Of a DNA stretch of 43,827 nt, positions 1 to 43,827 are shown one piece after another. Origin of the DNA: a virus; IMG/VR virus record IMGVR_UViG_3300023118_000014, positions 1 through 43,827 of that record. One strand, given 5' to 3'. The stretch's first letter is position 1; each line of letters starts with the position of its first letter. Both the position numbers and the translations under genes were made by a program. Below the pieces are notes generated by a model. It searched no databases and was not told the DNA's origin. It worked only from the letters and a program-made list of their open reading frames with translations.

Positions 1-136
1 GTTCCCAACCGACCAATGTTGAATCCGGCGGTGACGGCAAGCTGTCGTCAAAGTCGAACAGGCAGGACACTTTTTCGCTGATGGCCGCACGGCTCTTTGT
101 CTCGATACGTGCCATTCGGGCCGCTTTGTTCGACGT
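1..136. repeat. terminal direct repeat, left copy
   Basis: The first 136 bases repeat the last 138 bases (43690-43827). The only difference is two bases missing near base 11 here: this end reads AACCGACCAATG, the right end AACCGTGACCAATG. The repeat lies inside one gene and shows that the sequence closes into a circle or comes from a circularly permuted population. The two-base gap would break the reading frame of the gp10-like gene, whereas the right copy keeps it open, so the left copy most likely carries a read-end or assembly error. Confidence 0.95.
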
Positions 137-1723
137 GGGCTTATTCACATCAGAGAACAGCGGGACGTAAACGCCCGTATACGGCGCCCCCCGATCTGCA
201 CCGCCAACCATAGCCTCAATAACGCGCCCTTCCTCAGAACCAAAGAACAGCCGCCCATTCCACGACAGAACGCAATTGGCGCGCCATCCCGTAAACGGCG
301 CCCAAGCCCCGGTGCTGGCGTTCGAGACGAACCACACCGGATCGAGCGAATCCGCGTTGGGCGGAATAACAATCGCCATCTGGCCCTCAGGCCAAACCTC
401 GCAGTGCCAGTTGCGACCGCGTTCGCTAATGGCATCGTTCCAGGCCACTTCAATGGGATAACTCACGGCATTCGGCGCCAGCACAGAATAGTCAACCTGC
501 ACGGCCTTGGAGAGCGCTATGTCACCCACGTCTGTCGCAATGACCAGATCGCCGCCGGCTCGGATAAAGCCATTCTTTCCGAGCGGCTTGCCGACGCGAT
601 ACACACCGACAATCGCCCACGATGCATCAGATGGCGAAACGCCCTGAAACACCGCGCTTTCACCTTCCGTCGTGGTAAAGACGTTCTGCGACGAAAGACC
701 CCCCGAATCAGATGATGACAGCGACCACGACTGGCCCCACAGAAGTGACCCACCCTTATCGAGGAAGCCGTTCAGTGGATAGGGCTTCAACTCACCCCCC
801 ACCATATCAGGCTCAAGATACCATGCATGGAGACTGTTCTTTTGGATGAAGTACAGCGCTTCCTTGTACACCCAGACGTATGCCAGATCGGCCGTTGTCA
901 ATGGTGAGCCACCCGGGAACGTGATTGCCGTGGCCGCGATAACCGGTGCGCCGTTGGCGACAGCAGCACCGCCCATGTCTCCGTTGAGTGCTTCGTTGTT
1001 CTGGAAGGTGCCGGACACGTTGACCAGATAAAGGATTCCCTCTCCCGGCGTCGCAGACGGCACAACTTTGTAGACATCTCCGGTAGCTGCCGAAGTCGCT
1101 CCGGTCACAAGCTCGCCGTCCTCAAAAGCAGTCGTCTCGGCATCATAAGCGAGCCTGATCACGTCGCTGCCATCGTACGGGTAAAACTCTTCGCCATCGA
1201 ATATGAAGGCAGTTGAATTACCGTTCACACCTATAAGATAAGTGCCTCCGGTCGTTCCGAACTGAACCGTGGTCCAATCACCGCCAGCGGTGTTTTTAAA
1301 GACATCCATTCCTTCCGCAGAACTTTCACCGAGCGTGTTGTCCGCTTCATCGGCAAGAAGATCATCGCCCTGATCTGTCGAAAGGCTGAAATTCTCAGGA
1401 TAAACAACGTTTGAAATATCGTAAATCGTCGTCTCGTTCGCCGCAAACATCCGGCTGTTTTCACCGACGATGTACTTGAACAACGAGATAACAGGTAGGC
1501 CATCACGGCCGATCTGCGCATAGGGCACAGATCCACGCCGAAGAATGCATCCCGTAGCCGTCGGGAAAAAGTTGTCCAGCCGGTCAGCTCCCTGAGGCAT
1601 ATCCTGACCATTAGGTATTGCCAGCGCCCGGTTGCTGATCCAGCCACCCACAGGCGCCGTGAAAGTTGCGACCTCTGACCGTCTCGCACGCTGCGGTGAC
1701 GACGCGGGCGCCATACGAAGCAT
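1..1723 (-). CDS. P22 gp10-like packaged-DNA stabilisation / tail protein (N-terminal 84%, continues at 43806)
   Basis: Reading the minus strand from the ATG at 1723 gives one uninterrupted frame to the window edge. The last in-frame codons continue at 43806-43489, giving a 641-residue protein (536 codons here plus 105 after the join). The start overlaps the stop of the upstream head-completion gene as ATGA; a second ATG lies three codons later. Early residues include APVGGWISNR, PQGADRLDNFFPTATG and LRRGSVPYAQIG, the usual opening of the phage tail/stabilisation family that follows head-completion proteins: a modest basic start, then a WxxxxAL...NxFPTxxGxxLRxG signature and beta-rich sequence. 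By position it corresponds to P22 gp10, which plugs the portal after packaging. The gp10 name is inferred from gene order and this signature. It is longer than P22 gp10 and may combine hub functions. Confidence 0.82.
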   Translation of the reverse strand, partial: MLRMAPASSPQRARRSEVATFTAPVGGWISNRALAIPNGQDMPQGADRLDNFFPTATGCILRRGSVPYAQIGRDGLPVISLFKYIVGENSRMFAANETTIYDISNVVYPENFSLSTDQGDDLLADEADNTLGESSAEGMDVFKNTAGGDWTTVQFGTTGGTYLIGVNGNSTAFIFDGEEFYPYDGSDVIRLAYDAETTAFEDGELVTGATSAATGDVYKVVPSATPGEGILYLVNVSGTFQNNEALNGDMGGAAVANGAPVIAATAITFPGGSPLTTADLAYVWVYKEALYFIQKNSLHAWYLEPDMVGGELKPYPLNGFLDKGGSLLWGQSWSLSSSDSGGLSSQNVFTTTEGESAVFQGVSPSDASWAIVGVYRVGKPLGKNGFIRAGGDLVIATDVGDIALSKAVQVDYSVLAPNAVSYPIEVAWNDAISERGRNWHCEVWPEGQMAIVIPPNADSLDPVWFVSNASTGAWAPFTGWRANCVLSWNGRLFFGSEEGRVIEAMVGGADRGAPYTGVYVPLFSDVNKPTSNKAARMARIETKSRAAISEKVSCLFDFDDSLPSPPDSTLVGWE

Positions 1724-2421
1724 CAGCCCAAGCTCCATGGCCATGCCAGCCGCGTATTCAGGCTGGACAGCCGGCCATATCCCTTACGGATTGTCCGAGC
1801 CCCCCTATCCCGCGTCATGGCCTGTGAAAGAGCGATGTCAGAATTCTTGATGTCCTCCTGATAATCCATGCCCTTCATCGACTTCCAACGCCAGATGAGG
1901 GCCAGGGTCAAAAGCCGGTCATCCAGCACGAACAGGTCATCATCCCGGTCGAAAACGCCCTTTCCCGCTCCGCCGGCCGATGTCGCCCAATACCGGCTCA
2001 CATAAGGGAAAGTCGCTACGGCTCCGCTGGCTGGCGCCGGGTAAAATTGGAATTTGTTGCCACGGATCATCCATGCGCCGGGCGTGATCGTAAACCCCTG
2101 CGCTTCAAGTAACGTCCATTGACCGTAATCAGTGATGTGCTCATATCCCCAGCACCAATTGCTGGGGTCATAAATTTCCGTCGCCTGCACCATGCGATCA
2201 TAATCCGCAGGAAGCGGGTATTCGAGCGAAGCGCCATCCCCCGTAATAGGGTTGTATTCGATCAACGCCTGCCAATCACATGCCTTTGCGATATCGGTAG
2301 CCGCCTCGTTGGCGAGACTTGCGATTTCCACGCAAATCTCATCATCCGAGGCGAACACCGAATTCGGCCGTCTCGCGACAAGCCTCGCAATGGCATCCTG
2401 ACAAGCGCTAAGAGCGGTCAT
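1723..2421 (-). CDS. head-completion / portal-adaptor protein (P22 gp4 position)
   Basis: This 232-residue protein lies between the 237-residue protein and the gp10-like gene, the slot of the P22 gp4 tail accessory factor that caps the portal. It opens with a helical segment (ALSACQDAIARLVARRP), followed by IASLANEAATDIAKACDWQ and a region rich in Trp/Tyr (NWCWGYEHITDYGQW, MIRGNKFQFYPAP). This pattern is typical of short-tail head-closure proteins. A C-terminal LTLALIWRWKSMKGMDYQED helix matches the family's packing helix. The start shares one base with the preceding stop (TGATG) and the stop overlaps the next ATG, so translation is coupled both ways. Function is inferred from fold-type signature and synteny. 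Confidence 0.8.
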   Translation of the reverse strand: MTALSACQDAIARLVARRPNSVFASDDEICVEIASLANEAATDIAKACDWQALIEYNPITGDGASLEYPLPADYDRMVQATEIYDPSNWCWGYEHITDYGQWTLLEAQGFTITPGAWMIRGNKFQFYPAPASGAVATFPYVSRYWATSAGGAGKGVFDRDDDLFVLDDRLLTLALIWRWKSMKGMDYQEDIKNSDIALSQAMTRDRGARTIRKGYGRLSSLNTRLAWPWSLG

Positions 2422-3134
2422 CAGGCGGCCGACAGCTCACGCAGTGACGACATGAGGGTCGCCCGTGATGGGTTGCCGGCGGGCTTGCGGCCGATCTTGA
2501 GTGCAATCGCCTCCTTCAACTGTTCGTCGGTCATGGTTTCGAACTCGTCATCGGCGGCCTTGATAGCGGCTTCGACTTCGCCCGGCGTGGGCTCCTTGGC
2601 CGGGATTTTCGACCGAAGATCCGCGAGCTGGGCTTCCAGTTCCGAGATGCGATTTGCACTGTTCACTCCACTCGAACGATCGGCCATGTAACGACGCGCC
2701 ATTTCCTTGAGCGGGTTGGCGTTCATCTGCAGGCTCTTCAGGTTCGGGCCTTCCAGGTGATGAAGGGCCTCGATGGAGTAAATGCGTAGCGCGCGGCACA
2801 GTGAAAGCTGCGCATCTGAAATGCCATGGGGCTTGAGCATCTCCAGCGGAGTACCGGCGGCCTTCTGGTCGTTGCCAGCGAGGAATTCGCGGTACTGTTC
2901 CGCCCAACGCTCGGCATAGGTGATCGTTCGGTGCCCATCGCGTTTCCAGAACGCATTGGCCGGGAATACCGGGGAGTACAACTTCGACCCGGCAAAGCGA
3001 ACCTCGACCACCTCAAGCGTTTCCAGGACCGGCTGGCCCTCGCGCTCGGAAGCCGGCACATTCTCCACGGTGATGTGCTTGAAGATCGGCGTAACCGTAA
3101 TATCACGGGTATCGATGGGGACCGAAAGGGTCAT
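2421..3134 (-). CDS. virion-associated hypothetical protein, 237 aa
   Basis: The frame is open much further upstream, but the ATG at 3134 is preceded by AGGAAA at a good distance and follows directly after a terminator, so I start it there. The N-terminal half is beta-rich and contains a YSPVFPANAFWKRDG stretch. The C-terminal part is helical, with a coiled-coil-like run (ANRISELEAQLADLRSKI) and an acidic helix-extension domain ending in a Lys/Arg-rich tail (LKIGRKPAG..SRATLMSSLREL), possibly a small SAP/HeH-type DNA-end motif. It sits between the decoration-like and head-completion genes, so it is probably part of the capsid or connector. I do not recognise a specific family. Confidence 0.7.
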   Translation of the reverse strand: MTLSVPIDTRDITVTPIFKHITVENVPASEREGQPVLETLEVVEVRFAGSKLYSPVFPANAFWKRDGHRTITYAERWAEQYREFLAGNDQKAAGTPLEMLKPHGISDAQLSLCRALRIYSIEALHHLEGPNLKSLQMNANPLKEMARRYMADRSSGVNSANRISELEAQLADLRSKIPAKEPTPGEVEAAIKAADDEFETMTDEQLKEAIALKIGRKPAGNPSRATLMSSLRELSAA

Positions 3135-3160
3135 TGTGTTTTCCTGTCTGAGGGGAATGG

Positions 3161-3183
3161 AAAGGGGCGCCCGAAGGCGCCCC
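3161..3183 (-). terminator. intrinsic terminator with UUCG tetraloop
   Basis: On the minus strand GGGGCGCC-TTCG-GGCGCCCC forms an 8-bp GC stem with a UUCG loop, followed by TTT. It falls after the coat and decoration-like genes and 27 bases before the next start codon. Its likely role is to lower transcription past the abundant capsid proteins. The T run is short, so termination is probably partial. Confidence 0.75.
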
Positions 3184-3189
3184 CAGTTG

Positions 3190-3558
3190 TTAGGCCGGCA
3201 CCGCATTCTTGGCGCCGCGGCTGACGTGGAAGTACTGACCCGACACGATGGCGGTATTGACGGGGGTGTAGAATCCGCCAGCGCCGGTCGCGACAGTGTA
3301 GGCCGGGACAGTGATAGTAACCTGGGTTCCGGTCGTGGCCGTAGCCGCGATGTCCGCAGAGGCACGAACCCAGATATACTCACGGCCATCATCACCGAAC
3401 TCGGTATTGCCGAGTTTGTAGGACGGCGAAGAGATGCCGCCCACGACGGTCGTACCATCGTAGACGCCGGCCAGATCCCAGTAGGGAAGACCGGTGAATA
3501 CGTCATCGAGTTGCGGTCCAAGCTGGGGCGTGGACCGGAAGGGGACAGAGTTAGCCAT
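3190..3558 (-). CDS. capsid decoration-like protein
   Basis: This 122-residue protein follows the major coat gene immediately, with its own SD (AGGAAA, 7 bases before ATG). It is Gly/Thr/Val-rich and beta-predicted (YTVATGAGGFYTPVNTAIVSGQYFHVSRG), without cysteine or a transmembrane segment, and is about the size of phage decoration/cement proteins. A terminator follows the stop codon, which fits a gene expressed at high level with the coat protein. The decoration role is inferred from position, size and composition; I recognise no named family. Confidence 0.68.
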   Translation of the reverse strand: MANSVPFRSTPQLGPQLDDVFTGLPYWDLAGVYDGTTVVGGISSPSYKLGNTEFGDDGREYIWVRASADIAATATTGTQVTITVPAYTVATGAGGFYTPVNTAIVSGQYFHVSRGAKNAVPA

Positions 3559-3576
3559 TTCGGTTTTCCTTTCTGT

Positions 3577-4590
3577 TTAGGCGACGGTGCGCAGGCGCCA
3601 GGAGAACAGCGGGTTTTCAAGCACCATCTGGCCCGACCACACGATGCCCTGAGCGACCGCGTCCTGATTGATCGGGCGCATACCATCACCAGGATGGAAC
3701 GGCACGAACGACTGACCGGGGAACTCATAGATAGACATCGACTGCGTATCGATGCCGTAGATGGTGTTGGCGGGCATGACGTTGCCGACGCCGCCAGCCG
3801 CAACGATTTCGACCAGACCGGCAGGCGTGTGATAAGCCAGACCGGCATATCCCAGGCGAGCCGAACGCTCCGTTGCGAGGCGCTGATGCGCAACGAACGA
3901 GGCCGACACAGCCTGATAGGCCAGACCGTCCGCAATCAGCAGGTCCGCATACTGACCGTTGCGCGAGCGGTTGAGCGAGATGCGCTCAATGATCGGGCGG
4001 GCAGTAGTCGCGTCCCAGGTGGTGCCAATGTCGGTGAAGTCCGTCGTGGCGTTGAACGAAGAGGTTCGCCAGTTCGGAACGTCCGCACGGTCGATGCCGC
4101 CGTACACGCCGGTGTTCGCCACAATCGGAATGGCGCCGCCGAGGCCAACCATCTGACGACCGCCAGAGCCGGTGCCGTCACCTACCAGAGCAACTTCGAA
4201 CTCTTCCTTCACTGCCTTCTCAGCCGCGCGGACGTAGAAGGACATGAGGTCAATGACCTCTTCCTCACCGCGGGTGTAAAGTAGTTCGGTGCCGGTCAGT
4301 GAGAACATGGACACGACACGGGACCAGTTGAAGACCGCCGAGTTCAGCAGTTCCTTCGGCGTGATCTCGATCTTGTCGTAGCCAGTGAACCACTGCGCCT
4401 GCAGCTTGTCGAACTCGATCGGAACGCGAAGCTCCGGTCCGCCGGCACGCTTGATCTGGATGCGGCCGCTGTCACGCAGGATGCGGGTCAGTGGGGTCGC
4501 ATTGTAGACGATGTCCTGGATTTTCTTCGACCGCTTGGCGACAGCCGCAGTAAGAAGCTGCCGGTAATGGCGGTCATCAACGATGGCCAT
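3577..4590 (-). CDS. major capsid protein
   Basis: The 337-residue product lies directly downstream of the scaffold gene, the usual scaffold-coat order. It has the layout of an HK97-fold coat. A helical N-arm (DDRHYRQLLTAAVAKRSKKIQD) leads to an E-loop-like region around WFTGYDKIEITPKE, then a spine helix (DLMSFYVRAAEKAVKEEFEVALVGDG) followed by the GTGSGGRQMVGL turn, and an A-domain ending PLFSWRLRTVA. The motif ITPKELLNSAVFNWSRVVS resembles the coat family of alphaproteobacterial podoviruses. SD AAAGGAAA precedes the ATG. It should be the most abundant virion protein, assembled on the scaffold at 4611-5804. Confidence 0.88.
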   Translation of the reverse strand: MAIVDDRHYRQLLTAAVAKRSKKIQDIVYNATPLTRILRDSGRIQIKRAGGPELRVPIEFDKLQAQWFTGYDKIEITPKELLNSAVFNWSRVVSMFSLTGTELLYTRGEEEVIDLMSFYVRAAEKAVKEEFEVALVGDGTGSGGRQMVGLGGAIPIVANTGVYGGIDRADVPNWRTSSFNATTDFTDIGTTWDATTARPIIERISLNRSRNGQYADLLIADGLAYQAVSASFVAHQRLATERSARLGYAGLAYHTPAGLVEIVAAGGVGNVMPANTIYGIDTQSMSIYEFPGQSFVPFHPGDGMRPINQDAVAQGIVWSGQMVLENPLFSWRLRTVA

Positions 4591-4610
4591 TGTGATTTCC
4601 TTTCAGGGAT

Positions 4611-5804
4611 TTATGCAGACATTCGACGCAATTCCTTGCGCAACATCTTTGTGAGGTCTTCATCGGTTTCCTCGATTTCGGTATCGACACCGTCATCGGG
4701 AGCGCCACGGATGGACTTGGTGCCCTTGTCAAGCTTTGCAGGACGGGCGGCTTCGGCGGCAGGAGCCTCGCGAGCCTGAGAGGCCTCGACTGCGGAAGTC
4801 GGATTGATCCGAACAGCCATGTCGTAGGCAGCTTCAAGCTTCTCATGAGGCGTCAGGGACGCCGGAATCTTGCCGGACTGCAGGAAGAACGCGATGTCGT
4901 CCTGCAGTTCGTCGTATCGCGGGTTTGCGGCCCGGAATGGGTTGATGATCTCCGCCGCAGCCTTCTCCTGGCGCATCTCGTTGATCGTCTGTTCGAGTTG
5001 TTCGACCTTCCCGCCCATCTGCTGCACAGCAGGATCGGGCGTAGGTGCCGCGGCCGGCGCGCGGTGCGCTTCCGGGTTATTCAAGACGTGGTTGGCATAC
5101 TGCTCCGGCGTAATGCCGCGCGTTGCCATGATCTGGCGGATAGCCTCAATCGGGTTGGACTGCAGCAGGCCGTCAAGCGCGGTATAGCGCTCCATGGCTT
5201 CAGGAACGGAAGTCTTGTACTGCTTGGCCATCTCATCAAACTTGGCCAGCTTCTGCCAGTTCTCGTGGCTTTCCTTGTATTGAGTAACTTCAGTCTCGTG
5301 CTCGCGGTACATGCGATCAATGGCCGATTTGACCACGTTCGGCACATTGCCCCAGGCTTCCTTCTCCTTGGGGAGAAACCGGGCAGGCGGCTCGACATGC
5401 TGGCGGCCCTCAGACGGACGCTTATCCGTGGCCTCCTGCCCGGTTGCGGCCTTCTCAGGCGCGCCCTCTTTGCCTTCTGGAGCGGCTTCCACCTTCTCCT
5501 GCTTGGCGAATTTACCGTCCTTGGCTCGCTCGGCCTTCTCTTCCTTGGCCTTGTCGGCTTCAGCCTTGTCTTCCTTGGCTTCCTTCGGCTTGTCGTCTTC
5601 TACCTTGGCCTCTGGCTTTTCGGCCTCCCGGATGCTCTTCAGTTCAGCATCGAGCACGCTCTCGATCGAGTCGTCCCCCTTCCCCTCAGCGTCAGCAAGC
5701 TGCGGAGCACCGCCTCCTGATTCCAGATTGATGGTGTTGGGGTCCAGAGTAGTGGACAGGTTTACGGTCCCCGGCTGTGAAGCCGTGGTTTGTTCGATGT
5801 TCAT
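4611..5804 (-). CDS. capsid scaffolding protein
   Basis: This 397-residue, highly charged protein lies between the head genes and the coat gene. Residues ~50-130 are an almost unbroken Lys/Glu/Ala run predicted to be disordered or coiled coil. A central helical domain (NVPNVVKSAIDRMYREHETE, DEMAKQYKTSVPEAMERYTALDGLL) precedes a Pro/Ala hinge. The C-terminal segment is again charged and ends LTKMLRKELRRMSA, a basic helix of the kind scaffolds use to bind coat protein. SD AAGGGA precedes the ATG. The role is to template procapsid assembly and then leave. There is no visible protease domain, so release rather than self-cleavage is likely. Confidence 0.87.
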   Translation of the reverse strand: MNIEQTTASQPGTVNLSTTLDPNTINLESGGGAPQLADAEGKGDDSIESVLDAELKSIREAEKPEAKVEDDKPKEAKEDKAEADKAKEEKAERAKDGKFAKQEKVEAAPEGKEGAPEKAATGQEATDKRPSEGRQHVEPPARFLPKEKEAWGNVPNVVKSAIDRMYREHETEVTQYKESHENWQKLAKFDEMAKQYKTSVPEAMERYTALDGLLQSNPIEAIRQIMATRGITPEQYANHVLNNPEAHRAPAAAPTPDPAVQQMGGKVEQLEQTINEMRQEKAAAEIINPFRAANPRYDELQDDIAFFLQSGKIPASLTPHEKLEAAYDMAVRINPTSAVEASQAREAPAAEAARPAKLDKGTKSIRGAPDDGVDTEIEETDEDLTKMLRKELRRMSA

Positions 5805-5832
5805 TTTAATTCCCTTGTCTGAGGAGGGGTGT

Positions 5833-5838
5833 TAAACT
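5833..5838 (+). promoter_or_regulatory. -10-like box for a leaderless transcript (5845 gene)
   Basis: TAAACT ends exactly six bases before the ATG at 5845. The same spacing and nearly the same box occur before the genes at 20206 (TAAAGT) and 31747 (TAAACT). The purine-rich AGGAGGGG at 5822-5829 is 15 bases from the ATG, too far for a normal SD, so a leaderless message is more plausible. No convincing -35 is visible at 16-18 bases. Confidence 0.4.
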
Positions 5839-5844
5839 GCAGCC

Positions 5845-6030
5845 ATGGACAAACATGACCAAATCGCGGACGTGATCCGCTCGTTGCAATCCGATATGGA
5901 GCGCGCCCTATATCCGCAGGGCCGGCAAGCTGAGTACGAGCGCATCAGTAGGATGTGTGACTTGATTCCGACCGCCGCGGGCGGAATTGACCGATCTCCC
6001 AGCCACTATTGGAAGAATTCTGATTACTAA
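5845..6030 (+). CDS. small plus-strand gene inside the head operon (moron-like), 61 aa
   Basis: This ORF fills most of the 222-base gap between the scaffold gene and the 117-residue gene, on the opposite strand to every neighbour. It encodes a hydrophilic helical peptide (DKHDQIADVIRSLQSDMERAL..EYERISRMCDLIP) with one cysteine and no membrane segment. A -10-like TAAACT lies six bases before the ATG. Its stop (TAA) overlaps the stop of the converging minus-strand gene. Opposite orientation plus its own promoter is typical of a moron expressed in the lysogen. Function unknown. Confidence 0.5.
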   Translation: MDKHDQIADVIRSLQSDMERALYPQGRQAEYERISRMCDLIPTAAGGIDRSPSHYWKNSDY

Positions 6031-6380
6031 TCTTCAAGGTACGCAATATCTGGCAGCTTGCCCGCAGCAACGTCAGCCACGGCATGGCGGACATCATCAC
6101 GAAGCTCCGTCTCGCTGCTCTGATGCTCAACCCACGGCATGGAGTCGTTGCCTAGCTCGATGAAATCGATTCCGTGCGGGTTTCCTGATGCCCTGTGCGA
6201 GCGCGCCAGGCCTGCCTTGGTGGAATAGTACTTTCCATCCGCGGATGATTGGACGGGCTCCGCAAAGCTGCCAATGACCATAGGCGCCGCAAGGCTGGAT
6301 CGATTGCTGGGGACAGACTCACGGACCTTGCGCATGACCTGACGACCGTTTCCCTTGTCGAACCAGCGATACTCAGCCAT
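6027..6380 (-). CDS. hypothetical structural-module protein, 117 aa
   Basis: It opens MAEYRWFDKGNGRQVMRKVRE and contains SFAEPVQSSADGKYYSTKAGLARSHRASGNPHG, a segment common in small alphaproteobacterial phage proteins lying between portal and scaffold. No membrane segment or metal cluster is visible. The start shares one base with the stop of the 71-residue gene (TGATG). It converges on the plus-strand gene at 5845-6030. A role in capsid morphogenesis is possible, but only from position. Confidence 0.65.
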   Translation of the reverse strand: MAEYRWFDKGNGRQVMRKVRESVPSNRSSLAAPMVIGSFAEPVQSSADGKYYSTKAGLARSHRASGNPHGIDFIELGNDSMPWVEHQSSETELRDDVRHAVADVAAGKLPDIAYLED

Positions 6381-6595
6381 CAGGCTTTGAGAGCCGCGAT
6401 GATAGCGTTGATCTTCGCCTTGTTGGCATTTGCCAACGCGATGGCTGTTGCCAGATCAGTCGCATCAGCCGTGGCAACAGGGGTCAATGCCGCAATGGCT
6501 GCCTTGGCGGCAATAGCAGCGTCAATCTGGGTAGCCACCTCTTTCGCAAGGGGCGGCACCATGCTCAGTTCGCAAAGTCGTCGGGCGTTAGCCAT
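6380..6595 (-). CDS. small Ala-rich head-module protein, 71 aa
   Basis: A strong SD (CAGGAG) lies 7 bases before the ATG. The product is extremely Ala-rich and wholly helical: after MANARRLCELSMVPPLAKEV come imperfect heptads such as IDAAIAAKAAIAAL and ATAIALANANKAKINAIIAALKA, which could form a trimeric coiled coil. It is coupled to the 117-residue gene by TGATG. Its place in the portal-scaffold interval suggests a minor head component; I recognise no family. Confidence 0.68.
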   Translation of the reverse strand: MANARRLCELSMVPPLAKEVATQIDAAIAAKAAIAALTPVATADATDLATAIALANANKAKINAIIAALKA

Positions 6596-6607
6596 GTCGT
6601 TCTCCTG

Positions 6608-6772
6608 TTAATCCGGCAGACCTTCAATAATCAGCGGGATACCGTTCTCTTCAACAATCACAATCGGGGCGCCAAGGCCGTTCGTTGCTACGGTCGCAGC
6701 AGGTGCATTGGCTTCAACCGGAATGACAGGAATGCCCAGACCATTCGATGCGATGACAACTGGGAAGCCCAT
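6608..6772 (-). CDS. 54-aa two-repeat beta peptide between portal and head genes
   Basis: This short gene starts with an ATG sharing one base with the portal stop (TGATG) and ends TAA. The protein contains two near-copies of one unit: NGLGIPVIPVEANAP and NGLGAPIVIVEENGIP, each Asn-Gly-Leu-Gly followed by alternating Ile/Val and Pro. Similar ENGxGxPVxxVE peptides occur next to portal genes in other alphaproteobacterial phages (recalled, not searched). The repeat, the coupling and the exact fit between two genes support it as real despite its size. It may be a small decoration or connector peptide. Confidence 0.68.
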   Translation of the reverse strand: MGFPVVIASNGLGIPVIPVEANAPAATVATNGLGAPIVIVEENGIPLIIEGLPD

Positions 6773-9222
6773 CAGACGCTTTCCTTCATTGCCTGACGTT
6801 CAGCCAAGCTCATCTGTCGATCCGTGCTCTGTTCGCTGAACTCCTGCTGCCGATCGGCGCGGCTTTCAGAACGCTCACCCTGCTGCTCAGCATGACCCTG
6901 CTGGCGTTCGGCCATCTGCATGCTGTGGCCGGTTTCGGCCTTCTGAATCTGACGGTCTTCCGCCGCCATGGCCTGGTCTGTCTGTCGCGACGTGATGTCA
7001 GCAACGGTCTTGATGTCCTCACGGTCCTGTGTGCGGCCGTCGCTCTGTACGTCGGCGCCCATCTTCTGGATCTCTGCGTAGATCTTCTCGATCTGGGCAT
7101 CGGTGAGCTTGATCTTGGCCTGCAGGCCGCCGATCTCAAGCTGGAGCTTGTCTTCCTTCTCTTTGGCATCAGCCTGGAACTGGACCATCTTGAGCTGCAT
7201 ATTCTGCTGCTCACCCGCCGCCTTCACCTTGACCGCTTCAATGGCCGCCTGTGCTTTGCCGATCTCGGCTTCAGCCAGCTTCATGTTCGCCGCGGCAAGG
7301 GCCTCGTTACCCTCCTCAGCACCGTTGTTGGCCGCAGCGGCCGCCATCTGCGGTGCAGAGTCGATAAACTCGTCAATCACGCTGTTGAGCGTCCGTCCGA
7401 CCCGATACGGTTGCAGCGCGAACTTCATGATCTCTCCGGCAAGCTTGGCGGCGGATGGCCCCATGGCAGCCAATCCCATCAAGCCCTGAGATGCCGTGCT
7501 GAACGTCGTCAGGAACTCGTTGCGGCTCGCCTTCTCCTGCAGCTCGTCCGTCAGTACCGTCGAATCCGTCTCGATCTCGAACGCAAAGCCGCGCGCCTTG
7601 TCATCCCGCAGCAGCTTCATCACGTCTTCGATCGGAACCTGCTCGCTCGCCTCCTTCAGCATGGGCGCATACTTGGCAATGATCTGCTGCTGCGCCTGCT
7701 GGAACTGCTGCTGGCCCTGCTGAGCCATCTGCTGCATCTGCTGAGGATCCTGACCTTGCACCTGTGTAGCCTGCGCGGTCTCCTTGGCCTTCTCGCCAAG
7801 CTCCTTAAGCTCGTCCTTCGCCTCTTTCTCGATCTCCCGGACCTTCTTTTCAATTTCGGCCTTGGTCGAGATCTCCATCTGGCTCATTTCGAGCAGTGTC
7901 TCTTTCGAGAACTCCTCAGCCATGATCTCGGCCGCGATCTGCGTCACATCACGTGCCAGGCGCTGCAGTTCGTCAATCTTCTCCCGCACGCGAACCGAGC
8001 CGTACTGGCTCTTCAACTGCTGGGCGCCAAGCGTCTCGTCAGCATCCGTCTCGCCGCGCATGATGTCCGAGATGCCTGACAACCGGTCATAGTCCGAGAA
8101 CAACTCACGGCGGGCTTCAATCAACCCCTGAATGGCTGTGGCGATCTCAGCCAGAGGCAGCCACGTCACAAAGCCGGTAGCACTGCTCGCCATCAAAGCC
8201 GCGCTCGGCACCGGGATGATCAGCGCCGCGTTATCGTCGTCCTTCAGCGCCTGCTCTACCGCGTCACCCACATCCCCGCCGGCCGGGATCAGCCCCTTCA
8301 TGCGGATCATGTCGAGAAGCGCATAGATGCGCTTGGTGAGCGAATTGATCTTGGCAAAATGTCCGGCATACCGGACATAATCCGGAATCGGCTTCAATGA
8401 ACGCGGCTTCAGTGTACCATAAGCAGGACGCGGGCACGGGAAGAAACCCCGCAGCTTCAAATGCGGCTCATCCTCATCGAGCATCACATCGCAGCCTTCG
8501 GCCACCCAATAGACCTTGTTGTCCGCCTTGTGCCACACTTCCCAGACGCCAGCCTGCTTCGATCGTTCAGCGAAGCTGTCGTCCGAATTGTCCATGTTCG
8601 GCGCCAGGGTGGCGCGCTCGTAAGCGTCCTTGCTCTTGCCTTCAAAACGCTTCTTGAGCGCTTTTGGTGTCATCCATGCACGGCGCGCCACCCAAGGGAG
8701 ATCCGACCACTTTCTGCCAGGAGGATGCAGGAAGTCCTTGCGGTCCAAATGCTCCACACAGATACGTTGACCACCTCCCTTCTCGTCTGTCTCGTAGGTC
8801 AGCCATAGCTGGCCCCGATTGTAGAAAATCAGGTCGTCACGAGCGCAGATCATGCCCTCGTCTAACGTAGTGCGATCAAAGGCAGATGTTACCGATCGCT
8901 CAAGCAATTCCGCCGTGGTGTTCTGAAGCGCCCTTCGATCCTTGAACTGCGGCGATACGACAGGCTTCGGAGGCCGGGCATAGATCGCCGGCTTCATGAT
9001 CTCCATCGACGCCCAGAAAAGATCGTAATCCGGGTCTTTCCAGTCGCTTTCGCTGTAGCATTCCGAGCGGCTGTAGATATCGTCAATCCGGTCACATAGC
9101 GCTTGGTAGTCGTTCAGCGCTCGTTCGGCCTTCTTGATCGCGGACAACACACGCGCAGACGACTTCGGCTCACCTTCAACTTCCAGGGTATCGGCGTCCT
9201 GATCGTCGTATTGATCAATCAA
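6772..9222 (-). CDS. portal protein
   Basis: The 816-residue protein follows the large terminase with an ATGA overlap, the standard terminase-portal order. The N-terminal half carries portal-type features: DDIYSRSECYSESDWKDPDYDLFWASMEIMKPAIYARPPKPVV, then a conserved wing segment (ARDDLIFYNRGQLWLTYE) and VEHLDRKDFLHPPGRKWSDLPWVARR. The crown/stem region is around GRTLNSVIDEFIDSAP. Two long coiled-coil regions follow: one around 440-520 rich in Gln/Lys/Glu, and a C-terminal tail (about 690-816) with Gln/Arg/Glu repeats such as DRQQEFSEQSTDRQMSLAERQ. It is longer than P22 gp1 (about 725 residues); the C-terminal barrel/coiled coil probably accounts for the excess. It forms the dodecameric DNA channel and terminase docking site. 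Confidence 0.9.
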   Translation of the reverse strand: MIDQYDDQDADTLEVEGEPKSSARVLSAIKKAERALNDYQALCDRIDDIYSRSECYSESDWKDPDYDLFWASMEIMKPAIYARPPKPVVSPQFKDRRALQNTTAELLERSVTSAFDRTTLDEGMICARDDLIFYNRGQLWLTYETDEKGGGQRICVEHLDRKDFLHPPGRKWSDLPWVARRAWMTPKALKKRFEGKSKDAYERATLAPNMDNSDDSFAERSKQAGVWEVWHKADNKVYWVAEGCDVMLDEDEPHLKLRGFFPCPRPAYGTLKPRSLKPIPDYVRYAGHFAKINSLTKRIYALLDMIRMKGLIPAGGDVGDAVEQALKDDDNAALIIPVPSAALMASSATGFVTWLPLAEIATAIQGLIEARRELFSDYDRLSGISDIMRGETDADETLGAQQLKSQYGSVRVREKIDELQRLARDVTQIAAEIMAEEFSKETLLEMSQMEISTKAEIEKKVREIEKEAKDELKELGEKAKETAQATQVQGQDPQQMQQMAQQGQQQFQQAQQQIIAKYAPMLKEASEQVPIEDVMKLLRDDKARGFAFEIETDSTVLTDELQEKASRNEFLTTFSTASQGLMGLAAMGPSAAKLAGEIMKFALQPYRVGRTLNSVIDEFIDSAPQMAAAAANNGAEEGNEALAAANMKLAEAEIGKAQAAIEAVKVKAAGEQQNMQLKMVQFQADAKEKEDKLQLEIGGLQAKIKLTDAQIEKIYAEIQKMGADVQSDGRTQDREDIKTVADITSRQTDQAMAAEDRQIQKAETGHSMQMAERQQGHAEQQGERSESRADRQQEFSEQSTDRQMSLAERQAMKESV

Positions 9223-10586
9223 GCGCGTCGTCTCTGACCAGGAAGTGGTGGGGCAAGGGCATATCCATCTTCAACGTGGTAAATCGGCTTGGGCTGTTCC
9301 GCCTTGGGCTTCGGCAACTCACGCCAGCCCATCGCCATGTATCGAAAGGCGTCAGCTAGATGCGACGCCCAATCGTGGATCTCGTTCTCCTTGAACGCCT
9401 TCTTTTCGTCGTCCCACTCGCGCCGGTATTGCTCCAGCGCCGATATGCCCGCGGTTTCTGTTCGATGATGAAACACGCAACGCGGTAACGTCTTCCGCAC
9501 CGCATTGATACCATCCAGCTTTGACGCCTGAGGCACAACCTGAGGACTAAGCCCAAGCCCCTGCATGGTTTCAACGCGAGTCCGACCCGTACCCCATTCC
9601 TTCACACGAGCGTCGTGCGGCACGAAGTCCGTACCGTTCGTCCAACCATGAAGCTTGCGTCGTTCCTCGATTACTGAGGCGTAATGATCCACGCCAACGC
9701 CATTCGCCGTGTAGCAGTCCAGAATGTAGACCTGAGTGCCAACAATCTGAAACCACCAGATTGACGTATCGTCGCGAACTCCGATATCCCAAGCTCTGTG
9801 AACAGGCCGGTCAGGTAACGCCTCGATATCGGCTATCCGGCCTTCCTTGCGAACGTTGACCATCTCTCTGGCGTAGAACGCGCCCAGGATTGCCGCGTTA
9901 AAACTACACTCGTATTCCTGCTCGAACTGAGCCCTGCCGATATCCTCGCCATAGAGCGCGATATATTCCTCAAGGCTTTCTTCGATCTGCGATGGTGACA
10001 ACGCACCCGTATTGTGGATGCTCAACACTTCCGCAAACCACTTCGGGTTGCCCTTCGCCATTTCCATCAAAGCGTGAGCATGATTTCGCCCGCGCGGCGT
10101 GGTAATGAATGCAGCCCAACCGTCGTTTTCCTCTAGCATCGGCCGGATATAGGCCCAGGCCGACGGATTGGCCAAAGCAAACTCTGAGAACGTAACGCCG
10201 GCAACGCCAGCGCCTACTAGGCTGTTATAGCGATCGGATCCAACGAGCTGCCATGTCGATCCATTCACCAGCCGGATGAACATTTCCTGCTCGTTAGTGG
10301 TCTCCCGCAGTTCATGAGGGAAGGCCTCGTCTATTCTCCTCTTGCCGGTATGAGGGTTGACCGCGGCCCAGAGCGCTTTTCTGGCCTGCGCGTATTCAGG
10401 AAGTGCCGTCCAGTAGGTTGCTGGCCTCTCGAATGCCGCGACCGCTGTCCGATGCAGTAGAACATCGTCCTTTCCTGCCCGGCGATGCCAGATCCCTAAA
10501 GCCCGCTTGCCGCCCTTCTCAAGATAATCCCATAAAGGCCGCTGGTAAGGCCGCGGTTGCCATTGGTTAGGAAGCCTTATCCGCAA
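9219..10586 (-). CDS. terL: terminase large subunit
   Basis: 455 residues with both terminase domains. ATPase: Walker A-like WHRRAGKDD at 33-41, Walker B GVTFSEFA at 131-138, motif III TTPRG at 163-167. RNase H-like nuclease: first Asp in RAWDIGVRDD (Asp268), PHD around 322-323, and a final HDWASHLADAFRY with Asp411. The WHRRAGKD form is typical of terminases of podo-type and related phages of Proteobacteria. It uses ATP to pump DNA through the portal (next gene downstream, ATGA overlap) and cuts the concatemer. Its start overlaps the small subunit gene by 20 bases. Confidence 0.93.
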   Translation of the reverse strand: MRIRLPNQWQPRPYQRPLWDYLEKGGKRALGIWHRRAGKDDVLLHRTAVAAFERPATYWTALPEYAQARKALWAAVNPHTGKRRIDEAFPHELRETTNEQEMFIRLVNGSTWQLVGSDRYNSLVGAGVAGVTFSEFALANPSAWAYIRPMLEENDGWAAFITTPRGRNHAHALMEMAKGNPKWFAEVLSIHNTGALSPSQIEESLEEYIALYGEDIGRAQFEQEYECSFNAAILGAFYAREMVNVRKEGRIADIEALPDRPVHRAWDIGVRDDTSIWWFQIVGTQVYILDCYTANGVGVDHYASVIEERRKLHGWTNGTDFVPHDARVKEWGTGRTRVETMQGLGLSPQVVPQASKLDGINAVRKTLPRCVFHHRTETAGISALEQYRREWDDEKKAFKENEIHDWASHLADAFRYMAMGWRELPKPKAEQPKPIYHVEDGYALAPPLPGQRRRA

Positions 10587-10848
10587 AGCGAATTATCTCC
10601 AGCACCATTGGCCCGCCGCCGTCGCCCTTATGCTCAACGCTAGCCAGTTTCGCGTGCACGTAAGGCGCTGCGGCTTTGGCCGCGTCCATACGAGATTCTT
10701 GCGGAAGATCTTCATCCCGTAGGATGGCCAACATGTAATCGAGGGGCATTAGACCGCCCTCAGCAGCCTTCTTGCGGGCTTCTTCGTTCATCCTGGTGGA
10801 AACGCCCGGCTTGCGCCCGGCCCCGCTCCTAGCCCCGCCGTGGCTCAT
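10567..10848 (-). CDS. terS: terminase small subunit-like protein
   Basis: 93 residues directly upstream of terL. It opens SHGGARSGAGRKPG, the G-A-R-x-G-A-G-R-K-P DNA-binding start of many phage small terminases. It continues through a helical LDYMLAILRDEDLPQESRMDAAKAAAPYVHAKLASVEHKG, matching the family's R-x-xAA--APY-HxKL helix. The protein is short but complete for this subgroup. It recognises the packaging site and delivers DNA to TerL. It overlaps both neighbours by 20 bases. Confidence 0.8.
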   Translation of the reverse strand: MSHGGARSGAGRKPGVSTRMNEEARKKAAEGGLMPLDYMLAILRDEDLPQESRMDAAKAAAPYVHAKLASVEHKGDGGGPMVLEIIRFADKAS

Positions 10849-11005
10849 TTTGAAAACTTGAATTTGTTTCAGGCTCTTCTACCGGCAAATCGTCCGCATC
10901 AACATCAAACGACACGACCAGCGATGTTACCATGACGCCCTCCGATTCCGAGAGGCCTTGCAGGAACTCGATAGCCTGGGGCACTGTCATGGGTTTGCCG
11001 GCCAT
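10829..11005 (-). CDS. hypothetical protein, 58 aa
   Basis: The start at 11005 (MAGKPMTVPQ) shares one base with the stop of the 73-residue gene, so I prefer it to the ATG nine bases upstream. The product has an N-terminal helix (VPQAIEFLQGLSES), a hydrophobic strand (GVMVTSLVVSFDVD) and a disordered acidic tail. The HEAT/NACHT-like look of the first helix is not enough to assign a family. It lies just before the packaging genes. Confidence 0.58.
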   Translation of the reverse strand: MAGKPMTVPQAIEFLQGLSESEGVMVTSLVVSFDVDADDLPVEEPETNSSFQNEPRRG

Positions 11006-11226
11006 CACGCGCAATCGTTATCCGGCACGACGTAGGGCTGCGGATTGGTCTCGCAGGGGGAGGTGTCCGCCAGCGCCGAAAGGCGATCACCAATAACAAT
11101 TTGGTTAGCAATGGACGACCGGCGCATAACGTCGTAATCTACACTTGAAACAACCGCGGCGGTCTGCTCGCAACGCTCCTGCTTCGCCTTGAAGTCCACG
11201 CCGAAGATGATGTTGTCGGCGGTCAT
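11005..11226 (-). CDS. hypothetical protein, 73 aa
   Basis: Coupled upstream by an ATGA overlap with the 51-residue gene and downstream by TGATG. The sequence is soluble, mixed polar (MTADNIIFGVDFKAKQERC...), with three cysteines but no paired CxxC. I recognise no domain. Support comes from tight coupling and an open frame that fills the interval exactly. Confidence 0.55.
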   Translation of the reverse strand: MTADNIIFGVDFKAKQERCEQTAAVVSSVDYDVMRRSSIANQIVIGDRLSALADTSPCETNPQPYVVPDNDCA

Positions 11227-11378
11227 TTCGCAGCCCTCAACACTACAGGACGGTCAGTGTCCTTACGAACCCGGCCGTCTCGATCAACCATCCAAACACT
11301 CGCTGATTTGGTCTCACCGCGTGCGACAGAAAGCGCCTCCTTAAGCGCAGCGATAATTTTCTTACCTGCCTTGCTCAT
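11223..11378 (-). CDS. small DNA-binding-type hypothetical protein, 51 aa
   Basis: An SD (CAGGAG, 6 bases before ATG) selects the start at MSKAGKKIIAAL rather than an earlier in-frame ATG. The sequence KKIIAALKEALSVARGE is a basic amphipathic helix of the kind that begins HigA/Xre-type small regulators, followed by a beta-rich tail (SVWMVDRDGRVRKD). It could be a truncated regulator or a stand-alone small phage protein. Low complexity prevents a firm assignment. Confidence 0.55.
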   Translation of the reverse strand: MSKAGKKIIAALKEALSVARGETKSASVWMVDRDGRVRKDTDRPVVLRAAK

Positions 11379-11468
11379 ATCGAACTCCTGCCAGAAAGGG
11401 AGACCCCAGCCCCTCACCCTCAAACCGGGAGGGGGCGGGATGCAGGCGAGAGACTGGGGGTGGACTGA
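11379..11468 (-). other. GC-rich structured intergenic RNA, no gene
   Basis: In the minus-strand transcript CCCCAG near 11450 can pair with CTGGGG near 11407, with an inner CCCCCTCCC / GGGTGAGGGG pairing around the CCGGTTTGA loop. There is no T run, so it is not an ordinary terminator. It lies between two small late-operon genes and may act as an RNA processing or stability element. I see no ORF in it. Confidence 0.4.
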
Positions 11469-11795
11469 TTAGCCTAGCGAACGGCTGATGCCGGCGAGAA
11501 GGCCTTCGATGTCGTCGATCACCGAATGCGCCGACTCCACGCCGTCATTCAAGCGAAAAAGAATGCCGCTCTGCTGAGCTTTGACGTTGCTGATGCTGAT
11601 GCCCCCGGCAACAGGACGCGGGCCACCGATAGTCTCAGAAAGCCCTTCAAGCTGCGCCCGAGTTTTGAACAAGCGATCGGTCAGGGCGTCAACCTTGCCC
11701 ACAGCGCTTGCGATCGTGCGAGGCGCTTCCGCAGAAGCCAGCGCGTTGCAGGCGTTTGATCCTGTCTCAGAATATGAATATCCGGTTAAAGCCAT
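11469..11795 (-). CDS. hypothetical protein, 108 aa, first gene after the early/late terminator
   Basis: SD GGAG lies 8 bases before the ATG at 11795, which selects MALTGYSYSE over the upstream ATG at 11822. The protein has a helical core (TIASAVGKVDALTDRLFKTRAQLEGLSETIGG) and a second helix (HSVIDDIEGLLAGI), probably an oligomeric coiled coil. It begins 26 bases after a strong terminator, so it would be the first gene of the late block. Function unknown; small phage proteins with this layout are common upstream of terminase genes. Confidence 0.62.
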   Translation of the reverse strand: MALTGYSYSETGSNACNALASAEAPRTIASAVGKVDALTDRLFKTRAQLEGLSETIGGPRPVAGGISISNVKAQQSGILFRLNDGVESAHSVIDDIEGLLAGISRSLG

Positions 11796-11820
11796 TCCGC
11801 ATCTCCAAATGTTGAAACGC

Positions 11821-11850
11821 AAAAACCCGCCAAGCTGTGAGGCCGGCGGG
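11821..11850 (-). terminator. intrinsic terminator at the early/late boundary
   Basis: Minus strand CCCGCC-(13-base loop)-GGCGGG is followed by TTTTT. It lies between the replication-type genes and the terminase block. There is no room for a promoter between it and the next gene (26 bases), so late expression must read through it, for example by antitermination. Confidence 0.8.
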
Positions 11851-11866
11851 CGTAGTTCGTCATGTT

Positions 11867-12421
11867 CTATTTCGGACGGTCGGTGATTTGCAGACGACTG
11901 TCAATACCAAAATGCGATACCAGTGCGTTCAATCCACACTGGAGCTGCTCAAGCCGCAACGCGAACGCGTCATCCGGGATTGGCTCCTCCTGCACTGCGT
12001 AATGGTTCACAGCTATCAATTCACGGCGCCCGACCTTTCCGAGATCCTCGTAAGCACTGGTATAGCGCCGATACAGGGCAATTGCAGTTCTGTCCGGCAT
12101 ACCCTCCCCAGGGCCTTTTCCGACGCGTCCTAGATCGATTGCAGAGGCCGTGAAGGGCTGCGCAAGTATCGATGCCCTGTAACTCATCACAACGTCGGCG
12201 TAGAGCTTTCCCGCCTCATGCTGAGCCGGCGTGATATGCCCCTGCAACATCAGCCGGCCAAATTCCGACCCGGCCTCCTGCGTCTCGCGAAACTTCGCCA
12301 ACACCACCACCCTGTGCGGCTGCTCAGCCGCTTGCTGCTTCGGATTGACGTAGACCCGCGCGACCTTCCCGCTCGGTTCCCGCGCCACCCCGACCTTCCG
12401 CTTCCTGCCCGCTCTCGCCAC
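11867..12421 (-). CDS. conserved phage hypothetical protein, 184 aa
   Basis: The N-terminus is a basic tail (ARAGRKRKVG..REPSGKVARV). The core is helical: EAGSEFGRLMLQGHITPAQHEAGKLYADVVMSYRASI, and a second helical segment DRTAIALYRRYTSAYEDLGKVGRRELIAVNH. This H-x-x-A-G--YA---Y pattern is one I associate with a frequent small protein in alphaproteobacterial prophages between replication and packaging genes (recalled, not searched). It is the last gene before the terminator at 11821-11850. Function unknown. Confidence 0.68.
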   Translation of the reverse strand: MARAGRKRKVGVAREPSGKVARVYVNPKQQAAEQPHRVVVLAKFRETQEAGSEFGRLMLQGHITPAQHEAGKLYADVVMSYRASILAQPFTASAIDLGRVGKGPGEGMPDRTAIALYRRYTSAYEDLGKVGRRELIAVNHYAVQEEPIPDDAFALRLEQLQCGLNALVSHFGIDSRLQITDRPK

Positions 12422-12459
12422 TGTCTGCCCCTATGCCCCTGAATGTGAAGTTGGACGCG

Positions 12460-12849
12460 CTACAACGTGCTCGGGCCAAAGCCAGCCTGCAGATGTTCCG
12501 ACAGCGTCTTGAAGCCCTCGTAGATCCGCTTGCGCTCTTCCTGGTCTGGCGTTGGTTCAGGAAGGGCTTTCCGGTTGGCGCGCTCGATGCGGTCCTGATC
12601 AATCAAATAAACGCTGGCTTCCTTGTCGAGCCATTCTCGCATCTTTGCCAGGTTCAGGTATGAAACCTTGGACGCGATGCCGTGCACGGGGTCAGCCGCC
12701 TTGGCTACTACCGCCGGGGGAAATATCAACAAGGTCGCCAACAGCCCGGCCGCGAACTGCTGGGGATCGCTCGCCGGGATCGTATCGTAGAGCCCGAGGA
12801 TTTTCTTGGTAGCTTCCGCTGCCGCCTGTGGCGAAGTTTTCGAGGTCAC
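12460..12849 (-). CDS. replication-linked hypothetical protein, 129 aa
   Basis: The sequence FAAGLLATLLIFPPAVVAKAADPVHGIASKVSYLNLAKMREWLDKEA matches the pattern of a common phage protein next to replication initiators: YP--VV--V-DP--GL...W-P---E----CE. A C-terminal charged helix follows (ERKRIYEGFKTLSEHLQ). The start lies 158 bases inside the upstream gene, an unusually long overlap. In the overlapped stretch this frame looks more protein-like than the Gly/Ser/Pro-rich C-terminus of the neighbour. It may be a helicase-loader-like accessory; that is inference. Confidence 0.62.
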   Translation of the reverse strand: MTSKTSPQAAAEATKKILGLYDTIPASDPQQFAAGLLATLLIFPPAVVAKAADPVHGIASKVSYLNLAKMREWLDKEASVYLIDQDRIERANRKALPEPTPDQEERKRIYEGFKTLSEHLQAGFGPSTL

Positions 12850-13486
12850 TGAGGATTCCCTTCAATTCGTTCTGCTTTTGCTGGTGCTGGGTAAGCGGCT
12901 TGGCGATAGGTCCATCTCGACAGCATGCGGCGATGTACTCGGTCGCGTTCTGCTTCGTGGATGCTGTTTCTAGCGCTGAGCGAGCCAATGCGACGTTGCC
13001 GCCCTTGGCTTTAAGCAGTTTGCCGATCAAGCCTCCGGCGCCCTTGCCGAGAACTTCCCTCCCCCGCAGAAAGTAATCCCGTTCCGGGATCGAAGGATCG
13101 GGCGGCGCGTCAGCGCTCGCCATCTTCTTCTCTTCCTCTTTCTCTACCTTCTCTATATCCTCTTTCTCTAGGCAAGCAGCTTGCTTACACCGCGCTAGCG
13201 TCTCGCTAGCAATGAAAAAACCCGATTCAATCAAAGGGGTTAGCGCGTCCCGCATGTCTTGGTCGCTAACCCTGAACCTGAATGCCAATTCCTCAACGGT
13301 CGCGTCGATTGCACCGTTCTCATACTCGCTTGCTAGCAGCCAAAGCATCGGCGCTAGCGCTCTGCTAGCAAGCGGCAAGCGCGAAAACGCGAAGTCGTCC
13401 AGCAGTCCGCGATGCAGTTTTATCCAAGCTGGCGACCTGTTTTTGTAATGTTGGAACGAGGCCCAATTCTTCGGAGTAATAATCAT
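12692..13486 (-). CDS. replication-initiator-like protein (DnaD/O-type position), 264 aa
   Basis: It opens IITPKNWASFQHYKNRSPAWIKLHRGLLDDFAFSRLP, the W-x-FQHYK-R-PPWIKLHR--LDD--F--LP signature of alphaproteobacterial phage replication proteins. A winged-helix-like segment follows: TVEELAFRFRVSDQDMRDALTPLIESGFF. The C-terminal part is acidic and then Ala-rich (KGAGGLIGKLLKAKGGNVALARSALETASTKQNATEYI), a DnaD-like helical domain, before a disordered tail. It likely binds the phage origin and recruits host helicase. The start overlaps the Rha stop as ATGA. Confidence 0.68.
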   Translation of the reverse strand: MIITPKNWASFQHYKNRSPAWIKLHRGLLDDFAFSRLPLASRALAPMLWLLASEYENGAIDATVEELAFRFRVSDQDMRDALTPLIESGFFIASETLARCKQAACLEKEDIEKVEKEEEKKMASADAPPDPSIPERDYFLRGREVLGKGAGGLIGKLLKAKGGNVALARSALETASTKQNATEYIAACCRDGPIAKPLTQHQQKQNELKGILSDLENFATGGSGSYQENPRALRYDPGERSPAVRGRAVGDLVDISPGGSSQGG

Positions 13487-14199
13487 GCGGACCTCCTCGC
13501 CCGCCGTTTATAAGCTTTGACGATTACAAAGCCGGGCTCAGGCAATGGGGCGGATAGGGACAAGTCGATGAGCGCCGCTAGGTCGCCTTCCAAACGCTCA
13601 ATGCGCGCAACAACATCTGGCGATGCCGCGGACGTCGCGACCTGGCGCAACTCGCTCTCCATGGCATTGAAAGCCTCAAGATAGAGAACCTTCCACGCCA
13701 TCGCGTCAGTTCCGGTAAACCCCATCGCAAGCAGGACGAACCCATCGCGAGAGAGGTTGTGTTGGCGCAGTTTACGGCCCGTCTGATCGATGTATTCACT
13801 GGGCGCAAAATTGCGCTGAGTGAATTCAAGACCCAAATCCGAGCTTATTCGGTCGATCGACCGCAGGACGTCCTTGTGCTGTTTCCCGAAATGAACAGCC
13901 AGGTCGCGGCTATTGCAATGAAACGCCCCATCACAAAGGAATAGCCGGGGGCGATCACCAGCCACAATCGGCGCCTCCGTGGCGATTGATCCATCATTTC
14001 GCAACACCCGGCGAATATCGGATCTGGTATTGAGTGGCGCCCGATGGTCCGATGGCGTCAGAGCCGTGTGATACGCTCGCTCGGTGCCGCCGGAGATCCA
14101 AGTAACGGCTGCGTGCTTTCCAGCAGCCTTAACGACTGGCTTAAAGCCAGCTTTGCGAAGCTCTTCGCAGGCCACCTCAATACACTCGTTCGTAATCAT
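13483..14199 (-). CDS. Rha-family regulator with an N-terminal HicA-like/RNA-binding extension
   Basis: Residues about 85-190 carry the Rha signature: RDLAVHFGKQHKDVLRSIDRI, then FTQRNF..SEYIDQTGRK and LSRDGFVLLAMGFTGTDAMAWKVLYLEAFNAME. Rha proteins are phage regulators whose family behaviour depends on host IHF status. The first ~70 residues (EELRKAGFKPVVKAAGKHAAVTWISGGTERAYHTALTPSDHRAPLN) form a separate small domain that I know as a stand-alone phage protein, so this is a fusion. The start shares one base with the GapR-like stop. It is usually expressed lytically and toxic to the host when IHF is lacking (family knowledge). Confidence 0.82.
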   Translation of the reverse strand: MITNECIEVACEELRKAGFKPVVKAAGKHAAVTWISGGTERAYHTALTPSDHRAPLNTRSDIRRVLRNDGSIATEAPIVAGDRPRLFLCDGAFHCNSRDLAVHFGKQHKDVLRSIDRISSDLGLEFTQRNFAPSEYIDQTGRKLRQHNLSRDGFVLLAMGFTGTDAMAWKVLYLEAFNAMESELRQVATSAASPDVVARIERLEGDLAALIDLSLSAPLPEPGFVIVKAYKRRARRSA

Positions 14200-14441
14200 C
14201 AGAGCATCCCCAGTGCCGCCATATAAGCATCAACGTCCGCCTGCAGCTCTGCGGCCTTCTTTGCATCGGCGCGTTGCTGACGGATCACCACTCGCAGAGC
14301 CTTGGGATTGAACCCGTTGCCCTTCGCTTCCGCATACACGTCTGCGATGTCGTCGCTGATGGTCTTTTTCTCGTCTTCGAGATGGTTGATGCGCGCGACG
14401 ATGGATTTGATCTGGTTATCGCCAGTTGATGGCTCGGTCAT
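14199..14441 (-). CDS. GapR-like (DUF2312) DNA-binding protein
   Basis: The 80-residue product starts at an ATG with SD GAGG 6 bases upstream; the longer frame to 14474 lacks one. The sequence IKSIVARINHLEDEKKTISDDIADVYAEAKGNGFNPKALRVVIRQQR is the DUF2312 signature. GapR of Caulobacter binds overtwisted DNA ahead of polymerases and helps chromosome replication; phage copies could alter host chromosome structure or aid phage replication. It is next to Rha and recombination genes. Identification rests on the conserved EDEKK..I..D..DV..EAK..GFD.KALR core. Confidence 0.88.
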   Translation of the reverse strand: MTEPSTGDNQIKSIVARINHLEDEKKTISDDIADVYAEAKGNGFNPKALRVVIRQQRADAKKAAELQADVDAYMAALGML

Positions 14442-14506
14442 GATTGCCCTCAAATCAGTTGATGATGATATCACATGAAGCCGGTACGCAGGCTTTCGAC
14501 GTGCAG

Positions 14507-14890
14507 TTAGTCCGCGCTTTCGACTGGTCTAACGCTCAGCAGCGCTCCAAATTCACACACCCCCCAAGACCAGGATCCGCCCTCGGCCAGCTTGTCGTTT
14601 TCGATCAAACCAACACGCTGAACGAAGTCCAGAACGTACTTGCCGCGGTTGTCCCCATCGGAATTGCCGTGCCGCATCTTCTCGTTCAGAATCAGGTGAT
14701 ATGTGAACGGACCTGGCACAGGTTTGATCGTCGGCGGCCGTTGCATCATGTACATACTGTCGGCCTCCTTGAAGAACGCGATCTTCTCCTTGCTCGGGTA
14801 GACCTGAGCCTTGCCGGTCCTGCGGTTTTTACCGACCGTGTTGGCGTGATTTACGGACGGCGGAAATGGAAGGTGAAGGATAAAGGTCAA
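14507..14890 (-). CDS. rusA: RusA-like Holliday junction resolvase
   Basis: The 127-residue protein begins ILHLPFPPSVNHANT, the PPSVNH start of the RusA family. It then has YPSKEKIAFFKEA, PVPGPFTYHLILNEKM and the acidic active-site segment GDNRGKYVLDFVQRVGLIENDKLAEGG (the family D-x-DN--K---D-L---G---DD; here GDGDNRGK..LD..Q..GLIENDKL). The Asp residues coordinate Mg2+ and cut four-way junctions. It follows ERF and exonuclease genes in the same operon and would resolve recombination intermediates before packaging. ATGA overlap upstream. Confidence 0.87.
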   Translation of the reverse strand: MTFILHLPFPPSVNHANTVGKNRRTGKAQVYPSKEKIAFFKEADSMYMMQRPPTIKPVPGPFTYHLILNEKMRHGNSDGDNRGKYVLDFVQRVGLIENDKLAEGGSWSWGVCEFGALLSVRPVESAD

Positions 14891-15069
14891 CTCATCTCCT
14901 CCCTATGCCGATAGGCGATGTCAGCCCCTTTGGCGACAAGTTCGCAAACATCGTTGCGGCTGATCTCGAATCTCTTGAACTCGCCATCCGCCTGCTGGAC
15001 ACACAGATAGTAATGGCCGTACTTCGGTTGTGTCAGGATGGCGCTCTTCGTGGGGATCGCATCCATCAT
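14887..15069 (-). CDS. hypothetical protein, 60 aa
   Basis: Small soluble protein (ILTQPKYGHYYLCVQQADGEFKRFEISRNDVCELVAKGADIAYR) with a beta-beta-alpha look: two strands carrying YYLCV and FKRFEI, then a helix. It overlaps HNH upstream and RusA downstream by ATGA. I do not recognise the family. Translational coupling places it in the recombination module. Confidence 0.62.
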   Translation of the reverse strand: MMDAIPTKSAILTQPKYGHYYLCVQQADGEFKRFEISRNDVCELVAKGADIAYRHREEMS

Positions 15070-15425
15070 CGCTCACGCTCCGCACGAACTACAGAGCCAT
15101 CAAATCGCCGCCAAGACCGAATCGTCCGCGGCTTCTTGATGCCGATATGCTTCTTGCGAACGCGATCGTTCTTGGCCTTCAGGAGGCGGTCTGCCTTCGT
15201 CTTGTCCTTGTGTGGCGCAACCAATGCCGGCGCCATATTGGATTCGCGGTTTTCGCCGCCGTTGCAGATCGCCAGCATGTGCTCTAGTTCCCAATCATCA
15301 CCGGGGCGGATGACGGAGTTGGACAAGTAGCAGATGCCGCCATAGCGGTTGAACACGCGCAGCCGGACGTAAGCCGGCGGGCGGTCATCATCGCTCTTGC
15401 CAATCCATTCCGCCGTTGACCTCAT
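15066..15425 (-). CDS. HNH endonuclease
   Basis: 119 residues with a compact HNH fold: RVFNRYGGICYLSNSVIRPGDDWELEHMLAICNGGENRESNMAPALVAPHKDKT. The E-H of LEHML, the N of GGENRESNMAPA and the terminal H of PHKDKT give the H-N-H triad. The usual zinc cysteine pairs are mostly replaced: only CYLS and the later C remain. It lies among recombination genes rather than beside terS, so it may act as a DNA-processing nuclease. ATGA overlaps at both ends. Confidence 0.85.
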   Translation of the reverse strand: MRSTAEWIGKSDDDRPPAYVRLRVFNRYGGICYLSNSVIRPGDDWELEHMLAICNGGENRESNMAPALVAPHKDKTKADRLLKAKNDRVRKKHIGIKKPRTIRSWRRFDGSVVRAERER

Positions 15426-15931
15426 GCCGCCCTCGTCTGTGCAATATCCTCCGGCGACACACCAAGAAGTTTAGCGACGACATCCATGATGAGCGTCTTG
15501 CTGCGCTGAAACTCTGCCGCACCCATAGCCCGGCGCGACTGGCTCTTGGCCGTGTAGCGCGTCACCGTGGCCTCTGTGACAACGACGACAGCAAATTCGT
15601 CAATCGGCTTGATGAACGCCGCGATGCGCAGCGCTTCAGCCTTGGAGCCGCATGTTATGGTGTGACTGTCGCTGTAGCCGGCGCGGATCAGCGCCCATTT
15701 TCGAAGATGCTCAGCGGTCGGAAAGCGCTCCGTCAGCATATCCTCTGGTAAATTCATCCATGCTTCGTGCAGCCAGCCAAATTCATGGTTATGGCTGGAC
15801 TGGCTGCGGTCTTTATGCTCGGTGAGCACGTAGGTCTTGCCGGCCTCGTAGAAAGATCCCGCACGCTTAGGCTGGAGCGGCACCATTGCCGATCCGTCCC
15901 ACTTCATCGGCATTGGAGGCAAGGTCTGCAT
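15422..15931 (-). CDS. conserved phage hypothetical protein, 169 aa
   Basis: The protein has a beta-rich N-terminus (MKWDGSAMVPLQPKRAGSFYEAGKTYVL). A conserved helical part follows: EFGWLHEAWMNLPEDMLTERFPTAEHLRKWALIRAGYSD. Its end includes AEALRIAAFIKPIDEFAVVVV and a basic AKSQSRRAMGAAEFQRSKTLIMD. I recall the same combination next to recombination genes in rhizobial and related phages (W-NLPE----RFP--EHLRKWAL---GY). No catalytic motif is evident. It shares one base with the YqaJ stop. Confidence 0.72.
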   Translation of the reverse strand: MQTLPPMPMKWDGSAMVPLQPKRAGSFYEAGKTYVLTEHKDRSQSSHNHEFGWLHEAWMNLPEDMLTERFPTAEHLRKWALIRAGYSDSHTITCGSKAEALRIAAFIKPIDEFAVVVVTEATVTRYTAKSQSRRAMGAAEFQRSKTLIMDVVAKLLGVSPEDIAQTRAA

Positions 15932-16557
15932 CAGGCGGCCTCCAGCACAGCATCGTAGTTGCGGATGGATTCGACCATTGCAGCGAGGTCTTTGTTGAAC
16001 TCGGCAACCCCAGCGGCGATCTCCTTGATGTATTCTTCATCGCGCTCGACGCGGATCCGGAAGAGCGGCAAGCGCGGCGAATAGCTGACGAAATCCCACC
16101 ACTTGCGGCCCGAGATCCACATACCACCCTGCACTTGCGCCTTATGCTCTGGCGGCAGCGTGCCGTTAAGCAGCCGATCGACCTGGATGTGCGCCAGCGC
16201 CGTCTTGATCTCCAAGCCGCCGTCGTCACCAATCAGAGAGTCCGGTGACGCGCCGGCGCCGAATGCTTTGATGAAGCCCACGCGCACCGGGTCAGCGTCG
16301 GCCATGAAGGCATACAGGTCGCGGGCCTCGTCCTCCATCACCTTTCCGCGCTCCATATGGATGTTGGTGTAGCTTTCGGCCGGCTCGCCGGTGATAATCT
16401 CGCCAGCCAACTTCATCATGTAGGTGGTGCGGGTTTTCTTGTCCTTGGCGTCCTTCCGGCCGCTCAGAAGGACGCTAAACATGCTGGCGGTCGGGATGCC
16501 GAGACGAGCTGCGAACCACTCGTCACCGCCCTGTTCACAGTTGACAACTTCCATCAT
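15931..16557 (-). CDS. YqaJ-family (lambda-exonuclease-like) recombination exonuclease
   Basis: 208 residues. Motifs in order: EWFAARLGIPTASMF (the family's W---R-G--TAS), TYMMKLAGEIITG, a catalytic Glu in HMERGKVMEDEARDLY, the active centre PDSLIGDDGGLEIKTA (D...E-x-K) and a C-terminal HKAQVQGGMWISG (K--QVQ-GM). It is a 5'-3' dsDNA exonuclease producing 3' ssDNA tails. It is paired with the upstream ERF gene by ATGA overlap, so the two form an exonuclease/annealase module. Confidence 0.92.
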   Translation of the reverse strand: MMEVVNCEQGGDEWFAARLGIPTASMFSVLLSGRKDAKDKKTRTTYMMKLAGEIITGEPAESYTNIHMERGKVMEDEARDLYAFMADADPVRVGFIKAFGAGASPDSLIGDDGGLEIKTALAHIQVDRLLNGTLPPEHKAQVQGGMWISGRKWWDFVSYSPRLPLFRIRVERDEEYIKEIAAGVAEFNKDLAAMVESIRNYDAVLEAA

Positions 16558-17246
16558 TTGCGTGCCTTTGCGTTCAAGAGTTGCACAGCCATCTGGTAGG
16601 ACTTGGCAGGGAGGTCGCTCAGCTTCTCAATGCGGAAGTAGGCCAGGAACTTAGCCTTATCGGCGTTGGTGCTTTCGATCATCGCTACCAGCTCGCCAGC
16701 CTGATCATCAGAGATCGTCTCGCCGCTGTTGGCGGCCCTGCCGTCGTCGTCGTTCGACGCAGCCAAGCCCAACGCCTGCACCAGAGAGTAGCGCTGCAGG
16801 TAGGTGAGCGTCGATCCGATAGCCTGAATGGCATTCTTGCTGCCGCTGGCATCAGCCGGGCCGGCGAGCGTCGTTTCCTCGAAGTGGCCGGCCTTATGCG
16901 ACAGGATGCACGTCACCGCGATCTTATCCGTCTGGTTGGTGCGGAACCGATACGACAGGCCATGCTTGGAAATCACCGGATCAATCGCATTGGCGATTGC
17001 CGAGAAGTCAGCGTATCGCTTTGAGTTGTGGCCGGTCGCATTTCGCACCACGGGCTTGATTTCCGCCTTGGCGGCAGCAATGGCCTCATCAAATGCCTTG
17101 CGCGCCTGGTTAGCCTCCCAGCGCTCTTGCAGCGCCATCAGCTTCTCTACCATTTCCAGACTGGCGCCCGACGTTACCGCCTTCTCCAGCATCGTCATCG
17201 GCGTCGTGGTCGGTGTCGCCTCCACCATTGGAACTACGTTGCTCAT
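16554..17246 (-). CDS. erf: ERF-family single-strand annealing protein
   Basis: 230 residues. Residues about 40-160 carry the ERF signature: QARKAFDEAIAAAKAEIKPVVRN, HNSKRYADFSAIANAIDPVISKHGLSYRFRT, then GHFEETTLAGPADASGSKNAIQAIGSTLTYLQRYSLVQALGL (the S-x-LTY--RY-L--ALG motif). A C-terminal helical part (DDQAGELVAMIESTNADKAKFLAYFRIEKLSDLP) resembles the extension in Rhizobiales phages. It anneals the ssDNA left by the adjacent exonuclease. Its start lies inside the preceding 108-residue gene. Confidence 0.92.
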   Translation of the reverse strand: MSNVVPMVEATPTTTPMTMLEKAVTSGASLEMVEKLMALQERWEANQARKAFDEAIAAAKAEIKPVVRNATGHNSKRYADFSAIANAIDPVISKHGLSYRFRTNQTDKIAVTCILSHKAGHFEETTLAGPADASGSKNAIQAIGSTLTYLQRYSLVQALGLAASNDDDGRAANSGETISDDQAGELVAMIESTNADKAKFLAYFRIEKLSDLPAKSYQMAVQLLNAKARK

Positions 17247-17436
17247 TTTCCATCTCCTGTTGAGTTCTGCGCTTGCGCAGACGCCATAGGTTGTTTGCTA
17301 TTTCGCTTTCGAGTAACCAGAGGTGCTTCGCAATCTCTGCGGTGTTGAAACCCTTCCGCCACAGATCCACCACTTCGATTTCAGTGTCGTGGTTGAGACC
17401 GCGAAGGCGAACGTCATGGCGCCCATTGACGATCAC
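17110..17436 (-). CDS. HTH-type small protein, 108 aa (C-terminus overlaps erf)
   Basis: The first 60 residues carry a helix-turn-helix: IEVVDLWRKGFNTAEIAKHLWLLESEIANNLWRLRKRRTQ, similar to GcrA/resolvase-type HTH. The last ~45 residues overlap erf by 137 bases and are low-complexity (GGGDTDHDADDDAGEGG), so only the N-terminal half looks constrained. It overlaps the preceding gene by ATGA. It could be an early regulator; the functional protein may use only the HTH part. Confidence 0.62.
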   Translation of the reverse strand: MIVNGRHDVRLRGLNHDTEIEVVDLWRKGFNTAEIAKHLWLLESEIANNLWRLRKRRTQQEMENEQRSSNGGGDTDHDADDDAGEGGNVGRQSGNGREADGAARALGG

Positions 17437-17624
17437 GCCACCCTCTCCCTCTCGTTGTCTTTCTGTAGCTGCTTGTTGATGATCGCTTTCAACACCGCCT
17501 CAAGCTCCGCACGGCGCTGCGAACGCTTGGGCTCCGATGCGATGATGCCGCGCAAGTGTGCAGCCTTGTGCTTTGCCGCGAGCGGTCCGATGCGGCGGAG
17601 GATTTCGTGGATGGGCTGCTTCAT
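17433..17624 (-). CDS. hypothetical helical protein, 63 aa
   Basis: I start at MKQPIHEILRRIGP because its ATG overlaps the stop of the upstream 90-residue gene as ATGA; the longer frame from 17660 has no such support. The product is basic and helical (AKHKAAHLRGIIAS, RRAELEAVLKAIINKQLQKDNERE). No family is recognised. It is coupled to both neighbours in the early operon. Confidence 0.62.
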   Translation of the reverse strand: MKQPIHEILRRIGPLAAKHKAAHLRGIIASEPKRSQRRAELEAVLKAIINKQLQKDNERERVA

Positions 17625-17893
17625 ATCGAAACCACCCCTCGCTCTACGGCCCATGCCCAACGAGGGTCATCGGCATCCGAAATGCGCTTGATGCTACGCT
17701 CCCGCGCTTTCTCCGCGTCCGTGAGCTTCCGGCCAATCTTGTGGCTGACGACTATCTTGCCGTCGCTTGCGCGGCGGCGTGCATATGTCGGCTGTAGACC
17801 GTATTCCACGCACATGGCCGCTGCCCTCTCCTGGTCAACCAGGTAGACCTCCAGGATCTTCGCGCGCTGCTCAGGTGTGATCTTTCTCCTCAT
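17621..17893 (-). CDS. hypothetical protein, 90 aa
   Basis: Basic protein with MRRKITPEQRAKILEVYLVDQERAAAMCVEYGLQPTYARRRAS, an HTH-like arrangement (helix, turn, CxEYGL recognition helix). A conserved-looking ending follows: ISDADDPRWAWAVERGVV. Coupled by ATGA overlap to gcrA upstream and to the 63-residue gene downstream. It may be another small regulator; no named family is certain. Confidence 0.65.
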   Translation of the reverse strand: MRRKITPEQRAKILEVYLVDQERAAAMCVEYGLQPTYARRRASDGKIVVSHKIGRKLTDAEKARERSIKRISDADDPRWAWAVERGVVSI

Positions 17894-18384
17894 GCTGCCA
17901 CAGCCTCTTTCGGGGCATAAACGGCAAGGCGCTCAGAAATGGTGCCCTTGCCCTTAGATTGAATAGTGTGGGCTTCGCAGTAGGGAGCGCTGGTCGTGGG
18001 ACAGCCACAGAACGTGAACGGGCCATCACCATAGGGCCAGCGGCAGGTGATATTGTTCAGCCGCGCCAGCGGAATGTGCAGCGGTTGTGCAACGACATCT
18101 TCAATTTCGACGTGCTCCGGCGGCAGGGTATCCTTGTCATAAGCGCCCCAGCGCGTGGCGAAGATGCTGACCTTCTGCTTTTTGGCGCGGGGGCGCGGCG
18201 AACGCTTTGTTGGCTGGAATCCGAAATCGTTCTTCGACTTGATCCCCATACGAAACATTTTGCCGCAGACGGCATTTCGGGTAATTCCGCCAAGCTCATT
18301 CGCGATCTGCGAGCACGACAAGCCTTGCTCGACATACTTCTTGAGAGCGGAAACGCGGTCATCAGTCCAAGAAATCAGCGTCAT
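17890..18384 (-). CDS. gcrA: GcrA-family cell-cycle regulator
   Basis: 164 residues with the GcrA HTH at the N-terminus: WTDDRVSALKKYVEQGLSCSQIANELGGITRNAVCGKMFRMGIK (family W---R---LK-L---GLS-SQIA-ELGG-TRNAV-GK--R-GL). A basic linker (SPRPRAKKQK) follows. The C-terminal zinc-type part has CRWPYGDGPFTFCGCPTTSAPYCEAH (C-WP-GDP---FCG-----YC--H). GcrA in Caulobacter works with sigma70 and CcrM methylation at GANTC sites. A phage copy at the head of the early operon could redirect host RNA polymerase or mimic cell-cycle timing. It is good evidence for an alphaproteobacterial host. Confidence 0.92.
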   Translation of the reverse strand: MTLISWTDDRVSALKKYVEQGLSCSQIANELGGITRNAVCGKMFRMGIKSKNDFGFQPTKRSPRPRAKKQKVSIFATRWGAYDKDTLPPEHVEIEDVVAQPLHIPLARLNNITCRWPYGDGPFTFCGCPTTSAPYCEAHTIQSKGKGTISERLAVYAPKEAVAA

Positions 18385-18785
18385 TTTATTTCCCCCTCAG
18401 ATGTCGTTCCAGTCGTTGACGCTCCCGCTTGGCTTGCCACCAAGCGATCAAAGCCTTTAATAGGCGCATCAAGTTCACTCCGAAGATGCCGAATTTTCAT
18501 TAGTTCGTTGAAATGCTCTTGCTCGTAATGCTGGACCCACTTCTCGTACTGCTCTCTAATTCTCAAATACAAAGAGATGCGCGGCTCGGTAATTCCAGGC
18601 CGGTCGGCTATAAACTTCTCCATCCAGGACTTGGAGGTGCCCACCTTCCTCGCTACCTCGCCATACGCGTTGTCGCGGCCGACCCTTCGCGCCTCCCAAT
18701 CGACAAGCCGCTCTAGGGCCGATCGCGTAGTCGCTGTAATGGTTGCGGAACACGGCATCTGCTTTTTCCTGCGGATGATCTTCAT
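18381..18785 (-). CDS. hypothetical DNA-binding-type protein, 134 aa
   Basis: The sequence ALERLVDWEARRVGRDNAYGEVARKVGTSKSWMEKFIADRPG has a helix-turn-helix layout (AYGEVARKVGTSKSWMEKFI), and a charged helical C-terminus follows. A second methionine at residue 10 (MPCSAT) could be the start, but AGGG 10 bases before the ATG at 18785 favours the longer form. Just upstream lies a 29-base palindrome (18797-18825). It overlaps gcrA by ATGA and may control the operon. Confidence 0.66.
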   Translation of the reverse strand: MKIIRRKKQMPCSATITATTRSALERLVDWEARRVGRDNAYGEVARKVGTSKSWMEKFIADRPGITEPRISLYLRIREQYEKWVQHYEQEHFNELMKIRHLRSELDAPIKGFDRLVASQAGASTTGTTSEGEIK

Positions 18786-18796
18786 TTCTTGAAACC

Positions 18797-18825
18797 CTTC
18801 ATGTGATCAATTGATCTCCATGAAG
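18797..18825. promoter_or_regulatory. 29-base palindrome upstream of the 134-aa regulator gene
   Basis: CTTCATG-T-GATCAATTGATC-TC-CATGAAG: 7-base outer arms around a perfect 12-base palindrome. It ends 12 bases before the ATG at 18785 and holds no T run, so it looks like an operator for a dimeric regulator, or an mRNA hairpin next to the ribosome site. The rest of the 139-base gap up to 18924 shows no gene. Confidence 0.6.
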
Positions 18826-18924
18826 GACGCGGTACAGATAGCTAACGACAACGAGCGGGACAGCTTCTCAGCGATAGGCTTGGCGGCTTTGCTGATAGTG
18901 GACCGGCTCAAAAACAATGCTCAG

Positions 18925-19167
18925 TTAAGAGCCGCGACGAATAATGTAGATGGCAGTAACCCCGGCGATGATGAGGGGACCGGAGAGGCAGAACAGAAGC
19001 GCAGCGGCGACAGCGAGTATGTCGCCCGGCGATTGCGTGACCTTGCAGCGTTCGAGAAACGCGCGAGCGGCAAGTGAAAATCGAGATTGCGTCGGGGCGC
19101 CCCGCTCGACGCGATGACGAGGCGCCCAAGGCTGGACGTTGCCCCCGTTGGCCTTGGGCGTGCTCAT
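18925..19167 (-). CDS. small membrane protein, 80 aa
   Basis: The ATG overlaps the stop of the methyltransferase gene as ATGA. The N-terminal half is soluble and basic (STPKANGGNV..RHRVERGAPTQSR). The C-terminal half carries one long hydrophobic segment, ILAVAAALLFCLSGPLIIAGVTAIY, followed by IIRRGS, giving one membrane helix or a hairpin broken at SGP. A plus-strand ORF covers the same bases but lacks these features. Early-expressed membrane proteins of this kind often affect superinfection or host physiology; here the role is unknown. Confidence 0.65.
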   Translation of the reverse strand: MSTPKANGGNVQPWAPRHRVERGAPTQSRFSLAARAFLERCKVTQSPGDILAVAAALLFCLSGPLIIAGVTAIYIIRRGS

Positions 19168-19892
19168 TTGTCATCTCCATCGCGTCGCAGCCAGCGCAGC
19201 TCAGGCACACCGAAATAGCCATGTTCGATAACGAGCCAGCAGTAGTCCATCTTGCCGCCGCCGGGTTTTTCGCCGGCAAGGATCGTGTACCCAGGCGGCA
19301 TGGAGGGGCGCGGCGTCATCAGCCAGACGCGGCGCAGCGGAAGCGTTTTGAGCCAGTGCGCTGCATTGAGGCGAGCAACAGGGAAAACAAGCGCCACTTT
19401 GCGACGCGCCACGATGAATGCGTTCAGCGCGAACAGGTCAGCGATGTTGAAAGGCGGATTGCAAACGATGTTGTCGTACTGCGTTTCAGCGTCCGACAAG
19501 AAGTCATGCGGTGTCTTGGTGCTATCCCAGCCGCGGTTGACAAGATCAGAGCCGAACGCATGATGCCCTTGCTTGAGCGCGCAATTTCTGGGCGGTGTGG
19601 TCAAATATTCCCATTGCAAAGTGCGAGGGAAATTATGGCCACGTTCCAGTCGAGCGACCGACCGTTCATTGATACTTACGGGATCACCGATGTTTACTGC
19701 ACAAACGCGTGCATCGAAAATGCCGGCGGCGGGAATATCCGCATCGTGCTCTTCATCGAAAAGGAGGGCCGCCCCATCGCGGTCGATTGCGTCGTCATGC
19801 CAACCAGCAGCGCATGCGTCGTGGGCAAGGCGATTGCCGGGGCCGGCTTCGATATCGAGCATCCGGTCGGATGGGGGGAGGCGCCGTGTCAT
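19164..19892 (-). CDS. class I SAM methyltransferase lacking motif I (degenerate), start uncertain
   Basis: Residues near the C-terminus are clear phage methyltransferase: HHAFGSDLVNRGW (motif II region), YDNIVCNPPFNIADLF (the NPPF catalytic motif IV), VALVFPVARLNAAHWL, RRVWLMTPRPSMPPG and DYCWLVIEHGYFGVPELRWL. The expected SAM-binding motif I (WEPACGxG) is absent; the stretch WEYLTTPPRN-CALKQ leads directly into motif II, as if ~30 codons were deleted. The frame is open to an ATG at 19892 that overlaps the Cro-like stop as ATGA, but that N-terminal part is antisense to a plausible plus-strand gene (19635-19895). A TTG at 19619 is an alternative start. Probably inactive or an accessory protein. 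Confidence 0.55.
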   Translation of the reverse strand: MTRRLPPSDRMLDIEAGPGNRLAHDACAAGWHDDAIDRDGAALLFDEEHDADIPAAGIFDARVCAVNIGDPVSINERSVARLERGHNFPRTLQWEYLTTPPRNCALKQGHHAFGSDLVNRGWDSTKTPHDFLSDAETQYDNIVCNPPFNIADLFALNAFIVARRKVALVFPVARLNAAHWLKTLPLRRVWLMTPRPSMPPGYTILAGEKPGGGKMDYCWLVIEHGYFGVPELRWLRRDGDDK

Positions 19893-19895
19893 TGA
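19635..19895 (+). CDS. hypothetical protein, 86 aa, antisense to the methyltransferase N-terminus
   Basis: The ATG at 19635 has SD GAGGG 6 bases upstream. The protein reads as a compact fold: MATFQSSDRPFIDTYGITDVYCTN, then GGGNIRIVLFIEKEGRPIAVDCVVMPTSSACV with alternating hydrophobic strands and an MP-turn. I associate this with small phage proteins of the type I-DTY---L--IE--G---R-------VV--VVMP-----. It converges on the Cro-like gene with a 7-base overlap. The minus-strand frame over the same bases looks less protein-like, but both cannot be excluded. Confidence 0.5.
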   Translation: MATFQSSDRPFIDTYGITDVYCTNACIENAGGGNIRIVLFIEKEGRPIAVDCVVMPTSSACVVGKAIAGAGFDIEHPVGWGEAPCH

Positions 19896-20110
19896 GCGGC
19901 GACCTTTTGTTTTGTCGAAAACAGCGAAGCGAGGTCCGGTCGCAGGTCGCACGGGGCGATCCCGGTGATGCGCTCGATTTCGCTGATTTCCCCGAAGGGC
20001 ACCTTTTTTTTATTCCAGCGCGAGACAGTCGCCTTGTTGACCCCAAGCTCACGCGCAAGGCCGGAAAGCGTCTGTCCGCGGTTCTTCAAAAGGGTGGCTA
20101 GGTTGCTCAT
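19889..20110 (-). CDS. Cro/YdaS-like repressor, 73 aa
   Basis: I start at the ATG at 20110 (MSNLATLLKNRG); the longer frame to 20146 would run through the promoter and operator. The HTH is LSGLARELGVNKATVSRWNKKKVP, and the tail IERITGIAPCDLRPDLA has the I-R-ATGI-R-DLRPDL ending typical of YdaS/Cro proteins in phages of alpha- and gammaproteobacteria. It begins the minus-strand lytic operon. A promoter TTGACG-17-AACTAT places transcription start at or next to the ATG, so the message is probably leaderless. Its -10 is covered by an operator-like site, consistent with control by the repressor at 20206. Confidence 0.82.
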   Translation of the reverse strand: MSNLATLLKNRGQTLSGLARELGVNKATVSRWNKKKVPFGEISEIERITGIAPCDLRPDLASLFSTKQKVAAQ

Positions 20111-20117
20111 AACGGAG

Positions 20118-20146
20118 ATAGTTGCACAACTCACAACCATCGTCAA
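20118..20146 (-). promoter_or_regulatory. promoter of the Cro-like gene
   Basis: Minus strand TTGACG (20146-20141), 17 bases, AACTAT (20123-20118). Transcription would start about at 20110, the ATG itself. The operator-like GTTGCACAAC at 20121-20130 covers the -10. Confidence 0.65.
20121..20130. promoter_or_regulatory. operator-like site O1
   Basis: GTTG-CA-CAAC, a palindrome with flanking A/T (TAGTTGCACAACTC). It overlaps the -10 of the leftward promoter. Its centre is 34 bases from O2. Confidence 0.62.
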
Positions 20147-20154
20147 GTAGCTCG

Positions 20155-20164
20155 GTTGCGCAAC
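20155..20164. promoter_or_regulatory. operator-like site O2
   Basis: GTTG-CG-CAAC, fully palindromic, between the leftward promoter and the start of the repressor gene at 20206. With O1 it gives a pair about three helical turns apart, suited to cooperative binding. Confidence 0.62.
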
Positions 20165-20193
20165 TCGCTAACGCCTTCGGGGTGCCCGGTTGT

Positions 20194-20199
20194 TAAAGT
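20194..20199 (+). promoter_or_regulatory. -10-like box of the CI-like gene (leaderless)
   Basis: TAAAGT ends six bases before the ATG at 20206, matching the boxes before 5845 and 31747. No SD lies between it and the ATG. A clear -35 is not visible, which is common for a promoter activated by its own repressor. Confidence 0.45.
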
Positions 20200-20205
20200 C
20201 GCCCT

Positions 20206-20547
20206 ATGAAAAAACCAGAGCAAATACACCGCAGTAAGCAACCTCGCCGACCCCATTTCATTGAGGAGTGGGCGGAGAAACGGAACTTCGCCTCTCAGGC
20301 GGATTTGGTAAAAGCTCTCGGCGCAGATAAGAGCTTGGTGTCGCGCTGGTACGACGGGGCCTCTCCGGGCCGGGAATGGCAGGAGAAGCTGCGTGCTCTG
20401 TTCCACATCGAGGACGAGCGCGGCGTGTTCTTGCACCCTGACGACGATTGGCTGACCAGGTTCTTTATGAACCGCCAACCGGAAGAAATCGCCCGAATCA
20501 AGCAGACGCTCGAAAGCGCCTTCCCTATCAAGAAAACCGCATCATAG
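20206..20547 (+). CDS. CI-like XRE-family repressor, 113 aa
   Basis: Divergent from the Cro-like gene. The N-terminal part has HFIEEWAEKRNFASQADLVKALGADKSLVSRWYDGASPGREWQEKLRALFHIED, an XRE helix-turn-helix (ADLVKALGADKSLVSRW) of the form found in short repressors of alphaproteobacterial phages. The C-terminus (DDWLTRFFMNRQPEEIARIKQTLESAF) is a short helical dimerisation region rather than a LexA-type protease domain, so induction would not be by self-cleavage; an antirepressor is more likely. It is flanked by two pairs of operator-like sites. The CI role is inferred from position and divergence. Confidence 0.8.
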   Translation: MKKPEQIHRSKQPRRPHFIEEWAEKRNFASQADLVKALGADKSLVSRWYDGASPGREWQEKLRALFHIEDERGVFLHPDDDWLTRFFMNRQPEEIARIKQTLESAFPIKKTAS

Positions 20548-20597
20548 TACCATATTGCGCGCCATAGGCCATTATTCCCACAAAAAATAAGTTGCAA

Positions 20598-20607
20598 GTT
20601 GCCCAAC
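20598..20607. promoter_or_regulatory. operator-like site O3
   Basis: GTTG-CC-CAAC inside AAGTTGCCCAACTT, 7-base arms counting flanks. It lies upstream of the rightward promoter. A further half-site GTTG at 20591 precedes it. Confidence 0.6.
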
Positions 20608-20615
20608 TTGCCTAT

Positions 20616-20644
20616 TGCGATGTGTTGCGACTTGTGCAACTATT
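20616..20644 (+). promoter_or_regulatory. rightward promoter
   Basis: TTGCGA (20616-20621), 17 bases, AACTAT (20639-20644). The stretch TTGTGCAACTAT(T)CTCC is nearly identical to the leftward promoter region at 20130-20114, so the two promoters are duplicated in opposite orientation on either side of the repressor gene. Confidence 0.62.
20631..20640. promoter_or_regulatory. operator-like site O4
   Basis: CTTG-TG-CAAC, one mismatch to GTTGNNCAAC, overlapping the -10 (AACTAT) of the rightward promoter just as O1 overlaps the leftward one. Its centre is 33 bases from O3. Confidence 0.58.
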
Positions 20645-20668
20645 CTCCCACGAACACGGGAGCGCGAC

Positions 20669-20929
20669 ATGGCCGCACGCTGGACCAGCCTTCAGAAGAC
20701 CGACACCCACCACGTCTTCGCCACCACGCATAGCCTCCGACTGTCTGATACGTGGTCGTGGATCTCGGAAGCCGTTGCCAGCGAATTCGAATGCTCGCCC
20801 GACGATCTAGGCATGGTGGACAACGAGGACGGCGATTTCGTCGTGCTGAACGGGAAGATGATTGTCGAGGTCCATCCCTGTCGGATGGTTAACGCGCCCC
20901 GTGCGCATCTGCAGATGGCGGCGGAGTAG
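20669..20929 (+). CDS. hypothetical protein, 86 aa
   Basis: The first gene behind the rightward promoter. SD GGGAG lies 6-7 bases before the ATG; the frame is open to 20615 but that part overlaps the promoter. The sequence reads ARWTSLQKTDTHHVFATTHSLRLSDTWSWISEAVASEFECSPDDLGMVD then EVHPCRMVN. It is acidic and soluble, with no recognised domain. It may be an early lysogeny or immunity protein by position. Confidence 0.62.
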   Translation: MAARWTSLQKTDTHHVFATTHSLRLSDTWSWISEAVASEFECSPDDLGMVDNEDGDFVVLNGKMIVEVHPCRMVNAPRAHLQMAAE

Positions 20930-20934
20930 CGGCT

Positions 20935-21114
20935 ATGTGGGCGGCAGCAGCGATGCTTGTATGGGCCATTGGAGCATACTTCTTGTTCGCCATGTTTGCA
21001 TGTTTAGCCGTCCGTCACCCCGGCGAGACAGCGGCCAACCAGATGCAGCAAGCGGCCACTTGCATTGTCCTTACGGTCGCATTCTTCGCTCTAGCCGGAT
21101 GGATGTCGTCATGA
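20935..21114 (+). CDS. small two-helix membrane protein, 59 aa
   Basis: ATG at 20935, six bases after the preceding stop; the TGA overlaps the next ATG (ATGA). Two hydrophobic helices are visible: AAAMLVWAIGAYFLFAMFACLAV and ATCIVLTVAFFALAGWM, joined by a short polar loop (RHPGETAANQMQQ). The gene falls below common ORF-length cut-offs. Small membrane proteins expressed from lysogenic operons can act in superinfection exclusion; this is a guess from position. Confidence 0.62.
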   Translation: MWAAAAMLVWAIGAYFLFAMFACLAVRHPGETAANQMQQAATCIVLTVAFFALAGWMSS

Positions 21115-21278
21115 ACACCCAGCAGCAAGCCGACCAAATGTTAGCTCAATGGCAGTTCGAGCGCGCCAAGGGCATCAAGCCGGAAGACCGGCTCCGTCAG
21201 GACAACATGTCAGAGCGAGAGTGGGAAGAAGAGGTTTGGCTGATCGAGCTCCACGTGAGCCAAGAGGACGCGCGATGA
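21111..21278 (+). CDS. hypothetical helical protein, 55 aa
   Basis: ATG overlaps the preceding TGA and its own TGA overlaps the next ATG, both as ATGA. The sequence is hydrophilic and helical (NTQQQADQMLAQWQFERAKGIKPED..SEREWEEEVWLIELHV). No family recognised. Confidence 0.6.
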   Translation: MNTQQQADQMLAQWQFERAKGIKPEDRLRQDNMSEREWEEEVWLIELHVSQEDAR

Positions 21279-21448
21279 TGGGTGTTCATCTGCTTATGTA
21301 TTCGTCGATGACCTACAGCAACTATCTCGCCTACTGCAACGCATGGTGGACGGCTAATCCCGATCGGGAAGCTGCGACAAACGCTCAGCGTGAGCTTGAT
21401 CTTTCAATCGCTGGATTGGCTGACGGCGCCGGCATCGTGTTCGGATAG
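21275..21448 (+). CDS. hypothetical protein, 57 aa
   Basis: Starts in an ATGA overlap at 21275. Tyr-rich N-terminus (LLMYSSMTYSNYLAYCNAWW), then a helical part (DREAATNAQRELDLSIAGLADG). The middle recalls short phage peptides without assigned role. Support comes from coupling. Confidence 0.52.
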   Translation: MMGVHLLMYSSMTYSNYLAYCNAWWTANPDREAATNAQRELDLSIAGLADGAGIVFG

Positions 21449-21501
21449 TCCGGCCGTCTCAATCCAACAGTGAAACACCACTAGATCAAGGGGTAATACC
21501 A

Positions 21502-21720
21502 ATGCCGAAGTACAGGATCGACTGGAAATCTTGCAGCCAGTGGGCTGGTACCGAGAGAACCATGGATGAAGGCGAGGAACTTTACCTCACCAAAGAAGAG
21601 GCCGAGGCAGCGCTGGAGGAATTTCGGAACGATGCCGACCTTCAGATGGATCTGCATCACGCGGCCGTTGAAGATCAGGGTGTCGAGGGCTGGATGGAAG
21701 TCGTCAAAGTGGACGAGTAG
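21502..21720 (+). CDS. hypothetical acidic protein, 72 aa
   Basis: Sequence: PKYRIDWKSCSQWAGTERTMDEGEELYLTKEEAEAALEEFRNDADL. Beta strands at the start precede an acidic helix and a final strand. The K-EAEAAL-EFRN helix resembles single-domain phage proteins with a beta-beta-alpha fold. No SD is strong (AAGGGG at 21487 is 10 bases away). Function unknown. Confidence 0.6.
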   Translation: MPKYRIDWKSCSQWAGTERTMDEGEELYLTKEEAEAALEEFRNDADLQMDLHHAAVEDQGVEGWMEVVKVDE

Positions 21721-21763
21721 TCCGGCGCTCATCTTGAGAGACGGCTGAACCATAGGGTTTCAA

Positions 21764-21967
21764 ATGAAAATCGAATGTGAAGTGAAGCAGATCATCGAAG
21801 ATGGGGACGAACTTTCCATCAGCTTGCGCGGTTGGTGGTCGTCCGACCCAGACGGGACGTATCTGCACCCGGTCGGCGAGATCAAGATCCCGTCAACCGC
21901 CGCGAACCGCAAGGCTTACTACATCGGCCGGCGCCTGTTTGTTGAGATCAAGCCAGCCCGTTCTTGA
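21764..21967 (+). CDS. hypothetical beta-rich protein, 67 aa
   Basis: KIECEVKQIIEDGDELSISLRGWWSSDPDGTYLHPVGEIKIPSTAANRKAYYIGRRLFVEIKP has alternating strand residues like a small OB- or SH3-type barrel. Weak SD. No catalytic motif. Plausible stand-alone gene in the small-gene operon. Confidence 0.6.
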   Translation: MKIECEVKQIIEDGDELSISLRGWWSSDPDGTYLHPVGEIKIPSTAANRKAYYIGRRLFVEIKPARS

Positions 21968-22001
21968 GGGACGGCAACCGCACTACACATAGGGGCAGGA
22001 T

Positions 22002-22373
22002 ATGAAAACGTTCGAACTACCAGTGTCAGATTGCGGGTGTTTCGTTGTTGGCTACATCACCGACGATACGGTCAGTAGCATGTTTACGCATCGACCAGGG
22101 CCGGCGCCGGAGTTTGGCGTGATCGTCTGGTACAAGGACGAAGAAGCAGCAAAGGCCGCCTTTAGGGCGGCGCAGGACGCCCACTGGACTACCGTCTCAG
22201 CGGACCGCGCAACCGTGGGTGCGGATGCGGTGAGGGACATCGTTGCGCGCTTCCACCGCAATGCTTGCTATCCCGACGCCATGCCGCACGAACTAGACGC
22301 CGTTGTCGCCGCCCTCTCCGCACCAGTAGCCGGGGAAAGCCCCGCCGCCCCTGATGGTGACGCACATGGGTAG
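22002..22373 (+). CDS. hypothetical protein with shared phage modules, 123 aa
   Basis: SD GGGGCAGGA precedes the ATG. The N-terminal half is beta-rich (FELPVSDCGCFVVGYITDDTVSSMF). The C-terminal half contains GADAVRDIVARFHRNACYPDAMPHELDAVVAALSAPVAGESPAAP. The ADAVR...LSAPVAG module occurs also in the 347-residue protein (29989-31032), so parts of these genes are related. The stop overlaps the excisionase-like start. Function unknown. Confidence 0.6.
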   Translation: MKTFELPVSDCGCFVVGYITDDTVSSMFTHRPGPAPEFGVIVWYKDEEAAKAAFRAAQDAHWTTVSADRATVGADAVRDIVARFHRNACYPDAMPHELDAVVAALSAPVAGESPAAPDGDAHG

Positions 22374-22632
22374 GGTGCTGGAACCCCGCGGATTGTCTAA
22401 GGACGCGGCAGCTGCCTATGCTGGCTGTGAAAGCCTTGCATCATTTAGTGACTGGATCCGGCGTGGGATTTTACCGGGGCCGATCCCTGGAACGCACAAA
22501 TGGGACAGGAAGGCCATCGATGCAGCTCTTGACCGTCTCTCTGGCTTGCAAGCTACAATCGCGCCCGAACTTTCCCCATTCGAAAAATGGAAGGCGGAAC
22601 AAGATGCGCGTCCCCTTGAAGGGCATTCATAA
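22366..22632 (+). CDS. excisionase-like small DNA-binding protein, 88 aa
   Basis: I start at 22366 (MGRVLEPRGLSKDAAAAYAG), which overlaps the preceding stop; an ATG 12 bases earlier is possible. The sequence LSKDAAAAYAGCESLASFSDWIRRGILPGPIPGTHKWDRKAIDAALDRL is a winged-helix MerR/Xis-type layout (LS---AA-Y-G-S----W---G--P-PI-G---WDR--ID-AL). It overlaps the integrase start by 29 bases, the standard xis-int arrangement. It would bend DNA at attP/attR and favour excision. Confidence 0.75.
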   Translation: MGRVLEPRGLSKDAAAAYAGCESLASFSDWIRRGILPGPIPGTHKWDRKAIDAALDRLSGLQATIAPELSPFEKWKAEQDARPLEGHS

Positions 22633-23641
22633 GACCACCAAGAAGCTCGCGGACGGTAGCACGAAAGATTACTACTATGTCGGCAAAGGCGGTCCTCGCA
22701 TCGATGCAGTCCCAGGGTCGCAAGAATTTATGCGGTTGTTTGCCGAAGCAAACGTGCGAAAGAAGCCAACTTCTGATACTATGCAGACGTTGATTGATTA
22801 CTTCAAGGACTCCGACGAGTACAAAACTCTGAGCATTCATAGCCGGCGATCTTACAACCAATATCTTGCACTCATAGGCGGGAAGTTCGGCACCATGCCG
22901 TTTGCAGCAATCGAGGACAAGCGCGCGCGAGGAGAGTTCAAAACTTTCCGCGGCAGCTTTTCCGCGAACCCGCGCAAGGCCGATTACATCTGGACGACGT
23001 TGGCGCGTGTGCTCTCTGTCGCAAAGGACCATGGCAAGATCAGTGTCAACGTGTGCGAGCGTGGCGGTCGGCTTTATGAAGCGGATCGGTCGGACATTAT
23101 CTGGCAGGCCGACGATATTCGGAAGTTCTGTGCCGTTGCATCTATCGAGTTGCAGGCAGCTTTGCTGCTGGCGTTGTGGACTGGGCAGCGGCAAAGCAAC
23201 CTGGTTAAGATGACGTGGAAAAACTACGACGGCACCTTTTTGCGGTTCAGGCAAACGAAGGCGCGGGGGCAGAAGGGTCGCCGGGTAACGATCCCAGTTG
23301 GCGCTCCTCTCAAGACCGCGCTGGACGCCGCACTTCAGGAGAAGCGAAACTCGGTGACGATCCTCACAAACAGCCGCGGCCTGCCGTGGACTGAGGATGG
23401 GCTACGGACCTCATGGAGCAAGGCGTTCGACAAAACTGACCTGGGCGATCTTCATTTCCACGACCTGCGAGGGACCGCCGTAACGCGCCTGGCGCTGGTC
23501 GGATGCACCGTGCCGGAGATTGCATCTTTCACCGGCCACTCCATGGATACGGTGCAACAGATCCTTGACGCTCACTACCTTGGCGGGCGCCTTGAGCTTG
23601 CCGAGTCCGCGATCAAAAAACTCAACGCAGTGTACGGATAA
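22604..23641 (+). CDS. int: tyrosine recombinase integrase
   Basis: 345 residues from the ATG at 22604; the frame is open 62 codons earlier but that part overlaps xis and reads as noise. Catalytic residues: Arg196 in TGQRQSNLVKM, Lys219 in RQTKARG, His286 and Arg289 in FHDLRG, His312 in FTGHSM and nucleophile Tyr325 in DAHYLGG. The N-terminal arm-binding part is 1-60, core-binding about 60-160. It recombines attP (immediately downstream) with a host tRNA-Lys gene. Upstream lies the excisionase-like gene with 29 bases overlap. Confidence 0.93.
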   Translation: MRVPLKGIHKTTKKLADGSTKDYYYVGKGGPRIDAVPGSQEFMRLFAEANVRKKPTSDTMQTLIDYFKDSDEYKTLSIHSRRSYNQYLALIGGKFGTMPFAAIEDKRARGEFKTFRGSFSANPRKADYIWTTLARVLSVAKDHGKISVNVCERGGRLYEADRSDIIWQADDIRKFCAVASIELQAALLLALWTGQRQSNLVKMTWKNYDGTFLRFRQTKARGQKGRRVTIPVGAPLKTALDAALQEKRNSVTILTNSRGLPWTEDGLRTSWSKAFDKTDLGDLHFHDLRGTAVTRLALVGCTVPEIASFTGHSMDTVQQILDAHYLGGRLELAESAIKKLNAVYG

Positions 23642-23740
23642 CGAACAAATGCTCCAAACCAAGCTCCAAACTGGCCTGTCCGGTCTAATCTTCGAAAGTC
23701 GGAAGGTTCTTAAAACCCCTTGCCTGTCAGAGGCTTGGAG

Positions 23741-23787
23741 TGGTGGGCGCACCAGGGCTCGAACCTGGGACCCGATGATTAAGAGTC
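23741..23787 (-). other. attP: attP core: 3' end of a tRNA-Lys(CTT) gene
   Basis: The minus strand reads the 3' part of a tRNA from the CTCTTAA anticodon loop to CCA: ...ACTCTTAATCATCGGGTCC-CAGG-TTCGAGC-CCTG-GTGCGCCC-ACCA. T arm and acceptor 3' strand are complete, the 5' half is missing. It lies 100 bases after the integrase stop, so integration would restore the host tRNA-Lys. The tRNA identity is seen in the sequence; use as attP is inferred from position. The surrounding stretch 23642-23905 contains no gene. Confidence 0.88.
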
Positions 23788-23905
23788 CCAAGACAGGCGC
23801 TGTAATCATTGGGCTTTTCTCCCAACTATACCAATTTTACCACAAGCAAAATCAACGGCTTGCAGGCGTTTTCCCAACCACCCCCGCCCACAGCGGGGTG
23901 GCGTG

Positions 23906-24112
23906 ATGAGCGGCATCCTCACCTCCGTCCATAAGGCCCGGGATGAAGCCGGAGCCACGTCGCCCAAGGGCCGGCGCCTCACCATCGTGTCGCAGATCGT
24001 GCAGACGCCTCCGGTCGATGACGACCAGGCACGGCGCCAGCGGGGCATCCTGCAGGGCGTTGAGCAGGACTTGCGCGGCCTCGTTGCTGCAGAGCGCGGA
24101 GGTGCGGCGTGA
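23906..24112 (+). CDS. hypothetical basic protein, 68 aa
   Basis: First gene after attP. Sequence: SGILTSVHKARDEAGATSPKGRRLTIVSQIVQTPPVDDDQARRQRGILQGVEQDLRGL. Helical and basic with no known domain. Coupled to the next gene by TGATG. Upstream lies a GC-rich hairpin (CCACCCCCGC...GCGGGGTGG at 23878-23901) without a T run. Confidence 0.55.
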   Translation: MSGILTSVHKARDEAGATSPKGRRLTIVSQIVQTPPVDDDQARRQRGILQGVEQDLRGLVAAERGGAA

Positions 24113-24453
24113 TGGCAACCCTCTCAAAAATCGAGCCGCAACCGCCGCGCGGCATCAAGTACATGCTCGGGGACGAGACGTGGCTTGCCCCCGCAGATCG
24201 GTCGCCCATGCGCCTCGAATGTGAAGAGTGGGGCAACCTAGGACCGATGGAGTTGAACGCAGAGATCAAGCCAAACAAGGCCGGCTTTCGCGTCAGGAAC
24301 ACAACCATCCTCGCACCGACTGGCGCTCTTGGCTTCACCGAGATCGATGGGGTCTATTTTTGGACCGACACCGATGTCTGGGGTCGCTCCGCTGCCGAAC
24401 GTGAAGCCCGCGCGCCCGGACCCCACCCCAACGATCTAAGCGGTGCAGCATGA
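24112..24453 (+). CDS. hypothetical protein, 113 aa
   Basis: Begins ATLSKIEPQPPRGIKYMLGDETWLAP and continues with beta-rich sequence (MELNAEIKPNKAGFRVRNTTILAPTGALGFTEIDGVYFW). No catalytic motif. The stop overlaps the C5 methyltransferase ATG (ATGA). It may be a partner or inhibitor of the methyltransferase; there is no direct support. Confidence 0.6.
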   Translation: MATLSKIEPQPPRGIKYMLGDETWLAPADRSPMRLECEEWGNLGPMELNAEIKPNKAGFRVRNTTILAPTGALGFTEIDGVYFWTDTDVWGRSAAEREARAPGPHPNDLSGAA

Positions 24454-25823
24454 GCGCTTATTACAACGAGATCGAACCCTTCGCCGCGGACTGGCTCCGC
24501 AGATTGATCGCTAAAGGACTGATCGCGCCTGGCGACGTTGACACCAGGAGCATCATCGATGTCCGACCCGACGACCTGCGATCCTATACACAGTGCCATT
24601 TCTTCGCCGGGATTGGCGGATGGTCCTACGCTCTCCGATCGGCCGGATGGGACGACGATCGATCTGTTTGGACCGGTTCCTGCCCCTGCCAGCCGTTCTC
24701 CCTCGCCGGCAAGCAAAAGGGCTTCGACGACGCCCGCCACCTCTGGCCCGTCTGGCGAGACCTTATCCGCGAGTGCGATCCTGCAGTCGTCTTTGGAGAG
24801 CAGGTTGCGAGCGCGACTGAATGGCTCGGACTTGTGCGAAGTGACCTGGAAGCCATGGGCCGCGCCGTGGGGGCAATGCCTATCCAAGCCGCGAGCGCGG
24901 GTGCGGACCATCTCCGCGACCGATACTGGTTTGTGGCTCACACCGAGTTGCCCGAGGGCAAACGACAGCGACGAAACGGCGGGGAAATTTTATCCGAGCA
25001 AGCAGCAGGTCGACATCATAGCGCAGGCAACCTGGGCCCTGACGGCGGCTCGGGATTGGCGTTCCGATCGGTCGCAGAAGTCGAGCGAGGAAATGTACGG
25101 GTCGAAAGGCCGGCCGCTGCCGCGCCAAATGCTGGAAGCCTCGCCTTGGCCAACTCCGACAGCGCGCCTCGGGGACGATCAGCGCGGGATGCCGAGCTCA
25201 GATCAGGGACTGAAGCGGTTCGAGAGCGGCCGACGCAATCTGGACGATGCAGTAGCGCTGTCAACTTGGCCGACAGCCAGCGTGTCGAACGCTCGCGGGA
25301 ACGGCTATCAGAACAGCAAGAACGGGATCACGCCGACACTTTCAGGAGTGACGGGAGCAGCGAGCTTTCCTGGGTCACTGGCGCCGACGGAAAAGCCAGG
25401 CGCGTTAAACCCGGACTTCGTTTGTTGGCTCATGGGGTACCCGGCCGAGTGGGTAAGTTGCGCGGATTCGGAAACGCCATCGACCCCCGCCCCGCGGCGA
25501 CGTTCATCGAAGCCGCCGACTACGCCATGAGCCTGCGCAGCCCTTGGAGCAAGAGCGCGGACCCCGCCACGTGCTGGGGCGCAGGATCGGGGAGAACCCC
25601 GATGAAGCAGGTCGGTGCCGTGACGCAGATTTCAGCAACTAAGCGACGCTTCCCGACCGACCCGGCCGGAGCGGCTCGCTGGATGCCAACGCTCCATGGC
25701 AAGATCATGAAGGTCGGCGGCTTAGCAGGGCTGCCTTTCGGCGGATTCGATACGCGCGCAGAAGCGATCGCTGCAGGCAGGCGTGCATATCTAACGCTCT
25801 CGCAGGATGGGGTGCTGTCATGA
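24450..25823 (+). CDS. C5 cytosine DNA methyltransferase (overprinted by a second ORF)
   Basis: 457 residues. Motif I FFAGIGGWSYAL (51-62), motif IV GSCPCQPFS with catalytic Cys80, motif VI-type VVFGEQVAS with Glu117 (EQV instead of ENV), motif VIII HLRDRYWFVAH (154-164), and motif X GFGNAIDPRPAATFIEA (about 338-354). The region between motifs VIII and X is low-complexity with LANSDS and NLADSQRVERSRERLSEQ stretches. Residues beyond 360 form an extra ~95-residue domain (MKVGGLAGLPFGGF..RAEAIAAGRRAYL). No restriction enzyme is visible nearby, so it is an orphan, probably for protection from host restriction. The +1 frame of bases 24559-25530 encodes a second recognisable protein. Confidence 0.92.
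   Translation: MSAYYNEIEPFAADWLRRLIAKGLIAPGDVDTRSIIDVRPDDLRSYTQCHFFAGIGGWSYALRSAGWDDDRSVWTGSCPCQPFSLAGKQKGFDDARHLWPVWRDLIRECDPAVVFGEQVASATEWLGLVRSDLEAMGRAVGAMPIQAASAGADHLRDRYWFVAHTELPEGKRQRRNGGEILSEQAAGRHHSAGNLGPDGGSGLAFRSVAEVERGNVRVERPAAAAPNAGSLALANSDSAPRGRSARDAELRSGTEAVRERPTQSGRCSSAVNLADSQRVERSRERLSEQQERDHADTFRSDGSSELSWVTGADGKARRVKPGLRLLAHGVPGRVGKLRGFGNAIDPRPAATFIEAADYAMSLRSPWSKSADPATCWGAGSGRTPMKQVGAVTQISATKRRFPTDPAGAARWMPTLHGKIMKVGGLAGLPFGGFDTRAEAIAAGRRAYLTLSQDGVLS
24559..25530 (+). CDS. overlapping +1-frame protein of the methyltransferase locus, 323 aa
   Basis: Nested entirely in the methyltransferase gene. It starts MSDPTTCDPIHSAISSPGLAD, contains TTIDLFGPVPAPASRSPSP and GETLSASAILQSSLESRLRARLNGSDLCEVTWKPW, then repeated WPTP/WLTP motifs (WLTPSCPRANDS, WPTPTARLGDD, WPTASVSNARG) and ends GALNPDFVCWLMGYPAEWVSCA. 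I know the SP-G-ADG-T-----DG-T-DLFG... and NP-FV-WLMG-P--W motifs from a phage family beside or overlapping C5 methyltransferases (recalled, not searched). An open frame of 323 codons with recognised family motifs argues against chance. Role unknown. Confidence 0.65.
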   Translation: MSDPTTCDPIHSAISSPGLADGPTLSDRPDGTTIDLFGPVPAPASRSPSPASKRASTTPATSGPSGETLSASAILQSSLESRLRARLNGSDLCEVTWKPWAAPWGQCLSKPRARVRTISATDTGLWLTPSCPRANDSDETAGKFYPSKQQVDIIAQATWALTAARDWRSDRSQKSSEEMYGSKGRPLPRQMLEASPWPTPTARLGDDQRGMPSSDQGLKRFESGRRNLDDAVALSTWPTASVSNARGNGYQNSKNGITPTLSGVTGAASFPGSLAPTEKPGALNPDFVCWLMGYPAEWVSCADSETPSTPAPRRRSSKPPTTP

Positions 25824-26011
25824 CCTTTTACGCAGAGGGTGGAGCCTCGTGGTCGGCTGATTGGAACGAGCACACCGCCATCTTCGATCCGCCATCCGCT
25901 GGCTATCGCGCAGCCAAACAAGCCAATTGCTTCGACTGCGGCCCCCAAGGCCACTGCCACATGAACTGCGGTCTCGCCGCCACCCCCAGCAATACGGGCC
26001 CAGGCTCATGA
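25820..26011 (+). CDS. small Cys-rich protein, 63 aa
   Basis: ATGA overlap with the methyltransferase stop and with the next start. The C-terminal part has ANCFDCGPQGHCHMNCG: C-x2-C...C-x3-C, a possible small zinc knuckle. N-terminus TFYAEGGASWSADWNEH. No family known. Confidence 0.62.
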   Translation: MTFYAEGGASWSADWNEHTAIFDPPSAGYRAAKQANCFDCGPQGHCHMNCGLAATPSNTGPGS

Positions 26012-26397
26012 CCAGCTCGCCCCAAATTGAATCGCGTCAGGTCATTCAAGAGGATCGCGAGTACGCGTCGGAACTTCTTGCCGACTTGAACAGTGGAGAT
26101 TTGCCACGCCTTGAGATCGCAGCGCGATGGTTTCGTAAGGCCCGCGTTGAACGCGCACTCTGCTCCGAGGCGGTGGACATAGGGCAAGCAGCGGACACAC
26201 TGCGAGATCAGTTTGAGGCATGGGCATCGCAGGACCATAGGAACTTGCAACCCCAAGAATGCGAAGACCGCGAGGACTGGAACAACCATTACTACGTCCA
26301 CGATTGCGATAACGAAGCCTTCATTGGCTGGAAAGCCGCACTCGCTGGGGGCGCAGGAACGCTGAGCCCCCAGCCCAACAACGGAGATTCAGCATGA
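26008..26397 (+). CDS. hypothetical protein, 129 aa
   Basis: The ATG at 26008 overlaps the preceding stop (ATGA). Acidic helical start (QVIQEDREYASELLADLNSGD), then LEIAARWFRKARVERAL and an acidic aromatic segment (EDREDWNNHYYVHDCDNEAFIGWKAALAGG). Ends in an ATGA overlap. No recognised domain. Confidence 0.6.
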   Translation: MTSSPQIESRQVIQEDREYASELLADLNSGDLPRLEIAARWFRKARVERALCSEAVDIGQAADTLRDQFEAWASQDHRNLQPQECEDREDWNNHYYVHDCDNEAFIGWKAALAGGAGTLSPQPNNGDSA

Positions 26398-26651
26398 GGT
26401 TCCGTCGATACTGCGTCACCGTGATGGATAATTGGACGCCGCTCCGGGAGTTCTGGACGCTCGAAGGCGCCAAGGAATTCTACCGGCAGCACCGCGCGTG
26501 CGCCAACGTCTTCAAGTGGGAAGACGGCAGTTGGCACTGGATGTGCGGGGCGAAGGATCTGAGCCCTGATCGCATTTTGTCCCCGCTCGATGCCGAAAAG
26601 CTCCGAACAAGAGCGCGGGATTGCGACACCCTGTCAGGAGATGCATCGTGA
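26394..26651 (+). CDS. hypothetical protein, 85 aa
   Basis: Beta-rich start (FRRYCVTVMDNWTPLREFWTLEGAKEFYRQHRACANVFKWEDGSWHWMCG). Reads like a small fold with two strands, a helix and two strands ending in the WEDGSWHW hairpin. The start overlaps the preceding stop, and its stop overlaps a GTG start. No family assigned. Confidence 0.6.
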   Translation: MRFRRYCVTVMDNWTPLREFWTLEGAKEFYRQHRACANVFKWEDGSWHWMCGAKDLSPDRILSPLDAEKLRTRARDCDTLSGDAS

Positions 26652-26878
26652 GCCGTCCTCATAAACCTCTTTCAACGATCTACTGCGGCAGATGCGATCA
26701 AGCGCGTCTTGCCGAATGTGACGAAACGGGCATCTACATATGCCCGGTTTGCCCGACAGAGTCTTGGAGGCCGACTCCCATGATGCTCGATGAAAGCGGC
26801 AATCGATCTATTTTTGATGACGTTGATGATGATTGGAGGGCCGCCTCGCTTCAGGGCACTTCGGAGATCAAGGCATGA
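26648..26878 (+). CDS. zinc-ribbon protein, 76 aa, GTG start
   Basis: I use the GTG at 26648, overlapping the preceding stop as GTGA. STIYCGRCDQARLAECDETGIYICPVCPTESW holds CGRC...CPVC, two CxxC pairs spaced about 16 residues for zinc, then an acidic tail (FDDVDDDWRAAS). Zinc-ribbon peptides in phage accessory operons can bind RNA polymerase or nucleic acids; the role here is open. Confidence 0.62.
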   Translation: MSRPHKPLSTIYCGRCDQARLAECDETGIYICPVCPTESWRPTPMMLDESGNRSIFDDVDDDWRAASLQGTSEIKA

Positions 26879-27111
26879 CGACACAATGCCCTTATGGCGA
26901 CGAGCACTGTCCGGTCATCACCGGCCCGCCCATGAAGGGCGGGGGCGACTGTCAGTACTGCATGACCGTGCTGTCGCCGGCTGACGTGGAGGCATTAACG
27001 CCCGATCAACAGCGATATCTGACCATCAAGCGGAGGGTATCGCCTATGCGATGGGGCGGCCCCTCGCTCATTCGAGCCGACCGCGCGCCCGAAGTAACAA
27101 AGGAGAAGTGA
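26875..27111 (+). CDS. zinc-binding hypothetical protein, 78 aa
   Basis: ATGA overlap at the start. N-terminal TTQCPYGDEHCPVITGPPMKGGGDCQYCMT has four cysteines (C-x6-C, C-x2-C). A helix EALTPDQQRYLTIKRR follows. Two genes around it are also Cys-paired, so a run of three zinc-type peptides lies here. Confidence 0.6.
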   Translation: MTTQCPYGDEHCPVITGPPMKGGGDCQYCMTVLSPADVEALTPDQQRYLTIKRRVSPMRWGGPSLIRADRAPEVTKEK

Positions 27112-27112
27112 C

Positions 27113-27295
27113 ATGAAATTCTCACCGCTCGTAGACGCCGCGCTGATTGAGAAGTTCGCCGACGATCGCTGCCCAAGCTGCGGCCTGAAATGGTGGCTGT
27201 CGCCGCCCGCGCACATCCCCGGCAGTAGCTGGGTTCGATGCGTCGAGTGCAAAGAAACGTTCGACCGCGACGCTACAGATGGAGAAGTGAAGTGA
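27113..27295 (+). CDS. zinc-ribbon protein, 60 aa
   Basis: Starts one base after the preceding stop. DRCPSCGLKWWLSPPAHIPGSSWVRCVECKETFDRD is a compact zinc ribbon (CPSC...CVEC, 20 apart) resembling the Com/rubredoxin-type small phage proteins. The stop overlaps a GTG start (GTGA). Confidence 0.65.
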   Translation: MKFSPLVDAALIEKFADDRCPSCGLKWWLSPPAHIPGSSWVRCVECKETFDRDATDGEVK

Positions 27296-27750
27296 CAGAC
27301 TTTTTGGAACTAGCCGAGAGATGCGAGACGGCGCCCGGGCCAGACCGAGAGTTGGATCTTGCGATCATCAACGGCATCACGTCGAAACCGGGATGGTTCT
27401 GGCACGATAAGATTGCAGGCATCATTTCGCGTGATGACTACGGCGCGAACGCCTTGGGCAATCCTCTATGCAGTCTGGAGGACTATACGTCCTCCATCGA
27501 CGCCGCGATAACGCTGGTCCCGGAAGGCTACGCGATCGATGGCTTCATGATTTGGCCCGGCCATCCGTCCACATTGACCGTACTCGGCACCATGCGACGT
27601 GAGTTTGGTCTAGACCGCACAATCGAGTGGACGCACACCGGCGGTGACGGGAAGTGGAAAACACAAGCCGCCACCCCCGCCCTCGCCCTTTGCGCCGCGG
27701 CCCTCCGTGCCCGCGCCGCCACCCCCGCCCAGTCCAGCAAGGGGGAGTGA
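27292..27750 (+). CDS. conserved phage hypothetical protein, 152 aa, GTG start
   Basis: GTGA overlap. LLELAERCE-type start (FLELAERCETAPGPDRELDLAIINGI), the middle LEDYTSSIDAAITLVPEGYAIDG, and the ending ATPALALCAAALRARAA form the signature of a very common alphaproteobacterial phage protein (LA-R-E---GPDRELD--IA...YTASIDAALTLVPEG...ATPALALCAAALRARAA). Function not known. Confidence 0.8.
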   Translation: MTDFLELAERCETAPGPDRELDLAIINGITSKPGWFWHDKIAGIISRDDYGANALGNPLCSLEDYTSSIDAAITLVPEGYAIDGFMIWPGHPSTLTVLGTMRREFGLDRTIEWTHTGGDGKWKTQAATPALALCAAALRARAATPAQSSKGE

Positions 27751-27751
27751 G

Positions 27752-28048
27752 ATGGCGACTATTAATCGGTCTGATTTTTATACCATCGTCTCCTGCATTT
27801 CCCGCTGTGCGGCGAATTGGAGCCACGAGGGCGTTGTCCTGAGTTTAGCGCGCGGCAAGGGCAACGAGGAAATGTCTGCCGGGTCGAGAGAGCGTTTCTG
27901 CGAGGAAATCCGGGGCTTTCTTCGAGACATCGAAGAGCCACCTAGACCGATATCAAAACCACATTGGTCAGATGAACGAGATGCCGACACAGCTAACCCC
28001 ACCCCCGCGTTCCTGCCTCAAGACAGCCAGAGAGACACGGATGCCTGA
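27752..28048 (+). CDS. hypothetical protein, 98 aa
   Basis: SD GGGGGAG precedes the ATG by 5-6 bases. TINRSDFYTIVSCISRCAANWSHEGVVLSLARGKGNEEMSAGSRERFCEEIRGFLRDIEE is helical with three cysteines; the C-terminus is disordered. No known family. Confidence 0.6.
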   Translation: MATINRSDFYTIVSCISRCAANWSHEGVVLSLARGKGNEEMSAGSRERFCEEIRGFLRDIEEPPRPISKPHWSDERDADTANPTPAFLPQDSQRDTDA

Positions 28049-28286
28049 CCCGATCAAATACGTAGTGGACCCGGCAGCGCCATTCCCGAAAAAATGGTCT
28101 GATCATATCGGGCCGATCAACGTGATGACCGAGCCAGTGGCTGGTTATCTGATGGTCCGCAGGCCTGGGTGCACCCCGTTTGTGCTGTCTGTGAAGCAGA
28201 TGCTGAATGCCGAGCCAACGCGGTCGATAACGGGACCGTTTGTTTTGTTCGAAAAGAAGCGCGCACTGCCGCGCCAAGAACGCTGA
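28041..28286 (+). CDS. hypothetical protein, 81 aa
   Basis: Starts eight bases before the preceding stop. PDPIKYVVDPAAPFPKKWSDHIGPINVMTEPVAGYLMVRRPGCTPFVLSVKQML is a strand-rich segment with a central MVRRPGCTPFVLSVK that looks like a conserved core of small phage proteins. Function unknown. Confidence 0.6.
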   Translation: MPDPIKYVVDPAAPFPKKWSDHIGPINVMTEPVAGYLMVRRPGCTPFVLSVKQMLNAEPTRSITGPFVLFEKKRALPRQER

Positions 28287-28320
28287 CTTCCCATCATTTT
28301 ACCGGCAATAGGAGATGAGC

Positions 28321-28833
28321 ATGGATGTTATCGAGAAGCTGAACGAAGGCGATATTTTCCGCTGGCACTACAGCGACCCCAAAACGAACTTTGGTGCGTG
28401 GGGCGACCATCATTGCTGCTCGCGCATCGCCGTGGTTCAGGACGGTGTATTGCGCGACACCTACTGGCTGCACTGGTCCCAAGATCAAGGCAAGTGGCTG
28501 GGGACGGGCAGCGGCCGAACCTTCGGGTTGAACGATCTTAGCCGTCTCAAATTGGCATTCGTGGCCAACCACGCCGACCTAGTGCCGGCCAAGGAATACG
28601 ACGCCAATTACTACGACGACGCTGACATCGTGGACCTAAACCACTCCAACGATACCCGCGGAAACTTCTATCTGCGCAAGGGCGCCGTCCGAAGCCAGGC
28701 GAAGATGCTTTCGGCTGCCCGCGCAAAGCTCGAACGGAGCGAGTCCGACAAGCGGGACGCCGAGTGGCGCTCGGAGCGCCTGCGCGAGTCCATTGCGAAA
28801 ATCGAAGCTGGTGACGTCTCGGGGTTTTTCTGA
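28321..28833 (+). CDS. hypothetical protein, 170 aa
   Basis: SD GGAG six bases before the ATG at 28321 selects this start over an ATG at 28315. The N-terminal half is beta/aromatic (GDIFRWHYSDPKTNFGAWGDHHCCSRIAVVQDGVLRDTYWLHWSQDQ). The C-terminal half is charged coiled coil (ARAKLERSESDKRDAEWRSERLRESIAKIE). Possibly a nucleic-acid- or protein-binding accessory protein. Confidence 0.65.
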   Translation: MDVIEKLNEGDIFRWHYSDPKTNFGAWGDHHCCSRIAVVQDGVLRDTYWLHWSQDQGKWLGTGSGRTFGLNDLSRLKLAFVANHADLVPAKEYDANYYDDADIVDLNHSNDTRGNFYLRKGAVRSQAKMLSAARAKLERSESDKRDAEWRSERLRESIAKIEAGDVSGFF

Positions 28834-28883
28834 CCCACCCCAGCGCTCCCTCCGCATGAACGCCCGACAGAAGGAACAGGACG

Positions 28884-29147
28884 ATGAAGTGGACTCCATA
28901 TCACTACTGGATGTGGTTCTGGTGCTGGGCTTGCTTCAAGGCGTACATGAATTTGCCGACCGCCTCGACGCATCATAGCCGGTACGGCCGTTTCCTAATG
29001 TGGTTGCTTGGCTACGCTGGAGCCTACGCGCACAGCGATGATGGCAAGACGTTCCACCTTTGCGATTTCTTTTATCCGACGCGCCAGGCTCAGTCCGACG
29101 CATGGGATCTGCACACCACCAAAACCGACCAAGGAGCAGGACGATGA
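28884..29147 (+). CDS. hypothetical Trp/Tyr-rich protein, 87 aa
   Basis: SD AGGA precedes the ATG. The N-terminus KWTPYHYWMWFWCWACFKAYM is exceptionally rich in Trp and other aromatic residues and could insert in or bind a membrane, but has no classical transmembrane length. FLMWLLGYAGAYAHSDDG follows. ATGA overlap with the next gene. Unknown function. Confidence 0.62.
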   Translation: MKWTPYHYWMWFWCWACFKAYMNLPTASTHHSRYGRFLMWLLGYAGAYAHSDDGKTFHLCDFFYPTRQAQSDAWDLHTTKTDQGAGR

Positions 29148-29380
29148 AGAACCAGCGCGAACGTGACCGCCGCAACCTACGCCCGCATGCTGAGGCGCGC
29201 CTGGCGATGTCTATGTGGGGCCATGAATACGCCCACAAGCAGAACGGCGGATCAATGGATTTCTGGGATGCGATCGGTGAGCAGCGTCAGCGCCTGTGCA
29301 TCGATATCATCAATGATATCCTGCACGACCTCCACGAAAACGGCCGCGCGACCCCCATTACGGAAGCAAAGCGCGCCTAA
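29144..29380 (+). CDS. hypothetical protein, 78 aa
   Basis: ATGA overlap at the start. Basic N-terminus (KNQRERDRRNLRPHAEARLAMSMWGHEYAHKQNGG), then helix LCIDIINDILHDLHENGR. The H-x3-H spacing near MSMWGHEYAHKQ is noted but no catalytic context is present. Family unknown. Confidence 0.6.
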   Translation: MKNQRERDRRNLRPHAEARLAMSMWGHEYAHKQNGGSMDFWDAIGEQRQRLCIDIINDILHDLHENGRATPITEAKRA

Positions 29381-29437
29381 GCGGCCCTCAGCAATGAACG
29401 CGGAAGCCCCACCCCCACAGCATAGGAGACGAGGAAG

Positions 29438-29725
29438 ATGACGGCCCTGGCCCATAGTCCGATGACTACGAATGAACTTATCCGCGCGCTACAGCGCTTC
29501 CAAGATGAAGCCGCACATTCCGGCAGCGTCGAGATTCGATGGCTCTGCGCGGTTATCCAGCCAGCATTAGATGCCGCTTGCGAAGTAGGTAACAGCCGAC
29601 TCGGCCCTGAGAACCGCAAGGGAGTGAACGAGTTTCGTGCCGCCGAACTCGAACGAGAGATTGAACGCAAGCGAAAGGATACGGAGCTTCTGGAGCGCGA
29701 ACTGAAGAAGGTGCGCGCAGCCTGA
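29438..29725 (+). CDS. hypothetical coiled-coil protein, 95 aa
   Basis: SD GAGGA; ATG at 29438. Helical throughout: TTNELIRALQRFQDEAAHSGSVEIRWLCAVIQPALDAACEVG, then FRAAELEREIERKRKDTELLERELKKV, a regular coiled coil. No family. A second ATG at residue 9 (MTTNELI) could also be used. Confidence 0.6.
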   Translation: MTALAHSPMTTNELIRALQRFQDEAAHSGSVEIRWLCAVIQPALDAACEVGNSRLGPENRKGVNEFRAAELEREIERKRKDTELLERELKKVRAA

Positions 29726-29764
29726 CCACCTCCGCGATCTACCCGCATGACGGAAGGACAACCA

Positions 29765-29992
29765 ATGAAGGTTGATGTCAACATGAGCAACGAAGATCGA
29801 TTCCAAGTCGGTTCGTGGTGGGCCTCGTCGCCGGATTATGTTCTCGCTGCTCTAACCGCGCAGCTTCGATCTGCTGCGACGATCTGGCCAGAACTGGAAA
29901 GTTTTCGGATTGGTACGATAGATCCGAAACAAGTCTTCCCTGAGATGCCTGATCCCACCACGCTCCCCGACAATGACAGGAACACGCCATGA
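29765..29992 (+). CDS. hypothetical protein, 75 aa
   Basis: SD AAGGA eight bases before the ATG at 29765, so I do not use the earlier in-frame ATG at 29747. Middle helix DYVLAALTAQLRSAATIWPELESF and a strand-rich tail. ATGA overlap with the 347-residue gene. No recognised domain. Confidence 0.58.
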   Translation: MKVDVNMSNEDRFQVGSWWASSPDYVLAALTAQLRSAATIWPELESFRIGTIDPKQVFPEMPDPTTLPDNDRNTP

Positions 29993-31032
29993 GCACTGAT
30001 GAGAGAATGAAGCTGGCGGACCAACGCGCATATCTAGCGAAAGAAATTGATCGCGCGGAAACGTTACAGATTCACTTCAACGACGAAATATCTTGCGGTA
30101 GCCGCCCTCTGAACGATATCGAGCGTGGCCTGATCTCCGCCGCCCTGCGTGCGCCAGAGGCGGCCGACGCGGGGGCTGTGGCGTACATGAGCGCCGAGCA
30201 GATGCCAGAGATCATCGACCGGGACGATGGCACTGGCATCTACATCCCGCTGCGCAAAACAGCGGCGGGGCTATTTCAGACCGCACTCTACGCCTCCCCC
30301 ACCGCTGCCGGGATCGCCGCCCCGCCGGACCTCGCGCTGGAAACCACGCCAGAAATGCGGGCGAGACAGCGCGATCTGACGCGGCAGACAGGCCGCGACG
30401 ATTATGACCGCGTGACCGAAATGCTGCTCGATGATCTGGCGCGATGCTTGGCCTATATTGCACCATTGCAGGACGTGGTTGCTCGTCGCCCCGCCACGCC
30501 TGCTGCAAGCGCGGATGCGGTGAGGACCGCAACATTTGAGCAGTGCGCCAAGATCGCCGCCGACATCGCCGACCGATACGACAGGGAGGCGGCGACACTG
30601 GCGCACAAGCCGGGAGAAGGTCGAGCGCAGGCCGCGTCTAATGCCGCCACCGTCGTCGAGGACGCAATCCGCCGGACCGCCCTCTCCGCGCCAGTAGCCG
30701 GGTCCGCCTCCCCCGCCCAAGCCGACATGCGGGAGTATCACGCTATCGTTGCTGAGAAGATTCCGGGGTATGTATCCTGCGATGAGGAGTTTTCGCAGGC
30801 TTATGAACGTGGCCGAAAAGACGCTGCCGCCGCCATCCGCGCCCTCCCCGCATCCGGTGAGGCCGATGCGACTCTGACGCCCGAGATGGTCCGCCTGATT
30901 ATTGCCGCCCGAAATGTGGCGTTCGAAGATCATCCCGGCACCGAAGAATTGAAAGAACTCGACGAAGCGTCCGAAGCTTTCGCCGGCCGCGTGCCGTGGG
31001 AGAACGAGCCCGAAGACGCCCCGCAGCCATGA
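29989..31032 (+). CDS. mosaic hypothetical protein, 347 aa
   Basis: The largest non-enzymatic gene of the accessory array. Modules: a coiled-coil start (ERMKLADQRAYLAKEIDRAETLQIHFNDEISC), a beta segment (GTGIYIPLRKTAAGLFQTALYASP), helices RVTEMLLDDLARCLAYIAPLQDVV and ATFEQCAKIAADIADRYDREAATLA, the motif RRTALSAPVAG, then EYHAIVAEKIPGY and ARNVAFEDHPG. The ADAVR and LSAPVAG pieces also occur in the 123-residue gene at 22002. It looks built from short modules that phages recombine. Function unknown. Confidence 0.68.
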   Translation: MSTDERMKLADQRAYLAKEIDRAETLQIHFNDEISCGSRPLNDIERGLISAALRAPEAADAGAVAYMSAEQMPEIIDRDDGTGIYIPLRKTAAGLFQTALYASPTAAGIAAPPDLALETTPEMRARQRDLTRQTGRDDYDRVTEMLLDDLARCLAYIAPLQDVVARRPATPAASADAVRTATFEQCAKIAADIADRYDREAATLAHKPGEGRAQAASNAATVVEDAIRRTALSAPVAGSASPAQADMREYHAIVAEKIPGYVSCDEEFSQAYERGRKDAAAAIRALPASGEADATLTPEMVRLIIAARNVAFEDHPGTEELKELDEASEAFAGRVPWENEPEDAPQP

Positions 31033-31063
31033 CCCATGACCGCTGACCCATTGGAGCATTGAA

Positions 31064-31315
31064 ATGCCGGACATCATCAAACAGGTTTTTTCGGTCGCCG
31101 AAGCCAAAAGGCAGGCCAGGATTTTTCAGAGCGCAGGCAAGGCTATTGCAGACCACTGCGACAAACGCATCCGTTCTGCCGAACGTGCTATAAGCCGAGA
31201 GGAGAAGTACCTTCAGAAAGTGTTGCGCGCCAAGAACACCGGCGGCGTCATGGCCGGAGATATTGAGGGGGCGTTTCACCGCATCCGCGAAGCGCTGGCA
31301 CCGCAGCAGTCGTAA
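31064..31315 (+). CDS. hypothetical protein, 83 aa
   Basis: ATG at 31064 after TTGGAGCATTGAA (SD TGGAG). Basic helical protein: PDIIKQVFSVAEAKRQARIFQSAGKAIADHCDKRIRSAERAISREEKYLQKVL. Could be DNA-binding. No named family. Confidence 0.6.
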   Translation: MPDIIKQVFSVAEAKRQARIFQSAGKAIADHCDKRIRSAERAISREEKYLQKVLRAKNTGGVMAGDIEGAFHRIREALAPQQS

Positions 31316-31336
31316 GCAGCCATCGAGGAATAGAAG

Positions 31337-31705
31337 ATGAAGAGATTAGAACGCATTGAGGACCAGATGCGCGGCGTCGTCACCTATGAACTGGCGAACG
31401 GTCGATATGCCACTTTTGATGCGCGAGCCGTGCAAGAGTACGGGATTGCAAAGCTGCTAGACAGTATAGGCGAAGGCCATCAGGTGCCTACCGAGCGCCT
31501 GCCTGTCATCCAGGACGGCAGGCGCATTGGCACAATGCCGCCTGACTTCGATCCAGCCAGCGCCCGTAGCACGTCCTTTTTATACGACGTGCGGCCGGGA
31601 GATTTCCGTCGTGAAGGCGACACATGGGTCGTCGGGAAAACGATGGGAGGGGGCGACGTGGATTGCGTCGTCGGGTTCATTCGCGACACGCCCCCGCGCT
31701 CCTGA
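31337..31705 (+). CDS. hypothetical protein, 122 aa
   Basis: SD GAGGAATAG before ATG. KRLERIEDQMRGVVTYELANGRYATFDARAVQEYGIAKLLDSIG gives an N-terminal helix followed by strands. Beta-rich end: SFLYDVRPGDFRREGDTWVVGKTMGGGDVDCVVGF. No catalytic motif seen. Last gene of the main plus-strand array before a new promoter. Confidence 0.6.
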   Translation: MKRLERIEDQMRGVVTYELANGRYATFDARAVQEYGIAKLLDSIGEGHQVPTERLPVIQDGRRIGTMPPDFDPASARSTSFLYDVRPGDFRREGDTWVVGKTMGGGDVDCVVGFIRDTPPRS

Positions 31706-31711
31706 GCGATG

Positions 31712-31740
31712 ATGACGCCAGCGCCGCGCTCCGCTAAACT
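31712..31740 (+). promoter_or_regulatory. promoter for the leaderless 31747 gene
   Basis: ATGACG (31712-31717), 17 bases, TAAACT (31735-31740), then six bases to the ATG. Transcription would begin at about the ATG. Confidence 0.52.
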
Positions 31741-31746
31741 GCCACC

Positions 31747-31947
31747 ATGTTAAAGCCCCAGCCCTACACCCATGTTCGATTGATCGAGGACAAGGAGCGG
31801 ATAGCCCGCTTCGAGGTCCGGGTCTCCACCTTCATCGAATATGACGAAAACCCCGGCCGGCGGGCCATTTCGGGGAAGCCTAGCCGAGATGAAGCCCTGA
31901 AGATCGCGCAGGAGATGGCCAAGGCTGCGAAGGTGAAGGCGGGCTAG
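31747..31947 (+). CDS. small beta-alpha protein with its own promoter, 66 aa
   Basis: Sequence: LKPQPYTHVRLIEDKERIARFEVRVSTFIEYDENPGRRAISGKPSRDEALKIAQEMAKAAKV. A beta hairpin pattern followed by one helix, like a dsRNA-binding/Arc-type small fold. It uses a promoter placing transcription start at the ATG, as do 5845 and 38222. The stop TAG shares its CTAG with the converging holin-like gene (31944). Possibly expressed in the lysogen. Confidence 0.6.
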   Translation: MLKPQPYTHVRLIEDKERIARFEVRVSTFIEYDENPGRRAISGKPSRDEALKIAQEMAKAAKVKAG

Positions 31948-32057
31948 AACCAGAAGCCCCGCGGCCGGGTGATGAGCCACGCCAGAAACACCAGCACGAC
32001 AGTGATGGCAACGAAGCCGGCTAGGAGGATGGCGAGGAAGAGAAAGATGCCCTCCAT
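31944..32057 (-). CDS. holin-like small membrane peptide, 37 aa
   Basis: The ATG at 32057 follows one base after the preceding stop. The peptide is one long hydrophobic helix (IFLFLAILLAGFVAITVVLVFLAWLI) with a short acidic N-terminus (MEG) and basic C-terminus (TRPRGFWF). Its place after the coiled-coil membrane protein and endolysin fits a pinholin or holin. The size is small even for pinholins, so the role is provisional. Confidence 0.55.
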   Translation of the reverse strand: MEGIFLFLAILLAGFVAITVVLVFLAWLITRPRGFWF

Positions 32058-32058
32058 G

Positions 32059-32448
32059 CTATTCCGACCTGTTCTGGATGCGATCCGCCAGTTTATCGAT
32101 CCGCTCTTCGATCTTGTCGCCAAGCTTTTCAAAGGACTTTTCAAGACGGCTGATGACAATCTCGAAGCTGTCTTTGCGAACGAAAGTGTCCCTGTTCCAC
32201 GTCTCGACATCGTGGATTTTGGTGCGCAAAGCAGATGCCGTCTCGCCAAATTCATGGCGAAGCGTCTCCGCTCGGTCCAGGTTCTCGCGCACTAGCTTCG
32301 CGTTGTCGCGCTGGCAGTTGTCGATTTCGGCATTGAAGTCATCGCGGATTTCCTTCTCAACCCGGCTCATTTTCCAGACTATGGTCCCGGCCGCACTGAC
32401 GACTGTCAGAAGCGTCCCGACGTTGAGGTAGAGCCCGTATTCCGCCAC
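32059..32448 (-). CDS. membrane-anchored coiled-coil protein (holin/spanin-type)
   Basis: The protein opens with one membrane helix (YLNVGTLLTVVSAAGTIVWKM) followed by a long coiled coil (RVEKEIRDDFNAEIDNCQRDNAKLVRENLDRAETLRHEFGETASALR, then SFEIVISRLEKSFEKLGDKIEERIDKL). This N-in, coiled-coil-out layout is shared by i-spanins and by a phage holin-like family in Rhizobiales. A GTG at 32448 has SD AAGGG 8 bases upstream, better than the GTG at 32457. It lies directly downstream of the endolysin and one base before the small membrane peptide. Confidence 0.62.
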   Translation of the reverse strand: MAEYGLYLNVGTLLTVVSAAGTIVWKMSRVEKEIRDDFNAEIDNCQRDNAKLVRENLDRAETLRHEFGETASALRTKIHDVETWNRDTFVRKDSFEIVISRLEKSFEKLGDKIEERIDKLADRIQNRSE

Positions 32449-32460
32449 ATCGGTCACCCT

Positions 32461-32532
32461 TCAATTAACCAAAACGCGGAAACCAGGTCTCCGATTGGGG
32501 GATTGTGTGATCTGTTTAGTCCCAGCCTTCAT
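32461..32532 (-). CDS. possible 23-aa leader peptide
   Basis: ATG at 32532 with a good SD (GAAAGAGG, 7 bases). The peptide KAGTKQITQSPNRRPGFRVLVN ends directly before AAGGG of the membrane protein at 32448. It may couple translation or be chance. The 141-base gap 32458-32598 holds nothing else. Confidence 0.3.
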   Translation of the reverse strand: MKAGTKQITQSPNRRPGFRVLVN

Positions 32533-32598
32533 CGGAAGCCTCTTTCCTATGGGGGTCAGGCTCGGCCGGTCGTTGCAAGCTTCCGGTCGGGCCGTCTG

Positions 32599-33888
32599 TT
32601 ATCGATCTGCTCGCGCCAAGAAGCCCTGCCGGAACATCACGACGAGATTCAACACCGCCATGGCGACGCGGAACACGATGTAAATCCCGCCACCAAGAGC
32701 GAACATCCACCAATGCGCAAAGCACCACTGCGCGATGCCGATCACCGTCGTGAAAACCGTGGTGACGGTGCCAAGCGTGTCCTGAGCGCTCTGCAGCGTG
32801 TCCTGAGCCTTGTTAAGCAGACCGGACGATTCCGCGCCGCCTAGCAGACCGCCGCCGAACAACACCTTCCCGACGAGGCCAAAGCTGTCCAGCGCAGCCA
32901 CCTGAGAGTTGCCCTTGTCGCGCAGGTCCGACGCACTAGCTTCAACGCGCGCTTTCGATACCTGACGAGGCCCCGCGGCTGCCAATGCCGCGGCAAACTT
33001 CGCATCGATCGCGTCACTGGCTGGTAGGCCATTGTCTGCCCGGAATGCGCGGACAGCGTTGACGGTGCGCTTGCCCATCAGCCCGTCCGGCTGCCCTACC
33101 TCCACATAGCCCTTGTCCGACAGCATGGCCTGCTGGTCGTACAGAACGGGGTCGCCAGTGGGATGCAGACCTGGCCGGGACGCTTCTGTCGTGGTGGCAA
33201 CCGACGCGTCCTTGCCCCTGAGAGAGCGCCACAGCGTAGCCCAGATGCCAGGCCTTTCCGACGTGACGGGAACGGGTGCGGTTTGCACCGAGGCGATGGG
33301 AGTGACGGCCACGGCTTTAGGTGCCGGCTCGTTGAACGTGATGCTTTTGTCCAGCTTCTGCATGGCTAGCAACAGGCCAGCGCAGCCGAGCTGTGCGTCT
33401 ACGGCGTTCGGATCATAGACGTGGTCGCGGACGTACTTGCCGGACTTGTATTGATCGGTACCGGACCAAATGTAAGGCGACGGTACGCCCTTGTTGGCAT
33501 AACCCAGCCCGTTGTACTTTTCGAGCAGCGCCAGCGTTCCGCCGACCGACCAGTCCTTGTTCTTGGCGGCGAACGGGGCGCAGTTTACCAGCGCGTCATA
33601 GGCCGCTTCCTCCCACGAACTGAACGGCCCGCGGCCGATCGGCACGATGGTGGATTTCTTGTTCCACGCCTGCCCCTGAGCAATGCTTTTCAGCCACTTC
33701 GGATCGGCACCGGCCTCGCGCTCCTTGATCACCGCAATGACGAACCACGGCACGCCTGTGCGGGCCTCCATGCCCTGAAACCGGCCCTTGTCGGCAACCA
33801 GCCGTTTGGCAACAGGGGTAAATTCTGACGCGCGGGTCAGCCTGGCGTTCGCCCAGCGGGTGGCGTTCGCCTGTTTAAGCGTTGGCAT
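32599..33888 (-). CDS. endolysin (lysozyme-type) with PG-binding domain and C-terminal membrane segments
   Basis: 429 residues from the ATG at 33888, chosen by SD GGAGAG. The catalytic part has FVIAVIKEREAGADPKWL (putative Glu in KERE, residues 55-58) then SWEEAAYDALVNCAPF, WSVGGTLALLEKYNGLGYAN and WSGTDQYKSGKYVRD. This pattern belongs to a phage lysozyme-like muramidase family. A peptidoglycan-binding 1-type domain follows (QQAMLSDKGYVEVGQPDGLMGKRTVNAVRAFRADNG). Unusually, the C-terminus carries two hydrophobic helices (TTVFTTVIGIAQWCFAHWWMFALGGGIYIVFRVAMAVLNLVVMF), so the enzyme would be membrane-tethered. No N-terminal SAR or signal peptide. It is preceded by a terminator. Confidence 0.86.
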   Translation of the reverse strand: MPTLKQANATRWANARLTRASEFTPVAKRLVADKGRFQGMEARTGVPWFVIAVIKEREAGADPKWLKSIAQGQAWNKKSTIVPIGRGPFSSWEEAAYDALVNCAPFAAKNKDWSVGGTLALLEKYNGLGYANKGVPSPYIWSGTDQYKSGKYVRDHVYDPNAVDAQLGCAGLLLAMQKLDKSITFNEPAPKAVAVTPIASVQTAPVPVTSERPGIWATLWRSLRGKDASVATTTEASRPGLHPTGDPVLYDQQAMLSDKGYVEVGQPDGLMGKRTVNAVRAFRADNGLPASDAIDAKFAAALAAAGPRQVSKARVEASASDLRDKGNSQVAALDSFGLVGKVLFGGGLLGGAESSGLLNKAQDTLQSAQDTLGTVTTVFTTVIGIAQWCFAHWWMFALGGGIYIVFRVAMAVLNLVVMFRQGFLARADR

Positions 33889-33909
33889 TCGTCTCTCCGT
33901 TTGGTGGTC

Positions 33910-33932
33910 AAAAAACCGCCCTGGGGCGGTTT
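33910..33932 (-). terminator. intrinsic terminator upstream of the endolysin gene
   Basis: Minus strand AAACCGCC-CCAG-GGCGGTTT followed by a run of six T. It lies 22 bases before the endolysin ATG, leaving no room for a promoter between them. It would stop transcripts coming from the tailspike region unless read through. Confidence 0.85.
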
Positions 33933-33998
33933 GGGTGGGTTGATGGGTCAATCGCTGTGTGGTTGAGTGCGCGACTCGACAATGCAATGGGAGGTAGT

Positions 33999-34946
33999 AT
34001 GGGCGCGCTTCTTAAGGCTCGATGGGCTGTGACGGATTTCGTGTATGATCACCTGCCCCGCGCGCGTATGCTTCAGCAACAACTCGACGAGGCGCACCGG
34101 ACAATCGCCAGACTGAACGGCGGCGCGACTAGGGCCGCATTATCCACCGAGCCCGTAGACCGACGCGTGGCGCTGTTCGACGCCATCTCGGTCGGTGTTA
34201 ACCGCGGCCTTGAGATGGGTCCGCTTGACAAGCCTTTGATGACAAAAGATCAGCACAAAGTTCTATATGTCGACCATGCCAGCAAAGCCGACCTGATCAA
34301 AAAGTACCTCACGACAGGCACGCCGGAGACTGTCACGCCGGACAAGATCTGCGATCCCGATATCGTTTGGGATGGCAAGCGTCCGCTAGCCGACGTTACC
34401 GATGCCCGTAATCTCGATTTCTGCGTATCGTCTCACGTGATCGAGCACGTCCCCAACGTACTCGGCTGGTTGGCGCAGATCGGCACATTGCTGCGCCATG
34501 GCAGCATCATCAACATGGCGGTTCCGCACCGCGATTTTACGTTCGACCGAATGCGTGAAGTGACGCGGCCTTCCGAACTCATTCAGGCCTCGCTAGACCG
34601 AAGGACAAGGCCGAATGGCGGGCAGGTTTTCGACTTCATTGCCAACGTCTCATTCGTGGGCCAAGACGATGCAAAGGTTCGCCCTGACCTTATATCGATG
34701 GCCTACAAGCACGCTTGGGCGGCCACGCAAGACGACTTCTATATGGACGCACATTGCTCGGTGTTCACGCCGCAATCGTTCCTCGAATGCTTCGAGGTGA
34801 TATCCTACACCGGCTTGATCAATTTTAAGCTGCGTAAGATTTGGCCGGCGACGACACAAGGAAACGAGTTCATCGTTTCGCTAGAATTTGGCGGTTTCAC
34901 GCTTGGGGAAATGGCTCAGTCATTTCGAGACGGAGCCGTTGGCTAA
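33999..34946 (+). CDS. glycan-cluster-type class I methyltransferase (moron)
   Basis: 315 residues from the ATG at 33999, chosen for its SD (GGGAGG); the frame is open 39 codons earlier but overlaps the terminator. After a helical N-terminus the motifs are VNRGLEMGPLDKPLM (the LEIGPLDRP motif I of this subgroup), HKVLYVDHASKADLIKKY, FCVSSHVIEHVPNVLGWLAQIGTLLRHGSIINMAVP (motifs IV/V: CASHVIEHVP) and RPSELIQASL. Such methyltransferases are typical of O-antigen/glycan clusters. It lies plus-strand between the minus-strand tailspike and endolysin, converging on the tailspike stop. It may alter host surface sugars in the lysogen. No clear promoter. Confidence 0.8.
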   Translation: MGALLKARWAVTDFVYDHLPRARMLQQQLDEAHRTIARLNGGATRAALSTEPVDRRVALFDAISVGVNRGLEMGPLDKPLMTKDQHKVLYVDHASKADLIKKYLTTGTPETVTPDKICDPDIVWDGKRPLADVTDARNLDFCVSSHVIEHVPNVLGWLAQIGTLLRHGSIINMAVPHRDFTFDRMREVTRPSELIQASLDRRTRPNGGQVFDFIANVSFVGQDDAKVRPDLISMAYKHAWAATQDDFYMDAHCSVFTPQSFLECFEVISYTGLINFKLRKIWPATTQGNEFIVSLEFGGFTLGEMAQSFRDGAVG

Positions 34947-34947
34947 G

Positions 34948-37359
34948 CTAGCGGGATAAGCCCATGAAATAATTAAATGTCGGGTTGCCCTGCGTGGCCT
35001 TGTTACCTGCGCTTGGACCAACGAAGCACCATACCTCGTAGTAATCAGTACCGTTTGCAATGTCCTGGATGGCAATGGCGGCCTCAGCCACCCCGGCGCT
35101 AACCGCGTAAGCAATCGCGCCATGCCTGAAGTCCGATCCGTTCTTATAGATCGCAAGCACTGCATTATCGGTTGCCGCCACATTGGTGGTGAACAGGGCT
35201 CCGGCAATCAGACTGACCGGGCCAGGCGGCGGCGTCCATCGACTGTTCGCCGTGTTGTAATTACCACCGACATTGTAGAGCGCGGTGCCGAGAACAAGCT
35301 GGGTGCCAGTGCTCGGCACGATACCCGTCTGCGATGTCCCGTTATTGTGCGCTGAAAACGTCGATGGCCCACTGAAGTTTGCCGGTGCCGGCGTGGTCAG
35401 GTTAGTGCCGTTTGAAAAGAAATTATTGAGCGCAGGATATGGAGAATTTATTAGCGCTGCCCCGAGGACAATGCCGGTAGTGCGGTTGCCGACAGTGTTT
35501 CCACTGATTACGACTTGTGAATAACCCAACGACGCGCCGACCTTGATGCCTGTGGTGGTCGTGTAGGAGCCGGCGTGGATCTGATTGTCCTGGATAGACG
35601 CAATGTCGCCGCCGTCGATATCGATGTCCGTGCAGCCGTTCGCCGTATTGTAGATTAGGCACCCCGAGATGATCCACTGACCGGTATAACGACCATAAAT
35701 GCTACAGATAGCGGACACGATATTGCTGTTCTGCACCCACATGCCGATAGCTGGCGTCGTGGCGCCGGACGGTTGGTTGCAATAAAATCCGTAGTTGTTG
35801 AGAATTATTTCCGAGTTATTGAGGTAAATGCCCTCGTTGCCCTGCGTTATCGTCGGCTTGGTGATGTTGGTCAAGGTCGCGCCGCTGGTCGTACCAGTGA
35901 TTGTCTCGCCGTTGGCGAAGATACCCGAAGTGCCGATACATACCAGGCTGGCGGATCCGAATGCGCCGGTCCGCGCGACACGGGCGCGCGCTCCGCTCGT
36001 TCCGCCAACCACTTCCTCCGCATATTGGAATGTGCCGGTCAGCACCGAGCCGTTGAAGGCGGTGAAGTTCACCCATCCGATGTTCGTGCCGATATTCCAG
36101 TACTGAGCGACGCACGCATCGATGTGCACAGCCGGCGAAAGACCATCGAGGAAGAATGCCGATCCCGACATTTTGTTGATCGATTGGTTTACGGTGCAAT
36201 TTATAATGCTGCCGCGCCACGCGTTGTAAACGTAGATGCCATGCTGCCAATATTGCGCGGAATTGGACCAGTCGCGCGGGCCGATGTTGAGATTGTAGAA
36301 ATTGAAGCCGCACAGGTCCGTTGAGCCGGAGTAAGGCTGATAAAGCGTAATCGCGTTATAGAGCCCGGCGCCGCGGCACAACAGCGAGAGATCATGCGCA
36401 CCGAAGAACGGCCGCACACCCTGCGTGCCGGCCGCGAGCACATTGGCCCAGCCAGAGCCGATAGTACCCGATGTGATGCCGCCAGTACTGCCGGTGAACT
36501 CGATCACCGAAATGTCGGTACCGTCGCCTGCGATCTCTATATTCGAGTTCCCGTCAAACACCCAAGCGGCCGAGGTGAGATATCTCCCGGCCGGCATATA
36601 GATGCGGAGGTTCTTGCCCACTGCATGGGCAGCTAGATCAGCAAAGGCCTGCGCGTTGTCGGTGGAATTATCTCCCTTCGCTTGAAAATCCAGCACCGAC
36701 ACTCGCTCATACAGCTTGTCATGGACAGTGCGGTTGGCGGCGCCAGAAACGTTCGTACCAGCCGCCGTCGGACTATAACGGGTGTTGACGAACCGACTAT
36801 TGGGGACTGCCAAGGACCATTTGCTGGAACCATCCGTTTCAAACCACTGACCATCGCGCGGCGTAGTAAGCAGAATGCTCGCAACGCCTACCACAGTATC
36901 GCTGCCCGACCTAGCTACAGTTAGTGTATTGGAACCGCTTACGGCCCCTACTTCGTCGATCACGTAGATTCGTTGGCCTGGATTGCACGAAGCAGCTAAA
37001 GGTAGCGACCATGTCCGTGGTGCCGTGAACGCGGCAGTGGTGGCCACGACGACATCCGTGGCTAGAATGGAGTAATTTGCATCGCCAACCGACGTCCGCT
37101 TATCAATGCCGAGAAGAACTCGCGCAGCGGCTGGCGTCGATCCGATACGGCTTTCAACGGCCTCCTTGACGCGCAAGGGCGTCATGGTCTTCGTGTTATC
37201 GGCACCAGCCAATGCTTCTGCTTGCGACGCCAGAGGGCGCACAGCGTCTGCCATGGACCCCACCGTAGCCTTACGCATCTGGCCATTATCAAACACGATG
37301 AGAGACGAAGAATCGGGCGTGCCGGTGAGAGCGATTTCACGAATAGGGATATTAGCCAT
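34948..37359 (-). CDS. tailspike / tail fibre with pectate-lyase-like beta-helix
   Basis: 803 residues. The N-terminal part (IREIALTGTPDSSSLIVFDNGQMRKATVG) is a virion-attachment region typical of podovirus tail fibres. It is followed by RVSVLDFQAKGDNSTDNAQAFADLAAHA, the D-G-A-x-DNT-A-Q standard start of a pectate-lyase-type beta-helix, and then Asn/Ser/Gly-rich turns to about residue 650. The C-terminal part ANFSGPSTFSAHNNGTSQTGI...GTQLVLGTALYN...NSRWTPPPGPVSLIAGAL is a C1q/TNF-like trimer domain. It probably cleaves or binds the host polysaccharide. It overlaps the collar gene by 8 bases. Confidence 0.88.
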   Translation of the reverse strand: MANIPIREIALTGTPDSSSLIVFDNGQMRKATVGSMADAVRPLASQAEALAGADNTKTMTPLRVKEAVESRIGSTPAAARVLLGIDKRTSVGDANYSILATDVVVATTAAFTAPRTWSLPLAASCNPGQRIYVIDEVGAVSGSNTLTVARSGSDTVVGVASILLTTPRDGQWFETDGSSKWSLAVPNSRFVNTRYSPTAAGTNVSGAANRTVHDKLYERVSVLDFQAKGDNSTDNAQAFADLAAHAVGKNLRIYMPAGRYLTSAAWVFDGNSNIEIAGDGTDISVIEFTGSTGGITSGTIGSGWANVLAAGTQGVRPFFGAHDLSLLCRGAGLYNAITLYQPYSGSTDLCGFNFYNLNIGPRDWSNSAQYWQHGIYVYNAWRGSIINCTVNQSINKMSGSAFFLDGLSPAVHIDACVAQYWNIGTNIGWVNFTAFNGSVLTGTFQYAEEVVGGTSGARARVARTGAFGSASLVCIGTSGIFANGETITGTTSGATLTNITKPTITQGNEGIYLNNSEIILNNYGFYCNQPSGATTPAIGMWVQNSNIVSAICSIYGRYTGQWIISGCLIYNTANGCTDIDIDGGDIASIQDNQIHAGSYTTTTGIKVGASLGYSQVVISGNTVGNRTTGIVLGAALINSPYPALNNFFSNGTNLTTPAPANFSGPSTFSAHNNGTSQTGIVPSTGTQLVLGTALYNVGGNYNTANSRWTPPPGPVSLIAGALFTTNVAATDNAVLAIYKNGSDFRHGAIAYAVSAGVAEAAIAIQDIANGTDYYEVWCFVGPSAGNKATQGNPTFNYFMGLSR

Positions 37360-38146
37360 CGTAGGACACCCGAATGATTTTGTTGAGAACCAGCGTCGGC
37401 TGGACGGTGTTGTGGGGCTGGTCGCTGCCGCCGATGTTCACGGTGCCTTGAGGCGTGAAGGTTCCGATGCTGCCTTGCGGGCCAACGCTCCCGCTATTCA
37501 GAAGACCGCCGCCGCCACCGCCTGGCCCGATGTTCGAAATGCCGGATGCAGTCACGATATTGTTTGAGACTGTCGTTACAGAGACGTTCCCCGGCGTCCC
37601 AACAAGCGGTCGCGTCAGGTTGGGGAGTTGCGAAGCATTGAGGATTGTTGATCGCTCGCCTATGGTTGCACCAAATGATGCAGGAAGACGGCCGGACGAA
37701 ACTCCGCCCATTGCGTCATACCCGGCGACGACAAGGCCTCTGGCATCGGGTAAATTGAAAGTCGTGCTACCGTCACCCGGCCCGAACGAGGTTCCGATCA
37801 CCGCAAAAAGCGCAGCATAAGTTGTACGGCTGAGCGCTTGGCCGTAGCACGCCGCCCACCCCGCAGGCGGCGCGGCTGGAAAATCGATGATCGCTCCAAT
37901 CGGCATCGCCTGAGCCAACGTGGCGACACTGCCCGGGGAGTTGCCAACCGCCACGCCATTGATAACCTGACCGTTCATATTCAGCGGGCCGGTCATCGGC
38001 GCCCGGCCGTCTCGCAACAACACGCTGGACAGTGCGGAGGCAACGTCCTCAAAGACAGGATTGTGTTGCTCAGTTCGGATCGTGGTCCCCGGTGAAGCGA
38101 AGTAACTCGCGACCAGAGAGAATAATCCTGCCGGATTGTATGGCAC
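37352..38146 (-). CDS. phage tail collar-domain protein, GTG start
   Basis: 264 residues. DGRAPMTGPLNMNGQVINGVA precedes the collar motif AQAMPIGAIIDFPAAPPAGWAACYGQALSRTTYAALFAVIGTSFGPGDGSTTFNLPDARGLVVAGYD (G-I--F-----P-GW--C-G-----Y-AL-A-IG--FG-GDGSTTF-LPD-RG). A Gly/Ser-rich tail region and a repeat (GPGGGGGGLLNSGSVGPQG) follow. It probably links spike to the tail or forms a fibre knob. The start GTG lies 17 bases after a terminator; an ATG at 38153 is in another frame. Confidence 0.85.
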   Translation of the reverse strand: MPYNPAGLFSLVASYFASPGTTIRTEQHNPVFEDVASALSSVLLRDGRAPMTGPLNMNGQVINGVAVGNSPGSVATLAQAMPIGAIIDFPAAPPAGWAACYGQALSRTTYAALFAVIGTSFGPGDGSTTFNLPDARGLVVAGYDAMGGVSSGRLPASFGATIGERSTILNASQLPNLTRPLVGTPGNVSVTTVSNNIVTASGISNIGPGGGGGGLLNSGSVGPQGSIGTFTPQGTVNIGGSDQPHNTVQPTLVLNKIIRVSYDG

Positions 38147-38162
38147 TTGGCATTACCCCATG

Positions 38163-38188
38163 AAAAAAGCCGCCCCGAAGGACGGCTT
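38163..38188 (-). terminator. intrinsic terminator with UUCG tetraloop upstream of the collar gene
   Basis: Minus strand AAGCCGTCC-TTCG-GGGCGGCTT followed by T run: 9-bp stem including one G-T pair and a cUUCGg loop. It is 17 bases upstream of the collar GTG and follows the ejection-protein gene. No promoter fits in between. Confidence 0.87.
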
Positions 38189-38215
38189 GGAAGGATCGGG
38201 AATTTGGGCTAGGTT
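38187..38215 (+). promoter_or_regulatory. promoter for the leaderless 38222 gene
   Basis: TTGGAA (38187-38192), 17 bases, TAGGTT (38210-38215), then exactly six bases to the ATG. The -35 abuts the stem of the terminator. Confidence 0.52.
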
Positions 38216-38221
38216 CAGCGG

Positions 38222-38425
38222 ATGACCGCTTTTCTTCAGTTCGCAGCAACTCTGGCGCTTGGCGCCCTAGCTGCGTTTCTCGTGAAACACTGGGAACAGT
38301 TCATTGGCGACAAGGACGTTGCGTTCTTGATCGGATTTCCTGCTCTCTGCCTCATCGCGTGGGTTTACGACCGGAGGCAGGCGCAGTTGCGGAAATCCAG
38401 TAAGGCGACGATAGAACGCGATTGA
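38222..38425 (+). CDS. small membrane protein, plus strand, moron-like, 67 aa
   Basis: Two hydrophobic helices: FLQFAATLALGALAAFLVKHWEQF and VAFLIGFPALCLIAWVYDRR, then a basic tail. No SD lies before the ATG; a promoter with transcription start at the ATG is present. It overlaps the last 74 bases of the ejection-protein gene on the other strand. A membrane protein expressed separately from the virion operon suggests superinfection exclusion or another lysogen trait; this is inference. Confidence 0.58.
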   Translation: MTAFLQFAATLALGALAAFLVKHWEQFIGDKDVAFLIGFPALCLIAWVYDRRQAQLRKSSKATIERD

Positions 38426-40406
38426 TTGCGCGGGAGTTCTCCCCAGTTGCCTTAGCCGACTCCAAAAGAGACCGCGCTATGCGCTGAACTGCCGGACCTT
38501 GCGAGGCAAGTATTTGCCCGATTTCGTCCTTGGTCTTCGCATTGCTGGCGCCTGAAATAGCCTTAGCGACAGCGTTTAGAGCCTTGAAGCCTATTCCGGT
38601 TAGCGTCGTATCGTGCGGAATATTGCCGCCTTCTGCACCGCGCATAGCTGCGGCACTTTCCACACGTTGGGCGGTCTGCGAGTTCTGAACGATGTCCTGA
38701 TACGACTGCCGAAATGTGCGGTTGTCCATCAGCGACTTTACGATACGGTCGCGCGGGCCTTCCCCGAAGATTGTTCCGAGTTTTTCGCTATTCCAGTCCT
38801 GGGGCGTACCGATCTTGCGCTCAAGCACATTTAGGTCATTGGCATTCGTACCTACCAAGCGGTCGAGTTCTGCCCTAGTGCCCTGCCGCAAGCGAACAGG
38901 AGCCGCAGAAGGGCCAACCATCTCCCCTTGTGGCAGAGCGCCAAGCTGCATTTCACTCGCGAGATCGGCAGGGCGAATTGCGGTCTTTCCTGTATCCAAA
39001 ACTTGAGAACCGCGCTGTAGTGCAGAAGATTGCCGATGCGCTTCAGCGATTGGCGCGTCAACCGCTTTGATGCCGGGAACGGCTCTCGCCAACTCCCCGT
39101 CAACTGCCTGCCTTGCGAACGTCAATTCACGGATGACTTGCGGGTTAACCTCTCCTTCAAGCATGCCGTCGATAGCGTTTCTGGTGCTCAGAAGCGCACG
39201 CGGGTGTGGGTCCAAATTGCCCGGCGCGCCTGGGATATCCAGCATGCCTCGAACCCGCTTCACTGCCTGCTGAGCAGGGCCGCGCAAATTGACGACGGTT
39301 GCCTCAAGCGCATCAGCAAGAGGCTGAGTATTTACTGCTCGTGCGCCATCCAGCACCGCCTCATACTCTTGACCCATATACGCCCTGTCGCCGGACAGAT
39401 GCGACTCAACACGGGACGGGAGTGGTGATGACCCCAAATTCTCATCTAGTGCGCGCAAAATTCTCGGTGCGGTACCCGCGTCGCGCGTCTGGAGCGCAGT
39501 CACCAGATCCGTGCGGCCCTGACCAGTACCAGTCCCAGCACCCTGCCCGAGACCCTTCATCGCAGGGCCAGCATCAACCAGCATGGCTTCCGGCCCCATC
39601 GCCGGCAGTGCCCTCATGCCCTGTTCGTCCGCTTGAGCGGCGCCCCTTAGCATCGCAGACGCCCCACGGCTTGCGCCCTCCACCCGAGGCCCGAGGAAAG
39701 CAGCACCAGTGCGATAGAGCCCGCCCGCTGCGGACCCTAGCAAGGGAAGGCCGCCCCCGATCATAGCTCCTGTCGTCGCCCCAGTCTTCGCCGCCTCCAC
39801 GTAATCGCCGGCCTTGTCGGAGTAGGTATTGCCGGCACCGTGCGCAGCGCCGTAAGCAGCGCCCTCGGCGCCGTAGCCGAGCACGCGGGGCAGCATGCCG
39901 GTCCCAACCCGACCTGCCAACGTAATGCCACTCTTAAGCAGCCCTACACCGCCCAGAAGCCCCCCCGCGGCTTCCGTGGCGGCTGCCGCACCTGGATTAG
40001 CGGTACGGATGGCCTCGGTCTGCGCTCGCTGCTGCTTGACCCCCGCATCATAGGAAGGCGCAGTGCCAGTCAGCGCATCCATGCCGCCAGCAAACTTGTC
40101 CGCTAGACCAAAAGTCGCACCGTTCGCGACCAGTCTAGCCCCCTTATCGAGTGCAGCGCCGACCTTGGCCATTTGATCGCCATAAGACATCGATGCTTGA
40201 ACTGGCTGCATCGCCTGCCCTTGGTTCGGAACCCCCATGGCATCATAAGTCGGAGCAGCTTCCATCTGCGGAGCGGCTTGCGGTGCCGCTAGCTGCGCCG
40301 GGGCGCCCCCTAGATGTTTTTGCAGGGCAGCAAGCGCACCTTCAGCGGTCGCCCCCTCGATCTCGTACTGCTTCCCATCCGGCGCCGTGATGTCAAATAT
40401 GGGCAT
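38352..40406 (-). CDS. DNA ejection / internal virion protein-like, 684 aa
   Basis: N-terminal PIFDITAPDGKQYEIEGATAEGALAALQKHL is a small domain found at the start of phage internal proteins. A Pro/Gln/Ala linker and then Gly/Ala-rich hydrophobic stretches follow (AAATEAAGGLLGGVGLLKSG, YGAEGAAYGAAHGAG, AMIGGGLPLLGSAAGGLY), compatible with membrane insertion during ejection. A helical C-terminal half (LSTRNAIDGMLEGEVNPQVIRELTFARQAVDGEL) follows. By position it matches the P22 gp20/gp16 ejection genes. It shares one base with the M15 gene stop. The ejection role is inferred. Confidence 0.75.
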   Translation of the reverse strand: MPIFDITAPDGKQYEIEGATAEGALAALQKHLGGAPAQLAAPQAAPQMEAAPTYDAMGVPNQGQAMQPVQASMSYGDQMAKVGAALDKGARLVANGATFGLADKFAGGMDALTGTAPSYDAGVKQQRAQTEAIRTANPGAAAATEAAGGLLGGVGLLKSGITLAGRVGTGMLPRVLGYGAEGAAYGAAHGAGNTYSDKAGDYVEAAKTGATTGAMIGGGLPLLGSAAGGLYRTGAAFLGPRVEGASRGASAMLRGAAQADEQGMRALPAMGPEAMLVDAGPAMKGLGQGAGTGTGQGRTDLVTALQTRDAGTAPRILRALDENLGSSPLPSRVESHLSGDRAYMGQEYEAVLDGARAVNTQPLADALEATVVNLRGPAQQAVKRVRGMLDIPGAPGNLDPHPRALLSTRNAIDGMLEGEVNPQVIRELTFARQAVDGELARAVPGIKAVDAPIAEAHRQSSALQRGSQVLDTGKTAIRPADLASEMQLGALPQGEMVGPSAAPVRLRQGTRAELDRLVGTNANDLNVLERKIGTPQDWNSEKLGTIFGEGPRDRIVKSLMDNRTFRQSYQDIVQNSQTAQRVESAAAMRGAEGGNIPHDTTLTGIGFKALNAVAKAISGASNAKTKDEIGQILASQGPAVQRIARSLLESAKATGENSRAINRVLSSPYWISATAPASGRKPTR

Positions 40407-42037
40407 CAGCGAGCCTTAATCGTGTAACCATCGATAACCGCAGGGGCGGCATTCTTTGGAACGGTCCACGGTTCAAACGAGCCGAAGTCAGGAATTACGT
40501 CAGCCTTGTTGATGCGGTTTCGCTCTGCAATCCCGCCATATCTACCGACATCGAAGTCGTATTGCTGCTTGTAAGCCATAATTCGACTATGGGCTTCCGC
40601 CATCAACGCCTGACGACCTTCGGGTGTCAAAGACCCTTTGCTGTTAATCTGCGCTATAATGCCGTTCAACTTCTCTTGCCAACCCTGCGCATTGTTGGCC
40701 ATCTGGATTTCACCCTCACGGACAACAGAGCCGGGGTCCATGATCTTGCCGAGGCCGTAGACGATATTCAGGTCCGCGGCTTTCGTGTCGCGGCCTGCCG
40801 CATCTCGCATGGACTGATAGACCGGAGCTGCCTGCGCCATGTTCTTGTAGGCTGGCAGTGCAGTAAATTCGTTGCGCAGCTTGTGCGTATCGTCAAATGA
40901 GCCCGGTAGCGCGTTGGCGGCGGCGTTCTTTGACTGGCTTTCACGCCACACCTTTGGATCGACTCCGGGAGGCGCTTGAGGAATAGTTGAGGGCTGCGCA
41001 GGCTGAGCCGTCTGCGGCTTGTACGGCGTTACGCTCTGACTACGCGGGTCGCGCCAACCATATTGCTCGTTGCCAAACTCGTCCTTTCCGATAACGCCAT
41101 ATTCCGGACCCTTGTTCGGTTCGCCCTTCGGGACCGTCTTAACGATGTTGCCGCGCGCGTCCATAATTCCTACGGCGTTCCCCAGATCGACTGTCTGCAC
41201 TTTGTCGGCTGCCAAGCTGTTCTGAAACAGCATCATGCCCATCTTCTTTACGTCGTCAGACACATAAGGGCTGGAAATTGCTTTCAGGATAGCCGGATTA
41301 ATCGCTGGCTTCGCCGCAGGCTGTCCCGGGATGACGTAACCCTGTGCGGCCTGTGCGTTGACCGGGAGCGCGGCGGGATCAGCGCTCGCCACCTGCGTCG
41401 GGGCCAGCTCGACATGCGGCGGGTCATTGGCAACCGGCTGGGCAAGCCCATACTGCGGGAGCAGCGCACGCGCCACGGGCGACATCCCGCCGATATCGAC
41501 AGCCTGACCGCGCTCATGTTTCGACGTTCCCGGGAAGGCCACGGGGTTAGGATTGCTACCGCGCTCGGCATAGAGGCGTGCCTGATCCGCCGTACTGCGA
41601 ACGCCGCTACTCAATGAGGTGCCGGGATTGTCTTGGATGAAATCCTGCGACAGGTCGGCAAGCCGCTGGTTCATGCCGACCGTGCCCGGCATGGCGTTCG
41701 CGTCGTTAGGGACCGCAGGAGCACTAGCAACTGGGGCGGCTGGTGTTGCGACTACAGGAGCGGCGGCTGGCGTGGCCCCACCGAGCAGAGCCTGGATAAC
41801 AGCGGCGCTTTCCGTGCCGTTCTGCTTAGAGGCCTGATCCGCATTGTAGCTGTCATAACCGGACATCAGGCCTTGAACCACACGGTTGAGCCCCGCAGAC
41901 CAATGACCAACCGGCGCCGTAGACATGGCGTCTTGGCCAAGAAGCGTAGCGGCCTTGCGCTCGGCAAGGATTTCTTCAGGGGTAAGGCGACGGCCGCCCG
42001 AACCCCAGACGAACGGCGTTGCCATATCAAGCGCCAT
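40406..42037 (-). CDS. virion protein with M15 (VanY-type) peptidase domain
   Basis: 543 residues from the ATG at 42037 (a GTG at 42046 is possible; GGGTG lies 6 bases before the ATG). N-terminal ~100 residues hydrophilic, then an Ala/Pro linker. Peptidase part: NPGTSLSSGVRSTADQARLYAERGSNPNPVAFPGTSKHERGQAVDIG...NDPPHVEL, with zinc ligands His and Asp in SKHERGQAVDIG and the final His in PPHVEL. It would cut peptidoglycan cross-links during DNA entry. The C-terminal half is helical and probably structural. It overlaps the chaperone-tail gene by 11 bases. Confidence 0.82.
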   Translation of the reverse strand: MALDMATPFVWGSGGRRLTPEEILAERKAATLLGQDAMSTAPVGHWSAGLNRVVQGLMSGYDSYNADQASKQNGTESAAVIQALLGGATPAAAPVVATPAAPVASAPAVPNDANAMPGTVGMNQRLADLSQDFIQDNPGTSLSSGVRSTADQARLYAERGSNPNPVAFPGTSKHERGQAVDIGGMSPVARALLPQYGLAQPVANDPPHVELAPTQVASADPAALPVNAQAAQGYVIPGQPAAKPAINPAILKAISSPYVSDDVKKMGMMLFQNSLAADKVQTVDLGNAVGIMDARGNIVKTVPKGEPNKGPEYGVIGKDEFGNEQYGWRDPRSQSVTPYKPQTAQPAQPSTIPQAPPGVDPKVWRESQSKNAAANALPGSFDDTHKLRNEFTALPAYKNMAQAAPVYQSMRDAAGRDTKAADLNIVYGLGKIMDPGSVVREGEIQMANNAQGWQEKLNGIIAQINSKGSLTPEGRQALMAEAHSRIMAYKQQYDFDVGRYGGIAERNRINKADVIPDFGSFEPWTVPKNAAPAVIDGYTIKAR

Positions 42038-43040
42038 GAGGGACACCCAGCATCGTATAGTTGACGATATCGTACCCGCTCGGATGGCGGATAACCGCGT
42101 CAGGCATCACTTTCTTGGCCTCGTCCGCCATGACGCCGCGCTGGCGCTTCCCAAAGATGGTGTACTCATAGTACGGGAGATCGTGCGCCGTAGTGCCTAT
42201 TCTGACGATATCCGACTTCAACCGGCGGTCAGACGCCGCAAGCAGCGGAAGGCCATACTTCATGGCACCCATGGCCAGCGTTCCGCCAAGGCCGAACATG
42301 CCGCCCATCTGTGCGTTGTTAGCCGACATCTGCTGATTGTAATTGTTGTTCACCAATCCGGAGTAATCCACACCGCCAACCTGCGTCTGCGGCGTGCTGG
42401 CGAACGTAGACCCAGGCTGTGTGACCTGAGATCCCGACAGAAGCGAAGTCACTTCGTTGATCGGGCTGGCGCGCGTATAAGCGGCCTCGTTGAACGCCTG
42501 TGACCGCCCCGTGAGCGCCAACTGATTAAGCTGATCAGTCTGAGCATTGGACACCCGACGCATCTCGGCATCGTACTGCTCTGTACCCGGCCTCAACCCG
42601 CGCTGTAGCAACTGCCGTTGCATCGCTTCCGTATCCAGCTTCTGTTGTGGCAGGATGCGGGACGACGCCAGATCGTAAGACCAATCAGCCGCGTCCTGAT
42701 TGTTGAACTCGAACGGCTTGGACAGGTAGTCCTTCAGCATACCGGACTGATTGTCCGCCAAGGTGGCAAGATTACCCTGCGCAGACTGCGTCTTGTCGAA
42801 AATCGCCTGCTGAGACGGAGAAAGCGTCGTGTTGGCTGTGAACTGCGGAACGGTTATTTCCTTGCCGTTCGGGTCCGTCATGGTGGCCGAACCGGTCTGG
42901 TTGTAAGCGAGGCTACCCCACGGGCTGTTCTGCCCCACCATGTTCATGGCCTGCTGTTGCTGGGCAGTGAAGCTGTTCCACGAACCTTGCGCAGATGCGG
43001 TCTGCCCGGGGTCCGGTGCAGTTGGCGTGCTCTTCCCCAT
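42027..43040 (-). CDS. tail protein with C-terminal S74-type intramolecular chaperone
   Basis: 337 residues starting at 43040, sharing one base with the GNAT stop (TAATG). The N-terminal two thirds are Gln/Asn/Ser-rich and helical (QQQQAMNMVGQNSPWG, EQYDAEMRRVSNAQTDQLNQLAL). The C-terminal ~65 residues carry SDRRLKSDIVRIGTTAHDLPYYEYTIFGKRQRGVMADEAKKVMPDAV, the SDxRLKxDI start and GVMAxEAxxVxPDAV of the S74 chaperone, which assists trimerisation and self-cleaves after SDRR. It may be a needle or tail fibre. Directly upstream of the M15 gene. Confidence 0.82.
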   Translation of the reverse strand: MGKSTPTAPDPGQTASAQGSWNSFTAQQQQAMNMVGQNSPWGSLAYNQTGSATMTDPNGKEITVPQFTANTTLSPSQQAIFDKTQSAQGNLATLADNQSGMLKDYLSKPFEFNNQDAADWSYDLASSRILPQQKLDTEAMQRQLLQRGLRPGTEQYDAEMRRVSNAQTDQLNQLALTGRSQAFNEAAYTRASPINEVTSLLSGSQVTQPGSTFASTPQTQVGGVDYSGLVNNNYNQQMSANNAQMGGMFGLGGTLAMGAMKYGLPLLAASDRRLKSDIVRIGTTAHDLPYYEYTIFGKRQRGVMADEAKKVMPDAVIRHPSGYDIVNYTMLGVPHGA

Positions 43041-43492
43041 TATGCGGCCTTCTTGAATTTCGAGGCTGACCATTGATCGTCAGTGAGCGTAAAAATGTGC
43101 TCACCTGTATTCCGGCCGCCAAGTCTCGGAATGAAATATTCATCGAAGCCGAACGAGCGGGCGATGCAAACCATGTTGTCGTTAGCCTCCGATACCCGCA
43201 ACACGACCATCTGACAGCCCAACCGCTCGAACGGCAGCTCAAACATCGCGTTGACAACGGGCTTTGTCAGCCATCGCTTGTTGATCGATGCGCTCGATAG
43301 TTCAATAACGCCGGTTTCGGGGTGCCAATTATGATACAACGTCCCCGCCACCAGGCGATCCCGCTCAAAGACCCCCATCGAACAATAATCCCGGATGGCC
43401 TCTGCCTTCTGCCAGATCAGCTCACACACAAACCTGCCAACGGTCATGTTCTGCAACGGAGATGAGCGCGGACCGAAATAGACCGGCGTCAT
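43040..43492 (-). CDS. GNAT-family N-acetyltransferase, phage structural-module type
   Basis: 150 residues from ATG 43492 in an ATGA overlap with the gp10-like stop. A GNAT fold is seen in the order DRLVAGTLYHNWHPETGVIELSSASINKRWLTKPVVNAMFELPFERLGCQMVVLRVSEANDNMVCIARSFGFDEYFIPRL. The segment IELSSASINKRW and the N-x3-A-R--GF helix are the acetyl-CoA site. This subgroup is frequent in podovirus tail regions; acetylation target unknown. The frame is open upstream but lies inside the gp10-like gene. Confidence 0.8.
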   Translation of the reverse strand: MTPVYFGPRSSPLQNMTVGRFVCELIWQKAEAIRDYCSMGVFERDRLVAGTLYHNWHPETGVIELSSASINKRWLTKPVVNAMFELPFERLGCQMVVLRVSEANDNMVCIARSFGFDEYFIPRLGGRNTGEHIFTLTDDQWSASKFKKAA

Positions 43493-43806
43493 GTGAATGC
43501 GTCTCCGGATTCGAATGTGACATCGAGCGTGATGATCTCGACATCGAGCGGGATCACAGCGCCGCTCGTCACTTGAAACACTGGCGCTACGCGGTAGCCA
43601 TTTCCTGCGACCGAATGCCGACGCTTCGTGATCACAGATCGTCGGTTCGAGTTCCAAACCGAGGCGTTCCACACCGCGTTATCCCATTCGTTCCCAACCG
43701 TGACCAATGTTGAATCCGGCGGTGACGGCAAGCTGTCGTCAAAGTCGAACAGGCAGGACACTTTTTCGCTGATGGCCGCACGGCTCTTTGTCTCGATACG
43801 TGCCAT
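43489..43806 (-). CDS. gp10-like tail protein, C-terminal 105 residues
   Basis: Continuation of the gene that starts at 1723; the ATG at 43806 is an internal Met, and the same codon occurs at 115 in frame with the N-terminal part. Residues ARIETKSRAAISEKVSCLFDFDDSLPSPPDSTLVTVGNEWDNAVWNASVWN and a beta-rich end (APVFQVTSGAVIPLDVEIITLDVTF). The Trp-rich WDNAVWN-x-SVWN stretch is typical of the C-terminal beta domain of this tail family. Confidence 0.78.
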   Translation of the reverse strand: MARIETKSRAAISEKVSCLFDFDDSLPSPPDSTLVTVGNEWDNAVWNASVWNSNRRSVITKRRHSVAGNGYRVAPVFQVTSGAVIPLDVEIITLDVTFESGDAFT

Positions 43807-43827
43807 TCGGGCCGCTTTGTTCGACGT
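43690..43827. repeat. terminal direct repeat, right copy
   Basis: 138 bases repeating 1-136 with two extra bases (TG at 43701-43702). This copy keeps the gp10-like frame open, so it is the trustworthy version. Confidence 0.95.

Follow-up and report, generated by a model that had tools for sequence, protein, structure and literature searches.

A candidate lysogeny switch with operators inside both outward promoters, and a possible translation lock, in a family of alphaproteobacterial temperate phages

In phage lambda, the repressor gene is flanked by outward promoters bearing 17-bp operators, the Cro gene is divergent, and an operator lies near the repressor promoter. A comparable layout occurs in the immC region of the rhizobial phage 16-3 (NC_011103), where the C repressor gene is placed between two operator pairs (OL1/OL2 and OR1/OR2) on two outward promoters and an operator, annotated OL2, lies inside the PL spacer. 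Operators of the 16-3 or lambda type have been sought without success in prophages of S. meliloti (PMC12429752). A different layer of control is known from the I-TevI gene of phage T4, where transcripts that begin upstream fold into a hairpin over the ribosome site, whereas transcripts made from the promoter of I-TevI itself do not (PMC2988022).

Here we analyzed a 43,827-nt stretch of DNA from a virus record (hereafter the window). The source of the window is evidently a temperate alphaproteobacterial phage, judging by its genes for a GcrA-like protein, an ERF annealing protein, a YqaJ nuclease and a tyrosine integrase. The window resembles lambda in its 17-bp operators over outward promoters, its flanked repressor gene, its divergent Cro-like gene and an operator close to the repressor promoter; it differs in having two operators per side about 34 bp apart, compared with three about 24 bp apart in lambda, and its repressor of about 113 aa does not carry a LexA-type cleavage domain, unlike lambda CI. 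The arrangement of repressor gene, operator pairs and outward promoters is the one found in 16-3, and the presence of an operator within a promoter spacer and an occurrence in rhizobial phages are common to 16-3 and the window's family. In contrast, the 16-3 operators are of the form ACAA-N4/N6-TTG(T/A), 12-14 bp long with centres 17 and 26 bp apart, and no Cro-like HTH gene is annotated as its first divergent gene; the motif GTTG-N9-CAAC described below is absent from the 16-3 immunity region. The 16-3 repressor (annotated CDS, 264 codons) was unmatched in a tblastn search with the window's repressor, although 16-3 was in the searched collection. Because the repressor has no detectable homologue in 16-3 and the operators differ, the window's switch is not a member of the 16-3 family, but it would work like one. 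The operator arrangement is thus of a known kind; what is new is the corrected operator, the co-variation of repressor residue 47 with it, and the possible read-through lock.

The control region and its two regulators

The features of the control region are listed in Table 1. The initial annotation had described it as mirror-image pairs of GTTG-NN-CAAC sites around the repressor gene, and these sites were recovered as described: three exact matches at 20121-20130 (GTTGCACAAC), 20155-20164 (GTTGCGCAAC) and 20598-20607 (GTTGCCCAAC), and a fourth with one mismatch at 20631-20640 (CTTGTGCAAC), spaced 34 bp apart on the left and 33 bp on the right. The whole window holds only four exact matches, three of them inside 487 bp; tolerating one mismatch raises the count to 31, compared with 16 expected. 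Each outer site overlaps the AACTAT -10 box of an outward promoter, with 3 bp common to operator and -10 box. Both outward promoters (TTGACG-17-AACTAT leftward and TTGCGA-17-AACTAT rightward) are good predictions, and a 20-bp inverted repeat (20118-20137 and 20624-20643, 90% complementary) joins the two outer regions. The description as two equal pairs held only for the right side, which carries a full tandem pair; on the left there is one full site and one weak site, so that the predicted mirror image is approximate. The far half of the weak left site overlaps a conserved element, GCTAACG (20168-20174), which many relatives carry upstream of the repressor start at an almost constant distance and which may serve as a weak -35 box for a repressor promoter needing activation.

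Table 1. Features of the control region, in window coordinates
Feature	Position	Strand	Sequence and basis
Cro-like HTH gene, 73 aa, first in the leftward operon	19889..20110	-	Pfam matches to YdaS_toxin, HTH_26 and P22_Cro
Leftward -10 box	20118..20123	-	AACTAT; 3 bp common with operator; sequence and relatives
Left operator 1	20121..20137	-	GTTGTGAGTTGTGCAAC; in spacer of leftward promoter; GTTG-N9-CAAC family comparison
Leftward -35 box	20141..20146	-	TTGACG; sequence; position conserved in relatives
Left operator 2, degenerate	20155..20171	-	TTAGCGAGTTGCGCAAC; 34 bp from operator 1; core 6/8 positions
Candidate repressor -10 box	20193..20198	+	TTAAAG; 7 nt before ATG; sequence and inference
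CI-like repressor gene, 113 aa, XRE-type HTH	20206..20547	+	ORF; about 80 relatives; AlphaFold; helix-operator co-variation
Right operator 2	20591..20607	+	GTTGCAAGTTGCCCAAC; GTTG-N9-CAAC; second site common in relatives
Rightward -35 box	20615..20620	+	TTGCGA; sequence and relatives
Right operator 1	20624..20640	+	GTTGCGACTTGTGCAAC; in spacer of rightward promoter
Rightward -10 box	20638..20643	+	AACTAT; 3 bp common with operator; predicted start A20650 from -10 geometry
Inverted repeat, 5' arm	20645..20649	+	CTCCC; just upstream of predicted start A20650
Inverted repeat, 3' arm, Shine-Dalgarno of first rightward gene	20658..20662	+	GGGAG; pairs with CTCCC
First rightward gene, 86 aa, proposed lock target	20669..20929	+	ORF; ATG at 20669 with Shine-Dalgarno

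An AlphaFold model of the repressor (mean pLDDT 82) places an HTH at residues 31-49, followed by three short C-terminal helices; the recognition helix comprises residues 42-49, including R47, within the motif DKSxVSRW. Members of the repressor family matched the Pfam domains HTH_31 (52/63) and HTH_3 (49/63), with the window's own copy falling below threshold; together with the HTH in the model, these matches identify an XRE or Cro/CI-type fold. Searches of solved structures by sequence gave weak HTH matches only, and a fold search with the model returned generic HTH proteins, none with an E-value below 0.001. A domain search found no S24 peptidase or LexA-type cleavage domain in the 113-aa protein. 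Since the repressor is short, ends in helices and has no LexA-type protease, prophage induction is likely to proceed by an antirepressor rather than by cleavage. We propose that the repressor mRNA is leaderless. The Cro-like HTH gene is present in nearly all relatives and probably starts at 20110 rather than at a TTG at 20146. Its start lies 10 or 11 nt past the operator in 50/66 relatives, that is, 7-8 nt past the -10 box, and because of this short distance its mRNA is probably leaderless as well.

A GcrA-like cell-cycle regulator (17890-18384; Pfam GcrA, E 2e-30) is also encoded by the window, and GcrA lies near the switch in the Pseudanabaena phage Pam5 too. Such a phage-borne regulator may link phage genes with the cell cycle of the host.

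A 17-bp operator shared by the repressor family

A tblastn search with the window's repressor matched five phage records, and relatives about 50% identical (46-51%) were found in Rhizobium phage vB_RleM_PPF1, Pam5 and the Microcystis phages Mwe-JY07 and Mwe-JY25. These phages have the repressor family and the operators of the window but different operator middles. PPF1 differs further in that its rightward promoter lies about 860 bp from the repressor. The recorded hosts of Pam5, Mwe-JY07 and Mwe-JY25 (L001, L003 and L004) are cyanobacteria and their repressor region is of the alphaproteobacterial type; the natural host may be an alphaproteobacterium associated with cyanobacteria. Single-protein scans of viral contigs with either regulator gave no matches, and an alignment was required: alignment-based scans contributed 61 viral contigs together with 16 loci from bacterial genomes, the majority of these in Rhizobiales, plus some others, giving about 80 repressor relatives. 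A comparison of the control region with phage records at the DNA level gave no match. Operators were counted in 54 non-redundant loci, to which 12 more diverged loci were added later.

To define the operator, GTTG-Nk-CAAC was counted at every gap from k = 0 to 24 around the repressor gene in the 54 loci, the search reaching 260 bp on its upstream side and 1200 bp on its downstream side. This analysis revealed a single favored gap. GTTG-N9-CAAC was found upstream in 45/54 loci and downstream in 42/54 (shuffle means 0.22 and 0.79, respectively), and no other gap exceeded 17 loci. The 12 diverged loci gave the same result, with the operator present on the right in 12/12 and on the left in 11/12. 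The conserved operator is therefore a 17-bp palindrome, GTTGY-N7-RCAAC, with a variable middle between GTTGC and GCAAC ends whose letters are 79-98% constant. The expectation that the four sites would be conserved in relatives thus held for this longer unit and failed for GTTG-NN-CAAC, which was rejected as the operator: its inner GTTG is variable and a gap of 2 occurred in only 16 and 17 of the 54 loci, since some operator middles carry a third GTTG. No description of GTTG-N9-CAAC operators was found in the literature.

On both outward promoters the operator forms the spacer, starting 3 bp past the -35 hexamer and contributing its last three bases as the first three of the -10 box. In most loci 67-71 bp separate the left operator from the repressor start. 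A second right site with at least 7/8 core positions was found at -32 to -35 in 33/45 relatives, compared with 2/45 in a control window. On the left, an offset of -34 was the top secondary position (51 loci), and the site there is degenerate, reaching at least 7/8 core positions in 1/51 loci and 6/8 in 18/51, the window included. A third operator, centred near the repressor's own start codon, was exact in 17/51 loci, mainly in PPF1-like phages, and is at most half present in the window. Such full operators on the start codon were seen at L029:3990-4020 and similarly in L002, L035, L036 and L038; the first repressor residues (for example MSN, encoded by ATG AGC AAC) are in these cases partly set by an operator half-site. 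Taken together, an HTH repressor gene is flanked by operators on outward promoters, and from sequence comparison the family, which is uncharacterized, has the immunity layout of lambda and 16-3.

The likely reader of the operators and the likeness of the two sides

We next compared the variable operator middles. The left and right middle 7 bp were 0.78 identical within a phage compared with 0.47 between phages, and 0 of 2000 permutations reached 0.78; because the operators were picked blind to the middle, this match is not an effect of selection. Rare half-site letters also recurred on both sides of one phage, such as GATG in L031 and GGTG in L057. The earlier proposal that one regulator system acts on both outward operons by the same means is in good agreement with these data, the same 17-bp operator lying in both spacers throughout the family and the two sides co-varying phage by phage. 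Evidence on the identity of the regulator came from the recognition helix. All seven loci with the substitution R47K had a GTTT, GTGT or complementary AAAC half-site, whereas altered half-sites were found in 3/64 arginine-47 loci, all three of them weak picks; the loci were collected through repressor similarity and share ancestry, and this association is only partly corrected for kinship. In a tree built with residue 47 masked, K47 required three changes, of which well-supported branches force at least two; two origins are solid, and the case of L073 depends on a weaker site. A regression of operator similarity on repressor subregions was unspecific, in that residues 51-75 and the Cro-like protein scored and the recognition helix alone did not, and the residue-47 test therefore carries the argument. 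This co-variation, which is indirect, is the best evidence that the 20206-family repressor itself contacts operator position 4, and residue 47 and position 4 likely form one repressor-base contact.

These data bear on three other accounts of the sites. The palindromes might be chance or coding coincidences, as one exact match (18084) lies inside the GcrA-like gene and single-mismatch matches are spread over the window; throughout the family, diverged loci included, the longer motif is conserved and sits at fixed positions in the promoters, which refutes chance and leaves this account a negligible probability. It is also improbable that the sites are read by the Cro-like protein alone or by a host factor, with the 20206 protein not the main binder. 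The Cro-like recognition helix is similar (K-x-x-V-S-R-W), and similarity of the operator middles correlates with Cro-like similarity too, but K47 in the 20206 family tracks the half-site changes in several clades while the Cro-like helix in L044 is unchanged, and a host factor would not explain operator middles specific to each phage. The Cro-like protein likely binds the same sites as the repressor. A further claim of the initial annotation traces the two control regions to a duplication with inversion about the repressor gene; their likeness would then be one of simple shared descent, and the 20-bp inverted repeat and the identical promoter geometry on both sides throughout the family speak for it. 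However, the likeness ends at the operator. The six bases before it were 0.37 identical between the two sides of a phage and 0.36 between phages, and the seven bases after the -10 box 0.29 and 0.27, so that neither flank showed an excess; no phage with mirrored flanks was seen among the relatives compared. In addition, the left-right identity of the middles (0.78) exceeded the left-left identity (0.62) of phages with 55-70% identical repressors. We consider shared descent by duplication an unlikely explanation; an ancient duplication may have occurred but is neither shown nor needed for the present likeness. Because the likeness stops at the operator edges and exceeds that between moderately related phages, the most fitting interpretation is ongoing co-adaptation to one shared binder: the left and right operators would be alike since both serve one protein and change along with it.

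The paired sites are thus very probably docking points for the phage's own repressor on the two promoters flanking its gene, and we consider it probable, with some confidence, that the region is a lysogeny switch in which the 113-aa repressor acts on 17-bp operators in the spacers of both outward lytic promoters. Repressor bound to GTTGY-N7-RCAAC inside these spacers would exclude RNA polymerase from the leftward Cro-like operon and the rightward small-gene operon, with the Cro-like protein probably competing for the same operators. The tandem pair on the right, 33 bp apart, would suit cooperative binding, and on the left a weak second operator lies 34 bp inward of operator 1. In relatives with a third operator the repressor probably also regulates itself, since that operator covers its own start codon.

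An inverted repeat at the rightward promoter

The CTCC that follows the -10 box had been taken as common to both sides. It was not conserved on both sides; on the right it belongs to one arm of a separate inverted repeat (20645-20669), which ties the rightward start region to the Shine-Dalgarno of the first gene and covaries between phages. In most loci a short segment right after the rightward -10 box is complementary to the Shine-Dalgarno region. The window pairs CTCCC with GGGAG, and relatives pair CTCCATCG with CGATGGAG (L018), TATCCCCGAC with GTCGGGGATA (L147) and CTCTCCCG with CGGGAGAG (L149); loci added later, such as L162 and L188, have the same complementary arms. The longest helix formed by a phage's own arms averaged 5.72 bp (40 loci), compared with 4.24 bp (SD 0.15, highest 4.73) when arms were swapped between phages. 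Loci with the promoter no more than 600 bp away from the repressor gene had a helix of at least 5 bp in 27/32 cases (12.6 expected); beyond 600 bp the signal was weak, at 3/8 loci (1.4 expected). The feature is missing or weak in phages such as the PPF1-like group, whose rightward promoter and repressor gene are widely separated. A first held-out set gave a weak result (at least 5 bp in 5/9 loci, 3.0 expected) and a second, of newly fetched loci, a clear one (8/10). A family search with the 86-aa first rightward protein gave no match.

The effect of the repeat would depend on where transcription starts. The 5' arm occupies approximately bases 3-12 after the operator, its first base typically lying 3-7 nt after it. 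Predicted transcription starts such as A20650 are based on the -10 boxes and on the nearly constant spacing of the Cro-like ATG; the normal distance from -10 box to start puts initiation at about base 10-11 after the operator, and RNA from the promoter itself would thus be without most of the 5' arm. Opening of the Shine-Dalgarno was computed to require 7.3 kcal/mol when the RNA reads through and 3.0 when it starts at the promoter, and shuffling the arm gave 4.4; the corresponding values for the window were 7.4, 3.3 and 4.9 kcal/mol. No terminator-like site was found between the repressor gene and the rightward promoter in the window or in 42/53 loci. RNA from the rightward promoter would therefore be translatable, and read-through RNA from the repressor gene would fold and hide its Shine-Dalgarno. 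We give an even chance to the reading that this conserved fold-back blocks translation of stray read-through messages. The T4 I-TevI gene likewise has an inverted repeat that hides a Shine-Dalgarno; there the lock sets early and late timing in a lytic phage, whereas here it would part the lysogenic repressor transcript from the lytic operon. It is possible, though we think it the less probable reading, that the hairpin is instead an ordinary 5'-end stem-loop of the promoter's own mRNA, serving stability or translational control. Covariation shows that the arms really pair, and such pairing would function in any RNA that carries both, which speaks for this explanation. However, the 5' arm directly follows the -10 box, which leaves too little room for transcription to start ahead of it, and the near-fixed ATG at 10-11 nt on the left supports starts at such a distance.

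Two further features of the rightward operon were observed in relatives. In L060, L061, L064, L065 and L081 the first rightward gene encodes a 42-aa protein with a hydrophobic N-terminus and the conserved ending F[DE][VT]CH[YF]A[LF]NR. In PPF1-like phages (L002:3680-3800) the rightward promoter drives a long, strongly structured-looking leader, and no Shine-Dalgarno or Shine-Dalgarno lock lies nearby.

The literature yielded no characterized operators for this repressor family, and the present analysis defines an operator code for the repressors of many rhizobial and other alphaproteobacterial phages. With residue 47 and operator position 4 varying together, it could become possible to predict immunity groups from sequence. 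The chances are balanced that, across a widespread alphaproteobacterial family of temperate phages, repressor control of the rightward lytic operon is reinforced by a translation lock based on promoter choice; if real, the lock would show how leaky transcripts go untranslated in a prophage whose lytic operon immediately follows the repressor gene.

Follow-up and report, generated by a model that had tools for sequence, protein, structure and literature searches.

Overlapping reading frames of a phage methyltransferase gene probably encode the two subunits of one enzyme

Two overlapping genes at one locus

The window, by which we mean the whole 43,827-nucleotide stretch of virus record IMGVR_UViG_3300023118_000014 that was analysed, carries an integrase gene at 22418-23641 and genes for a portal protein and for a structural protein of the virion. 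At the locus considered here, two long frames are open on the same strand: a C5-cytosine methyltransferase chain, here called alpha, and, in its +1 frame, a second protein, here called beta, which begins ~36 codons into alpha and runs from an ATG at 24559 to a stop at 25530. The initial annotation had placed two open frames at 24450-25823 and 24559-25530, and our reading of the ORFs confirmed both. Small ORFs overlap alpha on either side through ATGA-type junctions, a sequence arrangement that suggests a translationally coupled operon. The features of alpha and its immediate neighbours are:

24109-24453: small upstream ORF, overlapping the start of alpha through an ATGA-type junction
24450-25823, + strand: alpha, C5-cytosine methyltransferase chain, 457 residues (PF00145, phrog_363; motifs I, IV, VI, VIII and X)
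24600-24620, + strand: alpha motif I (FFAGIGG; alignments A2 and A5)
24684-24701, + strand: alpha motif IV (PCQPFS, with the catalytic Cys; invariant in alignment A5)
24795-24809, + strand: alpha motif VI (GEQVA; E117 invariant)
24909-24938, + strand: alpha motif VIII (HLRDRYWFVA; R156 and R158 invariant)
24981-25280, + strand: alpha residues 178-277, opposite the beta modules, predicted disordered (AF2 pLDDT <50)
25470-25481, + strand: alpha motif X (GNAI; GNA invariant)
25542-25820, + strand: C-terminal extension of alpha past motif X, predicted mostly disordered and absent from most relatives
25820-26011: small downstream ORF, overlapping the end of alpha through an ATGA-type junction

Alpha matched phrog_363, 'DNA methyltransferase', with an E-value of 6e-73 and PF00145 with an E-value of 1.5e-10, the latter alignment stopping at residue 164; motifs I, IV (PCQ), VI, VIII and X are all present in the correct order, in agreement with the earlier identification of this frame as a C5 methyltransferase. 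Its best solved relative, both by sequence and by fold, was M.HhaI: the predicted fold matched this enzyme with an E-value of 2.5e-8, and M.HhaI and other C5 methyltransferases were matched over ~170 columns. In the AF2 model, residues 1-170 and ~300-363 are folded, while residues 178-277 and the C-terminal extension are of low confidence and probably disordered. We found no target-recognition domain with motif IX on the alpha chain itself, where residues 178-277 had pLDDT <50; because the folded residues are M.HhaI-like and 178-277 are unfolded in the model, alpha has the catalytic domain and lacks the recognition domain. The initial annotation had described the recognition region as low in complexity, as a constraining second frame would lead one to expect; this is right, and a stronger form of it holds, in that alpha has no folded domain there. 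The extension beyond motif X, of ~90 residues, sets alpha apart from most relatives; a PHROG search of its end (25620-25820) found no match.

The features of beta are:

24546-24550, + strand: Shine-Dalgarno sequence AGGAG for beta, spaced 8 nt from the ATG at 24559
24559-25530, + strand: beta, 323 residues, proposed specificity subunit (phrog_1008; +1 frame conserved in every locus)
24766-24903, + strand: beta helix (residues 70-87) and hairpin (93-115), AF2 pLDDT ~84-89
24934-25032, + strand: beta module 1 (WLTPSCPRAN...), from module parsing
25033-25146, + strand: beta module 2 (WALTAARDWRSDRSQKSSEEMYGSKGRPLPRQ...), of a type shared with loci L005, L191, L201 and L223
25147-25266, + strand: beta module 3 (WPTPTARLGDDQRG...RRNLDDAVALST), from module parsing
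25267-25368, + strand: beta module 4 (WPTASVSNARGNGYQNSKNGITPTLSG...), of a type shared with L005
25405-25452, + strand: beta motif IX-like block (LNPDFVCWLMGYPAEW), aligning with motif IX of E. coli Dcm

The best of the PHROG matches of beta was phrog_1008, also labelled 'DNA methyltransferase' (E 7e-23); searches of Pfam and NCBIfam gave no match. Only the helix and hairpin fold confidently alone in the AF2 model, which is poor elsewhere (mean pLDDT 56), as may be fitting for a chain that needs a partner and DNA. A fold search with this low-confidence model returned nothing below E 0.6, and the PDB yielded no relatives, and no methyltransferase, for the beta profile or the beta C-terminus. 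Near-invariant positions are mostly W, P, G, L, N, T or S, with one Lys and one Cys besides; the beta alignments held none of the conserved acids or His that catalysis would call for, and judged from these alignments no near-invariant residue looks catalytic. The C-terminal block is near-invariant in alignments A1, A3 and A4, and the best Dcm alignment of the C-terminal profile LNPxFVxWLMGYPxEW was motif IX (RRLTPRECARLMGF); this match is short and weak (P ~0.026), and is suggestive of a motif IX equivalent at the C-terminus of beta.

Distribution of the gene pair

We assembled ~200 loci, no two of them identical, in which beta lies in the +1 frame of alpha; they come from phages, prophages and plasmids and range from Proteobacteria to Firmicutes and cyanophages. 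Separate searches with beta and with alpha gathered 160 viral loci; deduplication and clustering at 90% identity, with loci found earlier added, gave 129 pairs. Beta was in the +1 frame in 129 of these 129 viral pairs, with overlaps of at least 654 nt and a median of 951, and in 80 of 80 loci from bacterial genomes (73 parsed by script, 7 by eye). The same relation holds in N15, epsilon15, BcepC6B, K1ind2, the T4-like KMB43, Vequintavirus pangalan (Vequintavirinae), Bacteroides phage BS-TP4 and Acidovorax phage Alfacinha1, as well as in Lacticaseibacillus and Paenibacillus plasmids and in Microcystis/Synechococcus (cyanophage) loci.

Among the ~200 loci, every intact alpha of this family was accompanied by beta, and beta was never found outside alpha; on this distribution, we regard the pair as ancient and obligate. 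The second frame had been described as a protein with W-P-T-P repeats and associated with a phage family seen near C5 methyltransferases. This needs amending: in every locus examined, the family lies inside the methyltransferase gene, in the +1 frame.

One candidate for a stand-alone beta, a CDS of Alfacinha1 annotated as a methyltransferase, proved to be beta, and the alpha that overlaps it in the other frame had gone unannotated. Where inspected, loci with an apparently beta-less alpha were misses of the regular expression, except for L009 and L175; L010 is cut by the contig end. In L009 (2802-3350), an internal deletion fuses alpha, up to SAGADHL, to the C-terminus of beta, truncating both genes, and from its sequence we take this locus to be a decayed copy. 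In L175 (2465-3724) and L211 (3870-4956), the frame shifts by one base ahead of the motif IX-like block, so that alpha runs on in the beta frame and motif X lies in another frame, by sequencing error or mutation.

Selection on both reading frames

In 10,000 synonymous shuffles of the window's alpha, the +1 frame stayed open in 0.17% of trials, with 4.4 stops expected and none seen; the +2 frame has 10 stops. Across 120 loci (33,243 codons from motif I to motif X), the +1 frame held 4 stops against 322.6 expected, and the +2 frame 1374. In the reverse direction, the alpha frame had no stops in the middle region of 128 loci, against 419.5 expected from beta-synonymous shuffles, a result partly conditioned on the selection of alpha ORFs by PCQP-like and GNA motifs; loci selected by beta had a complete alpha in nearly every case.

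Codon positions were compared in 29 non-overlapping pairs of relatives at 70-95% identity. The rates of difference at alpha codon positions 1/2/3 were 0.104/0.094/0.407 before the beta start, 0.132/0.085/0.250 from motif I to VIII, 0.280/0.151/0.129 in the middle, 0.154/0.089/0.182 over motifs IX and X, and 0.164/0.132/0.322 after beta. Divergence at fourfold sites of alpha fell along the gene from 0.494 through 0.444, 0.344 and 0.158 to 0.094, and then rose to 0.163 and 0.375. Set beside beta, the values (alpha/beta) were 0.494/0.072 before the beta start, 0.158/0.195 over motifs VI-VIII, 0.094/0.304 in the middle, between motifs VIII and IX, 0.163/0.176 over IX-X, and 0.375/0.214 after beta. 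Both profiles indicate that constraint moves from alpha to beta and back to alpha along the gene, and both frames of the overlapping pair are under purifying selection. Within motifs I-VIII, conservation of alpha third positions peaks at codons 60-95 after FFAG, which coincide with the predicted beta helix and hairpin; both frames are constrained there, with an alpha fourfold-site divergence of 0.158.

The start of beta carries a signal of its own. Its Shine-Dalgarno sequence is written in the Arg-Ser codons of a conserved R-S-I of alpha, and an ATG stands at the beta start position in 148 of 194 loci. The Arg codon at the Shine-Dalgarno site is AGG in 62 of the 148 loci with this ATG and in 0 of the 46 without it, against 6.2% at other Arg codons. 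The Shine-Dalgarno core was found in 100 of the 148, where synonymous resampling predicted 23 +/- 4, and in 17 of 23 loci with an ATG four codons later (7.5 +/- 2.1 expected). Translation of beta is strongly supported by selection, and the selected start site is indirect support for both products being made.

These results bear directly on whether the +1 frame could be a passive shadow of a GC-rich alpha, its family motifs merely mirroring conserved alpha residues. The conserved N-terminal part of beta does largely overlap conserved alpha motifs, and beta was never found without alpha, as a shadow would have it; the reversal of fourfold-site divergence in the middle, the avoidance of +1 stops and the selected start site all speak against it, and we give this explanation almost no credence, the codon-position and start-site tests on these sequences having already refuted it. 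The initial annotation, which saw two proteins overprinted in one locus and a second product if both are made, is supported on this account (4 stops against 323 expected in the +1 frame, the fourfold-site reversal and the selected start). It had named two observations that would count against a second gene: stops appearing freely in relatives, which the same 4 against 323 contradict, and the lack of any beta outside a methyltransferase overlap. The latter is indeed what we found, and the reading nonetheless stands, because in the stretch from motif VIII to motif IX the constraint falls on the beta frame, which is impossible for a passive shadow.

A frameshift, programmed or mutational, might instead fuse alpha motifs I-VIII to beta in one single-chain product. 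In favour of this, the motif IX-like sequence of beta lies just ahead of motif X, which is the order in a single-chain enzyme, and the one-base shift in the rare loci L175 and L211 does move alpha into the beta frame. However, a selected Shine-Dalgarno sequence with an ATG favours two separately initiated proteins; the middle of alpha is open in 128 of 128 loci (419.5 stops expected), which a shifted product would not need; and motif X would be lost if the shift led into beta alone. We therefore regard fusion as very improbable. A Pfam search of the frame-shifted L175 and L211 gave a match no longer than usual; all profile and fold queries were natural sequences.

A proposed catalytic and specificity pair

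The part of beta that separates the hairpin from the motif IX-like end holds 1-6 tandem units with a median length of 36 residues, starting W-P-T-P. The window's beta has four; the second and the fourth are found again, in unchanged order, in L005, where the first unit differs and the third is absent. By average linkage, 594 units from 202 loci formed 187 types, counts that vary with the clustering threshold (single linkage merged most modules). Fifty-eight types occur in at least three loci, 53 of which occupy at least two ordinal positions, and 22 pairs of units share at least 80% identity across loci with alpha cores <65% identical.

Taken together, the locus probably encodes a two-subunit DNA (cytosine-5) methyltransferase in which alpha catalyses, the beta modules recognise DNA and the motif IX-like end docks. 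Alpha would be the catalytic subunit, with the cofactor site, the catalytic Cys and motifs VIII and X, and would carry a disordered linker in place of the target-recognition domain of a single-chain enzyme. Beta, read in the +1 frame from an internal ribosome-binding site of its own, would contribute a helix-hairpin platform and tandem W-P-T-P modules of ~36 residues that read DNA, and its C-terminal motif IX-like segment would dock on alpha; most likely, beta supplies the recognition domain that alpha is missing. We infer that beta binds alpha, that it carries motif IX and that its modules are recognition units, the specificity of the modules following less directly than the function of the subunit.

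Beta might also be a real protein but a separate partner instead of the specificity half: it could regulate, inhibit host restriction or serve as a stabilising chaperone, for instance. This would agree with a beta that has no recognised domain or fold and only a short similarity to motif IX, but the stretch of alpha that lacks motif IX and a folded recognition region is exactly the one in which constraint falls on the beta frame, alpha and beta are apart in no locus, and the modules vary and recur as recognition domains do; we consider a separate partner unlikely. Of the 'partner or regulator' first suggested for the second product, the partner, and not the regulator, is the best explanation.

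In the two-subunit reading, each module probably recognises a single short DNA word, and modules would be swapped among phages by recombination. We propose that one word per module would protect a phage against several restriction enzymes at once. The stronger statement, that each of the 187 W-P-T-P module types reads its own word and is swapped among phages, as a cassette in an array, to change methyltransferase protection with catalysis left untouched in the other frame, we hold to be evenly poised. Frame-shift fission of a single-chain enzyme is a possible origin of the pair, since in each protein one part matters and the other is mostly the shadow of its partner.

M.EcoHK31I is the nearest biochemical precedent, compared here by description rather than by sequence. 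There too, the beta gene is nested within alpha in a different frame, like phage beta. Its large chain has motifs I-VIII and X, like phage alpha, and motif IX alone is on a second polypeptide; the predicted recognition region of this YGGCCR enzyme is kept on the large subunit (PMC3404938), whereas phage alpha is disordered there and beta has a variable module array. The M.EcoHK31I arrangement thus departs from the role proposed for phage beta and counts against it. In M.AquI (CYCGRG), also of two subunits, the recognition region is divided: a part of it shares a chain with the catalytic motifs, and the rest is on the other chain with motif IX (PMC3404938). Motif X is on the small subunit of M.AquI and on alpha here, and the phage genes differ further in being nested over ~970 nt. 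The recognition domains of multispecific Bacillus phage methyltransferases are ~40 residues long, and the tandem beta units, with a median of 36 residues, reuse across positions and a putative role in DNA recognition, resemble them. These enzymes (SPR, phi3T, rho11 and H2) are summarised in PMC8936443, citing Wilke 1988 and Lange 1991, as having tandem recognition domains and several targets. They are single chains in one frame, in contrast to the proposed modules on a +1-frame protein that overprints the catalytic gene. Gene pairs of the K1ind2 type, recorded as 'C-specific methylase' and 'Mte8-like' (PHROGs 363 and 1008), are the same alpha/beta pair, although those records do not state the function of beta or a subunit relation. 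We found no description of the phage alpha/beta overlap in the open literature; REBASE curators may know of it.

If the two-subunit reading is true, a phage gene family that is very common, and of which often only one frame is annotated, encodes half of an enzyme, the remaining half being read from the other frame, and the locus is a clear and widespread case of a long same-strand overlap (~970 nt here) in which the constrained frame switches along the gene. Simultaneous protection of a phage against several restriction enzymes would become a testable question in N15 and epsilon15, as would the origin of overlapping genes through the splitting of one enzyme and the rebuilding of DNA specificity from ~36-residue modules. 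If every module reads its own word, the family would form a library, open to decoding, of the modules with which a split methyltransferase recognises DNA.

The pair also carries a warning, that gene callers drop one of its two genes. Most records examined list one frame only, some alpha and others beta, and both overlapping genes are annotated in few (K1ind2 and PhiXhv-18). Only the beta frame is annotated in Acidovorax phage Alfacinha1 (L187, 1541-2674) and Pseudomonas phage PMG1 (L017, 3013-3774), labelled 'cytosine-specific methyltransferase' or hypothetical protein. Rhizobium sp. S152 has two alpha/beta pairs in tandem (L219, 3850-5500). On a Paenibacillus polymyxa plasmid (L272, 1779-3269), the beta stop follows the motif IX-like block and is itself followed by a second similar block, as if the end of beta had been duplicated inside alpha.
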